From: an uncultured Erysipelotrichaceae bacterium
GTDB lineage: Bacteria; Bacillota_I; Bacilli_A; RF39; UBA660
DNA length: 35,551 nt
Assembly (NCBI GenBank): GCA_902797995.1
Contig: CADBUX010000012.1
Coordinates: forward strand, 1-35,551
Direction of reading: 5' to 3'
Within the stretch, counting starts at the first letter, position 1, and each line of letters starts with the position of its first letter. The notes below the pieces were generated by a model. It searched no databases. It had not been told where the DNA came from and was given only the letters and a program-made list of their open reading frames with translations. The translations under genes were made by a program, and so were the position numbers. Positions 1 to 35,551 of this stretch are shown piece by piece.

Positions 1-115
1 ATTTTGTTTACAAATTAATTATACAACAGTTTTAAGTTATTGAGTGTTTTCTCTTTTTTTGTAATAATTTAATTATTCCCACATCTAGTTTACTACATCT
101 AAAAGATTAAAAAAC

Positions 116-143
116 TTGAAAAAATCTAAAAAAATGATATAAT
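116..143 (+). promoter_or_regulatory. promoter of the T-box/valS transcript
   Basis: TTGAAA at 116-121 and TATAAT at 138-143 are separated by 16 bases, a near-consensus sigma-A-type promoter. It would start transcription near 150, at the beginning of the T-box leader. The stretch from 1 to 115 is AT-rich and I see no gene in it. Confidence 0.7.
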
Positions 144-149
144 AAAACA

Positions 150-369
150 AAGCAATGAAAAAGAGGAGTAAGTTGTATTTTATTTAAAGAGAGTCTATGT
201 AAGGTGTAAATAGATAATAAAAAACTTGCTTGTAGCTTTGGAGCTGATTATTTGAAACAAAGTAGAATAATTCGTAAGTATACGTTACATACAAATAAGG
301 TAATAGTAATATTACAAATTAAGGTGGTACCACGAGTCTTCGTCCTTTGGATGAAGGCTCTTTTTTTTT
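150..369 (+). promoter_or_regulatory. T-box leader (predicted tRNA-Val sensing riboswitch)
   Basis: The leader carries AAGGTGGTACCACG at 321-334, matching the T-box sequence whose TGG triplet pairs with the uncharged tRNA acceptor end. The Stem I hallmarks AGAGAG (188-193) and GGTGTAA (203-209) lie upstream, and an intrinsic terminator follows. A GTA triplet (232-234) is a reasonable candidate for the specifier codon because ValRS is encoded downstream, but I did not fold the RNA. By established T-box logic, uncharged tRNA-Val would favour the antiterminator and switch on the HD-fusion gene and valS. Confidence 0.88.
334..369 (+). terminator. T-box regulated intrinsic terminator
   Basis: Bases 334-345 pair with 349-360 as a 12-bp stem with two wobble pairs and a TTT loop, followed by a run of T at 361-369. 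The 5' arm overlaps the T-box sequence, as expected for a terminator/antiterminator switch. The first gene starts 20 bases later. Confidence 0.85.
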
Positions 370-389
370 AATAAAAAGGAGGTCTTAAT

Positions 390-1808
390 ATGCCAACATG
401 GCCAGTACATTTAAAAATAGCAAACAATTTAGCAAAGAAATATCAATATGGTAATGATTTTATAATAGGTAATGTCTTACCAGATACAATGAATGGATAT
501 GTAGTAAAAAAACCATCAAATATATTTCACCATACTATAACTCATTATAGCGAAGTACAGCCACTTGGAGTTCCAAAAATCAATATAGGATTATTCCTAA
601 ACGACAATAGAAAAAAACTAAATAATGAATTAATTTTAGGAGTCTATTGCCATCTTCTTGCAGACTTTTATTTCAACGAATACACAATGAAACATCATAC
701 AAAAGAAGAAAATAATACACTTTTCGCGGTTTTAAAAGATGGAAGTTTAGATAAAAATGTATCACCGATGACATCAAAACAAAATGACTTTAAAGTTTTC
801 GGAGATTCTTTAATAAAAAATAAAGAAGTAGGTAATGAAGTAAGTATTACAAAAAACACTTTAAGTTTAAGTCAAGATTTAAACTACCAAATAGAAAAAG
901 AAGATATTCAAAAAACAGTAGATAAAATTAATGAAATAATAAATGAAAATATAAAAGAACAAGAAGAATATCAAATGTTTAATGAGAAAGAATTAATAGA
1001 TTTATACAACATTTGTTATGAATACATAGACAAAAAAATAAATGAAATAACACAAGATAAAGAAATAGCAAAAGCATTTGAACAATATACAAGCAAGTAT
1101 GATATGGAAGATAGTGATATAAATTACAAGTATTATCACTCCTATAGAGTAATGGAACATGCTAAGTATTTAGCAGAAAAACTAAATTTATCAAAGGAAG
1201 ATAAGGCTTTAGCAACTATAATAGGACTATATCATGATATAGGAAGGTTTGAACAAGATAAGTTATTTGATAGCTACAATGATACCAAACAATTTGACCA
1301 TGGCAATTATGGCGAAGAAGTATTAATAAAACAAGAGTTAATAAAACAAATACCAATTGAAGAAAAATATTATAACTTAATAGCCAAAGCCGTCAAAAAT
1401 CATAACAAGTATAGTATTGAAGAAGGGCTAAATGAAAAGGAATTATTTTATGCAAAGCTAATAAGAGATGCAGACAAACTAGATATTATAAACTACATGT
1501 CTAAAAGAATGTTGAGACTAAAATCTTTTAACTATGAGGACGATACATTTAATATAAGAGCCGAAATAAAAGAAGAATTTTTTAATGAACAAACAATATA
1601 TACTTTAGATAAGCAAAATAAAAATAACAGTGAAAAAGCTATAACAATGTTAGCACTCGTGTTTGATTTAAATTTTAAAGAAACCGCAGAGTATATATTA
1701 GACAATCATATACTTGAAGACTTTTATAATATATTAAAAAATAAAGAAAAATATAAAGAATATTTTAACCTAGCAAATAAACATTTAAAGGAGATGATAA
1801 AATGTTAG
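390..1808 (+). CDS. phospholipase C-like / HD-domain phosphohydrolase fusion
   Basis: A 472-residue cytosolic protein with two apparent domains. The N-terminus (about 1-110: [23 protein letters not shown] at 46-48, CHLLADF at 87-93) resembles the zinc-dependent phospholipase C-like domain of Firmicutes. The C-terminal half has a full HD signature: H250, H282-D283, DHG at 303-305 and RDADKLD at 359-365, the pattern of metal-dependent phosphohydrolases that often act on nucleotides. The linker (about 140-230) is charged and helical. The ATG is preceded by AAAGGAGG and is the first gene after the T-box; the end overlaps valS by 7 bases, so the two are translated together and respond to valine tRNA charging. 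The domain calls rest on motifs; the substrate is unknown, and I see no proven link to valine metabolism. Confidence 0.75.
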
Positions 1809-4336
1809 ATAAAAAATATAATCACAAAGAAGTAGAAAAAGGAAAGTATAAAAAATGGCTAGACAAAGAGTATTTTAAGTGTGGAGATAAAAGTAAAGAA
1901 CCATTTAGTATAATTTTGCCACCTCCAAATGTAACAGGAAAACTTCATTTAGGACATGCTTGGGATGTATCTATCCAAGATATAGTAGCAAGATATAAAA
2001 GAATGCAAGGATTTGATGTATTATGGCTTCCAGGAACAGATCATGCTGCAATAGCAACTGAAGCCAAAGTAGTAGCAAAACTAAAAAAAGAAGGAATAAA
2101 CAAATACGATTTAGGAAGAGAAAAGTTCTTAGAAAAATGCTGGGAATGGACTGAAGAATATGGTGGAAACATAAGAGAAGAATGGGCTAACATGGGACTT
2201 TCACTAGACTATTCTAAAGAAAGGTTTACCTTAGATGAATACTCAGTAAATGCAGTAAACAAAGCATTTATTGAAATGTATAATAAGGGACTAATTTACA
2301 GAGGAAAAAGAATAATTAACTGGGACCCTGAAGCAAAAACAGCACTTTCCAATGAAGAAGTTATTTATAAAGACACAAAAGGAGCATTCTATCATATAAA
2401 GTACTTTATCGAAGGAACAAAAGATTATTTGGACGTAGCAACAACAAGACCTGAAACTCTATTCGGAGATACCGCGGTAGCAGTTAATCCTAAAGATGAT
2501 AGATATAAACATTTAATAGGTAAAAATATCATTGTACCAATAGTAAATAGAGTAGTGCCAATAATCGCAGATTCACACGCAGACATAGACAAAGGTACTG
2601 GAGTAGTAAAAATAACACCAGCTCATGATCCTAACGATTTCGAAGTTGGATTTCGTCATAATTTAGAGCAAATAGTTATTATGGATGAAACAGCTCATAT
2701 GAATGAAGAAACAGGTAAATATAACAAAATGGATAGGTTTGAGTGTCGTGAAAAATTAGTAGAAGAACTAAAAGAGAAAGACCTACTTATTAAAATTGAA
2801 GAAATAACTCACTCAGTAGGATATTCAGAAAGAACAAATGTAATGGTAGAACCATACTTATCAGAACAATGGTTTGTTAAAATGAAAAAAATGTGTGAAG
2901 ACTTAATAGAAATGCAAAAAGATAAGAATAAAAAAGTAAACTTTATTCCAAAAAGATATGAAAAAATACTAATCCAAAAAGCAGAAGAATGCTATGACTG
3001 GTGTATATCAAGACAGTTATGGTGGGGAATCAGAATACCAATTTGGTATAAAGATGGAGAAATGAAAGTATCAATTGAATCTCCTGGTGAAGGATGGAAA
3101 CAGGACGAAGATGTACTAGATACTTGGTTCTCATCAGCACTTTGGCCTTTCTCAACATTAGGATGGGCCATGGAGGATGATTCATTATATAAAAGGTATT
3201 TTCCAACAAACTTTATGTCAACAGGGTATGATATTCTATTCTTCTGGGTATTTAGAATGATGTTCCAATCACAAGAATTTACTAACCAAAACCCATTTAA
3301 AGAATGTTATATCCATGGTCTTATAAGAGCAAAAGATGGAAGAAAAATGTCAAAATCACTAGGAAATGGAGTAGAACCATCTGAAATGGTAGAAAAATAT
3401 GGTGCAGATGCCTTAAGGTATTACTTAACAACAAACTCTGCAGCAGGATTAGATTTAAGATTTGATGAAGAAAAAATGGCTTCAACATGGAACTTTATTA
3501 ATAAATTATGGAACGCCTCAAGATTTGTACTTATGAATATTGAAGACTTAAAGAAAGAATCTTTAGATAATCTAAAACTTGAAGATAAATGGATTCTTAC
3601 AAAACTAAATAAAACAATTAAAGAAGTAAGAAAAAATATGGATAAGTATGAACTTAATCTTGCAGGTTCAACTTTATATAATTTCATATGGGAAGACTTC
3701 TGCGATAATTATATAGAATTATCAAAATCAAGTTTAAATGATAACACAACAAAAACAGTACTACTTAAAGTATTAACATCTATATTAAAAATGTTACATC
3801 CATATATGCCATATGTAACTGAAGAAATCTATAGTATGTTACCTATAAAAGATTCTGAATCTATAATGATTAGTTCTTATCCAAAATATAATAAAAATAA
3901 CTCATACATTGATGAAGAACAACTATTAAATAAAGTACTTGAAGACGTAACAAACATACGTAATTTAAAAGTTAACAACAACATAACAAAAGAATCAAGT
4001 ATTAAACTAGAAACATCTAAGGATTTAGAATCAATCTATAAAAATGCTTTAAAAATAAAAGAAGAACAGTTAATAACAGGTATTCCAAGTGATAAAGAAG
4101 AATATAATTACAAATCAAATTATATAAACATAACTTTCTATCAAGACGGAAAAGTTATTAACAAAGAACTGTTAATAAGTGAAATAGAAAAATTAGAACA
4201 ATCTATCAAAAAAAGAGAAAATCTTTTAGCAAATGAAAACTATGTAACAAAAGCACCAGCTCATGTAGTAGAACTAGATAGACAAAAGCTAAAAGAAGAA
4301 CAAGAAAAACTAAATTATCTAAGGGAACAACTTTAA
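1802..4336 (+). CDS. valS: valyl-tRNA synthetase
   Basis: Class I aminoacyl-tRNA synthetase of 844 residues that charges tRNA-Val with valine in the cytosol. The HIGH-type motif is HLGH (49-52) after PPPNVTGK, and KMSKS lies at 515-519. The editing insert ([16 protein letters not shown]) and the [13 protein letters not shown]-like block are both present. The last 70 or so residues form the charged coiled-coil arm that ends bacterial ValRS. Length is within the usual bacterial range. The ATG follows AAAGGAGATGATA and overlaps the previous stop. Expression should be controlled by the T-box at 150-369. Identification is secure. Confidence 0.98.
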
Positions 4337-4352
4337 AAAGGGTTGTTCTTTT
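4325..4352 (+). terminator. terminator of valS operon
   Basis: GAACAAC (4325-4331) pairs with GTTGTTC (4342-4348) and is followed by four T. The 5' arm lies in the last codons of valS, so the stop codon falls in the loop. Confidence 0.7.
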
Positions 4353-4360
4353 GTTATAAT
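4352..4360 (+). promoter_or_regulatory. extended -10 promoter for the sigma-like gene
   Basis: TGTTATAAT at 4352-4360 is a TG-extended -10 element overlapping the tail of the valS terminator. No good -35 box is visible, which is common for extended -10 promoters. It would serve the gene starting at 4385. Confidence 0.45.
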
Positions 4361-4384
4361 GAAAATAAATAAGGAGGTTATATT

Positions 4385-4648
4385 ATGGAAAATAATAGTG
4401 AAAGAAAAGTTGTAACTGAAGTGCGTTCGCTAAGCCTAGAAGAAATAGAGTTAAATCTAACAATGATTCCAGAAAAAGAACAAAAAGTATTAGAATTAAG
4501 ATATGGTTTAGATGGTGGAAACATAAGGACTCAAAAAGAAGTAGCAGAAATATTAGGCATAAGTGTTTCAAGTGTAAATAGACTGCAAATAAAAGGAGTA
4601 AATCATATAAAAATGATCGAAATGAGAGACTCTAGAAAAAGTAGATAA
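4385..4648 (+). CDS. stand-alone sigma-70 region 4-like protein
   Basis: An 87-residue protein made almost entirely of a sigma factor region 4 helix-turn-helix. The segment MIPEKEQKVLELRYGLDGG followed by RTQKEVAEILGISVSSVNR and the basic end closely resembles the -35 recognition domain of RpoD/SigK-type factors. Regions 1 to 3 are missing, so it cannot act as a full sigma factor. It could bind DNA or modulate RNA polymerase, or be the remnant of a larger gene; no sigma-like sequence precedes the ATG, and AAGGAGG lies just upstream. Its stop is one base before the next ATG, so it is coupled to the Cys-rich gene. The function is an inference. Confidence 0.75.
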   Translation: MENNSERKVVTEVRSLSLEEIELNLTMIPEKEQKVLELRYGLDGGNIRTQKEVAEILGISVSSVNRLQIKGVNHIKMIEMRDSRKSR

Positions 4649-4649
4649 T

Positions 4650-5189
4650 ATGAAAAAAATAAGAGATATCAAGGACAAAATCATATATAATAAAACAGAA
4701 AACTATTTAAAGAAAAAAAATGAAAAAGATATAAATAAGAAATTAAAATTAATAGAAAAAGTATTAAAGAAAAAAGATATAAAAGAGAGATACTCTTATT
4801 TATATGATTTACTATGCAATTATTTAGATAATGAATTTAAAGAACAAAACATATGTAACTTTAACTGCGGAATATGTAAAAAAAGGCAGTATTTAAAAGA
4901 TAATAATATAAAAAAAGATACATATATAAATGGTTGTTGTTATTCCTATCTTGATAAGAAAAACTGTAACCATCTAAATAAAGATGGAACATGTAACGTA
5001 AAATGTTTAGGATGCAAACTATTTACTTGTAACTATCTAAAAAAACAAGGCTACAAATATAAATTAAAAAATATATACTTATCAAAATACTTCTTTAACT
5101 TTTGGCAACGCAATTTTATAGAATATACTTTTAGAAAACCAAAAGAATATGTTCTTAAAGGAATATTAAAAAGAAGAACTATTATTTAA
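4650..5189 (+). CDS. Cys-rich protein of unknown function
   Basis: 179 residues. The first 50 are Lys/Glu-rich and helical. The middle has 11 cysteines (56, 69, 73, 76, 96, 97, 106, 115, 119, 122, 127), including NICNFNCGICKKR and CNVKCLGCKLFTC. Such spacing suggests bound metal (zinc or an iron-sulfur cluster), but I cannot assign a named family with confidence. No signal peptide or membrane segment is evident. The start lies one base after the sigma-like gene, whose message probably delivers the ribosomes; no strong separate RBS is visible. A protease-like gene follows 14 bases after its stop. Confidence 0.6.
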   Translation: MKKIRDIKDKIIYNKTENYLKKKNEKDINKKLKLIEKVLKKKDIKERYSYLYDLLCNYLDNEFKEQNICNFNCGICKKRQYLKDNNIKKDTYINGCCYSYLDKKNCNHLNKDGTCNVKCLGCKLFTCNYLKKQGYKYKLKNIYLSKYFFNFWQRNFIEYTFRKPKEYVLKGILKRRTII

Positions 5190-5203
5190 ATAAGGAGAAA
5201 ACT

Positions 5204-6097
5204 ATGTATCAAAAGAATTTATTAAGAGATTATATAAAAAACTCAGAATCAAGAATATATAATGACAAAATTAGGGTAAAATTATCAAAAGAATTAGCAA
5301 TAAAATATGATCAAGGGATATATGACAATTACTTAAAGAAAATGGAAAAATGCTTTGACTTAATAAACACCATAAAAATAAAATATCCAGCAAAATCAAA
5401 ACCAAACTTATACATATACATTGTACCAGATGATAACTATGCAAAAATGTTAAGTATACCAGAAACATTTAATAATGGAAAAGGTGGAGGCAAACCTGTG
5501 GGAAGTGTCGATTTAGATGGATTTAATTATGCATATGGTGTAAGTCAAAACTTATGTGAAAATAATAATGAAAATATAAATATAATGAATTTTGAAAACA
5601 ATGTTCATGAATTAGCGCATTTAGTACAGGGACAGTTCTTTAACGAAAGTAGTCTTCTAGGTGAAGGATTTGCAGAAGCTCTTTCATTATATACATTAGG
5701 TTTAGAAGAAGAATTTGGTGAACATAGAAAAGCCTTAGAAAACTTAAAAGAAGATCAAATATTTACAGCGGCAGAATTAATTGTTCAAGAAAGAGAAAAT
5801 ACTTTCGGAAAAGATGCATTATTACCAAACAAATCATGTTCATTTAGATTGTCCTATATTTCATCATACCTATTTGTAAGAGGAATAATAGAAAAAATTG
5901 AAGAAAAACATAACATAACAAAACAAGAAGCAACACAATACTTTTTAGAAATGATAAGACAAAGTAATTTTACTAATGAATGGTTAATATTTGATATTGC
6001 GGACTCACTTGACATGGATAGAGAAGAATTATTAAACGACAAAAAACTTCAAATAAAAGTTTTAGAAGGACTTGCAAATAAATCAAGAAGGAGATAG
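5204..6097 (+). CDS. HExxH putative metalloprotease
   Basis: 297 residues. HELAH at 135-139 and GEGFAEA at 153-159 form a zincin-like HExxH plus downstream glutamate (E154 or E158) arrangement, as in gluzincin peptidases. There is no signal peptide or membrane segment, so it probably acts in the cytosol. The N-terminal 130 residues contain a beta-rich stretch (NLYIYIVPDD) but no named domain I recognise. RBS AAGGAG precedes the ATG. It shares the HExxH-LLxEGxxE layout, but little other visible similarity, with the protein at 9355-10350. The family is assigned by motif only and the substrate is unknown. Confidence 0.6.
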   Translation: MYQKNLLRDYIKNSESRIYNDKIRVKLSKELAIKYDQGIYDNYLKKMEKCFDLINTIKIKYPAKSKPNLYIYIVPDDNYAKMLSIPETFNNGKGGGKPVGSVDLDGFNYAYGVSQNLCENNNENINIMNFENNVHELAHLVQGQFFNESSLLGEGFAEALSLYTLGLEEEFGEHRKALENLKEDQIFTAAELIVQERENTFGKDALLPNKSCSFRLSYISSYLFVRGIIEKIEEKHNITKQEATQYFLEMIRQSNFTNEWLIFDIADSLDMDREELLNDKKLQIKVLEGLANKSRRR

Positions 6098-6151
6098 AAC
6101 AAGCTTAAACACAAGAAAACTGATATAAATAATAATGGAGTGATACAAGTT

Positions 6152-7834
6152 ATGAAAAAATATATGAAACAAGTGAAAAAGCCATTAATTATATTACTAA
6201 TATTTGAATTAACGGCTTCAATTATAAATATATTTAATCCAATAGTTAATGCAAAACTACTTACATATTTAACAAGTTTTGATGTGAACAAAGCGTATAA
6301 ATATGCAATAGTATTATTATTTATTTCTACATCTTCAATTCTAGTTAATAAACTAACAATTACTTTTTTGAGGAAAGTACAAGAAAAAATAAACTATAGT
6401 ATTAGATTTGATATGTTACAAAGATTATTGTGCATGAAAACAAAGAATTTTGATGAAACATCATCTGGAGAGTTCCAAGAAAGAATAAAGTCAGATCCTG
6501 AAGATATATCAATGGTTTTCTCAATAGTACAATATAACGTTTTTAACATGATAACCGAAATAGCTATGCTTTGTTATGTATTATATTTAAATATATATAT
6601 AGGCTTAATTTTTATAGTAGGACTTATAGTAATTTATTTCTATGAAAAATATGCTTTTATAGAATTTGAAAAGATAAATAATGAATATAAAAAACAAAGA
6701 GAAAAAAATGGTACTATCTTAAATGAAATATTAAAAGGAATAAGAGATATTAAACTTCTAGGAATAACCAAAAAAATAAATAATATAGCAAGTGAATCTT
6801 TAGATAAACAATCAAAACTAGATACTAAAATAACTCTTGCAGATACAAATATATATAATACAACAGATCTTATGAAAGCAATACTTACTGTTGTTTTAAT
6901 AGTACTTGGTATATTTTTAATAAATAATAAAGCACTTACTTTAACATCATTCTTAATAATTTTCTTATATAAAACCGAAATATTTTCACTTATATGGAGT
7001 TATACATCACTAAAAGAGTACTTTACTAAATATAAAGTAGCAGTAAAAAGAATAAATGAATTATTTGATGAAAAGAAATATCCAATTGAAAAATTTGGTA
7101 CAAAAAAACTAGAAAATGTAAAAGGAAATATTGAATTTAAAAATGTAAGTTTCGGATATAAAAAGAAGGAAATAATTCATGATATTTCGCTAAAAGTAAA
7201 AGAAAAAGAAAACATAGCTTTAGTAGGTAAATCTGGAAGTGGAAAAAGTACAATATTTAATTTATTAACAAAAGCTTATGATAATTATAAAGGTGCAATT
7301 ACAATAGATGGCATTGATATCAAAAAACTAGATCATAAGTCACTTAGAGATTCAATATCTATAATAAGTCAAAATCCATATATATTTAACTTAACTATAA
7401 AAGATAATTTAAAACTATTAGATAGAAATGTTACAAATAAAGAAATAGTAGAAGCTTGTAAAATAGCAAGAATTCATGATTATATAATTGCTCTTCCAGA
7501 TAAATACGATACATTATTAGGAGAAGGTGGAACTACTTTATCTGGAGGCCAAAAACAGCGCTTAGCTATAGCAAGAGCACTTTTAAAACAAAGTAAAATA
7601 CTACTTTTTGATGAAGCAACATCAGCCCTAGATAATATAACTCAAAATGAAATACAAGAAGCAATAAACGATATATCAAAAGACTATACAATAATAACAA
7701 TAGCACATAGATTATCAACAATAGAGGGTAGTGATAGAATTTATCTAATAGAAGATGGTTCAATTATTGGAGAAGGAACGCATAAAGAATTACTAAAAAC
7801 AAATAAGCATTATAAAGAATTGTATAAAAAGTAG
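6152..7834 (+). CDS. ABC exporter, fused membrane and ATPase domains
   Basis: A half-transporter of 560 residues from ATG 6152. I prefer this to an in-frame GTG at 6140, because GGAG at 6137-6140 can serve as its RBS. The first 300 or so residues hold about six hydrophobic helices of the type I exporter fold. The ATPase domain has Walker A VGKSGSGKST (about 358-367), signature LSGGQKQR (about 463), Walker B ILLFDEATSALD (about 484) and the switch histidine in IAHRLST. Half-transporters work as dimers and export peptides, lipids or drugs; the substrate is unknown. The downstream small membrane protein is 11 bases away and could be a partner. Confidence 0.92.
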   Translation: MKKYMKQVKKPLIILLIFELTASIINIFNPIVNAKLLTYLTSFDVNKAYKYAIVLLFISTSSILVNKLTITFLRKVQEKINYSIRFDMLQRLLCMKTKNFDETSSGEFQERIKSDPEDISMVFSIVQYNVFNMITEIAMLCYVLYLNIYIGLIFIVGLIVIYFYEKYAFIEFEKINNEYKKQREKNGTILNEILKGIRDIKLLGITKKINNIASESLDKQSKLDTKITLADTNIYNTTDLMKAILTVVLIVLGIFLINNKALTLTSFLIIFLYKTEIFSLIWSYTSLKEYFTKYKVAVKRINELFDEKKYPIEKFGTKKLENVKGNIEFKNVSFGYKKKEIIHDISLKVKEKENIALVGKSGSGKSTIFNLLTKAYDNYKGAITIDGIDIKKLDHKSLRDSISIISQNPYIFNLTIKDNLKLLDRNVTNKEIVEACKIARIHDYIIALPDKYDTLLGEGGTTLSGGQKQRLAIARALLKQSKILLFDEATSALDNITQNEIQEAINDISKDYTIITIAHRLSTIEGSDRIYLIEDGSIIGEGTHKELLKTNKHYKELYKK

Positions 7835-7845
7835 GAGGTAAAAAA

Positions 7846-8244
7846 ATGAATAAAAAAGAGAAAATAATTATAATTATATGGATTATATTTGATGCTTTAT
7901 TAACAGTAGGTGCTATTGCAAACACATATAACAATTGGTTTGCACATTTGATAGATTTTTTGCAACATGTTTATTTCATGATTGTTCCTATTATAACAAT
8001 TATTGTACTTATTAATTATTTTAAAAATATCAAAAACAAGGATAAAAAGCATTTTATATATTTAATATTGTTATTTATAACATACTTAATATATATAAAT
8101 GATCCTAATTTTGCAATTCAGTTTCCTGCTTATCCAGTAGAATTCAATATATTTGAATTTTTAAAAGTAGTAGTAGGACTTGGTATATTTATTTTGACTC
8201 CTTGTTGTGTTATTCTTATTATCATTAAAAAAATAATTAAGTAA
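7846..8244 (+). CDS. small membrane protein, about four helices
   Basis: 132 residues, mostly hydrophobic. Likely transmembrane segments lie at about 5-25, 42-60, 68-88 and 105-130, with short charged loops (KNIKNKDKK). RBS AGGAGG precedes the ATG, 11 bases after the ABC exporter. I recognise no family. Position suggests an accessory membrane partner of the exporter or of the hydrolase downstream, but this is inferred from context alone. Confidence 0.6.
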   Translation: MNKKEKIIIIIWIIFDALLTVGAIANTYNNWFAHLIDFLQHVYFMIVPIITIIVLINYFKNIKNKDKKHFIYLILLFITYLIYINDPNFAIQFPAYPVEFNIFEFLKVVVGLGIFILTPCCVILIIIKKIIK

Positions 8245-8256
8245 GAGGTGGATGCT

Positions 8257-9300
8257 ATGAATTACGATATGAAAGAATTTGAAGATTATTATATGTTTAC
8301 TTTTAATCCAAATCAAGAACAAGAGATCAATATTCCATATGTATTATATTTGCCAAAAGAAAATGTAAATTCAAATATTGGAATTTCATTTGAAACACCT
8401 TCTACGTTTTCAAATGAAAATCTTGAAAATATCTTTGATAAGTTAAAGGATGAAGTTAAGTATCAAGGCTATTTTAAATATAATAATATGCCATGTATTG
8501 TTCCACTTATTCCTAGATTTGATAAATACCCGATGACATATTTAACAAAAAGTGTACACGATAATAAGACTGAATTAATTGACGATAGTTTAACGGCCGA
8601 AGAAAAGGAACAAATGAAAGATATTGATACTCAAGTTCATAATATAATAGAAAATAGTAAAAGTTTTTTAAATAATATGGGTTATGATGTTGAAGATAAA
8701 GTTGTTGCCAAAGGATACTCAGCAGCAAGTAAATTTGCAAATTTATATACATACCTTCATCCAGAAGATGTTAGTGCATTAATTGCAGGTGGTACTACAG
8801 GCCTTCAAATTAGACCTATGAAGGAGATAAATGGAGAACCATTAAACTTTCCTTTAGGAATTAATGATGTTCCAGATAATGTAGAAGAATTCTCAAAAAT
8901 TCCACAGTTTTACTACATGGGAAATGAAGATATGAGTGATCCAGCATTATGCAAATGTGAATTAGATGATCAACCAGATGTATATGGTAATCCAAGACCT
9001 AAAATTAATTCAGATGGTAGCATGAATGCTTATATTGTCGATGATAAATTACAAGCATATTATAGTAATTTATATTCCGATAATGAAGTAAATACTATTT
9101 ATAATAATTTTGGTGTTTATCCTCAAGATAGATTTACAAATGCTGCTAAATGCTATGAAGAATATGGAATAAATGCTACTTGTAAAATGTATGATGGGGA
9201 TCATATGACTGTTAATATGAATCAAGAATTACAGCAAGATATATTAGTTTTTATGAATGAAAATGTTTTAAATAAAAGCAAAATAAATAAAGTAATGTAA
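8257..9300 (+). CDS. alpha/beta-hydrolase-like protein
   Basis: 347 residues from ATG 8257. An in-frame GTG at 8248 overlaps the RBS AGAGGTGG, so the ATG is preferred. A nucleophile-elbow-like motif GYSAAS (Ser155) follows a hydrophobic strand. An acidic residue in MGNEDMSD (Asp225) and a late histidine in YDGDHMT (His316) lie in the expected order for a Ser-Asp-His triad. The elbow lacks the usual final glycine (GxSxxG), so the call is by pattern only. No signal peptide is visible. Codons look richer in T than those of the core genes nearby, which may hint at transfer, but I did not compute it. Confidence 0.55.
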   Translation: MNYDMKEFEDYYMFTFNPNQEQEINIPYVLYLPKENVNSNIGISFETPSTFSNENLENIFDKLKDEVKYQGYFKYNNMPCIVPLIPRFDKYPMTYLTKSVHDNKTELIDDSLTAEEKEQMKDIDTQVHNIIENSKSFLNNMGYDVEDKVVAKGYSAASKFANLYTYLHPEDVSALIAGGTTGLQIRPMKEINGEPLNFPLGINDVPDNVEEFSKIPQFYYMGNEDMSDPALCKCELDDQPDVYGNPRPKINSDGSMNAYIVDDKLQAYYSNLYSDNEVNTIYNNFGVYPQDRFTNAAKCYEEYGINATCKMYDGDHMTVNMNQELQQDILVFMNENVLNKSKINKVM

Positions 9301-9354
9301 ATGAAACTTTAATAATCTAAAAATATTTTTTTTAGTAGATTAGAAGGTGATGTT

Positions 9355-10350
9355 ATGAGTGATAAACAAAAAAATGAAATAATTGATAATCTTGCACAAA
9401 GGTTGCAAGAATATGTCCTAATTATTTTAAAAGAATATGCTGATGTAATTAATCCTGATGATATTATTAGATTAAAAAAAATTAACAACTATAAAGATGA
9501 AATAAAAATTACTGATACAGGAACGATTACTTGTCTTGTTACTCCTGATAAGAAAATGTTGTTTCCAGAGTCAGTAAATAAAATATTAAACATAGTAAAG
9601 AGAATTCCGGGTAGTGGGATGAAGAAGAATCACAAATCTTATAATGAAGATAATATAATAATAAATAATAATACCTTTGAAACGTATATGAAGCATACAT
9701 TTTTAAAAGGTAATGATGTCAAAGAGTTTTATGAAGAGAATTTACTCCATGAAAGTATGCACTTTTGTGGTGCTGGAGGAGCAGGACCTTTATTAGAAGG
9801 CTTAACAGAGCACAGAACAAGAGAGTTAGCTAAAAAGTATAACTTAAAAACCACAGGATGTGGTTATCCAAAAGAAGTAAAGATAGTTGATGAATTGCAA
9901 CAAATATTTGGAGAAAAATTTATGAGTATGTATTTGTTTAATTCAGGTGGTGTGAAATCAACTATGTATCTAATAGAAAATTATGGAGTTGAAGCATTAC
10001 ACTTTTTTGAAAATGTTGAAAAAAGTATGAGTGATGAGTTTAAAAACAAGTATTATGATAAAACAATGAACTTTAAAGGCCTTTTAGCGCCTATAAAAAA
10101 AGCAAAAGCTTATTCAGAATTAAAGTATAAAGATGTTTATAATATGATAGATGACTACAAGAAAACTTTAATAGGTAAAAATATAAACGAACATGTAAAA
10201 AAAGATGATTATGAGGAACAACCAGAAAACAATGATAATATACAAGTAGATATACAAATTAGTAATGGAAAAGAAATAAAAAAAGTATTACAAGTTCATA
10301 ACTCTTATAATAAAGATGATATGAAAGATAGCAGAGGAGTAAGAAAATGA
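9355..10350 (+). CDS. HExxH putative metalloprotease (second type)
   Basis: 331 residues. HESMH at 132-136, followed by LLEGLTEHRTREL (E148 or E152 as candidate third ligand), gives a zincin-like active site. There is no signal peptide; the C-terminal 60 residues are charged. An RBS-like AGAAGGTG precedes the ATG. The stop TGA overlaps the next ATG (ATGA at 10347-10350). This is one of only three TGA ends in the window. If TGA were read through, the frame would add just eight residues after it. Motif-level assignment. Confidence 0.6.
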   Translation: MSDKQKNEIIDNLAQRLQEYVLIILKEYADVINPDDIIRLKKINNYKDEIKITDTGTITCLVTPDKKMLFPESVNKILNIVKRIPGSGMKKNHKSYNEDNIIINNNTFETYMKHTFLKGNDVKEFYEENLLHESMHFCGAGGAGPLLEGLTEHRTRELAKKYNLKTTGCGYPKEVKIVDELQQIFGEKFMSMYLFNSGGVKSTMYLIENYGVEALHFFENVEKSMSDEFKNKYYDKTMNFKGLLAPIKKAKAYSELKYKDVYNMIDDYKKTLIGKNINEHVKKDDYEEQPENNDNIQVDIQISNGKEIKKVLQVHNSYNKDDMKDSRGVRK

Positions 10351-10916
10351 AAGAAATTGAAACTAAAAGATTAGAAACGAAAAGACTAATACTTAGAAAA
10401 TTTGAAGAAAGCGATTATAAAGGTATGTTTGATAATTGGGCTAGTGACTATGAAGTTACTAAATACATTAGATTTACTCCACATAAAGATTTTGAAGATA
10501 CCAAAAAAGTCATAAATAGGTGGATAAATAAATATGATGCAAGCAGCTTTAACTGGGTTGTATAATTAAAAGAAACTGGTGAAATTATCGGTAATACAGA
10601 AGTAGTATCATTAAGCGAAAAAAACAATAATTGTGAACTTGGTTGTGTATTCGGATCTAAATACTGGGGTAAAGGGTATGCAACAGAGGTGTTAAACAAA
10701 GTTTTAGAATATTTATTTACAGAATATGATTTTCATTTAATTGAAGCTAAACACCATGCTCCAAATATAGGAAGCGGTAAAGTATTAGAAAAAGCAGGAA
10801 TGAAGAAAGAATGTTTATTAAGAGAAAGAAGATATAATGAAAATACTAATAGTTATGATGATTTAATAGTTTATTCAATAACTAAGGATGAGTGGAGTAA
10901 TTTAAATAATAAATAG
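10347..10916 (+). pseudogene. GNAT acetyltransferase interrupted by TAA
   Basis: The frame encodes a RimJ/RimL-like acetyltransferase (TKRLILRKFEESDY at the start, YWGKGYATEVLNK acetyl-CoA loop, EKAGMKKECLLRERR near the end) but has TAA at 10563-10565. The frame is otherwise continuous for 190 codons; GAA to TAA would explain it, as homologous enzymes read something like V-E-L-K-E-T-G-E at this point. Without readthrough only a 72-residue fragment is made; a second in-frame ATG at 10689 would give 75 residues. A 15-base imperfect tandem duplication (10359-10388) repeats the codons ETKRL at the start. Either a recent pseudogene or a sequence error. Confidence 0.8.
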
Positions 10917-10929
10917 AGGTGTGAAAACT

Positions 10930-11787
10930 ATGAATAAAGAAGAATATATAAAAATTGTAACTGAAAGATTAACTGGTAATACTAAAAAAATAATGCTTAA
11001 TCAAATAAATAATTATTATGATGCTATAGAATACAAATTAGATATGCATAAGTATTCTATTGGGAATGATGTTAAACTAAAAAAAGGAACTCTATTACAC
11101 GGTACATACAAAAATATTGATGGGTTAAAAGAAATAGTTAAAAATGGTTTGATATCAAGTTGGTTTGTAGGTGAAAGAGATATTAAAGGCGATAGTGGAT
11201 ATATGGCTAAATATCCTAGTTCTGTAGGAGTATGGAATTTGCAAGAAAATTATTTTTTGAAAGATTATATTGATTTTTACTCTGGTGGCTCAGCATTTTA
11301 TTACAATTTAAATAATGATCAACAAGAAAGAGAAATAGTACCCTTTAGCAAAATGAATAATTTTATTAATAATTTTATTTCTAAAGATTTTGTAGCGTGG
11401 CGAGTGGAGCAAACTAAAGAAGCTAGATTTCTTCCAAATTTAGTTCAAACTAAAGTTCAGGTAGGGATTATATTTAATGGCGATAATAAGTATATCAAGC
11501 AATTATTAAAGTGTGATATATTAAATGAAAACAATATTAGTGATAGTGATGTGAAAGAGTTTGTGAATCCTAATTATTATGAAAAATTTATTGTAGATAG
11601 AAAAAATAAAGATATATTTTTTACTAACAGAGAAAGTGCTATATTGTTTGGGATACCATCTAACTTCATTGAAGGTATTTTAGTAGGACGTATTTATGAA
11701 AAAGATAAAAGTATATTAAAAGAAATAAAAGGATTATTACCTAATGCTTATATTTGTAATCTTGATGGTAAAGTAATAGTGGAGTAA
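10930..11787 (+). CDS. unknown protein with HGT motif (possible ADP-ribosyltransferase-like)
   Basis: 285 residues from ATG 10930 with AGAGGTG 8 bases upstream; the in-frame GTG at 10921 sits on the RBS. LLHGTYKNIDGLKEIVKNGL (55-74) resembles the opening of ADP-ribosyltransferase-fold proteins, where His-Gly-Thr binds NAD and is followed by an IxxxGL helix. The late segment FGIPSNFIEGILVGR (240-254) with its glutamate recalls the final strand region. I cannot confirm the fold, so the function stays open. No signal peptide or membrane helix. It follows the broken GNAT gene and precedes the Nudix gene, each with its own RBS. Confidence 0.5.
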   Translation: MNKEEYIKIVTERLTGNTKKIMLNQINNYYDAIEYKLDMHKYSIGNDVKLKKGTLLHGTYKNIDGLKEIVKNGLISSWFVGERDIKGDSGYMAKYPSSVGVWNLQENYFLKDYIDFYSGGSAFYYNLNNDQQEREIVPFSKMNNFINNFISKDFVAWRVEQTKEARFLPNLVQTKVQVGIIFNGDNKYIKQLLKCDILNENNISDSDVKEFVNPNYYEKFIVDRKNKDIFFTNRESAILFGIPSNFIEGILVGRIYEKDKSILKEIKGLLPNAYICNLDGKVIVE

Positions 11788-11802
11788 GGAGCGTGACTTT
11801 CT

Positions 11803-12267
11803 ATGAATATAGATTTTGAAAAAGATAATTATAAATTTAATGCTAGAGCTTCTGCAATTATTTTAAATAAAGATAAAACAAAGATACTACTATTTAAAGT
11901 TGAAGATGGTAGGGATTATTTTTTATTGCCGGGTGGTAGAATTGAATTATACGAAGATAGTTTAACAGCTATTAAAAGAGAAGTAATGGAAGAACTTGGA
12001 TTTGATATAGACTTTAATCTTTGTGCAATTCAAGAAAACTTTGTAGAAAAAGATAATAAAAAAATAACTCAATATAGTTTTTGTTATAGAGGTATTTATA
12101 ATGACATTATTGAAAGCGATAGATTTGTATGTAAAGATAATAAAAAACAGTATTTTTACTGGATTGATATTGACAAGTTATCAAATTATAAAGTTTACCC
12201 AAAATCTACTTATAGTTTAATAAAATCAAATGATTTAGAACATATCATTGAAAAAAAGGAGAGCTAA
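11803..12267 (+). CDS. Nudix hydrolase
   Basis: 154 residues. A complete Nudix box starts at G45 (GRIELYEDS, then REVMEELGF at 59-67), fitting GX5EX7REUXEEXGU with all catalytic acids. The family cleaves nucleoside diphosphates linked to another moiety; the substrate is not readable. Length fits a single-domain Nudix enzyme. RBS AAGGAG lies 12 bases upstream of the ATG. The HIT gene begins one base after its stop, so two nucleotide-hydrolase genes are adjacent and probably co-translated. Confidence 0.9.
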   Translation: MNIDFEKDNYKFNARASAIILNKDKTKILLFKVEDGRDYFLLPGGRIELYEDSLTAIKREVMEELGFDIDFNLCAIQENFVEKDNKKITQYSFCYRGIYNDIIESDRFVCKDNKKQYFYWIDIDKLSNYKVYPKSTYSLIKSNDLEHIIEKKES

Positions 12268-12268
12268 T

Positions 12269-12700
12269 ATGAATCTATATGAAGGAAATACCTGGAAAGT
12301 AGTATTTGGAGATTGGGATCAATCTTTTCCAGGCTACACAGTAATATCCTGTTCAAAAGAAGGTTTAAGTGAATTAACTGATAACGACTGGATAGAACTA
12401 GGAAAAATAGAAAAAGAATTAGAAAGAATAACAAAAGAATTATTTGGTGCTGCAATGCATAATTTTGCATGTCTTATGAATAATGCTTATAGAGACAATG
12501 AAAAACCACATGTACATTTTCATTTCATTCCAAGATATAAAGAAAAAGTAAGAATACTTAACAAAGAATATAAAGATAAGCATTTTGGATATAACTTTTG
12601 AAAATATAGTCTAAATAAGTTTAAAAAGCAAAAAGATACATTTAGCAAAGAAGAAAAACAAAAAATATATGAAATGATGAAAAAAGAATGGGGTTTATAA
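12269..12700 (+). CDS. HIT family hydrolase, frame interrupted by TGA at 12599
   Basis: The ATG at 12269 has AAGGAG upstream. The first 110 codons give a HIT-like protein with the catalytic HVHFH triad at 81-85 inside KPHVHFHFIPRY. HIT proteins hydrolyse or transfer nucleotidyl groups such as AppppA or AMP-lysine. The frame meets TGA at 12599-12601 right after KHFGYNF, then continues for 32 codons (KYSLNKFKKQKDTF and on to MMKKEWGL) to TAA at 12698-12700. That tail looks like the usual helical end of the family, and a tryptophan would suit the TGA position. With standard decoding a 110-residue protein with an intact triad is made. TGG to TGA mutation, UGA read as Trp, or a sequencing error are all possible. 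Confidence 0.75.
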
Positions 12701-12701
12701 T

Positions 12702-13235
12702 ATGAAATATTTAAAAGTAATGTTTGGGGAAACTTCCGATGCAGGAGGATTTAAATATAAGATCGATGAAGTTAATGAAACAAATAATTGGAATCCTAAT
12801 GCTAATAACCCAAAAGAAATGGGAGGATTTAATTTTTCAACTGAAGATAAAATATTTAGATGGTTAGTGCGCGGAGATACTATTTATGATGTAGAGTTAC
12901 CAGAAGATGCTGAAGTGATAGATTGTCCTAGTGAAGCAGCACCACACGGTGTTTTCAGAAGCAATAAAATAATAATTAAGAATCCAAGAAAAATAACTGA
13001 AGACATGGTTATGGATTTATATAAAAAATCTGATTTGCCAGAAAAATCTTATTTCAAGGCACTTGCAGGAATTGCAGTAAGGGGATATTGGAATGATGTA
13101 GAACTAGTTATACGAGAAAAAATAAATAACGAAAACAAAGAGCTTGCAATAAGTGAAATAAAAGATTTTATAAAACCAAACGAAAGCGAAGAAAGCTATG
13201 ACTTATATAATGAAATTATAGATTTAATTAAATAA
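12702..13235 (+). CDS. conserved-looking protein of unknown function
   Basis: 177 residues. The first 110 contain a compact region with aromatic and glycine positions (GGFNFSTEDKIFRWLVRGDTIYDVELPEDAEVIDC, then PHGVFRSNKIIIKNPR). I do not recognise a named enzyme family or catalytic motif. The C-terminal part is helical and acidic. The ATG is one base after the end of the extended HIT frame, and no strong RBS is visible, so translation may depend on ribosomes reaching the end of that frame. This is weak support for the HIT frame being read to 12700. Confidence 0.6.
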   Translation: MKYLKVMFGETSDAGGFKYKIDEVNETNNWNPNANNPKEMGGFNFSTEDKIFRWLVRGDTIYDVELPEDAEVIDCPSEAAPHGVFRSNKIIIKNPRKITEDMVMDLYKKSDLPEKSYFKALAGIAVRGYWNDVELVIREKINNENKELAISEIKDFIKPNESEESYDLYNEIIDLIK

Positions 13236-13244
13236 GGAGTAAAT

Positions 13245-13730
13245 ATGAAAGTAATATATATGCACCATGCAGAAAGAGATTCAAAAAAGGAAAATATTGG
13301 AAATCCTGAATTAAGAAAGCTAGAAGATATAACGGAAAGAGGAGTACAAGAAGCTGAAATATTAGCAGAAAAACTTAAAGGTAGAACCGATATAAAAGCT
13401 ATATATACATCACCATATATAAGATGTAAACATACAGCAGATATTATAAACAATTGTATAAATGTTCCAATAATTGAAGACGAAAGACTAAATGAGATAC
13501 AAAAAGGTGAAGAGTGGGAACATTTTTTGCAGCGAAATATAAATGCTTTAAAAGAACTAGATAATAAATACACTAAAGATGATACAATTATATGTGTCAC
13601 TAGTGGCGTTAATCTAACGGCATTTGTTTGTTATTTTTATAATATTGAACCTACTAATGAAACAAAAGCATGCCAAGGTTTTAGTATATCACCAGTTAAT
13701 TTTGTAAGTAATGGTTCAATTGTTGATTAG
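13245..13730 (+). CDS. histidine phosphatase-like protein, degenerate active site
   Basis: 161 residues with the layout of the histidine phosphatase (phosphoglycerate mutase-like) superfamily: YMHHAERD near the start, AIYTSPYIRCKHTADI with the second arginine, and DERLNEIQ with the acidic residue. The usual R-H-G/A opening reads H-H-A, and the second catalytic histidine region (VSHGG in relatives) reads VTSGVNL. The nucleophilic histidine seems kept, but two usual catalytic residues are replaced. It may be a binding protein or weak enzyme. RBS AAGGAG lies just upstream of the ATG. Confidence 0.7.
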   Translation: MKVIYMHHAERDSKKENIGNPELRKLEDITERGVQEAEILAEKLKGRTDIKAIYTSPYIRCKHTADIINNCINVPIIEDERLNEIQKGEEWEHFLQRNINALKELDNKYTKDDTIICVTSGVNLTAFVCYFYNIEPTNETKACQGFSISPVNFVSNGSIVD

Positions 13731-13740
13731 GAGGTAAACC

Positions 13741-14421
13741 ATGAATAAAGTAAAGCCAATAGAATTACATACTGAAAGATTAGAATTAAGAATACCAAAA
13801 AAAGAAGATCAATATTATTTGTGGTGTATTTTAAAACAAAAAGAGGTTAATGAATATTATATGCCATTACCCAGTAGGTATGAAGAATATTACAAGTTAG
13901 AAGGGAACTCCTTAGAAGAAAGACAAAAAAGATTAGAATATAGAAATGACTTTCAAAATAAATTACAAGATTGGAATAAACAAGAAAAATATTACAATAT
14001 GAAAGTAGATAATTTAGATAAAGATAGTAATATGTATACATGGACTATTTTCTTAAAAGGATTCAATATACCAATAGGACAAATAACAGTACAGCCTAAT
14101 GATAAATATAATAATCCTGATATCAGGGATATTGGTTGGTTTATAGAACCAAATATGCAAAAACAAGGATTAATGTATGAAGCGGCACATGCAGTACTAG
14201 ATTTTATGTTTGAAGAAGTAGAAATAGAAAAAATTGATACAGGTGCAGCAGTTATTAATCAAGGATCTTGGAAACTTATGGAAAAACTAGGTATGGAAAG
14301 AACTGGCGAAAATACTTCGCCATATATTGATGAAAACGGATACTGGCTAGATAAATATAAGTATTTAATAACACAAGAAATGTATTTAGAAAATAAAAAC
14401 AATAATAAAAAAAGCAGGTAA
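13741..14421 (+). CDS. GNAT family N-acetyltransferase
   Basis: 226 residues, RimJ/RimL-like: LHTERLELRIPKKED at the start, a central strand FNIPIGQITVQP and the acetyl-CoA loop MQKQGLMYEAAHAVLDF, followed by GAAVINQGSWKLMEKLGMER. A charged insert of about 50 residues (about 40-95) makes it longer than a typical family member. It would transfer acetyl from acetyl-CoA to an amine of unknown identity. RBS AGGAGG precedes the ATG, 10 bases after the phosphatase-like gene. The stretch 14422-14562 after it holds only a short open frame and a possible -10 (TATAAT, 14530-14535). Confidence 0.85.
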   Translation: MNKVKPIELHTERLELRIPKKEDQYYLWCILKQKEVNEYYMPLPSRYEEYYKLEGNSLEERQKRLEYRNDFQNKLQDWNKQEKYYNMKVDNLDKDSNMYTWTIFLKGFNIPIGQITVQPNDKYNNPDIRDIGWFIEPNMQKQGLMYEAAHAVLDFMFEEVEIEKIDTGAAVINQGSWKLMEKLGMERTGENTSPYIDENGYWLDKYKYLITQEMYLENKNNNKKSR

Positions 14422-14562
14422 ATATATAAATAAAGATATTAATAATGAATATTTATCTTGTATCAGTCTTTATAATAAAAAACTTAAAAACACATTAATT
14501 TGGCAATCAAATAGTAACAATATTTATACTATAATGTATATGAAATATAAGAGGTGAACTAT

Positions 14563-16356
14563 ATGGCAGAAAAAAATATGAATAGTATTATTGATGAAAG
14601 GTTTGACGATGCTATAAGCCCAAAATATAGAAATGATATTAATAATGAAATTATAAAAGAAAAAATAATAAAATACTTAAGAAATAACAAAGCAGAGGTT
14701 AATATCATAAACAAACAATATGGATTTATAGATAAAATTAAACTTTTACAAAATCAAGAAGAATTAGACAATTTAAAAGGAATAGTCATAGATGATAAGA
14801 TAGAAACATTAAAGTGTGATCGTGTACTAATTGATTTAATTAAAGACAATTTATCTACTGAAGTTACATCGCTTAACATTCCAAAAGAAGTTTTTCAAGA
14901 ATTAGACTTATCATTATTCCCTAATTTAAAAACACTAAAAATAAATGGTAGTACTGTTAACTTAAACAAGGTGGTATTACATAAAATGTGTAGCAATCAA
15001 AATATAGAAAACATTGAAGGCCCTTTTGATATAGACGATACCATAAAAGAAGAATCTATTATGGTGAAAGGGTTCTCACCGATATTATATTACCAAGGAA
15101 AGATAATAAAGAGTCGAGGTCATTATGTAGGTCGCTATATCAATATATATAGTAAAAACCCTGTTCAAAATATAGATGAAATAACAGAGTTTATAGAAAA
15201 AATTAAGTCAGATAATATAGATGACATAAAAATTGACGATAAACAAGAAATGTCACTCACAAAACCTTTTATAGATTACAGTTTTAATAAAAAGGGAAGT
15301 TACAGTATATTAGAAAGTAAGAAAAATGAAGAAGATTTTTATTCTTTAACAATTAATAAACCTGAAAGTATACAAGATATAATAAAAATTATTCAATCAT
15401 TTAAAGAACACAATTTAGAAACAGAAAAAGTAATATTAAAGTTAGAAAACAAAACATATGAAAATATATATGATTTAAAAAAATATATAGATAAATATAA
15501 TATTATAATTAGTTATGATGACATTCTCGAACCAGTTTCTCTAAGTGATTATATTGCAATGAGAGAAACTCTTGATTATTACAAAAGTTTGATAGAAGAA
15601 GCTAATTTATCGAATTTTGAAAAATTAATTTATGCTTATGATCTTATAAAATCGTTCGAATATCAAGAAGTAGAGGAGGGCAACGATCTATCAACTTCAA
15701 GACAAATTCACAGTATAGTCCGAGAAGGAAAAATAGTTTGTGTAGGATATGCTACTTTTTTATCTGAACTCCTAAAAGAACTAGATATAGAAAGTTATGC
15801 TATATCAACGATGGTTCCACTAAAGGATAATACAGTGGCAGGACATGAAAGAAATCTAGTGAGACTAAAAGATGATAAATATAAAATTGATGGTGTTTAT
15901 GCACTAGATAGTACCTGGGATTCGGCTCACAATTTGATAGAATGCATAGATGAAGAAGGAAAAACAGTGTTAAGAAGTGGTAAAGAAAAAGTAGAAAAAA
16001 CCGATACTATTATTAAGTTTCATGATAATTTATCATTGTATAGACATTTTATGATACCAGGTTGCGACTATCAAAAAGTCTTTAAAGGAGAGAGAATGCC
16101 TAAATTAGATTCAGCAACTAAATATGATAGAAGTGGAGTAGAAAGTTTTTCCAATGATAAAAAAGAAATATCTGAAGATAATAAAGACTTTAATAGAAGC
16201 CAAGGAATATCCCAAGAAAAATTGCTTTTAGCAATTAAAAATGTTAGATACAAAGAAGGATATACAAAAGAAACAATAGGAGAATCTTTAGAATCAGTTG
16301 TTTCAGTAAACAGATTAAAACCTGAACAGTTAGAAAACATTGTAATAAAAAGATAA
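14563..16356 (+). CDS. transglutaminase-like domain protein
   Basis: 597 residues from ATG 14563 (AAGAGGTG upstream; a GTG at 14554 overlaps the RBS). The C-terminal third has a transglutaminase/papain-like order of C393 (GKIVCVGYATFLSELLKEL), H428 (VAGHERNLVRL) and D449 (YALDSTWD), the triad seen in bacterial transglutaminase-core proteins. The N-terminal half contains leucine-rich-repeat-like strands (LNIPKEVF, LDLSLFPNLKTLKING) without a full repeat array. There is no signal peptide or membrane helix, so it probably acts inside the cell, as a protease or cross-linker if active. No partner is evident from neighbours. Confidence 0.7.
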   Translation: MAEKNMNSIIDERFDDAISPKYRNDINNEIIKEKIIKYLRNNKAEVNIINKQYGFIDKIKLLQNQEELDNLKGIVIDDKIETLKCDRVLIDLIKDNLSTEVTSLNIPKEVFQELDLSLFPNLKTLKINGSTVNLNKVVLHKMCSNQNIENIEGPFDIDDTIKEESIMVKGFSPILYYQGKIIKSRGHYVGRYINIYSKNPVQNIDEITEFIEKIKSDNIDDIKIDDKQEMSLTKPFIDYSFNKKGSYSILESKKNEEDFYSLTINKPESIQDIIKIIQSFKEHNLETEKVILKLENKTYENIYDLKKYIDKYNIIISYDDILEPVSLSDYIAMRETLDYYKSLIEEANLSNFEKLIYAYDLIKSFEYQEVEEGNDLSTSRQIHSIVREGKIVCVGYATFLSELLKELDIESYAISTMVPLKDNTVAGHERNLVRLKDDKYKIDGVYALDSTWDSAHNLIECIDEEGKTVLRSGKEKVEKTDTIIKFHDNLSLYRHFMIPGCDYQKVFKGERMPKLDSATKYDRSGVESFSNDKKEISEDNKDFNRSQGISQEKLLLAIKNVRYKEGYTKETIGESLESVVSVNRLKPEQLENIVIKR

Positions 16357-16404
16357 AATAGTATTGTTTTAAATTAATAACACTTAACTAAAGGAGTGAC
16401 TATC

Positions 16405-16845
16405 ATGACAATAAGAAAAGCAAATAAAGAGGATATAAACAACAACCTATTAAACTTATATATACATGGATTTAGATTTCATTATAATGGCAGACCAGAT
16501 ATATTTAGAAATAAAACAGATGAAGAATTAAAAGAGAGCTTACTAGATGAACTAGACAAATTAACATTTCTAGTTTTGGAAGACACTTCCATCAAAGGAT
16601 ATATTGCATATCACATAAAGGATAAACGCGATAAGATTCTTTGGATAGATGAATTTATTATAGATGAAAAATTCAGACATCAAGGATATGGTAAAATGCT
16701 TATTGATAAAGTAATAGAAATTGCAAAAGAAGAAAAATGTAAGAGAGTAGAGTTAGATGTCTGGTCATTTAATAATAATGCAATTGATATGTATAAACAT
16801 ATAGGATTTGACAAACAAAGAGAAATGTTAGAAATCAATATTTAG
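16405..16845 (+). CDS. GNAT family N-acetyltransferase
   Basis: 146 residues from ATG 16405, with AAGGAG 8 bases upstream; a GTG at 16396 overlaps the RBS. The acetyl-CoA loop RHQGYGKMLIDKVIEIAK, the strand CKRVELDVWSFN and NAIDMYKHIGF are all typical of the family. Length is normal for a single GNAT domain. The substrate is unknown. This is the third GNAT frame within 6.5 kb, and the three do not look like recent copies. Confidence 0.88.
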   Translation: MTIRKANKEDINNNLLNLYIHGFRFHYNGRPDIFRNKTDEELKESLLDELDKLTFLVLEDTSIKGYIAYHIKDKRDKILWIDEFIIDEKFRHQGYGKMLIDKVIEIAKEEKCKRVELDVWSFNNNAIDMYKHIGFDKQREMLEINI

Positions 16846-16904
16846 AAGGCATTGATGAAACTAATAAAACCAAATGAAAAATATGTAAAATTTACATGCA
16901 ATAA

Positions 16905-16933
16905 TTGACATGAAAATAATTAAGTTGTTTAAT
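16905..16933 (+). promoter_or_regulatory. possible promoter
   Basis: TTGACA at 16905-16910 and TTTAAT at 16928-16933 are 17 bases apart. Transcription would begin near 16940, directly before GGAGG, leaving almost no leader. An alternative -10, TATAAT at 16934-16939, is too far from TTGACA. Confidence 0.4.
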
Positions 16934-16951
16934 TATAATAGGAGGTTATTT

Positions 16952-17683
16952 ATGAATATAAAGGAATTAATGAAGTTAAAAGAAGAAGTTAAAAATATGA
17001 CAGAAGAGGAAAGAAGACAAAGGGTTGTAAAAATTGAAAATAAAACTGAAACTATAAATAATTTCAATAAAGATGATGAAGAAAAATACGTAATTCTTAC
17101 AAATGGGTTATGGGATCTTGATGATATTAATGTTGCACTTAACAATGTAAGAACAAAAGATGAAATATACAGCATGGTTGATACAAAGGGAGCTTTGCAA
17201 GAAATCGAATCATTAGCAGAAGAAAATACAATTGCGTTATGGGATGAATCATATACTGATCAAGATTTCATGATGAGTGATCCAGGAATTGTAGTATCTA
17301 AAGATTTTTATGAAAAAGCAAGCAAAAAATTAAGAACAATAAAAAAAGATAATAAAGGTGTCTCTTCAGATGATTTAAGCAATATTGAAATCACTAAAGA
17401 TGATTGCTTAGATGATATCATTGCTATACATTATAGTTGTGCTGTTAAAGATGCTGAAAATGATTATGAAGAAGTAGATTTTAGTAAACTTCCTACAAGA
17501 TTAGTTCGTTTTAATGAGTTTTATAAAGGAATCATGGACTTAGGATATAATTTCTACGATTTTAATGAACCTGAATCTATAACATTTGATGATTATTTAG
17601 ACATAGTTAATAATAAAAATGGTTACTTTGATTTTTCAATTGAAGATCCTAAATATTATGAACAAGCAAAAAAACAACATTAG
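16952..17683 (+). CDS. acidic protein of unknown function
   Basis: 243 residues from ATG 16952, chosen over an ATG at 16910 because GGAGG at 16941-16945 is well placed. The N-terminus is a charged helix (MKLKEEVKNMTEEERRQRVVKIENK). The rest is rich in Asp and Glu, with segments such as KYVILTNGLWDLDDI and HYSCAVKDAEND. I see no catalytic motif, membrane segment or signal peptide, and recognise no family. A clear terminator follows, so it ends the accessory run. Confidence 0.55.
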   Translation: MNIKELMKLKEEVKNMTEEERRQRVVKIENKTETINNFNKDDEEKYVILTNGLWDLDDINVALNNVRTKDEIYSMVDTKGALQEIESLAEENTIALWDESYTDQDFMMSDPGIVVSKDFYEKASKKLRTIKKDNKGVSSDDLSNIEITKDDCLDDIIAIHYSCAVKDAENDYEEVDFSKLPTRLVRFNEFYKGIMDLGYNFYDFNEPESITFDDYLDIVNNKNGYFDFSIEDPKYYEQAKKQH

Positions 17684-17702
17684 TATTCTTGATAAATATA
17701 TA

Positions 17703-17746
17703 AGAGAGAGAACAAGCCATTACCGGCCAATTCTCACTCTTTTTTT
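17703..17746 (+). terminator. intrinsic terminator
   Basis: AGAGAGAGAA (17703-17712) pairs with TTCTCACTCT (17731-17740) with one mismatch, followed by T at 17741-17746. It closes the accessory run and insulates the operon at 17907. Confidence 0.75.
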
Positions 17747-17863
17747 GTTTTTAGAAACTATAAGATTCATTTCTTTCAGCACATTAAAAGAATAAACAAA
17801 TTAGAAATAAAATATAAAAGAAGCAATAAGCCATAAATATAACTAGTAAAAAGAAAGGGTTTA

Positions 17864-17872
17864 TGTTATAAT
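17864..17872 (+). promoter_or_regulatory. extended -10 promoter for the unknown three-gene operon
   Basis: TGTTATAAT at 17864-17872 is a TG-extended -10 element, with a second TATAAT at 17878-17883. No convincing -35 is visible. The first gene starts at 17907. Confidence 0.45.
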
Positions 17873-17906
17873 TAAAATATAATAGGTTAGTGTGAGGAGG
17901 CCAAGC

Positions 17907-19742
17907 ATGAATGACAAAAATACTATTAATTTAGAAACAATTACATATGACAAATTAATTGAAAAAAAGCTAACAGAATTTAAGATGCAAAAAGATAAAG
18001 AGTGGGATGAATATCAACAAAAATTAGATGAATTACAAAAGGAATATAACGACAAAATAGATAAAATCGAAGAATCAGAAATACTAATAGAAATGTTTAG
18101 AAATCTAAATAGTGATAATGTAACAATTGAAAGAATAGAAGATTTAGCAAATAGTTTAGAAAATATGGACCTTTCAGAAGAAGAAATGTTAGTAGTTATG
18201 TCACGTTTAATAGAGTTGTCTTCAAATGATTTAATTCAAGAAAACATACTAGAGGAAGAAGAAACACCAATAGAAATAGAGCAACCTATAGTTCAAAAAA
18301 GTAACAAAGAAATTGAAAAAGAGATACGTGATGAATATAACAAAATAGCTAAAGAAGTTGAAAGAATAAATCAAATAAGAAAAGAAGAAGAACCAGAAAA
18401 TAATTATTATGATGCTGCTGTTAACATTGGTGCAAATGATAATATAGAAAAAACGACTGAACAAAGAGAAATATTAAATAACTATCTTCAACAAGCAGGA
18501 ACATTTATGACAAGACTAACTGCAATAGATGCGGACTATGCGTATATACAAAAAGCTATAAAAAAAGGAAGTACCAAAAGTATAGTTAATAATAAAAGTG
18601 AAATATATTCGCGCATACAACGTATAAAAGAAACTATTAACGAGATAGATGAATTTTTACCTGAATATAAAAAAGCATATCAAAAATTTGAAGAAGCATT
18701 TAAACGCCAAGAAGAAATTTTGGAAGAGACAGTTGAAGAATTAGAAGAAGAACCAGAAAAAAACTTAGAAAAAGAGAACCAAGTAGAAGCGGAAAAAGAA
18801 CATGAGGTAAAGAACAAAGAAGATGAAGAAAACACTGAATATGAAAGTAAAGTGTTAGAAGAATTGCCTGAGCAAGAAGATAATAACGCATTCATGGAAA
18901 TAGATCCTATTGTAATCGAAGAATATGAAAGAACTTATGGCGAAGCATTAAAGCTATTGGCTAATTATAAAAAAGCGGTTGAATCCAACCTAATAGCAAA
19001 AGACTCATACCTACATGGATATTTTAGTGCGTTAGAATTGATGACAAAAGATGGATTTCGAAATGATGTTACTGAAGATGAGATAAAGGCAATGATAAAT
19101 AACCTGCAATTAACTATTGATCCAATTGAAGCATCTGTTGATGGAGAATTAAAAAATGCACTATTTCCTGTAATTGATGCTCAACATATAAATATTGGTG
19201 ATAAAAATGTAATAATATTTTTAGATAATAATGGAGATTATTTAATTGAAGATGATCTAAATAGCATGAAATCTGGAGATAGAACTAAGGCTGCAAATGA
19301 GCTAAGAAAGGCAATAGAGACTAAGTACACAGTGCGTTCTTGGAATAATGATTTAAGATTCAAATCCGATAATTTAAAGGGCAGTAAAATTAAAGTAGGA
19401 GCAAAGACATACGAAGCTAGAAATTGTAAATGTGGTACTGGGTCGACAAGAATGTCAATATGGCCTGTATCGTTAAATCCTGTAATAAAAGAAAAGATAA
19501 AAAGTAAATATGAATTAGACGATAATTTTGAAAACGTACTTTTAGTGTGTGGTATTGATCCGAATCATAAAATAGATGAGCATCTTAAGACTCAAATAAA
19601 TAGTAACAGTAAAAGAATAACTGAAATAGATGAATTGTTTAGTAATCCTAATACAGATTTCAAAGATATTGAAGCATTAATTGATGGATCTTCTAATGTA
19701 TGTGGCAAAGTCTTCGAAAGTGGAACAGGACAAAGGGTTTAG
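17907..19742 (+). CDS. large coiled-coil protein of unknown function
   Basis: 611 residues from ATG 17907, with GAGGAGG six bases upstream; an in-frame GTG at 17892 lies before that RBS. Residues about 15-60 and 130-160 look like coiled coil, 190-270 is helical, and 265-325 is a glutamate-rich disordered linker. The C-terminal 280 residues look globular, with a motif NCKCGTGSTRMSIWP (about 506-520) and LLVCGIDPNHK. No signal peptide or membrane helix. I recognise no family. It heads a three-gene operon (12-base gap, then a 4-base overlap), suggesting that the products act together, perhaps as a cytosolic assembly. Confidence 0.6.
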   Translation: MNDKNTINLETITYDKLIEKKLTEFKMQKDKEWDEYQQKLDELQKEYNDKIDKIEESEILIEMFRNLNSDNVTIERIEDLANSLENMDLSEEEMLVVMSRLIELSSNDLIQENILEEEETPIEIEQPIVQKSNKEIEKEIRDEYNKIAKEVERINQIRKEEEPENNYYDAAVNIGANDNIEKTTEQREILNNYLQQAGTFMTRLTAIDADYAYIQKAIKKGSTKSIVNNKSEIYSRIQRIKETINEIDEFLPEYKKAYQKFEEAFKRQEEILEETVEELEEEPEKNLEKENQVEAEKEHEVKNKEDEENTEYESKVLEELPEQEDNNAFMEIDPIVIEEYERTYGEALKLLANYKKAVESNLIAKDSYLHGYFSALELMTKDGFRNDVTEDEIKAMINNLQLTIDPIEASVDGELKNALFPVIDAQHINIGDKNVIIFLDNNGDYLIEDDLNSMKSGDRTKAANELRKAIETKYTVRSWNNDLRFKSDNLKGSKIKVGAKTYEARNCKCGTGSTRMSIWPVSLNPVIKEKIKSKYELDDNFENVLLVCGIDPNHKIDEHLKTQINSNSKRITEIDELFSNPNTDFKDIEALIDGSSNVCGKVFESGTGQRV

Positions 19743-19754
19743 GAGGTTATAAGT

Positions 19755-21665
19755 ATGTTAAGAGAAATTATAGAAAATAAAATTGATAATTTGTTATTTG
19801 AACTCAATAATTCTAGTGGAACTGTTTCTGAAGAATTAATTGATGAATTAAGTTCATTTGCAGATAGTGTTTTAGCAAATACTGATGAATTAAGCAAATA
19901 TGATATTGAGGAATATATAAAAGAAGTTTATAAAGATAATACCAATATAAGTATAGGCGCTTATATAAAAAACTTAAATACTTTGAAACAATTAATAGAA
20001 TTAAAAAAGAATGATGACACTGGACTATTTGATTTAAGTGAAAAGCAAATAGAGTTCATAAAACAAGTTTGTGAAGATACAAACGAGTTCATTAAAAGTG
20101 TAAAAGCAAGCAATGAAAAAAATAATACAATTAATGCAGATATAGAAAAGTATCAACAATTAATTGAAAAAATAGAAGCAAGCGAAAAGAAATTAAATCA
20201 TGAAGAAGTAAAAGATCTTGTTACCATTATTGATAATTATAGTAATAAAGAAAAATTAAGTATATTAAAGGAAATTCTAAATTATAATATAAGTATAGAA
20301 AAAAACAAAAGCATTTCACATAGATATATTAATAAAGAACCACTAGACATAACAACAATTATAGAAAAGTTTAAAGAATACATAACAGATGAAGAAAGAA
20401 ATAATCAAATTAATAAATCTATAGAAAATTATGAAGAAGAAGTAACACATAACATTGATTTAAATAATGCTACTGCAATAATTCAATATTTAAAAGAAAA
20501 TGGTTTATTTGAAAAATTTAGAAGTGAAGATAAATTATTAGCACTTTTAATATATGGTACGCCTGAAACAGTTAAAGAAGCATTTGAGGAATTTAAAGAA
20601 AAAAACATGCTAAGTCAAACCTTTATTTATGAGTATCCAAGCTTATGGGCTGAACAAGGTGAGAGAAAAGCAATTAATAGAGTAAAAAAGCCAAAAAATG
20701 GTGACAGAAATTCCGAAGCGACATTAAAGAGCCATACAACAGGATTATTTAGAAATGAGTTATATGAAATAATAGAAGTATACGAAGCAAATGGCATAGA
20801 TTATAAAAAAGATAAGGGAGTCCTTTGTTTGTTTGCAAAAGATTTAGAATCAATAAAATATATGTTGTCTGTTGCTAAAAAGTATAATATTGATATAAAT
20901 AATTCAACCTTTAACATTGGAGATTACATGGATGAAAGATGTGACATATTAATTGAATGTGATATGTTACAACCTATCAAAAGTATTATTTTTGAGCATC
21001 CGGATGATATCTACACTGTAGAACAACTAAGGAAAATAATGGCAAATTTACGTCCATCTTTTATTGGTCAAATCCAAGAAGGGCATATTGCCTATTTACA
21101 ACAACAATTACAAGAAAATCAAGCGGTTCCTAACGATATATTTTCAACATCAAAAAACCAAAAGCCATATTATCTTTCTTCAGATTTTAGGTATCTCGAA
21201 AAACGATATGAGCCATTAAGAACATATAAAAAGGATAAAGTAACTTCTACAGTTAGAATAAAAGAATATGCAACTAATAATGATATGACCAATATTTCCT
21301 TTAATGGAGACATAGAAAACTATGAAAAAATGGAAAAAATAGCAAAAGGAGATAAATATGTAAGATTAGATACAGACCAAAGTATAATTGAATCTCCATT
21401 CATAAAAGATTTAGATGCTAAATATGGTGTTCCGGATAATGATTATTTATATCAAATTGGAGGATTAAGAATTTCTAGATATAAAGTTATGAGATTATAC
21501 CAAGCATTCAGAGATTATAATATGAACAATGAACCAGATAATCAACTAAGTGAATATGATATGAGATTGTTTTCAATAGCATATAGAAGCTATATTAAGA
21601 ATGATATATATAACAATATAAAAAATAATATAGAATCATTAGAGTTGGGAGGACAAAGATTATGA
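19755..21665 (+). CDS. large helical protein of unknown function
   Basis: 636 residues, almost all predicted helix, with AGGAGG upstream. Parts look like degenerate helical repeats: LLALLIYGTPETVKEAFEEF (261-280), VLCLFAKDLESIKYMLSVAK (356-375) and MLQPIKSIIFEHPDDIY (404-420). The last resembles NIKNIFLYRPNVLY in the small protein encoded next. No catalytic motif, signal peptide or membrane helix. The stop TGA overlaps the next ATG (21662-21665). I cannot name a family. The repeat-like build suggests a protein- or nucleic-acid-binding scaffold, but that is inference. Confidence 0.6.
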   Translation: MLREIIENKIDNLLFELNNSSGTVSEELIDELSSFADSVLANTDELSKYDIEEYIKEVYKDNTNISIGAYIKNLNTLKQLIELKKNDDTGLFDLSEKQIEFIKQVCEDTNEFIKSVKASNEKNNTINADIEKYQQLIEKIEASEKKLNHEEVKDLVTIIDNYSNKEKLSILKEILNYNISIEKNKSISHRYINKEPLDITTIIEKFKEYITDEERNNQINKSIENYEEEVTHNIDLNNATAIIQYLKENGLFEKFRSEDKLLALLIYGTPETVKEAFEEFKEKNMLSQTFIYEYPSLWAEQGERKAINRVKKPKNGDRNSEATLKSHTTGLFRNELYEIIEVYEANGIDYKKDKGVLCLFAKDLESIKYMLSVAKKYNIDINNSTFNIGDYMDERCDILIECDMLQPIKSIIFEHPDDIYTVEQLRKIMANLRPSFIGQIQEGHIAYLQQQLQENQAVPNDIFSTSKNQKPYYLSSDFRYLEKRYEPLRTYKKDKVTSTVRIKEYATNNDMTNISFNGDIENYEKMEKIAKGDKYVRLDTDQSIIESPFIKDLDAKYGVPDNDYLYQIGGLRISRYKVMRLYQAFRDYNMNNEPDNQLSEYDMRLFSIAYRSYIKNDIYNNIKNNIESLELGGQRL

Positions 21666-21955
21666 ATTATCTAAAAAAATTCAACTTATCTGATAAAGAT
21701 TTAGATGAAATATATGATAGCCTATCTGATGAAAACTGGCAATTTATAACAGCTACAAAAACACAAGTAGGAACATTATTAGAATATTTAATTTCAATAG
21801 GTATAACTAATATTAAAAATATTTTCTTGTATAGACCAAACGTATTGTATCAATATGCTGAAGATATGAAAAAGTATATTGAAGAATCCCAAATAACTGA
21901 TATTGTTCAAAAAATAAATGAAGATGTTGAAAATTTCGATTTATTAGGATTGTAA
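21662..21955 (+). CDS. small helical repeat protein of unknown function
   Basis: 97 residues, starting inside the stop of the previous gene (ATGA), with GGAGGA upstream. The core (LLEYLISIGITNIKNIFLYR, then PNVLYQYAEDMKKYIEE) has the spacing of short helical repeats and looks like part of the 636-residue neighbour. It superficially recalls the helix pairs of mTERF-type repeats, though that family is eukaryotic and I do not claim homology. An intrinsic terminator follows 5 bases after the stop, so this is the last gene of the operon. Confidence 0.6.
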   Translation: MNYLKKFNLSDKDLDEIYDSLSDENWQFITATKTQVGTLLEYLISIGITNIKNIFLYRPNVLYQYAEDMKKYIEESQITDIVQKINEDVENFDLLGL

Positions 21956-21960
21956 AACAT

Positions 21961-21987
21961 AAGTATAGTTAGAATGCTATACTTTTT
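21961..21987 (+). terminator. terminator of the three-gene operon
   Basis: AAGTATAG (21961-21968) pairs with CTATACTT (21977-21984), loop TTAGAATG, and a T run to 21987. Confidence 0.75.
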
Positions 21988-22009
21988 CTATACTGAATAA
22001 TGAAAAATA

Positions 22010-22018
22010 TGATATAAT
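22010..22018 (+). promoter_or_regulatory. extended -10 promoter
   Basis: TGATATAAT at 22010-22018 is a TG-extended -10 between the previous terminator and the gene at 22047. No clear -35 box. Confidence 0.5.
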
Positions 22019-22046
22019 TATAATATAAATTAGGAGGTTATTTTTA

Positions 22047-22532
22047 ATGAATGAAACTGAAATAAAAAACGATTCTTTTTATGATGAAGATGGTACATTT
22101 AGACCACTAACTTCAAGTGATGGAAATATAGATGGTGAATTATCTCGTCTTAGAAATACTTATATGGAATCTGAAAGAGAGTACTTTGAGTTTTTACTTT
22201 CTAAAAAAGATATACGAGATTTATTTCAAGAGTATGTTATGAATTATAATAACGAAGAATTGTTTAAACATGCAATTAGTATTCAAAACAAAATTGAAAC
22301 AGGTATGGTAGAAACCAAAGAAGACCTTGAAAAAATGAAAAATATGCCGCCAGAAGAAAAAGATAAATATCACATGAAGTTGTTAGCACGCTCTGAAGGT
22401 ATGATGTGTCTATTACTGGCAGCAACCAGAGATAGATCAAAAATGTTACGCTTAGTAAAAACAATTGACTCTAATGAAATGCTAGATTCCAATGCCGAAG
22501 AACTTGAACATGGTAATAATAGAACAAGATAA
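22047..22532 (+). CDS. small acidic protein of unknown function
   Basis: 161 residues with its own promoter and RBS (AGGAGG). It opens with an acidic, probably disordered stretch (NDSFYDEDGTFRPLTSSDG), then helices with EREYFEFLLSKKDIRDLFQEY and a methionine-rich patch KLLARSEGMMCLLLAATRDR. The last 20 residues are polar. I see no family motif, signal peptide or membrane helix. It sits as a single-gene unit between the unknown operon and the ORF6N unit, with no visible link to either. Confidence 0.55.
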   Translation: MNETEIKNDSFYDEDGTFRPLTSSDGNIDGELSRLRNTYMESEREYFEFLLSKKDIRDLFQEYVMNYNNEELFKHAISIQNKIETGMVETKEDLEKMKNMPPEEKDKYHMKLLARSEGMMCLLLAATRDRSKMLRLVKTIDSNEMLDSNAEELEHGNNRTR

Positions 22533-22566
22533 TTGAAATAAATTATAAAAAAACAAGTAAAAAAAA

Positions 22567-22595
22567 TTGTAAATATGCAATAATTTTTATATAAT
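22567..22595 (+). promoter_or_regulatory. promoter of the structured RNA/ORF6N unit
   Basis: TTGTAA (22567-22572) and TATAAT (22590-22595) are 17 bases apart, a good sigma-A-type promoter. Transcription would start near 22602, at the head of the structured RNA. Confidence 0.7.
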
Positions 22596-22601
22596 ACTAA
22601 T

Positions 22602-22725
22602 ATATTAATTAACTTGCCAAGTGTTAATATGACAATTTAAACGATAGGGTGTATTTATTTAGGGCAAGAAATAAATATGCATGATGCGGGTATATTTCTA
22701 GAAAAGAGAAATATGCTCTTTTTTT
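22602..22725 (+). ncRNA. predicted pseudoknot RNA upstream of ORF6N gene
   Basis: About 124 nt between a promoter and an intrinsic terminator, with no plausible gene inside. Bases 22649-22660 pair with 22669-22680 in a 12-bp hairpin (two G-U pairs) whose loop AGGGCAAG contains GGCAAG (22663-22668). That loop is exactly complementary to CTTGCC at 22613-22618, which would form a pseudoknot. I do not recognise a known riboswitch or ribozyme class. It may be a leader that controls the ORF6N gene by attenuation, or a separate small RNA. Confidence 0.55.
22688..22725 (+). terminator. intrinsic terminator before the ORF6N gene
   Basis: Bases 22688-22699 pair with 22707-22718 (12 bp, two wobble pairs, 7-base loop) and seven T follow at 22719-22725. 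It lies only 25 bases before the ORF6N start, with no second promoter visible between, so the gene probably depends on readthrough. Confidence 0.8.
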
Positions 22726-22749
22726 ATTATTTTAAAAGGAGGTTTTATA

Positions 22750-23628
22750 ATGAATGAAATAATGGAAAAAGAAAACATCAAAATTGAGGATATAATTTAC
22801 AAAATAAGAGGAAAAGAAGTAATGTTAGACTCTGACCTTGCTAAATTATATCAAGTAGAAACTAAAAGGATAAATGAAGCAGTTAAAAATAATCCTGAAA
22901 AATTTCCAGAAAGGTTTAGTTGGAAATTATCAATTGAAGAAACAAAAAATATTTCAAGGTCGAAATTTTCGACCTTGAAAATGAAAAAAGGTTCTAACAT
23001 AAAATATGGAGCTACAGTCTTCACAGAACAAGGAGTCTACATGCTTGCAACAGTATTAAAGTCTAAAGTTGCTACAAAAGTATCAATAGCCATAATGGAT
23101 ACCTTTGTAAAAATGAGACACTATATTAATTACAATATAGACGCTTTACCAAGAAGATTCCTATTACTTGAAGAAAAGGTAGATAACAATACCAAGAGAA
23201 TCAATGAACTTTTTGATAAATTTGATCCTAAAGATATTGTTAAAGACTATTTATTTTTCGAAGGTGATTTTTATGATGCATATTCTGTACTTTTAGATAT
23301 TCTAAATAGACCTAGAAAAGAAATAATTATAATAGATAACTATGCAGGCAAAGAATTACTAGATATATTGAAAGATATAGAAAAAGACATTGTAATAGTA
23401 TCTAAAAATATAGATAAAAAACTAAAAGAAAAGTATGAAAAACAATATAAAAATATAGAGTTTATCAATAACGATTCATTTCATGACAGATTCATAATAC
23501 TAGATAGAAGTAGATTATATATATGTGGTTCAAGTTTAAAAGATATAGGTAAGAAATGTTTTGCAATAAGTGAAATGAATGAACCAATATATTTAGAAAG
23601 AATACTAGAAAGAATTAATAAAAACTAA
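22750..23628 (+). CDS. ORF6N-domain DNA-binding protein with PLD-like C-terminus
   Basis: 292 residues. About 11-125 match the ORF6N domain of phage antirepressor-like proteins (IRGKEVMLDSDLAKLYQVET, RINEAVKNNPEKFPERF, then KYGATVFTEQGVYMLATVL). About 133-155 is a short coiled coil. About 168-290 resembles the phospholipase D-like tail of such proteins, with FHDRFIILD (His245, Asp246) and LYICGSSLKDIGKKCFAI. Only one HKD-like motif is present. RBS AAAGGAGG precedes the ATG. The family occurs on mobile elements and chromosomes; the target is unknown. The gene sits behind an attenuator-like RNA and carries a 29-bp palindrome within its coding sequence. Confidence 0.85.
   Translation: MNEIMEKENIKIEDIIYKIRGKEVMLDSDLAKLYQVETKRINEAVKNNPEKFPERFSWKLSIEETKNISRSKFSTLKMKKGSNIKYGATVFTEQGVYMLATVLKSKVATKVSIAIMDTFVKMRHYINYNIDALPRRFLLLEEKVDNNTKRINELFDKFDPKDIVKDYLFFEGDFYDAYSVLLDILNRPRKEIIIIDNYAGKELLDILKDIEKDIVIVSKNIDKKLKEKYEKQYKNIEFINNDSFHDRFIILDRSRLYICGSSLKDIGKKCFAISEMNEPIYLERILERINKN
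22952..22980. repeat. 29-bp perfect palindrome inside the ORF6N gene
   Basis: Two 14-base arms, 22952-22965 and 22967-22980, are exact reverse complements around one central T. The core is GGTCGAAA / TTTCGACC. It encodes part of ISRSKFSTLK, just before the conserved FTEQG region. Confidence 0.9.
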
Positions 23629-23653
23629 TAACACAAGAAGTAATAAAGATAAT

Positions 23654-23684
23654 AATTTGAAGTCGAAAATTTCGACCTCAAATT
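23654..23684. repeat. near copy of the ORF6N palindrome downstream of the gene
   Basis: Arms 23654-23668 and 23670-23684 are complementary over 15 bases with one mismatch around a central A. The core AGTCGAAA / TTTCGACC matches the palindrome in the ORF6N gene. No T tract follows, so it is not a standard terminator. It may be an operator-like site or a leftover of a duplicated ORF6N segment. Confidence 0.75.
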
Positions 23685-23767
23685 TAAAACAACAGATAAC
23701 TATAGAGCATAGTAATAATTTAAAAACAATTACATACAATAAAATGTGCACAAAATAGTAAAAAAAT

Positions 23768-23796
23768 ATTGACAAACATATATCAAAATGTTATAT
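23768..23796 (+). promoter_or_regulatory. str operon promoter
   Basis: TTGACA at 23768-23773 is 17 bases from TATATT at 23791-23796, with an upstream TG at 23788-23789 (TGT before TATATT). It is the strongest promoter match in the window, fitting ribosomal protein and elongation factor genes. Confidence 0.85.
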
Positions 23797-23815
23797 TACT
23801 AACGTTGAGTTTTAT

Positions 23816-23834
23816 TGGACTTGCAAGACAAGTC
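23816..23834 (+). promoter_or_regulatory. hairpin in rpsL leader
   Basis: GGACTTG (23816-23822) pairs with CAAGTCC (23828-23834) around CAAGA in the 5' leader of rpsL. A smaller ACAC/GTGT stem follows before the RBS. The leader may carry an autoregulatory site, but no T tract is present. Confidence 0.45.
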
Positions 23835-23889
23835 CTATAAAAATTGAGAAAAATGATACACCTGGATATGTGTGTAGAAAGGAGAAGTT

Positions 23890-24300
23890 ATGCCAACAAT
23901 AAACCAATTAGTTAGAAAGAACAGAAAAGATAAAACAAGAAAATCTAAATCTCCAGTACTTGGGGTTAGAATGAACACAATCAAAAAAGAAACAACGAGC
24001 GTTGCATCACCACAAAAACGTGGAGTATGTGTGCGTGTTGGAACTAAAACACCAAAGAAACCAAACTCAGCACTTAGAAAATATGCTCGTGTTAGATTAT
24101 CTAATGGTAAAGAAGTAGATGCTTACATTCCTGGAGAAGGACATAATCTTCAAGAACATAGCGTTGTGCTTATTCGTGGTGGACGTGTTAAGGACCTAAT
24201 CGGTGTTCGTTATCACATCGTACGTGGAACAATGGATACTCAAGGCGTTAAAGATCGTAAACAAGCACGTTCAAAATATGGAACTAAAAAAGGAAAATAA
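23890..24300 (+). CDS. rpsL: 30S ribosomal protein S12
   Basis: 136 residues, the Firmicutes-length form with the insertion near the start. S12 lies at the decoding centre and governs accuracy. [22 protein letters not shown] and [20 protein letters not shown] are all present, and the lysines tied to streptomycin response (56/57 and 101) are unchanged. The motif that is KDLPGVRYH in most bacteria reads KDLIGVRYH (Ile104, equivalent to E. coli Pro91 counting Met). First gene of the str operon, with RBS AAAGGAG. Confidence 0.98.
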
Positions 24301-24331
24301 AATAAAACAAAATAATAAAGGAGGATAAAAT

Positions 24332-24799
24332 ATGCGTAAGACAAGAGCACCTAAAAGAGACGTTTTACCAGATCCTATATACAAATCAAAAGTTGTTACT
24401 AAGTTAATTAACTCAATGATGATAGATGGAAAAAGAGGTAAATCAGAAAAAATTCTTTATAGTGCATTTGACATGATAAAAGAAAAAACTGGAAGAGAAC
24501 CAATGGAAGTATTTAACGAAGCAATTGAAAACATCAAACCTGCTCTTGAAGTTAAATCACGTCGTGTTGGTGGCTCTAACTATCAAGTTCCAATTGAAGT
24601 GTCTGCTGAAAGATCTCAAACACTTGGACTTAGATGGTTAATAAATTATGCAAGACTTCGTGGTGGACACGGAATGGCTGAAAATCTTGCAAATGAAATA
24701 ATTGATGCATCAAATAATACTGGTGCAGCAGTTAAAAAACGTGAAGATACACATAGAATGGCAGAAGCTAATAAAGCATTTGCACATTATAGATGGTAG
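24332..24799 (+). CDS. rpsG: 30S ribosomal protein S7
   Basis: 155 residues, the normal length. It nucleates assembly of the 30S head. Typical segments include [55 protein letters not shown] and [13 protein letters not shown], ending [20 protein letters not shown]; 31 bases after rpsL and 16 before fusA. Secure. Confidence 0.98.
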
Positions 24800-24815
24800 G
24801 AAAGGGAAATAAAAT

Positions 24816-26885
24816 ATGGCAAGACAAACTAGTTTAGAAAAAACAAGAAACTTTGGAATAATGGCACATATCGATGCCGGAAAAACAACAGCAACTGAAC
24901 GTATTTTATTCCATACAAAGAAAATCCACAAAATTGGAGAAACTCACGATGGTGAATCTCAAATGGACTGGATGGAACAAGAAAAAGAACGTGGTATCAC
25001 AATTACATCTGCAGCAACAACTGCATATTGGAAAGGTTATAGATACAATATCATCGATACTCCAGGACACGTAGACTTTACAGTAGAAGTACAACGTAGT
25101 TTAAGAGTACTAGATGGTGCAGTATTATTACTTGACTCAAATGCTGGTGTAGAACCACAAAGTGAAACTGTATGGAGACAAGCTAATGAATATCATGTTC
25201 CTAGAATTATCTTCTCAAATAAAATGGATAAATTAGGGGCAGATTTCTATATGAGTCTGCAAAGTGTTAAAGACCGTTTAGGAGCTAACACTGCAGCAAT
25301 CGAACTTCCAATCGGAGCTGAATCTGATTTTAATGGAGTTATTGATTTAATTACATTAAAAGCATATCACTACGATGGAGGAGCAGAAGAAAACGCACAA
25401 GAAATTGAAATACCTGAAGACATGAAAGATAAGGTAGAAGAATATAGAACAATCATGCTTGAAGCAATTGCAGAATATGATGATGAATTAATGGAAAAAT
25501 ATCTTGAAGGAGAAGAAATTTCTGTTGAATTAATCAAAAGAGCAATTAGAAATGGTGTTCTAAAAGCAGAATTCTTCCCATTCATGTGTGGTACTGCTCT
25601 AGGAAACAAAGGTGTAAAACTTTTACTAGATGCAGTAATAGATTATTTACCATCTCCACTTGATATTCCTGCAGTTAAAGGAACAAATCTTAAAGGTGAA
25701 GATGATGAAAGACATCCAAGTGATAGTGAGCCTTTCAGTGCTTTAGCATTTAAAGTTATGACAGATCCATTCGTTGGACGTTTAACATTCTTTAGAGTAT
25801 ATTCTGGAAAACTTTCAAGCGGATCATATGTACTAAACAGTACAAAAGATACAAAAGAAAGAATCGGACGTATTCTTCAAATGCATGCTAATGATAGAAC
25901 TGAAATATCTGAAGTATACACAGGTGATATCGCAGCAGCAGTTGGTTTAAAAAATACTACAACTGGAGATACTCTATGTGATGAAAAGAAACCAATCATT
26001 CTTGAAGCAATTGAAGTGCCTGATCCAGTTATCGAACTTGCAATTGAACCAAAATCAAAAGCAGATCAAGATAAAATGGCAATCGCTCTTCAAAAACTTG
26101 CTGAAGAAGATCCAACATTTAGAGTTCATACAGATACAGAAACAGGTCAAACCATCATCGCAGGTATTGGAGAACTTCACTTAGACGTTCTAGTAGACCG
26201 TATGAGAAGAGAATTTAAAGTTGAAGCAAACGTTGGTAAACCACAAGTTGCTTACCGTGAAACAATTACTCAAACTGGCGAATGTGAAGGTAAGTATATT
26301 AAACAATCTGGTGGACGTGGACAATACGGACATGTATGGGTTAAGTTTGAACCAAATCATGATAAAGGTTATGAATTTGTTGACGCAATAGTTGGGGGTG
26401 TAGTTCCCCGTGAATATATCCCAGTTGTTGATAAAGGATTACAAGATGCCCTTCAAACTGGTATCTTAGCAGGTTATCCAATGATCGATGTTAAAGCAAC
26501 ACTATTTGATGGATCATACCATGACGTAGATTCAAGTGAAATGGCCTTCAAAGTTGCAGCATCTCTAGCTTTAAAAGAAGCAAAGAATAAATGTAAACCT
26601 GTAATTCTTGAACCAATTATGAAAGTTGATATAGTTGTACCAGAAGAATACTTTGGTAACGTTATGGGAGACATTACTGCACGTCGTGGTAAACCTCTAT
26701 CACAAGAATCTCGTGGTAATTCAATCAAATTCTCAGCTATGGTTCCACTATCAGAAATGTTTGGTTATGCAACAAGTATTAGATCAAACACTCAAGGACG
26801 TGGAACATTCCAAATGGTACCAGATCACTATGAAGAAGTACCAAAATCAATTGCCGAAGAAATTATTAAAAAAAGCGGTAATTAA
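24816..26885 (+). CDS. fusA: elongation factor G
   Basis: 689 residues. Translational GTPase that drives ribosomal translocation. G1 AHIDAGKTT, switch [11 protein letters not shown] and [10 protein letters not shown] are all intact, and the C-terminal domains include [15 protein letters not shown] and the [18 protein letters not shown] end. The RBS (GGAAAGGGA) is less perfect than those of its neighbours. Third gene of the str operon. Confidence 0.98.
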
Positions 26886-26905
26886 TTAAAAAAAGGTGGA
26901 AACAG

Positions 26906-26934
26906 TTGAAAAATTTTCAATTGTTAGATACAAT
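26906..26934 (+). promoter_or_regulatory. possible internal promoter for tuf
   Basis: TTGAAA (26906-26911) and TACAAT (26929-26934) are 17 bases apart in the 84-base gap between fusA and tuf. A separate tuf promoter would fit the high demand for EF-Tu. Confidence 0.5.
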
Positions 26935-26969
26935 ATTAATTGAAATAAAAAAAGGAGGAAAAATTAATT

Positions 26970-28154
26970 ATGGCAAAACAAAAATTTGATCGTAGTAAAC
27001 CACACGTTAACGTTGGTACAATCGGACACGTTGACCATGGTAAAACTACATTAACTGCTGCTATTACTAAAGTTTTAGCAGAACAAGGCGGAGCACAATT
27101 CGTTGATTATGCTAACATCGATAAAGCTCCAGAAGAAAGAGAACGTGGTATTACAATTAATACTGCACACGTTGAGTATGAAACTGCAAAAAGACATTAT
27201 GCTCACGTAGACTGTCCAGGACATGCTGACTACGTTAAAAACATGATCACTGGTGCAGCTCAAATGGATGGAGCAATTCTAGTAGTTGCTGCAACAGATG
27301 GACCAATGGCTCAAACAAGAGAACATATCTTATTGGCTCGTCAAGTTGGAGTACCAAGAATGGTTGTATTCTTAAACAAATGTGATATGGTTGATGATCC
27401 AGAACTAATTGACTTAGTAGAAATGGAAGTTAGAGATCTATTAAATGAATATGGTTTCGAAGGAGACGATACTCCAATCATTACTGGTTCTGCTTTAAAA
27501 GCTCTTGAAGGAGATCCTGAATATGTTCAAAAAATCAAAGATTTAATGGACGCTGTAGACGAATGGATTCCAACTCCAGAACGTGATACTGACAAACCAT
27601 TCTTAATGAGTATTGAAGATGTATTTACAATCACTGGGCGTGGAACAGTAGTTACAGGACGTGTTGAACGTGGTAAATTAAATCTTAACGATGAAGTTGA
27701 AATCGTTGGTATTAAACCAACTCAAAAAACTGTAGTAACAGGAATTGAAATGTTCAAAAAGTCATTAGACTATGCTGAAGCAGGAGATAATGCAGGAGTA
27801 CTTCTTCGTGGAATTTCTAGAGAACAAGTTGAACGTGGACAAGTTTTAGCTAAACCAGGAAGCGTTACACCTCATAAGAAATTTACTGCTGAAGTATATG
27901 TATTATCTAAAGAAGAAGGTGGAAGACATACTCCATTCTTCGCAAACTACAGACCACAATTCTATTTCAGAACAACAGATGTTACTGGTGTAATCGAACT
28001 ACCTGCAGGTGTTGAAATGGTTATGCCTGGGGACAATGTAAGTATGACAGTAGAATTAATTCACCCAATCGCAATTGAAAAAGGAACTGAATTCTCAATC
28101 CGTGAAGGTGGAAGAACTGTTGGTGCTGGTAAAGTAACAGATATTATTGAATAA
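26970..28154 (+). CDS. tuf: elongation factor Tu
   Basis: 394 residues, normal length. GTPase that delivers aminoacyl-tRNA to the ribosome. [31 protein letters not shown] and NKCDMVDD are the GTPase motifs, and domains 2 and 3 are complete ([14 protein letters not shown], then [14 protein letters not shown]). RBS AAAGGAGG. Last gene of the str operon, closed by a terminator. Secure. Confidence 0.99.
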
Positions 28155-28161
28155 TATAATA

Positions 28162-28186
28162 AAGATGAGCAAGACTCATCTTTTTT
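28162..28186 (+). terminator. str operon terminator
   Basis: AAGATGAG (28162-28169) pairs with CTCATCTT (28175-28182) around CAAGA, followed by T to 28186. Confidence 0.85.
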
Positions 28187-28187
28187 C

Positions 28188-28216
28188 TTGTAAAAAAGAA
28201 GAAAACGTGCTATAAT
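28188..28216 (+). promoter_or_regulatory. promoter for the LRR-like gene
   Basis: TTGTAA (28188-28193) and TATAAT (28211-28216) with 17 bases between, right behind the tuf terminator. Confidence 0.7.
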
Positions 28217-28240
28217 ATGATGACATAAACAGGTGATACT

Positions 28241-29980
28241 ATGAATTATGAAGGGGAAAAATTTCTATTAAAACTATATAGGGAACTATATAACAAAGAA
28301 AGTGTAAAACATTCTGGAAGAATAAGTGATGACAAATATGAACTATTAAATAAATATTTAGCGCGTCTAGAAAAAACAGAAAAAGTATTTAAATCTGAAA
28401 AAATAGAATTGATAAAATACTTGAAAAAGAAATATTATGACAAATATGTAATCAAAGAAGAAGATATAGATAGCACAAGAGAAGACACCAAAAAAAAGAT
28501 AATTAATTCTCAAAAAGAAAGTCTTGATAAATGGATTGATTATTTAATGAAAGAAGAAACAAATTACCCTATGTGGGTAAGATATTGGACATTTCAAGGA
28601 ATGTTACAATTAGGAAAATATGATAAAGATAATAAGAAATTTACAAAACGCAGTAAAAGGACAACATTACCTTTTGTAGATATTAATCATGAAGCACTAG
28701 AAAAAACGATGAAAGAAGTAATGGCATTTCAAAAAGGTTGTAAAATAGAAGATAAAGATTTAGAAAAACTGATATCAAATGGAAGTTTTGGTAAGATATA
28801 TGCTTATAACATTTCAAAAATAGTCTCCAATCAAAATAGAGAAACTACAGAAACAGGAATTTGGCAATCATTTATGCAAGGAGAGGAAATAAAACTTGCT
28901 GAGTCATTAGAAGAAAAAAACACTGGTTGGTGTATCACTAGTAAATCTATCGCCGCAAATTACTTAGAATGTGGTAGAATACACATTTACTATACAAAAG
29001 ATAAAAGAGGTAATTACACAATACCTAGAATATGTATAAGGCAAGAGGATAGTAAAATCGCAGAAATAAAAGGTGTTGCTGATTCGCAAAATAATGTGGA
29101 AGATTCTATGGTAAGTATTACAGAAGAAAAGTTAAATAAATTACCAGGCAATAAAAAAGCTAAAAAACAGATTGAAGCCATGAAACTATTAGCATCGATA
29201 TATCACAAACACAATAAAAATGAAGAACTATCTGAAAAAGAGTTAAGATTCTTATACCAAATTGATGGAAAAATTGAAAATTTTGGTTGGGGTAATGATC
29301 CGAGAATAGACGAAATCTTGAAAACAAGAAATTCCAAAATCGATATAGCCAAGATATTTGACTGTAATCCTGACAAAATATCTACAAAAAAAGAAGAATT
29401 GAATAATAATGCATATATTTATTATGGAGATATAGATTATGAAACCAATGATCATTACACTGTTCCTCCGATAGTTATTGGAGATATAAATTTGAAAGAT
29501 TGTAAATCAGCATTAGGCTGTGAAAACTTACAATTACTTGCAGGCTCATTACTTGCAAGTGAGTTAGAAACTGCAGAATCATTTAATAGTCTAGAAACTA
29601 TAACAGGAAGTGCAGATCTCAGCAATCTTAAAACAGCAAAAGGATTAGAAAACTTGCAACAAGTAGGTAAAACATTAAATCTTAAAAATATAAAAACTTT
29701 GGAAGGTTTAAATAGTTTAGAAGAAACTGGTACACTAATTTTAAGTAATACAGAATATTCTAAAGGAGCTGCTAGTTTAAAAGTAGTAAGAGGAAATTTA
29801 GATATTTCAAAAATGATAGATTTAAGTGATTTTAAAAGTTTAGAATTAATTGAAGGTAATCTCATTTGCTATGCATCAAATAGTACTAAATACTTACCAA
29901 ATTTAAAAGTAAAAGGTAATCAGTATTTCTATCACATAATAAATATTCACAATATAAAGAAAAGAATTAGAACTATATAA
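28241..29980 (+). CDS. unknown protein with C-terminal leucine-rich-like repeats
   Basis: 579 residues with its own promoter. The N-terminal 150 residues are helical and charged. The middle has GWCITSKSIAANYLECGRIHIYYTKD and IPRICIRQEDSKIAEIKGV (about 227-275), a compact block that I do not recognise as a named family. From about 425 to 555 the chain falls into strands of about 20-22 residues (SLETITGSADLSNLKTAKGL, LQQVGKTLNLKNIKTLEGLN, LKVVRGNLDISKM), like an LRR or receptor L-domain solenoid. No signal peptide or membrane segment. It is a single-gene unit placed between the str operon and secG; the repeats suggest binding of another protein. Confidence 0.6.
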   Translation: MNYEGEKFLLKLYRELYNKESVKHSGRISDDKYELLNKYLARLEKTEKVFKSEKIELIKYLKKKYYDKYVIKEEDIDSTREDTKKKIINSQKESLDKWIDYLMKEETNYPMWVRYWTFQGMLQLGKYDKDNKKFTKRSKRTTLPFVDINHEALEKTMKEVMAFQKGCKIEDKDLEKLISNGSFGKIYAYNISKIVSNQNRETTETGIWQSFMQGEEIKLAESLEEKNTGWCITSKSIAANYLECGRIHIYYTKDKRGNYTIPRICIRQEDSKIAEIKGVADSQNNVEDSMVSITEEKLNKLPGNKKAKKQIEAMKLLASIYHKHNKNEELSEKELRFLYQIDGKIENFGWGNDPRIDEILKTRNSKIDIAKIFDCNPDKISTKKEELNNNAYIYYGDIDYETNDHYTVPPIVIGDINLKDCKSALGCENLQLLAGSLLASELETAESFNSLETITGSADLSNLKTAKGLENLQQVGKTLNLKNIKTLEGLNSLEETGTLILSNTEYSKGAASLKVVRGNLDISKMIDLSDFKSLELIEGNLICYASNSTKYLPNLKVKGNQYFYHIINIHNIKKRIRTI

Positions 29981-29995
29981 AATAAATAAAAACAT

Positions 29996-30024
29996 TTGCA
30001 ATAACGTTTATCTTATGTTAAAAT
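29996..30024 (+). promoter_or_regulatory. secG promoter
   Basis: TTGCAA (29996-30001) and TAAAAT (30019-30024) with 17 bases between and a TG just before the -10. Confidence 0.65.
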
Positions 30025-30055
30025 ACATATAGTTATTAACAAGGAGGGTTACTAG

Positions 30056-30283
30056 ATGAAAGAAATAGCGCAAGTCATTTTATTAGTATTAAGTGCCATA
30101 ATAATCGTATTAGTATTAATGCAAAGTAGCAAATCAACAGATGTAAATAACATTATGTCTGGAGGAACTAGCGATTTATTTAAAAACAGAAAAGAACGTG
30201 GATCAGAATTAGTAATAAGTAGATTAACATTAATCCTAGGATTAGCATTTGTAGTTATCTGTCTTGTACTTTCATTTATATAA
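30056..30283 (+). CDS. secG: protein translocase subunit SecG
   Basis: 75 residues with two membrane helices (about 5-21 and 53-74) joined by the typical loop QSSKSTDVNNIMSGGTSDLF. It is the small accessory subunit of the SecYEG channel. AAGGAGGG precedes the ATG. The order secG-rnr-smpB is common in Firmicutes; here secG and rnr are separated by a mobile-element remnant. Confidence 0.95.
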   Translation: MKEIAQVILLVLSAIIIVLVLMQSSKSTDVNNIMSGGTSDLFKNRKERGSELVISRLTLILGLAFVVICLVLSFI

Positions 30284-30306
30284 TAAAAATATAGACTAGT
30301 AAATAT

Positions 30307-30484
30307 TGAAGTGAACCCCATTTTGGACACTTTAAAAAAAGACTAGTTTTGTATAGAATAGAATCTCGAGAAAGGAGGTTCTATTTTTATGTCTAATAAT
30401 AAACACACTAATGAATTTAAAAAGAAAGTTGTGAATGAATATGTTTCTGGTAATAACAGTTTCTATTCTTTAGAAAGAAAATAA
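30307..30484 (+). mobile_element. left-end remnant of an IS3-family element
   Basis: The sequence from 30307 (TGAAGTGAACCCCATTTTGG and following) looks like a terminal inverted repeat of IS3/IS150-type elements. A 31-codon frame follows at 30389-30484 with RBS AAAGGAGG; its product (KHTNEFKKKVVNEYVSG, then NNSFYSLERK) matches the start of an OrfA transposase helix-turn-helix. The rest of OrfA, all of OrfB and the right end are missing. The fragment runs straight into a truncated toxin gene. No target duplication can be checked. Confidence 0.75.
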
Positions 30485-30711
30485 AAAAGCAGGGGAAAGA
30501 TTTAGCAAAATTAAAAGCAGTCATTGATACTTTGGTAAGTTATAAAGGACTTGATACGAAATACAGAAATCATAAATTAAAAGACAACAAATATTTCAAA
30601 AATTGTTATGAATGTCATATCCAGCCAGATTGGATTTTAGTATATCAATATATAAATGAAAATTTAATTTTTTTATTGGTTAATACGGAAATTCATAGTG
30701 AATTGTTTTAA
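30475..30711 (+). pseudogene. headless YafQ/RelE-type toxin
   Basis: The frame encodes KKQGKDLAKLKAVIDTL through CHIQPDWILVYQY to NTEIHSELF, ending at TAA (30709-30711). This matches the YafQ branch of ribosome-dependent mRNA interferases. The residues known to matter in E. coli YafQ have counterparts: His of YRNHKL, His of ECHIQ, Asp-Trp of PDW, the late His and the final Phe. There is no ATG, GTG or TTG start with an RBS; the first 15-20 residues are replaced by the IS fragment, and the frame is open only from 30457. No antitoxin gene is present. Most likely dead. Confidence 0.8.
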
Positions 30712-30713
30712 GA

Positions 30714-30736
30714 GCTAACAAAAAGTTAGTCTTTTT
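30714..30736 (+). terminator. weak terminator after the toxin remnant
   Basis: CTAAC (30715-30719) pairs with GTTAG (30725-30729), with an outer G-U pair and TCTTTTT after it. The stem is short. Confidence 0.4.
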
Positions 30737-30801
30737 CTTTATCTAAACTATTTCTTGTTTGTTTATAAAAGCCATATCACTTAATATCTTTTTTTTTAAT
30801 A

Positions 30802-30815
30802 ATATGATATCATAT
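30802..30815. repeat. 14-bp palindrome upstream of rnr
   Basis: ATATGATATCATAT is a perfect palindrome 15 bases before the rnr start, overlapping a possible -10 region. It could be an operator, though AT-rich palindromes also arise by chance. Confidence 0.35.
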
Positions 30816-30830
30816 ATATGGTGAAGTATT

Positions 30831-32900
30831 ATGGAACAAAGAATATTAGAAATATTAAAAGTATCAAGAAATAATGGATTAACAAAAGAAGAAGCATATA
30901 AAAAGTTAGCATACACAAATCTATCTTTTGAAGATTTTGAAGAAGTTTTTGAGGGCTTAAAAGATCAAAGAAAAATATATCAAACAGGTAAAGATAGATA
31001 CACTTTAAATCCCTTTAAAGAAGGGGAAGTTAAAGTAACCAAAAAAGGAACTATCTTAGTAAAAACAGAAGATGAAACAATAGAAATAACAGAAGATCAG
31101 TTTAATTGTGTAACCGGAGATATAGTAAAAATAAGAATAACAGACTTTAATGAACAAAAAGGAACTATTAAAGAAGTAATAGATAGAAAAGGTATAATTG
31201 CAGAGGTAAAAATAAAGAATAAAAAGAAATATGCAGTTACCAAAGATGAAAAAGAATATGAACTAAAAACTGATCAAAATGTTGTTGAGGGGTTAATAAT
31301 AGGAATAAAAATAGAAAAAGATAGAAAAGATAAACATCCTATAGCAACCATAGATAGAGTATTTGGTCATAAAAATAGACCAAGATTAGATGAAGAAATT
31401 ATTCTCTATGAAAATAATTTTGAGTTTATTTGGAACGATCTAATAAAAAAAGAATTACAAGATACGCCTTCTGAAGTAAAAGAAGAAGATAAAAAAGGAA
31501 GAAAGGATTTAAGAGATGAAGTAATATTTACTATAGATGGAGACGATACCAAAGATATAGATGATGCCATAAGTTTAAAAACATTAGAAAATGGCAACTA
31601 CTTACTTGGAGTTCATATTGCAGACGTAACAAATTATGTAAAAGAAGGTTCCGAAATAGATAAAGAAGCCTATCAAAGAGCAACAAGTGTTTATATGAAT
31701 ACAGTAGTAAATCCAATGTATCCAGTGGATCTATCAAATGGAATATGCTCACTAAATCCAAATGTAGATCGTTTAGCACTCTCATGCAACATGGAACTTG
31801 ATAAAAATGGTAATTTAGTAGATTACGATATATTCGAAAGTGTTATAAGATCAAGAATACAAATGACTTATAAAAAAGTAAATAAAATATTAAACGATGA
31901 AGAAACGCCTGTTGGTTATGAACCATATGCAAACATTTTAAAAGATCTTTATAACTTATCACTAATATTAGAAAAAAACAGAAAAAAAAGAGGCTATCAA
32001 GAATTTGATGTACCAGAAATAAAAGTAGTAACAGATGAAGAAGGAATTCCGACAGAAATTAAAAAAAGAGAAACAGGAAAAGGCGAAAAACTAATTGAAA
32101 TGTTTATGTTAGAAGCCAATGAAACGGTAGCAACCTATGTTTATAATATGAATATTCCATTCATTTATAGAGATCATGATAAACCAAATGAAGAAAAACT
32201 AAAAAAAGTAACAAATGTTATAAAAAACTATGGAGAAAGAATTGAGACAAAAGGGAATTTATTAACTCCAAAATATATCGAAGACCTTTTAGCATCATTA
32301 AAAGATTCAGAAAAGAAAACAACATATAGTACAATGATTTTAAGAAGCCTAGCCAAAGCAACCTACGAAGCATACAATATAGGTCACTTTAGTATAGGAA
32401 TTGATGTTAATAAAAAAGAGGCATACACTCACTTCACCTCTCCAATAAGAAGATATCCTGATACAACAGTTCATAGAGTGCTAAAAAAAATACTTCATAA
32501 CAGTGTAGAAGATTTATATACAGATGATCACAAAAGAAAAATGATAGAAATAGCAAAGCATTCATCTGTCCAAGAACAAAATGCTGACAACTGTGAAAGA
32601 AGTTCAAACAAAATGAAAACAGCAGAGTATATGGAAAAATATATTGGAGAAACGTACGAAGGAAATATTTCAGGCTTTACTCCAAACTCAATGTTTGTAG
32701 AACTACCTAACCTAATCGAGGGAAGAATAGGCTTTAATACAATGGATGACTTTTATAACTATGATGAAGAATTAGAAATAATAACAGGTGAAAAAACAAA
32801 TAAAGTATATCGCCTTGGGGATAAAGTAAAAGTAACACTAGTAAAATCGTCCAAAGAGTTAAGAGAAATAGACTTTGAAATGACAAAGAAGGTGAACTAA
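30831..32900 (+). CDS. rnr: ribonuclease R
   Basis: 689 residues. A 3'-5' exoribonuclease of the RNB family that degrades structured RNA and takes part in trans-translation decay. An N-terminal winged-helix segment (EILKVSRNNGLTKEEAYKKL) is followed by cold-shock domains (TKKGTILVKTEDE), then the RNB active site DGDDTKDIDDAISL, with HIADVTNYVKEGSEID and HFTSPIRRYPDT, and a C-terminal S1 domain. The terminal Lys-rich tail of some homologs is short or absent. The stop overlaps the smpB ATG by one base. The RBS (GGTGAAG) is weak. Confidence 0.96.
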   Translation: MEQRILEILKVSRNNGLTKEEAYKKLAYTNLSFEDFEEVFEGLKDQRKIYQTGKDRYTLNPFKEGEVKVTKKGTILVKTEDETIEITEDQFNCVTGDIVKIRITDFNEQKGTIKEVIDRKGIIAEVKIKNKKKYAVTKDEKEYELKTDQNVVEGLIIGIKIEKDRKDKHPIATIDRVFGHKNRPRLDEEIILYENNFEFIWNDLIKKELQDTPSEVKEEDKKGRKDLRDEVIFTIDGDDTKDIDDAISLKTLENGNYLLGVHIADVTNYVKEGSEIDKEAYQRATSVYMNTVVNPMYPVDLSNGICSLNPNVDRLALSCNMELDKNGNLVDYDIFESVIRSRIQMTYKKVNKILNDEETPVGYEPYANILKDLYNLSLILEKNRKKRGYQEFDVPEIKVVTDEEGIPTEIKKRETGKGEKLIEMFMLEANETVATYVYNMNIPFIYRDHDKPNEEKLKKVTNVIKNYGERIETKGNLLTPKYIEDLLASLKDSEKKTTYSTMILRSLAKATYEAYNIGHFSIGIDVNKKEAYTHFTSPIRRYPDTTVHRVLKKILHNSVEDLYTDDHKRKMIEIAKHSSVQEQNADNCERSSNKMKTAEYMEKYIGETYEGNISGFTPNSMFVELPNLIEGRIGFNTMDDFYNYDEELEIITGEKTNKVYRLGDKVKVTLVKSSKELREIDFEMTKKVN

Positions 32901-33343
32901 TGGAAATACTAAATAGAAAAGCAAAATTTAATTATTTTATAGAAGAGGAACTAGAATGTGGTATAGAACTTTTAGGAAATGAAGTAAAATCCATAAGAGA
33001 AGGTTCTTGTAATATAAAAGATAGTTATGCCAGAATAAAGAATAACGAAGTATTTGTAATAAACATGTTTGTAAAAAAATACTCTCATACTGGAGAAGCA
33101 TTCAAAGCAAATGAAACAAGAGAAAGAAAATTGCTACTTCACAAAAAACAAATACTAAAACTAAAAGAAAAAACTACTAAAGAAGGATATACATTAATAC
33201 CTTTAAAAATATATTTCAATAAAGATAATAAAGCCAAACTACTTTTAGGACTTTGTAAAGGTAAGAAAAACTATGATAAAAGAGAAACAATTAAAGAAAG
33301 GGATATTAAAAGAAAGATAGAAAAAGACTTAAAAAGATATTAA
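32900..33343 (+). CDS. smpB: SsrA-binding protein SmpB
   Basis: 147 residues, slightly short but complete. It binds tmRNA and brings it to stalled ribosomes. Typical motifs include NRKAKFNYFIEEELECGIEL, GNEVKSIREGSCNIKDSYARI and LLLGLCKGKKNYDKRETIKERD. The ATG overlaps the rnr stop, so the two are coupled and work in the same rescue pathway. tmRNA itself is not in this window; the following gap holds the glmS ribozyme instead. Confidence 0.97.
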   Translation: MEILNRKAKFNYFIEEELECGIELLGNEVKSIREGSCNIKDSYARIKNNEVFVINMFVKKYSHTGEAFKANETRERKLLLHKKQILKLKEKTTKEGYTLIPLKIYFNKDNKAKLLLGLCKGKKNYDKRETIKERDIKRKIEKDLKRY

Positions 33344-33364
33344 CGAAATTGTTAATATCTTTTT
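33335..33364 (+). terminator. terminator of the rnr-smpB unit
   Basis: AGATATTAAC (33335-33344) pairs perfectly with GTTAATATCT (33351-33360) around GAAATT, followed by T to 33364. The 5' arm overlaps the last smpB codons. Confidence 0.85.
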
Positions 33365-33367
33365 GAT

Positions 33368-33397
33368 TTGTCAAAAGCAATTCAAAAGTAGTATAAT
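33368..33397 (+). promoter_or_regulatory. glmS promoter
   Basis: TTGTCA (33368-33373) and TATAAT (33392-33397) with 18 bases between, overlapping the preceding terminator tail. It would start transcription near 33404, upstream of the ribozyme. Confidence 0.75.
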
Positions 33398-33447
33398 AGA
33401 GTTAGTTATAAAAACTTAAGGAGGATAGTTAAAGATTTTTATAATAA

Positions 33448-33578
33448 GCGCCAGAACCAAAAAAGGTTGACGAGGTTAGTAGTTATCGAAGTTTTCGGCG
33501 GGTGCTACTACGGGTAACAACTCGTTAGAATATATATTAAAAAACAAAAACAAAATTGTAACAGAGTATATATTCAAG
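33448..33578 (+). ncRNA. glmS self-cleaving ribozyme (glucosamine-6-phosphate sensor)
   Basis: Conserved glmS ribozyme blocks appear in order: GCGCCAGAAC (33448-33457), TTGACGAGG (33467-33475), ATCGAAGTTTTCGGCGGGTGC (around 33485-33504), then a stem GAATATATA (33528-33536) with TATATATTC (33567-33575). Cleavage is expected between 33447 and 33448. By established knowledge, glucosamine-6-phosphate is the cofactor for self-cleavage, which destabilises the glmS message when product is plentiful. It ends about 12 bases before the glmS start. Confidence 0.93.
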
Positions 33579-33590
33579 TAAGGAGGATTT

Positions 33591-35411
33591 ATGTGTGGAA
33601 TAATAGGATACGTAGGTAAAGATAAAAAGTCTCTCCACGTATTAATAAATGGTTTAAAAAACCTAGAATATAGAGGTTATGATTCTGCAGGAATAGCCTT
33701 AAAAGATAATAAAAAAATTAAAATAATAAAAGCCAAAGGAAAGATAAAAAACCTTGAGGAAAAAGTAAAAAATGGAATAGAAACAAACATTGGTATAGGG
33801 CATACTAGATGGGCAACGCATGGAAAAGCTACTGAGATAAATGCTCATCCTCATAGGGTAGGAAGCGTAACTATAGTCCATAATGGTATTATAGAAAACT
33901 ATATAGAAATAAAAAATAAATTACTAAAGGAAGGATATAGTTTTAATTCGGAAACAGATAGTGAAGTTGCTTGTGCACTTATTGATAAAATATATAAAGA
34001 AGAACAAGATAAGTTAAAAACATTAAAAAAAGTAAATAAAGAACTAAAAGGATCTTATGCATTTGCAATTATTTTTGAAGATGATAATAAGCTTTATGCA
34101 ATGAGAAAAGATAGTCCTTTAATTATAGGGGTAGGAAAAAACGAAAACTATTTAGCATCAGATGTACCAGCCATACTAGAGTTTACTAATAAATATATAT
34201 TACTTGATAAGAATGAGTATGCGATAGTAAGTAAAACAAACATAAACATTTACGATAGTAAATTACAAAAGATAGAAAAAAGTATTAATACTTACGAAGC
34301 TACTAGAGAACAAGCAATGAAAAATGATTACGAGCATTTTATGCTAAAAGAAATAAATGATGAACCACTAGCATTTGAGGAACTATTAAAACAGTTTAAT
34401 CTTAATAACATTGATGAATTAACAAACAGTATGCCAAGTTTAGAAAAATATGAAAACATAGATATTGTAGGATGTGGTAGTGCCTATCATGCTGGATTAA
34501 TAGGTAAAAGCATTATAGAAAAATATGCAGACATTCCAGTAAATGTAGAAATTGCAAGCGAATACAGGTACAAGAAAAACTTTAATAATGAAAAAACGTT
34601 AACAATTTTAATATCACAATCTGGGGAAACAGCAGACACTTTAGCAGCCCTTCGTAAAGTAAAAGAAAAAGGATATGATACATTAGGAATAATTAATACT
34701 GTAGATTCATCTATTGCTAGAGAATCAGATAATGTTTTATATATCAAAGCAGGATGTGAAATATCTGTTGCAACAACAAAAGCTTATTCTGCTCAAGTAT
34801 TAATATTAACACTTATAGCATTAGTAATAGCAAATAATAAAAAAACATTAAACAAAAATGAAATAAACAACATTTTAAAAGACATAAAAATGTTGCCAAG
34901 CAACATTAAAACCGAGATAAACAAACAAGAGCAGTGTAAAGAAATAGCAAATAAACTATATAAAGCAAAAGATATATTCTTTATTGGTAGAGGTATAGAC
35001 TATGCATTATGTATGGAAGGATCCCTAAAATTAAAAGAAATATCTTATATTCATTCAGAAAGTTATGCAGCAGGAGAACTTAAACATGGTACAATATCCT
35101 TAATAGAAGAACAAACTCCAGTAATAGCTATAGTAACAGACAGTTCTATATCAGAAAAAACAATGAGTAATATTAAGGAAGTAAAAGCAAGAGGAGCAAA
35201 AGTAGTTTTAATTACAACAAACAAAATACTAAACAAATATAAAGAATCTCACATATATGATGCATTTATCACAATAGAAGATATAAGCCCGGTAATACAC
35301 CCATTACATGTAGCAACACTATTGCAACTAATTGCATACTACGTTGCTAAAGAAAAAGGTCTTGATATAGATAAACCAAGGAATTTGGCTAAATCAGTTA
35401 CTGTAGAATAA
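33591..35411 (+). CDS. glmS: glutamine-fructose-6-phosphate aminotransferase (isomerizing)
   Basis: 606 residues, normal length. It makes glucosamine-6-phosphate from fructose-6-phosphate and glutamine, the first step to UDP-GlcNAc and peptidoglycan. MCGIIGYVG carries the N-terminal nucleophile Cys2, and GHTRWATHGKATEINAHPH is the amidotransferase core. Two SIS domains follow (VGCGSAYHAG, ISQSGETADTLAAL, then FFIGRGIDYAL and ESYAAGELKHGTISLIE), and the protein ends DKPRNLAKSVTVE. RBS AAGGAGG. Regulated by the ribozyme just upstream. Its presence suggests that the cell makes amino sugars for a wall. Confidence 0.98.
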   Translation: MCGIIGYVGKDKKSLHVLINGLKNLEYRGYDSAGIALKDNKKIKIIKAKGKIKNLEEKVKNGIETNIGIGHTRWATHGKATEINAHPHRVGSVTIVHNGIIENYIEIKNKLLKEGYSFNSETDSEVACALIDKIYKEEQDKLKTLKKVNKELKGSYAFAIIFEDDNKLYAMRKDSPLIIGVGKNENYLASDVPAILEFTNKYILLDKNEYAIVSKTNINIYDSKLQKIEKSINTYEATREQAMKNDYEHFMLKEINDEPLAFEELLKQFNLNNIDELTNSMPSLEKYENIDIVGCGSAYHAGLIGKSIIEKYADIPVNVEIASEYRYKKNFNNEKTLTILISQSGETADTLAALRKVKEKGYDTLGIINTVDSSIARESDNVLYIKAGCEISVATTKAYSAQVLILTLIALVIANNKKTLNKNEINNILKDIKMLPSNIKTEINKQEQCKEIANKLYKAKDIFFIGRGIDYALCMEGSLKLKEISYIHSESYAAGELKHGTISLIEEQTPVIAIVTDSSISEKTMSNIKEVKARGAKVVLITTNKILNKYKESHIYDAFITIEDISPVIHPLHVATLLQLIAYYVAKEKGLDIDKPRNLAKSVTVE

Positions 35412-35434
35412 AGACTTAGTTTTTCTAAGTCTTT
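35410..35434 (+). terminator. glmS terminator
   Basis: AAAGACTTAG (35410-35419) and CTAAGTCTTT (35425-35434) pair perfectly around TTTTT; the tail after it is only moderately T-rich. The 5' arm overlaps the stop codon. Confidence 0.75.
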
Positions 35435-35487
35435 ATTTAATTTATATTACTAGGTGAAGTAAAGTAAATGTTGGAAAATTTTAAGAG

Positions 35488-35521
35488 AAAATACAAGTTA
35501 TGTAATTAATTTGTATTTTTT
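35488..35521 (+). terminator. possible second hairpin terminator at the window end
   Basis: AAAATACAA (35488-35496) pairs with TTGTATTTT (35511-35519) around a 14-base loop and is followed by T. It could back up the glmS terminator or end a very short transcript. The rest of 35435-35551 shows nothing I can name. Confidence 0.4.
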
Positions 35522-35551
35522 ATATTCTTTTTGATAATATATAATCCAGTT

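What the first reader, a model, noticed from the sequence alone, without database searches (positions are those of the whole stretch)
22602..22725. Unrecognised pseudoknot RNA acting as a leader for an ORF6N gene
Seen: a promoter, then a 12-bp hairpin (22649-22660 with 22669-22680) whose loop GGCAAG is exactly complementary to CTTGCC at 22613-22618, then a strong terminator 25 bases before the ORF6N start. Known: promoter-RNA-terminator-gene order is used by riboswitches, attenuators and type III toxin-antitoxin loci. Inference: a ligand- or protein-controlled leader, possibly bound by the ORF6N product itself, or an independent small RNA. It fits no class I recognise.
Basis: partly seen in the sequence, partly recalled or inferred. 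Interest (0 to 1): 0.72.

Follow-up and report, generated by a model that had tools for sequence, protein, structure and literature searches.

The report
Kissing-loop RNA leader before toxin/defence genes
A folded RNA of about 120 letters, seemingly not described before, sits with its own stop signal directly in front of many unrelated toxin and candidate phage-defence genes in a family of uncultured gut bacteria, so these genes probably share an on/off switch whose trigger is unknown.

Summary
One element was missed: CTTGCC is itself the loop of a second hairpin (22602-22630), so the pairing is a loop-loop kiss. A covariance model found 87 copies in 56 of 386 genomes of the same bacterial family (37 of 150 genera) and none outside it. 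The kissing helix, which was not in the model, is paired in 98.4% of cells, with both-side changes in 5 of 6 pairs. All 87 copies are followed at once by a strong terminator that was also not in the model. The genes behind it belong to unrelated families: ORF6N-PLD, RhuM-Fic, YhcG nuclease, KilA-N, BRO, PBECR3, ToxN. The RNA resembles others of its own genome more than RNAs of the same gene family elsewhere. At the ToxN locus it lies between toxI-like repeats and toxN. It is therefore not the antitoxin and not an ORF6N-specific element. Best reading: a portable cis-acting transcription attenuator, riboswitch-like in build, controlling toxin/defence genes. The signal and the switching step are unknown; classical antiterminator pairing was tested and not found. 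There is no Rfam match, and no paper was found in the held library.

The parts
22567..22595 (+). sigma-70 type promoter TTGTAA-17-TATAAT; predicted transcription start at or near 22602
   Evidence: most of the 87 homologues have a TATAAT-like -10 box about 6-8 nt before the RNA start
22602..22630 (+). hairpin P1 (22602-22608 with 22624-22630) at the very 5' end; its loop holds CTTGCC (22613-22618)
   Evidence: 92.9% of cells paired, 6 of 7 pairs with both-side changes over 87 distinct sequences
22631..22641 (+). conserved unpaired joint GACAATTTAAA (A22632, A22634, A22635, T22636-22638 conserved in 93-100%)
22642..22643 (+). 5' side of short helix P0 (CG), pairs with 22687-22688
   Evidence: C-G 82, U-G 2, U-A 2 of 87; G-C 85 of 87; next pair A-U 26, C-G 15, A.G 43
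22649..22680 (+). hairpin P2 (22649-22660 with 22669-22680); loop AGGGCAAG, of which GGCAAG (22663-22668) kisses CTTGCC of P1
   Evidence: P2 main stem 87.1% paired, every one of its 9 pairs with both-side changes; kissing helix 98.4% paired, 5 of 6 pairs with both-side changes
22681..22688 (+). ATGATGCG: 3' internal-loop strand and 3' side of P0 (CG 22687-22688); A22681, T22682 and G22688 conserved in 95-99%
22688..22725 (+). intrinsic terminator (stem 22688-22718, U run 22719-22725); its outermost G22688 is also the 3' base of P0
   Evidence: all 87 homologues have a terminator here, median -16.9 kcal/mol; the P0 G pairs in the terminator in 75 of 87
22737..22742 (+). Shine-Dalgarno AGGAGG; no room for a promoter between U run and start codon
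   Evidence: U run to start codon is 10-32 nt in 44 of 80 units
22750..23628 (+). regulated gene: ORF6N DNA-binding domain (residues 16-102) plus C-terminal PLD-like domain (HDR...D...GSS)
   Evidence: Pfam PF10543 E 2.8e-28; PADLOC candidate PDC-S05 E 3.1e-91; fold matches TrmBL2, Zucchini/PLD6, NucT

Best explanation
A new family of cis-regulatory RNA leaders. Transcription starts at the first base of P1. The nascent RNA folds into two hairpins locked by a 6-bp kissing loop and a short helix P0, with a conserved unpaired joint (ACAAUUU), like an aptamer. RNA polymerase then meets an intrinsic terminator that abuts P0 and usually shares one nucleotide with it. The gene has no promoter of its own in most units, so its product is made only when polymerase reads through. 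Shown: fold, terminator, gene linkage, lack of toxin specificity. Inferred: that the fold, stabilised or destabilised by a ligand, protein or transcription state linked to infection or stress, sets the read-through level, possibly by holding or releasing the terminator's outermost base (a linchpin, as in the fluoride riboswitch, from memory). The module is portable: different toxin or defence genes have been placed behind one leader within a genome.
For: 87 copies in 37 genera; covariation of P1, P2 and kissing helix; P0. Terminator in 87 of 87 with hairpin below -8 kcal/mol, against 7 of 84 in-gene controls. Start codon 10-32 nt after the U run in 44 of 80. Downstream families ORF6N 31, RhuM 16 (Fic 14), Bro-N 8, YhcG 7, KilA-N 6, ToxN 1, PBECR3 1 of 80 ORFs, many matching PADLOC candidates. 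RNA follows the genome: same-genome pairs before different gene families reach 0.87-0.99 identity (mean 0.737), against 0.654 for the same gene family in different genera. The shared block runs from the -10 box to the SD, then the genes differ. Some leaders sit inside operons without a clear promoter, which fits cis action. At the ToxN locus the leader lies between toxI-like repeats plus their terminator and toxN.
Against: No expression data. No conserved antiterminator: core-terminator complementarity is no better for own pairs than for swapped ones (-6.4 against -6.8 +- 0.19 kcal/mol), so the classical switching step is missing. P0 shares only about one nucleotide with the terminator. Units that lost their gene keep most of the fold (kissing 96.2% against 99.0%), which does not separate cis from trans. 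Same gene family in different genera is slightly more alike than different families (0.654 against 0.635; 3 of 300 permutations).
Confidence: 0.68

Rival explanations
1. Trans-acting RNA: the terminated transcript of about 120 nt is the functional product, an RNA antitoxin (type III or AbiF/RCd22-like) or a small RNA, and the terminator only sets the RNA to toxin ratio.
For: Promoter-RNA-terminator-toxin order is that of type III TA and of AbiF/RCd22 (PMC12373285); strong terminator in every copy; some copies remain where the gene is lost.
Against: One RNA fold before at least seven unrelated protein families. RNA follows genome, not toxin. No tandem repeats in the leader. At the ToxN locus a separate array of about 34 nt x 3.1 with its own terminator lies upstream of the leader.
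Confidence: 0.14
2. Passive dampener: the terminator gives a fixed low read-through, and the fold only protects the 5' end or sets a constant leak.
For: Toxic genes often need low basal expression; no antiterminator pairing; terminator kept in 86 of 87 single-sequence folds.
Against: A fixed terminator would not need a 6-bp kissing loop kept by compensatory change, near-invariant unpaired AAUUU/CG positions and fixed spacing to the terminator.
Confidence: 0.1
3. Polymerase-binding antiterminator RNA (put- or EAR-like): the fold, not a ligand, binds RNA polymerase and lets a fraction of complexes pass the terminator.
For: Fold begins at the transcription start and lies directly before the terminator; no alternative pairing needed.
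Against: put and EAR act over long distances and on several terminators (own knowledge); here the terminator is glued to the fold in 87 of 87. No Rfam similarity.
Confidence: 0.08

Closest known systems
Transcription-terminating riboswitches (fluoride crcB, purine, ZTP)
   Same: 5' leader with a compact fold held by a loop-loop or pseudoknot contact, near-invariant unpaired bases, an intrinsic terminator directly after, then SD and gene; purine riboswitches also have kissing loops; fluoride riboswitches have the terminator abutting the aptamer (own knowledge)
   Different: No ligand known; no sequence or covariance match to any Rfam family; no conserved antiterminator pairing; controlled genes are toxins or defence candidates, not metabolism or transport
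Type III toxin-antitoxin (ToxIN, AbiQ, CptIN, TenpIN)
   Same: Promoter, pseudoknotted RNA, terminator, toxin; one copy even precedes a ToxN gene
   Different: Single copy instead of tandem repeats; same RNA before unrelated proteins; at the ToxN locus the toxI-like repeats are a separate element upstream
AbiF with RCd22 RNA (PMC12373285)
   Same: Structured RNA with terminator upstream of an abortive-infection toxin; read-through makes the toxin
   Different: RCd22 has two abiF motifs and binds its own toxin; this RNA is shared by many toxin families and has another fold
put / EAR antitermination RNAs
   Same: Cis-acting nascent RNA acting on termination
   Different: No relation in sequence; terminator fused to the fold

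Membership tests
Any described RNA family (Rfam 15) | covariance-model score at or above gathering threshold | tested here: not met
   Window and 14 homologous loci at gathering; window leader and 9 loci at relaxed E-value: nothing significant over the leader
Type III toxin-antitoxin | tandem RNA repeats as antitoxin | tested here: not met
   Only an A-rich 12-nt array upstream of the leader; the ToxN locus has a separate 34-nt x 3.1 array
Type III toxin-antitoxin | toxin of the ToxN/AbiQ family | tested here: not met
   1 of 80 downstream ORFs (L063, E 2.3e-35); the others are unrelated families
Type III toxin-antitoxin | RNA neutralises the toxin by direct binding | not testable with these tools
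   needs pull-down and rescue
Riboswitch | conserved structured 5' leader in cis to a related gene set | tested here: met
Riboswitch | direct binding of a small ligand | not testable with these tools
   needs in-line probing or read-through assays with candidate ligands
Riboswitch / attenuator | mutually exclusive terminator and antiterminator | tested here: not met
   Own core-terminator pairing not stronger than swapped. Only P0 shares about one nucleotide with the terminator base (75 of 87)
Intrinsic-terminator attenuator | terminator between RNA and gene with no promoter between | tested here: met
   87 of 87 terminators; U run to start codon 10-32 nt in 44 of 80
AbiF/RCd22 | two abiF motifs and an Abi_2 family protein | tested here: not met
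   No abiF family match; no Abi_2 hit among the downstream Pfam families

The most novel reading that the evidence does not exclude
A riboswitch-like RNA class dedicated to immunity: one conserved aptamer senses a signal of phage attack or DNA damage and releases transcription of whichever toxin or nuclease sits behind it, so that a bacterium's scattered defence genes form one RNA-controlled regulon.
Probability: 0.35. Interest if true: 0.93.

Novelty: new variant of a known kind. Interest (0 to 1): 0.76.

Why it matters
To my knowledge no riboswitch-like RNA class dedicated to toxin or defence genes has been described. This family links at least seven unrelated toxin/defence families to a single RNA fold in an uncultured gut lineage. 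It gives a ready handle: 87 natural variants, a covariance model and simple reporter tests for what triggers these genes. It also suggests a way to find new defence genes, by reading what lies behind the leader.

Tried and rejected
ORF6N-specific autoregulation: rejected because the same RNA precedes unrelated families and follows the genome. Type III antitoxin: rejected as membership. Classical antiterminator: tested, not supported. The complementarity of AGAAATA (P2) to TATTTCT (terminator), visible in the window copy, is not conserved. Phage or plasmid origin: no pattern match in IMG/VR, only chance-level blastn matches in phages and plasmids. Wider taxonomic range: order and class samples gave only the same family, though strict filters may miss divergent copies. 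My first covariance model R1 had P2 out of register by a typing error and was not used; R2 replaced it. ORF6N/RhuM genes without the leader were inspected for a cryptic version and had none. Loss of RNA structure where the gene is lost: only a weak trend.

Full report
Observation. The alignment shows one more hairpin, P1 (22602-22608 with 22624-22630), with CTTGCC in its loop. The contact is therefore a loop-loop kiss, and the RNA begins with P1 at the expected transcription start.

Homologues. The own genome has three copies (94% and 85% identical to the window copy), each directly before a different ORF6N gene. BLAST over the family gave further copies before different genes. A covariance model of the 88-nt core, without the kiss and without the terminator (R2), found 87 copies in 56 of 386 genomes and 37 of 150 genera of the family. 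Samples of the order (288 genomes) and class (395) gave only the same family. Named records are MAGs labelled Bacilli, Erysipelotrichaceae, Bacillales or Tenericutes, several from sheep, goat, roe deer, cattle or rabbit gut.

Structure. On 87 distinct sequences, 17 of 18 pairs of P1 and P2 show changes on both sides. The covariation score is 0.358, against 0.156 +- 0.008 in shuffles and at most 0.115 when slid; this alignment was fitted to P1 and P2. The kissing helix was not in the model. It is paired in 98.4% of cells, with 45 both-side changes (11.0 +- 2.3 in shuffles) and types CG/UA/GU, GC/AU and CG/UA/GC. RNAalifold alone chose this helix. A short helix P0 (CG with CG, extended as A-U or C-G in 41 copies) joins the core to the terminator. 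The joint ACAAUUU is nearly invariant although unpaired.

Terminator and gene. The terminator was not modelled, yet all 87 copies have one immediately after the core (median -16.9 kcal/mol, U run 7; 7 of 84 in-gene controls pass -8). In 75 of 87 the 3' G of P0 is also a paired base of the terminator. In 44 of 80 units the start codon follows the U run by 10-32 nt, leaving no space for a promoter. Most units have a TATAAT-like box about 6-8 nt before the RNA start; a few sit inside operons without a clear one.

What is controlled. Of 80 downstream ORFs: ORF6N 31, RhuM 16 (14 with Fic), Bro-N 8, YhcG/DUF1016 7, KilA-N 6, ToxN 1, PBECR3 1, plus three alike proteins (L103, L106, L108) without a clear Pfam match. 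PADLOC lists many as candidate defence proteins (PDC-S05, PDC-S23). The window's own protein is an ORF6N domain with a PLD-like C-terminal fold (moderate model, mean pLDDT 72). Nineteen units have a truncated, missing or contig-cut gene, so turnover is fast. ORF6N and RhuM genes without the leader also exist in these genomes.

Cis or trans. In one genome the leaders before different gene families can be nearly identical (G370 RhuM/BRO 0.99, G316 YhcG/RhuM 0.98, G144 RhuM/ORF6N 0.92, G229 YhcG/ORF6N 0.91), while the same gene family in different genera averages 0.654. Pairwise alignments show a shared block from the -10 box to the SD; in L057/L078 it extends over the first eight codons (MNELIEKE) of two unrelated proteins. 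At the ToxN locus the order is promoter-like site, three toxI-like repeats of about 34 nt, their terminator, then leader, leader terminator, toxN. The leader is thus an added regulatory module and not the antitoxin.

Mechanism. Shown: a conserved fold tied to a terminator that must be passed to make the gene product. Inferred: the fold sets the read-through. Classical antiterminator pairing was tested and is absent. The remaining simple route is competition at the base of the terminator, where P0 and terminator share a nucleotide, or a protein or polymerase contact. LexA-like boxes in the promoters of 8 of 86 units (0.1 expected from shuffles) and 7 of 29 leaderless relatives hint that the gene class answers to DNA damage or phage stress; the signal of the RNA itself is unknown.

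Known or new. No Rfam family matches, and no paper in the held library describes it. That library lacks most subscription journals, so the novelty claim is limited to it.

Noticed in passing
22952-22980; also L038, L043, L072, L077, L118 and other ORF6N units: Each ORF6N gene behind the leader carries a near-perfect palindrome (arms 11-17), near codon 66 in most (here GGTCGAAATTTTCGACC). The letters differ between genes but the symmetry is kept. Mean longest arm 13.3 against 9.5 +- 1.2 in synonymous-codon shuffles. Similar palindromes occur near fixed codons in BRO, KilA-N and YhcG genes, and several RhuM genes have one. Possible self-binding site or recombination site; the stretch is a low-confidence loop in the model.
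   Followed up: partly
23654-23684: A second copy of the same palindrome core (GTCGAAAATTTCGAC) stands alone 32 nt after the ORF6N stop, before the rpsL promoter. The genome has only three such sites with up to one mismatch, all at ORF6N genes.
   Followed up: partly
L063 1615-1747 (minus strand): Type III TA locus: three toxI-like repeats of about 34 nt with their own terminator, then the leader RNA, then toxN. A promoter-leader module appears to have been inserted between antitoxin RNA and toxin.
   Followed up: yes
L080, L083, L076, L109, L066 promoters; L151, L165, L177, L187: LexA-like boxes (CRAACN4GTTYG, up to 1 mismatch), several between the promoter hexamers, in 8 of 86 leader units and 7 of 29 leaderless ORF6N/RhuM genes.
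   Followed up: partly
L057 and L078; L091 and L100; L093: Unrelated genes share promoter, leader, terminator, SD and even the first codons (MNELIEKE), as if genes had been swapped behind a fixed leader; tandem units at about 1.1-1.2 kb spacing occur in G316, G377 and G015.
   Followed up: partly
146-350 and 390-4336: T-box leader followed by an HD-domain gene and then an ORF that looks like valS; the HD gene sits between the T-box and the synthetase gene.
   Followed up: no
33436-33584: Ordinary glmS ribozyme before glmS.
   Followed up: no
17892-22532: Run of four co-directional ORFs (616, 636, 97 and 161 aa) just before the leader without any Pfam match.
   Followed up: no
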